Below are positions 1 through 7,100 of a stretch of 7,100 bases of DNA, in pieces; within the stretch, counting starts at the first letter, position 1, and each line of letters starts with the position of its first letter. The position numbers and the translations under genes are program-made. The DNA is taken from assembly GCA_002718095.1 (NCBI GenBank), contig PBDP01000010.1:1-7100 (forward strand), read 5' to 3'. The notes under the pieces are model-generated. The model had not been told where the DNA came from. It searched no databases and saw nothing but the letters and a program-made list of their open reading frames with translations. Source of the DNA: Chloroflexota bacterium (GTDB lineage Bacteria > Chloroflexota > Dehalococcoidia > Lucifugimonadales > UBA826).

Positions 1-11
1 AAAATGCTGAT

Positions 12-22
12 TTTAGCTACGA
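12..22. repeat. Left copy of 11-base direct repeat TTTAGCTACGA
   Basis: The 11 bases TTTAGCTACGA here recur exactly, in the same orientation, at 1507-1517. Each copy lies outside a cluster of AGTCCA repeats, so the two copies bracket a segment of about 1.5 kb containing the two unrecognised proteins. This could be the duplicated core of an integration site, but 11 bases is short and the left copy sits at the edge of the window, so chance is possible. Confidence 0.35.
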
Positions 23-31
23 AATTCGTAG
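17..31. repeat. 15-base perfect palindrome CTACGAA-A-TTCGTAG
   Basis: Two perfect 7-base arms surround one central base. The palindrome overlaps the left copy of the 11-base direct repeat. A protein-binding site or recombination half-site pair is possible. With a one-base centre it would not form a good RNA hairpin, and there is no following T-run to make it a terminator. Confidence 0.4.
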
Positions 32-65
32 TTCCTTGTAAAATCTCAACCCCTTAAAAATAATC

Positions 66-86
66 TTAGTCCATTTTTAGTCCATT
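66..86. repeat. Left tandem AGTCCA repeat pair
   Basis: AGTCCA occurs at 68-73 and 79-84, each preceded by TT and followed by TT, with an 11-base period. The same unit recurs as a cluster at 1411-1440 in the same orientation. Short direct repeats spaced by about one helical turn near a putative junction resemble arm-type integrase sites; that role is inferred. The rest of 1-174 holds no gene that I can support. Confidence 0.5.
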
Positions 87-174
87 ATTTCTGAAAACCG
101 ATTTTTAAGGACACATGTTATACATTAACTAAGTAAAAAATCGTCATATTTGACTGATCAAGTATAGTTTAGAA

Positions 175-264
175 ATGGATATAAAAATATGTTTTTTAAC
201 TGCAATATTTATATGGAGCGGTCTCATTATATTAACCATATTTAATTTTCTAGGAAACGATTAA
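175..264 (+). CDS. Possible small single-pass membrane peptide (29 aa)
   Basis: A short reading frame begins with ATG and ends with TAA one base before the GTG of the next gene. The peptide starts MDIKICFLTAIFIW and is almost wholly hydrophobic from about residue 5 to residue 26, consistent with one membrane helix ending in a short GND tail. Its last codons (CTA GGA AAC) contain the AGGA that would serve as ribosome binding site of the downstream membrane protein, which suggests translational coupling. Against it, no convincing SD precedes the ATG (only AGAA), and short hydrophobic frames arise easily in AT-rich DNA. I do not recognise it; it may be a real small protein, a leader peptide, or chance. 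Confidence 0.4.
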   Translation: MDIKICFLTAIFIWSGLIILTIFNFLGND

Positions 265-265
265 C

Positions 266-724
266 GTGGCTATTAAAATAATACTAATAATACTTCGCTG
301 GATTTTTGCATTACCTGCAGGATTGATTACAGGATTTCTAGTCATGTTTCCTGTTCATTGGTTTTTAATGTTTATGTATTCTATTGGCGGGAACCCTGTG
401 ACTTTGTTTATATCAATTGAGACAACAGAACGTCTAATTCAAGGATTTGTCATCCCCGCAGTCACTATATACGTATTTGCCATAATAGTACCAAATCTAA
501 AGAAGATTTCTACTCTTATTTTAGGGGCGACCATTTTTATATTACATGCAATTAATTGGATTTTAATAATTTTTAATAATGGATATTATTGCTATGGTGG
601 TGGGGTTTGTATGGGGCCTTATTCTGGGTTAGCTTGGATTGAAGCACCTTTTCAAATCGGTGTATTGTTTTTAGTGGTTTGGTATGTTTATAAAATCGTT
701 GTTGAGGATAACGAACTTGAATAA
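266..724 (+). CDS. Unrecognised multi-pass membrane protein (152 aa)
   Basis: The product is very hydrophobic, with about four to five predicted helices: roughly residues 4-20 and 20-40 (one broken or two helices), 59-76, 81-103 and 127-145. It ends in a short charged tail (VVEDNELE). A loop between the last two helices has a CYGGGVC motif (Cys109 and Cys115) that could form a disulfide or bind a ligand if it faces outward. The start is GTG with AGGA about 10 bases upstream, inside the end of the preceding small frame; that spacing is slightly long. The gene converges on the minus-strand gene at 776-1324 with a 51-base gap and no obvious terminator hairpin. It matches no family that I recognise, so no function is proposed. 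The location in a repeat-bounded patch suggests accessory content. Confidence 0.65.
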   Translation: MAIKIILIILRWIFALPAGLITGFLVMFPVHWFLMFMYSIGGNPVTLFISIETTERLIQGFVIPAVTIYVFAIIVPNLKKISTLILGATIFILHAINWILIIFNNGYYCYGGGVCMGPYSGLAWIEAPFQIGVLFLVVWYVYKIVVEDNELE

Positions 725-775
725 TACAGACGAATCCATTTGTGATTTTATCAATGTTTAAGAAAGTTAAGATTT

Positions 776-1324
776 TTAATTATCTTCTGAAACCCTAGGA
801 TCTCTAGAGTCTACTGCACATTTTCCTTCTCGATAGAACAGGTGGTCATGATCAAGATATGTTCTGATATAAATTGCTTTATAGGGATTTGTGTCTATTG
901 CCTTATTAAAAACAACTGACAACGTCTCTACATTTTTATCCTCAAGATCAGCATAAGTAGCCATTATTGATGATGAAGTTTTATAGTTTATTTTATATGT
1001 ATTTTTTACATATTCACGTTTGGGTAGATAATTCACATAACTTGTCACATGATCATATTCAATATATAAATCATTTTCATTTATCACACTTAAAATAAAA
1101 GAATGTCCATTTGAGTTTGAATCAGGGTCGAAGTTATCTTCACAAACATAATAAAAAAGATCATCATATCCTGGAGTTCTGTAATCATCAGTCATATAAG
1201 TTGAACAACCTATAAATAAAAAAACAACTATTGCTACTATGGGTACTATTTTGTACGATCGGTCTTGAAGAGTATCGGCATATGGAAGCTCTAAATTTTT
1301 ATCAAGTCGATCAAAATTGTTCAT
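776..1324 (-). CDS. Unrecognised single-anchor or lipoprotein-like protein (182 aa)
   Basis: A polar N-terminus of about 25 residues is followed by one hydrophobic segment (residues 26-39) ending in LFIGCS, with Cys40 at the position of a lipobox cysteine. The remaining 140 residues are acidic, rich in Asp, Asn and Tyr, and have two more cysteines (61 and 169), so a secreted or surface domain is likely. Phe at the -3 lipobox position and the long N-region are atypical for a lipoprotein, so a plain signal anchor is equally possible; no start codon nearer to the hydrophobic segment is seen. The ATG has a good SD (AGG, 8 bases away) and an extended -10 promoter upstream. I recognise no family. 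It is convergent with the membrane protein gene on its left. Confidence 0.65.
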   Translation of the reverse strand: MNNFDRLDKNLELPYADTLQDRSYKIVPIVAIVVFLFIGCSTYMTDDYRTPGYDDLFYYVCEDNFDPDSNSNGHSFILSVINENDLYIEYDHVTSYVNYLPKREYVKNTYKINYKTSSSIMATYADLEDKNVETLSVVFNKAIDTNPYKAIYIRTYLDHDHLFYREGKCAVDSRDPRVSEDN

Positions 1325-1331
1325 TTAAATT

Positions 1332-1336
1332 ACCTG
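1332..1336 (-). promoter_or_regulatory. Ribosome binding site of the 182-aa protein
   Basis: On the minus strand this reads CAGGT, with AGG 8 bases before the ATG at 1324. It supports that start even though it leaves an unusually long polar stretch before the membrane segment. Confidence 0.55.
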
Positions 1337-1352
1337 ATTATCTTATTAGCAA

Positions 1353-1361
1353 ATAATAGCA
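1353..1361 (-). promoter_or_regulatory. Extended -10 promoter element of the 182-aa gene
   Basis: The minus strand reads TG-C-TATTAT, a TGn extended -10 with five of six consensus bases in the hexamer. It lies about 30 bases before the start codon. I find no good -35 hexamer at 16-18 bases, which extended -10 promoters can tolerate. A nearly identical element precedes rnpB. Confidence 0.45.
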
Positions 1362-1410
1362 TATTGAATTTAACAAAATACCGAAACGAAAACGTAGACG
1401 AAAAAAGTAA

Positions 1411-1444
1411 AGTCCAGGTATTTTAGTCCATTTTAGTCCATTTT
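1411..1444. repeat. Right tandem AGTCCA repeat cluster
   Basis: AGTCCA occurs at 1411-1416, 1425-1430 and 1435-1440. The last two are in perfect 10-base repeats TTTTAGTCCA. The orientation is the same as the pair at 66-86. The cluster lies about 90 bases beyond the 3' end of tRNA-Trp, which is where arm-type integrase sites of tRNA-integrating elements can lie. That reading is inference, since no integrase is in the window. Confidence 0.55.
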
Positions 1445-1464
1445 CGCTCGGACAATTCCCATTC

Positions 1465-1488
1465 CTACAAGTAAAATTTTACCAGTAG
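1465..1488. repeat. 24-base imperfect inverted repeat with palindromic core
   Basis: The core GTAAAATTTTAC (1471-1482) is a perfect 12-base palindrome. It is flanked by CTAC on the left and GTAG on the right, giving 12-base half-sites with two mismatches. There is no loop or T-run, so it looks more like a dimeric protein-binding site than a terminator. Its partner is unknown. Confidence 0.4.
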
Positions 1489-1506
1489 TGTGTAATTTTG
1501 TAACCA

Positions 1507-1517
1507 TTTAGCTACGA
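1507..1517. repeat. Right copy of 11-base direct repeat TTTAGCTACGA
   Basis: This is an exact copy of the bases at 12-22, 15 bases short of the tRNA-Trp 3' end. It lies outside the AGTCCA cluster, mirroring the arrangement at the left end. Similarity stops immediately on both sides, so the case for an attachment site rests on the 11 bases and their placement. Confidence 0.35.
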
Positions 1518-1531
1518 TACGGACAAATTTG

Positions 1532-1607
1532 TGGCAGGGGTGGCAGGGATCGAACCCACGACCTTTGGTTTTGGAGACCAACGCTCTACCAACTGAGCTA
1601 CACCCCT
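1532..1607 (-). tRNA. tRNA-Trp (anticodon CCA)
   Basis: The minus strand folds as a full 76-base tRNA. The acceptor stem AGGGGTG pairs with CACCCCT; the D arm is GCTC/GAGC; the anticodon stem TTGGT/ACCAA encloses loop CTCCAAA with CCA at 1572-1574; the T arm contains TTCGATC. The discriminator is G and the 3' CCA is encoded (complement of 1532-1534). CCA reads UGG, so the tRNA carries tryptophan. Only 10 bases (all A/T) separate its 5' end from the 3' end of rnpB, and no promoter fits in that gap, so it is probably co-transcribed with rnpB and its 5' end matured by RNase P. A 10-base palindrome ACAAATTTGT (1523-1532) touches the CCA end. Confidence 0.96.
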
Positions 1608-1617
1608 TAATTAATAA

Positions 1618-1965
1618 GGCTGAGAAGGATTGTAAGCCGAGTTCTGTACTCCATAAATGAAGTGACGACCATCTATCTAGCTACTTCGTTACCGAAATAG
1701 TCAAGCGGCCAACCCAGGTAAGGCTCGGACCTTAATTACCTCTATTAGGCCTTGCTCCAGATGGGGTTTACCTATGCCAAAAATGTTACCATTTTTGCGG
1801 TGAGCTCTTACCTCACCTTTTCACCCTTACTGTAAAAACAGCGGTATATTTCTGTGGCACTATCCGTCGGGTCACCCCGCCCCGCAGTTAACGGGCATCC
1901 TTCCGAGAGAGCTCGGACTTTCCTCTGAAACCAAATATTTCAGCGGCCGTCCATCTTTCTCAACC
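1618..1965 (-). ncRNA. rnpB: RNase P RNA, bacterial type A
   Basis: This is the catalytic RNA of RNase P, which removes 5' leaders from pre-tRNAs together with the RnpA protein. Read on the minus strand, it contains the universally conserved blocks GAGGAAAGTCCGAGCTC near the 5' end, ACAGAAA, GTAAGAGCTCACCG, GAGCAAGGCC with the following AATAG, AGATAGATGGTCGTC, and ACAGAACTCGGCTTACA near the 3' end. The ends are set by helix P1: GGTTGAGAA (1957-1965) pairs with TTCTCAGCC (1618-1626). A hairpin AAAAATG-GTAA-CATTTTT with a GNRA loop matches P12. The length of about 348 bases is normal for type A. The recombinase-like gene ends 37 bases upstream; tRNA-Trp follows 10 bases downstream. The ends are estimated to within a few bases. 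Confidence 0.96.
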
Positions 1966-1973
1966 TTGACTAA

Positions 1974-1982
1974 ATAATAACA
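1974..1982 (-). promoter_or_regulatory. Extended -10 promoter of rnpB
   Basis: The minus strand reads TG-T-TATTAT, and its downstream edge is 8-9 bases from the first base of the P1 helix, so the predicted transcription start coincides with the rnpB 5' end. The -35 region at about 1997-2002 (TTTTCT) is poor. The element lies in the 37-base gap after the recombinase-like gene, which gives the RNA genes their own transcription start. Confidence 0.55.
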
Positions 1983-2002
1983 TTTTTAGTTAGATCAGAA
2001 AA

Positions 2003-3352
2003 TCACAAATTAATTTTTATAGATCTGTCCTTTACTCTTATGGAATCTATGTATTCTTTTAAAAAAGCTTGTTTTTCAGCAAAACTATGCTTGTCCCAGT
2101 TTTTGATCATATTGGGAACATCTGATGGATCTGTACTAATAAATGCTTGTGTCCTAACTAAATCCAACTGATCTAAATATAAAGATAACCTTGCTATTAC
2201 AGATTGTCCTTTGGAAGTTTTTTTCATCGAATCTATAAATCTATCTTCCGCCGCAACAACTTGGCGCATTCTGTCTTCAGCAGCATTACTTGCTTTTTTA
2301 CTTCCATATTCACCTTCCATGCTTGCTTGGAGTTCACCGTTGTCTGATAAAGTTTTTACCAATTCTAAAACTTTTGTTTCTAACTTATCGGTTGGCCAAG
2401 TATGATATTTACAAGTTCCTCTGTTGCCTCTAGATTGACACTGATAATATCTGTACGAACTTTTAACCCGAGTCCCATCTTGTCTTTGCCATGCTTGTTT
2501 GCGACTAGATCCCATCATTCTGCTTCCACAATATCCACAAACACATAATCCAGATAATAAGTATGGTGTACTATCAGGGAATCCTCTGTATCTTCTGCGT
2601 TCTCTGATTTTATCTTGAGCTTCTCTGAATAATCCTGCATCTATTAATGGTTCATGGTTCCTGGTTAAACGTAATCCAAATCTTGTATAAGTTCCCATGT
2701 AGGAAGTGTTTTTTAAGATGTCTCGTATGGATACTATATTCCAGGCATTTCCTTTTTTTGTCAGTAAGTTATGTTCATTTAAATGTTCTGCAATTTTCCT
2801 TAAACCTAGATCTTCTTCAACATATAGGGAGTAAATTTTTTTAACAATAGTAGCTTCTTCGCTGTTTATTACAAATTTGCTTTCTTGATTTATTTCATAT
2901 CCAAATGGAGGTTTCCCTAACGATTTACCCTCCATTGCTCTTTTTTGCATAGATTCTTTTATACTACTGCTTCTTTTACGAGATACTCCTGGTGGATCAA
3001 AGTGTAAAAATGCATTTTGTAAAATATCTGGGAAATCTTCTTCTAAACAAAAAAAAGAAGATCTGGATTTTTCTGCTTTTATAACAGCTCGTGCAATTCC
3101 TTCAAGGTCAAAACTCACATGGGTCGCATCGGGTATTACAATTAAAAATCCGCCATCTGTTTCATCTATAAAAGAGAATAGTTTTTCTAAATCTGAATAA
3201 TTTTCATCACTTATTGATGGGTTTGAAAAAATTTTCTTAACTGGAGTATGTCCTAGTGTATTACAAAATTCATCAAATATAGTGTTGAATTTTTCTTCGT
3301 CCCAATTTGTTTCTTGGGACTTAGTTGTTCTGCATAGTCCAATAGTTTTCAT
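2003..3352 (-). CDS. Serine-recombinase-family protein with degenerate catalytic domain (449 aa)
   Basis: Residues are numbered from the ATG at 3352. The C-terminal two-thirds is typical of large serine recombinases: a Recombinase DNA-binding domain at about 125-245 (GKPPFGYE, then a helix-turn-helix region with IAEHLN and SIRDIL), a zinc beta-ribbon at about 264-320 with Cys272, Cys275, Cys305 and Cys314, and a charged coiled-coil-like stretch at about 357-400. The N-terminal resolvase domain is poorly conserved. Where active enzymes have Y-x-R-V-S it reads LCRTTKS, with no Ser at the nucleophile position. The DRLSR motif is replaced by DATHV, and the segment before the long linker helix is shortened. 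It therefore probably binds DNA but may not recombine it. The start is 4 bases after the stop of the zinc-ribbon gene, with a GGA 8 bases upstream; a TTG at 3403 would add 17 residues overlapping that gene and is less likely. Base composition resembles the neighbours, which suggests long residence. Confidence 0.85.
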   Translation of the reverse strand: MKTIGLCRTTKSQETNWDEEKFNTIFDEFCNTLGHTPVKKIFSNPSISDENYSDLEKLFSFIDETDGGFLIVIPDATHVSFDLEGIARAVIKAEKSRSSFFCLEEDFPDILQNAFLHFDPPGVSRKRSSSIKESMQKRAMEGKSLGKPPFGYEINQESKFVINSEEATIVKKIYSLYVEEDLGLRKIAEHLNEHNLLTKKGNAWNIVSIRDILKNTSYMGTYTRFGLRLTRNHEPLIDAGLFREAQDKIRERRRYRGFPDSTPYLLSGLCVCGYCGSRMMGSSRKQAWQRQDGTRVKSSYRYYQCQSRGNRGTCKYHTWPTDKLETKVLELVKTLSDNGELQASMEGEYGSKKASNAAEDRMRQVVAAEDRFIDSMKKTSKGQSVIARLSLYLDQLDLVRTQAFISTDPSDVPNMIKNWDKHSFAEKQAFLKEYIDSIRVKDRSIKINL

Positions 3353-3356
3353 ATAG

Positions 3357-4061
3357 TTAATCCGGTATACATAGTATCCTTTGGCATGAATTACATAAAA
3401 CAAATGTTATATCTTTTTTTAATTCTTGAATTATTTTTGTTGGCACAGATACCATACAGGTACCACATAAGTTAGATGTAAGTTCGCTTACAGCAATACC
3501 TTTGTGAGTTTTACGTAATTTGTCATATCTTAGCAGTGCTGGTTTTTGACATTTTGCCCTTGCATCATCACTTTCTTTTAAAGCAATATCTAATTCTGAT
3601 TTCAAATTTGATATAAGCTGCTTTAGTTGTGGGATCTCCTCTTCTCGAGTCTGCTCCATGATGGATAGTTGGGAGTAAGCTTTTTCTAATCCGTCAGAAT
3701 ATCTATCTTGATCTATCATAATAGAAAGTATTTGATCTTCGTTATTTTCTACCATAGTGGATAAAGTTTCCATTTCTTCTTGTAGCGCACTTAATTCTTT
3801 TTCAGTTTTTATTAATCCGCTATATATTTTGGAATTTATCGATGAGATTTTCTCATTTAAAGATTCGATATCCTTTTCTATTTTACTTCGATTTAACTTA
3901 ATCTCTTTAAGTTTATCTTCTACTAAAGTATTTAGTTTTTTAGATTTTGTGATTTCTGTATCATCATCTAACTTAAATTGGGCTTTTTCCAATTTGGTTT
4001 TTATGTCTGATACTTTAATATCACATTCTTGTAAATTCAGTAGTAATTTACTATCACTCAC
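3357..4061 (-). CDS. COG1579-type coiled-coil protein with C4 zinc ribbon (234 aa)
   Basis: Residues from about 8 to 175 are a long charged helical region rich in Lys, Glu, Leu and Ile heptads, as in the paired coiled coils of this family. The C-terminal domain has CGTC (199/202) and CNSC (223/226), the four zinc ligands of a zf-RING_7 type ribbon, followed by the usual RIL and an additional Cys231. The motif HKGIAVSELTSNLCGTC is close to the family pattern. Family members have been tied to nucleic-acid or protein-complex scaffolding roles in various bacteria, but a precise function is not established for most, so none is assigned. The start is GTG with SD AAGAGG 5 bases upstream and a good promoter. 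The recombinase-like gene follows after 4 bases and is likely translationally coupled. Confidence 0.9.
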   Translation of the reverse strand: MSDSKLLLNLQECDIKVSDIKTKLEKAQFKLDDDTEITKSKKLNTLVEDKLKEIKLNRSKIEKDIESLNEKISSINSKIYSGLIKTEKELSALQEEMETLSTMVENNEDQILSIMIDQDRYSDGLEKAYSQLSIMEQTREEEIPQLKQLISNLKSELDIALKESDDARAKCQKPALLRYDKLRKTHKGIAVSELTSNLCGTCMVSVPTKIIQELKKDITFVLCNSCQRILCIPD

Positions 4062-4066
4062 AATTG

Positions 4067-4072
4067 CCTCTT
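4067..4072 (-). promoter_or_regulatory. Ribosome binding site deciding the GTG start at 4061
   Basis: The minus strand reads AAGAGG, 5 bases before GTG. It fixes the non-ATG start of the zinc-ribbon gene; no in-frame ATG is near. Confidence 0.7.
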
Positions 4073-4092
4073 AATTTTATTATTGATTAACG

Positions 4093-4098
4093 TATAAT
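4093..4098 (+). promoter_or_regulatory. Consensus -10 (TATAAT) facing pyk
   Basis: This is a perfect TATAAT, overlapping the -10 of the opposite promoter because TATAATA reads as TATTATA on the other strand. The -35 at 17 bases upstream (CTTAAT) is weak. If used, it would give pyk a leader of about 65 bases containing the dyad at 4129-4145. Confidence 0.35.
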
Positions 4099-4122
4099 AG
4101 ACTTAATATTGTTTGGTGTGAA
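4094..4122 (-). promoter_or_regulatory. Sigma70-like promoter for the zinc-ribbon/recombinase operon
   Basis: On the minus strand TTCACA (4122-4117) is separated by 17 bases from TATTAT (4099-4094), giving five of six matches at each hexamer with ideal spacing. A start near 4086-4088 would leave a leader of about 25 bases with the AAGAGG site in it. Confidence 0.6.
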
Positions 4123-4128
4123 CTTTAT

Positions 4129-4145
4129 ATCATATGTAATATGAT
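4129..4145. promoter_or_regulatory. Perfect dyad ATCATAT-GTA-ATATGAT, candidate operator of pyk
   Basis: Two perfect 7-base inverted arms around a 3-base centre lie 24 bases before the pyk ATG. The dyad would sit downstream of the TATAAT at 4093, or over the -35 region of the possible proximal promoter at 4158. The size fits a dimeric repressor site; the regulator is unknown. AT-richness makes some palindromes expected. Confidence 0.4.
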
Positions 4146-4157
4146 TCATAAAACACA

Positions 4158-4163
4158 TATATT
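4158..4163 (+). promoter_or_regulatory. Possible proximal -10 (TATATT) giving leaderless pyk mRNA
   Basis: TATATT ends 5 bases before the ATG at 4169, so transcription would begin at or next to the start codon. No SD precedes pyk, which fits a leaderless message. No good -35 is seen, so this is tentative. Confidence 0.3.
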
Positions 4164-4168
4164 TTAAA

Positions 4169-5620
4169 ATGGTGAATATGCAAGATAGATATCCATTCCC
4201 AGAACTTCCTAAAACTAAGATTGTTTGTACTTTAGGTCCTTCAACAAATAATCCTACAATTCTAACCCAAATGATTGAATCTGGTATGAATGTTGCTAGG
4301 CTTAATATGTCTCATGGTGATTTAGTAACACACAAAAGCTATGTAGATATGGTTAGAGATATTTCTAATGACTTATCTATTCCAGTTGGGCTAATGGTAG
4401 ATGTTCCTGGTGCTAAATATAGAACCGGTTCATTGAAATCTGGTGGGATAACTTTGAAAGAAGGAAATTCCTTTGTTTTGTCCAGCGATATATTTGTAGG
4501 TAACAATGAACGAGTATCAATTATTCCCTCAGGCTTTCATAAAGATGCAGACGTTGGAAGAACGGTATTGGTTGATGATGGAAATATTGAGCTTGAAGTC
4601 CTATCTGTCAAATCGAATGATGTTACATGTAAAGTTGTTAGGGGAGGACCTCTTACTAAGGGTAGGGGAGTTGTAACACCTGGGAAATCCCCTTCTCAAG
4701 TTTTTCCTGATGATAAGGCAGTTGAATGTTTAAATTTTGCATCTTCTGTTGATGCTGATTTTGTTGCACTTTCTAATGTTATTGATGCAGATAATATAAA
4801 AACTGCTCGTGACATATTAAAAAATAACAACGGACATAACCCTATTATTATCTCTAAAATAGAACGTTCTGAAGCAATAGATAATATTGCCTCAATAGTA
4901 GAAGAAACAGATGCAATAATGGTTGCTAGGGGTGATATGGGTGTTGAATTACCTTTGAATAGAGTTCCAATAATACAAAAAGATTTAATAAGAAGAAGTA
5001 ATGAGGTAGGGAAACCAGTTATTACAGCTACTCAGATGTTGGAATCCATGATAACTTCAGCCTCTCCTACTAGAGCAGAAGTGACTGATGTAGCTAATGC
5101 TGTTTATGACGGATCTGATGCCGTAATGTTGTCAGCTGAAACTTCTATAGGTCAATATCCATTAGAAGCGGTAAGAGTTATGGTTAATGTTGCATTAGAA
5201 GCTGAAAAAGCTTTACCTTATCAATTTATGATGAACACTCGTCATAAGCAATTGGAATCAGAGGTTGATGATGCGGTAAGTTTTGCAGCTTCTCAAACTT
5301 CAAACACATTAGATGCTAGTTTAATAATAGCTTTTACCGAAACAGGAGTAGCAGCTGGTAGAGTTTCTAGATATAGACCTAAAGCAAAAATACTTGCATT
5401 AACCCCTTCACAGAAGGTTCAAAATTTGCTTACATTATATTGGGGTGTCTTCCCGTTAGTTGTTAGTAAGGTAGAAGATGTCGATGATTTGTTTGCTATT
5501 GGGGAACAGGAAGCTAGAAATATTTTAAATCGAGATCCCCATATGGTGATTTTAGTTGCAGGTACTCCAATAGGAGTTCCTGGTACGACTAATATGCTGA
5601 GAATTTTGAATTTAAATTAA
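4169..5620 (+). CDS. pyk: Pyruvate kinase, divergent form (483 aa)
   Basis: Converts phosphoenolpyruvate and ADP to pyruvate and ATP in the last step of glycolysis (cytosol). Domains are complete: A barrel start with TKIVCTLGPST (16-26) and ARLNMSHG (43-50); B lid at about 88-165; A barrel continuing with ISKIE (Lys230, Glu232), MVARGDMGVE (Asp256), TATQMLESM (Thr288) and PTRAE; C domain at about 350-483 ending GVPGTTNMLRIL. Catalytic Lys, metal-binding Glu/Asp and Thr are all present. Unusual points: the usual D-x-x-GPxIRxG is DVPGAKYRTG (78-87), SFVR after the B domain is SNVI (202-205), and the usual EKD segment reads FPDDK. Lys83 occupies the position whose Lys marks potassium-independent pyruvate kinases. 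No SD precedes ATG 4169; ATG 4178 is an alternative. cysS follows after 16 bases. Confidence 0.95.
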   Translation: MVNMQDRYPFPELPKTKIVCTLGPSTNNPTILTQMIESGMNVARLNMSHGDLVTHKSYVDMVRDISNDLSIPVGLMVDVPGAKYRTGSLKSGGITLKEGNSFVLSSDIFVGNNERVSIIPSGFHKDADVGRTVLVDDGNIELEVLSVKSNDVTCKVVRGGPLTKGRGVVTPGKSPSQVFPDDKAVECLNFASSVDADFVALSNVIDADNIKTARDILKNNNGHNPIIISKIERSEAIDNIASIVEETDAIMVARGDMGVELPLNRVPIIQKDLIRRSNEVGKPVITATQMLESMITSASPTRAEVTDVANAVYDGSDAVMLSAETSIGQYPLEAVRVMVNVALEAEKALPYQFMMNTRHKQLESEVDDAVSFAASQTSNTLDASLIIAFTETGVAAGRVSRYRPKAKILALTPSQKVQNLLTLYWGVFPLVVSKVEDVDDLFAIGEQEARNILNRDPHMVILVAGTPIGVPGTTNMLRILNLN

Positions 5621-5636
5621 TTAAATAGGTTATAAA

Positions 5637-7100
5637 TTGCTTAGTCTGTACAATACTGTTAACAGAAAAAAAGAGATTCTTACTCCTGTTAATGAGGGTC
5701 GTTTTTCGATGTATACATGCGGACCGACTGTTTATCGTGATGCCCATATAGGTAATATGCGTTCATATTTGATGTCTGATTGGATAAAAAGGCGCATGTT
5801 GTTTTCTGGGTATCAAGTCATTCATGTGAAAAATATTACAGACGTTGGTCATATGCGACAGGAGATTTTAGAACAGGGTGAAGACAAGATGATTGCTTCG
5901 GCTATTGCTGAAGGTAAAACAACTCAAGAGATAGCTGAGTTTTATACTAATAGATTTTTAAATGATGAGAAGATATTAAATATAATTCCTGCTAATTATT
6001 TTCCAAAAGCTACGGATCATATAGAAGAAATGATAACTATCATTGATGATTTGATCTCTAAAGGATTTGCTTATGAAATAGATTCTAATGTGTATTTTCA
6101 AGTAGATAAATTTGAAAATTATGGAAAACTGTCAGGTAATATTCATGATTCACAGCTCCTTGAAGCAATGAGAATTGATACTGACCCCAATAAGAAAGAC
6201 CCACGCGATTTCACATTATGGAAAAATGCAGAACCAGGTCGTGAATTGAAATGGAAGAGTCCTTGGGGTGACGGATTTCCAGGATGGCACATAGAATGCT
6301 CTGCAATGTCTATAAAGTATTTGGGTAATTATTTTGACTTGCATACAGGAGGAGTCGATAATATTTTTCCTCATCATGAAGGTGAGATTGCTCAATCAGA
6401 ATCTTTTTTGAATTGCTCTTTTGTCTCTCATTGGGTTCATGGCCAGCACCTTCTTGCTGATGGGGTAAAAATGTCCAAGTCTGCTCAAAATGCATATATA
6501 CTGTCTGATTTGTCAGATAGAAATATCGACCCAATGTCATTTCGATATCTTTGCATGACTGCTAGGTATAGAACAAGATTAAATTTCACTTTTACATCTT
6601 TAAAAGCTTCAGAAACGGCTTTAAATAGATTGAAAAGACTTTATGTGTCTTGGTCGCAAGACTCTTCAAAGCTTACATCGGAAATTTTGTCGGATATGTC
6701 AGACTGGGAAGGTAAATTTATTTCTAAGATTGATGATGACTTAAACTTACCTGAGGCTGTTTCTATTGTTTGGGCACTCACTGAATCGTCGATGCCAGGT
6801 TCTGCAAAATATAATCTTATGAATAAATTTGATGAGATTTTAGGACTTAATCTGTCTAAGACTCTGAATATGTACCAACTTCCTGTTGCTGTTAAAAAAG
6901 ATCTTGATGAAAGATCAGATTTGAGGTCTACAGGAAAATTTGATGAGGCTGATTTTATTAGAAACCAATTAGGGATTAAAGGTTATAAAATACACGACGT
7001 TTCCTCGGGTAAATATCTGGCAAGATTAAAAGATCCGTCTGAACTTCGAGATGAAAAATGGGAAACCATATCTTCCTCCTCTAATGTTTTATCTAATATA
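5637..7100 (+). CDS. cysS: Cysteinyl-tRNA synthetase, 3' end outside window (488+ aa)
   Basis: Class I synthetase that charges tRNA-Cys with cysteine. Residues are numbered from TTG 5637. The N-terminus [13 protein letters not shown] matches the family start exactly, Cys28 lies in [12 protein letters not shown] is at 37-40, WHIECSAMS carries Cys221, PHHEGE carries His246 and Glu250, and KMSKS is at 278-282; Cys28, Cys221, His246 and Glu250 are the four zinc ligands that select cysteine. The small helical C-terminal region with [10 protein letters not shown] is present. The start must be TTG: a stop at 5622-5624 lies just upstream, no ATG occurs until Met25, and AGG sits 7 bases before the TTG. 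The reading frame is still open at 7100, at least 25 residues beyond where typical CysS (about 460 aa) ends, so a C-terminal extension is present. Co-transcription with pyk is likely. Confidence 0.96.

Follow-up and report, generated by a model that had tools for sequence, protein, structure and literature searches.

A catalytically dead large serine recombinase homologue beside COG1579 and rnpB in Dehalococcoidia is probably a domesticated DNA-binding protein

The window, the whole 7,100-nucleotide stretch of DNA analysed here, carries a gene for a 449-residue homologue of large serine recombinases. On the minus strand, a COG1579-type gene is followed by the recombinase homologue, rnpB and tRNA-Trp; pyruvate kinase and a cysS-like gene lie on the plus strand, divergent from them. 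The recombinase homologue begins 4 nt past the end of the COG1579-type gene, as the initial annotation had it. That annotation also placed rnpB directly downstream, which holds, at a distance of 37 bases, which becomes 40 nt by the Rfam limits of RF00010. The COG1579-type protein matches Pfam CT398_CC (1.2e-8), with a Zn_ribbon_9 match below that family's cut-off. The recombinase homologue is single-copy in its source genome (1.44 Mb, 10 contigs). Two further open reading frames of the window, 776-1324 (minus strand) and 266-724 (plus strand), have no Pfam match. The features of the locus are:

1532-1607, minus strand: tRNA-Trp, after rnpB (genomic context)
1617-1962, minus strand: rnpB, gene for a class A RNase P RNA, next downstream of the recombinase homologue (Rfam RF00010, 295.6 bits)
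1974-1979, minus strand: TATTAT, a probable -10 box belonging to a promoter of rnpB itself, 11 nt ahead of the RNA (cross-locus comparison)
2003-3352, minus strand: catalytically dead large-serine-recombinase homologue, 449 aa, ATG at 3352 (open reading frame, Pfam, AlphaFold2 model, fold matches)
3357-4061, minus strand: COG1579-type protein with coiled coil and C4 zinc ribbon, directly upstream of the recombinase homologue (Pfam, synteny)
4169-5620, plus strand: pyruvate kinase, divergently oriented and kept as a neighbour through much of the order (genomic context)

Modelling and profile searches indicate that the window protein descends from large serine recombinases and keeps their fold, combining a resolvase fold with a Recombinase domain, zinc ribbon and coiled coil. 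Pfam detects Recombinase (1.8e-17) and Zn_ribbon_recom (3.4e-14) in it and no Resolvase, even at E 1; among 64 family members, Recombinase and the zinc ribbon occur in all 64 and Resolvase in 28 (best E 2.8e-14). The zinc-ribbon cysteines Cys272, Cys275, Cys305 and Cys314 are invariant when these 64 members are aligned. An AlphaFold2 model of the window protein, with 64 aligned orthologues as input, reached a mean pLDDT of 90.8 and includes the coiled coil. Among PDB structures, the closest are complexes of SPbeta integrase, with a Foldseek E of 1e-20 and a VIA Z of 18 over 371 residues; the Listeria A118 integrase-DNA complex 4kis (Z 15.1) comes next, and phiC31 and Bxb1 also match. The full-chain rmsd is large, as expected if the domains are placed differently. 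The N-terminal domain matches 3bvp, the catalytic domain of TP901-1, with a Z of 13.5 and an rmsd of 3.7 over 122 residues; together with the model, this match suggests that the N-terminal part is a resolvase fold, though degenerate. The domains are laid out as follows:

2999-3352, minus strand: residues 1-118, degenerate resolvase-fold catalytic domain (alignment, AlphaFold2 model, fold match)
3323-3325 and 3119-3121, minus strand: codons of Thr10 (Ser10 position) and His78 (Arg68 position)
2597-2917, minus strand: residues 146-252, recombinase DNA-binding domain, the family's most conserved part (Pfam PF07508, conservation)
2348-2587, minus strand: residues 256-335, zinc ribbon (Pfam PF13408, alignment)
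2006-2347, minus strand: residues 336-449, long coiled coil and C-terminal part, helices 347-380 and 386-403 (AlphaFold2 model)

Active serine recombinases need a nucleophilic serine and several arginines. We aligned the family with ordinary Chloroflexota serine recombinases and gamma-delta resolvase, numbering residues by the resolvase sequence. In the window protein, Ser10 is Thr10, Arg45 is Tyr52, Arg68 is His78 and Arg71 is Phe81; Arg8 alone is kept. The initial annotation had called both the nucleophile and the arginines of the DRLSR motif missing, and this alignment agrees on each. Ordinary recombinases have Ser10, Arg45, Arg68 and Arg71 in 100% of cases, compared with 8, 27, 4 and 8% in the family. 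Serine occupies position 10 in 10 of 123 members, the others having Asp, Thr, Asn, Leu or another residue, and position 68 is Arg in 3 and His in 77 of the 123. Scored for Arg8, Ser10, Arg45, Arg68 and Arg71, 41 members retain none of the five, 63 one, 16 two and 3 three; none of the 123 retains four or five, a loss as consistent as domestication had been expected to bring. By its residues, the window protein would not pass for an active large serine recombinase. Its Thr10 could in principle act as nucleophile, but with the arginines missing this is implausible, and loss of the active-site residues would make DNA cleavage by the serine-recombinase mechanism impossible. Cys30, His35, His78 and Cys102 of the window protein might form a new metal site.

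The family is widespread within one bacterial class. Protein searches gave matches in 39 of 60 relatives and in 185 of 250 genomes of the order, counts that include some ordinary recombinases, and a class-level profile search found strong full-length matches in many more families. In other Chloroflexota classes the best profile matches were partial, at E 1e-48 or weaker. Orthologues span the class Dehalococcoidia (SAR202 and other orders), in a very large set of uncultured Chloroflexota, and the close named relatives are metagenome-assembled genomes (MAGs) of SAR202 and other Dehalococcoidia. Confinement to a single strain, which would have spoken against domestication, does not apply to a gene present in many families. 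Ordinary, probably active relatives occur in the same order.

Genomic position is conserved along with the gene. In 80 named loci chosen by sequence alone, COG1579 lies directly upstream in 79 and rnpB downstream on the same strand in 64, bearing out the synteny that domestication should leave. The distance to rnpB in those 64 loci is 1-177 nt in 44 and 0.45-2.2 kb in 20; in some genomes rnpB is elsewhere, with COG1579 still attached to the recombinase homologue. This variation makes the link to COG1579 tighter than that to rnpB. At 61 of 79 loci, a gap of -4 to 12 nt separates COG1579 from the recombinase homologue, a spacing typical of co-translation, and the two are therefore probably co-translated. 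Neither COG1579 nor rnpB was detected near ordinary recombinases at six loci, and rnpB lay near none of 26 (flanks of ~1 kb). In the window and 38 further loci, rnpB has a conserved -10 box in the short stretch that separates it from the recombinase gene, 5-18 nt ahead of the RNA; 5 or 6 of 6 positions match in 29 of these 39 loci and in 1 of 38 controls. Because rnpB has its own -10 box, the recombinase gene is not simply an rnpB leader.

Several irregularities were traced individually. An assembly or binning artefact was rejected as the source of the arrangement, because dozens of families share it and single-contig genomes show it too. The gene is absent from 8 of 15 same-family genomes (G002, G004, G005, G008, G010, G011, G014 and G015), some of them 92-97% complete. 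We do not take this as evidence of gene loss: COG1579 and rnpB are missing too in all eight, and the whole region has probably dropped out during assembly or binning. A seeming 316-nt rnpB insertion (L063:6545-6860) is a scaffold gap of Ns. A contig or MAG labelled Thermoflexus hugenholtzii (L129), outside the expected class, carries a family member next to COG1579, which may reflect a naming error, contamination or transfer. In some deep members (f42, f74) the N-terminal domain is strongly reduced or a COG1579 neighbour was not detected; such reduced domains suggest that the dead domain is dispensable in places.

The gene is under purifying selection, as domestication predicts. Whole-gene dN/dS is ~0.06-0.35 for pairs with unsaturated dS, and the dead catalytic domain alone mostly stays below about 0.5. 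Stop-free orthologous frames occur in over a hundred genomes, so the frame in the window is not due to chance; with dN/dS well below 1, this upholds the earlier argument that an open frame speaks against simple decay. The pattern of conservation is inverted relative to ordinary recombinases. Within the family, pairs of sequences are on average 48% identical in the recombinase domain, 46% in the zinc ribbon, 26% in the catalytic domain and 19% in the coiled coil. The corresponding means for ordinary recombinases are 33, 34, 36 and 20%, which places the family's DNA-binding and zinc domains above them and its catalytic domain below. Near-fixed residues specific to the family fall mostly in the DNA-binding parts (Arg185, Arg210, Tyr222, Arg224, Arg284, Gln304 and Asn310); Arg224 is present in 99% of the family and 0% of ordinary recombinases, and Arg284 in 94% and 4%. 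Integrases of different elements recognise different att sites, so a fixed surface shared by the whole family suggests one common target.

Close relatives in mobile elements would have argued against domestication, above all homologues with an intact active site. None was found in the viral contigs, phages or plasmids searched. A pattern-based search of 2.9 million viral contigs gave best relatives that are partial and 24-34% identical, and identity among the phage and plasmid matches listed is about 22-28%. PADLOC returned no defence-system match for the recombinase homologue. With its fixed locus and no close viral, phage or plasmid relative found, the family does not look like an integrase of mobile elements.

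A tree built on the DNA-binding and zinc domains parts 78 family members from 26 ordinary recombinases by one branch (SH-aLRT 95); inside it, deep branches are weak and some rows long. Adjacency of COG1579 and rnpB also occurs without the recombinase homologue, in G036 (60 nt apart), G058, G028 and others, and a complete Dehalococcoides-like genome has them 520 nt apart, likewise without the gene. These cases suggest that the gene entered a pair of long-standing neighbours and was lost again in places, and they imply that it is not essential class-wide. Insertion, vertical descent and several losses form the simplest reading, although the reverse polarity may hold in individual cases. In G018, a 1.3-kb gap between COG1579 and rnpB holds an unrelated open reading frame, not a divergent copy.

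Synteny, vertical presence and purifying selection all mark the family as a domesticated host gene, and descent from an integrase that lost its activity and became part of the host genome is strongly supported. The initial annotation had proposed a domesticated factor instead of a mobile-element enzyme; synteny, residue loss and selection all side with it, and the DNA-binding role it assigned is an inference. The window protein has probably been tamed into a DNA-binding protein that does a job in the cell. An integrase-type large serine recombinase would have inserted itself between the COG1579 gene and rnpB in an early dehalococcoidian and then, as synteny, tree and residue loss suggest, lost its cutting chemistry and passed vertically as a host gene. 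The integrase fold is predicted with high confidence to persist, with its dead resolvase-like domain, recombinase DNA-binding domain, zinc ribbon and coiled coil. Most likely the protein would dimerise through its dead domain, bind a single fixed DNA site and, with its co-translated COG1579 partner, act as a regulator or DNA-organising factor. We consider this sequence of events and functions, taken as a whole, likely.

Other roles fit parts of the evidence. The near-constant translational coupling would suit a structural or signalling partner of COG1579, forming a coiled-coil zinc-ribbon complex unrelated to transcription in which DNA binding is incidental; selection, however, acts most strongly on the modules for DNA recognition and least on the coiled coil, the likely protein contact, and we regard such a role as quite unlikely. 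Also quite unlikely, in our judgement, is that the protein and COG1579 bind or mature RNase P RNA or other transcripts, with the position beside rnpB reflecting the job. That position is conserved in most named loci, zinc ribbons and coiled coils would allow RNA binding, and the COG1579-like HP0958 is reported to bind RNA. Yet rnpB carries its own -10 box, sometimes lies 0.5-2.2 kb off or elsewhere while COG1579 stays attached, and adjoins COG1579 where the gene is absent; moreover, conservation is highest in the modules with which serine integrases bind DNA. A mobile integrase that keeps its activity by means of an altered active site, or a pseudogene inactivated not long ago and on its way to being lost, could draw on Thr10 at the nucleophile position, the retained Arg8 and the probably active relatives in the order. 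Against either stand the joint absence of Arg45, Arg68 and Arg71, the variability of position 10, low dN/dS with open frames in the members examined, a position fixed across many families and the absence of close relatives in the mobile elements searched, which together leave them very unlikely.

The preferred reading, a dead integrase homologue turned host DNA-binding protein, has partial parallels. Large serine integrases (SPbeta YokA, A118 of Listeria, phiC31, Bxb1) share the full-length predicted fold and domain order; unlike them, the family lacks the catalytic serine and arginine cluster, descends vertically at one chromosomal locus and has a conserved DNA-binding surface and no mobile element. 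SpoIVCA (skin element) and XisF (fdxN element) are likewise serine recombinases used by the host, but they are active enzymes that excise an element, whereas the family is dead and has none; the NCBIfam XisF model matches the window protein weakly (67 bits, cut-off 375). COG1579 proteins (CT398/CdsZ and HP0958 type) have a coiled coil and zinc ribbon in common with the recombinase homologue; they are unrelated to it by descent and are its likely partner. Transposases that have been domesticated are already known, as are active serine recombinases that serve their host. A literature search conducted mostly outside subscription journals and preprints found nothing on this family, nor any large serine recombinase that is old, vertically inherited, catalytically dead and maintained throughout a bacterial class. 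Its members are very likely annotated merely as "recombinase family protein" and so miscounted as mobile-element genes in SAR202, an abundant deep-ocean lineage. The apparently fixed specificity would make the family a natural DNA-binding scaffold.

A narrower version, in which a phage-type integrase became a class-wide, single-target Dehalococcoidia regulator that controls this operon and rnpB together with COG1579, is doubtful. Searches for a shared operator upstream of COG1579, by k-mer enrichment and subgroup alignments, returned only promoter-like boxes limited to subgroups; between the recombinase gene and rnpB, and after rnpB, they returned only promoter boxes and tRNA sequence. In one subgroup (L109, L113, L114, L122 and L124), a conserved box of ~25 nt (CATCCCTTTTTCATGTACGGGCAGG) precedes a TAGAAT -10 box upstream of COG1579 and is a possible activator or operator site.
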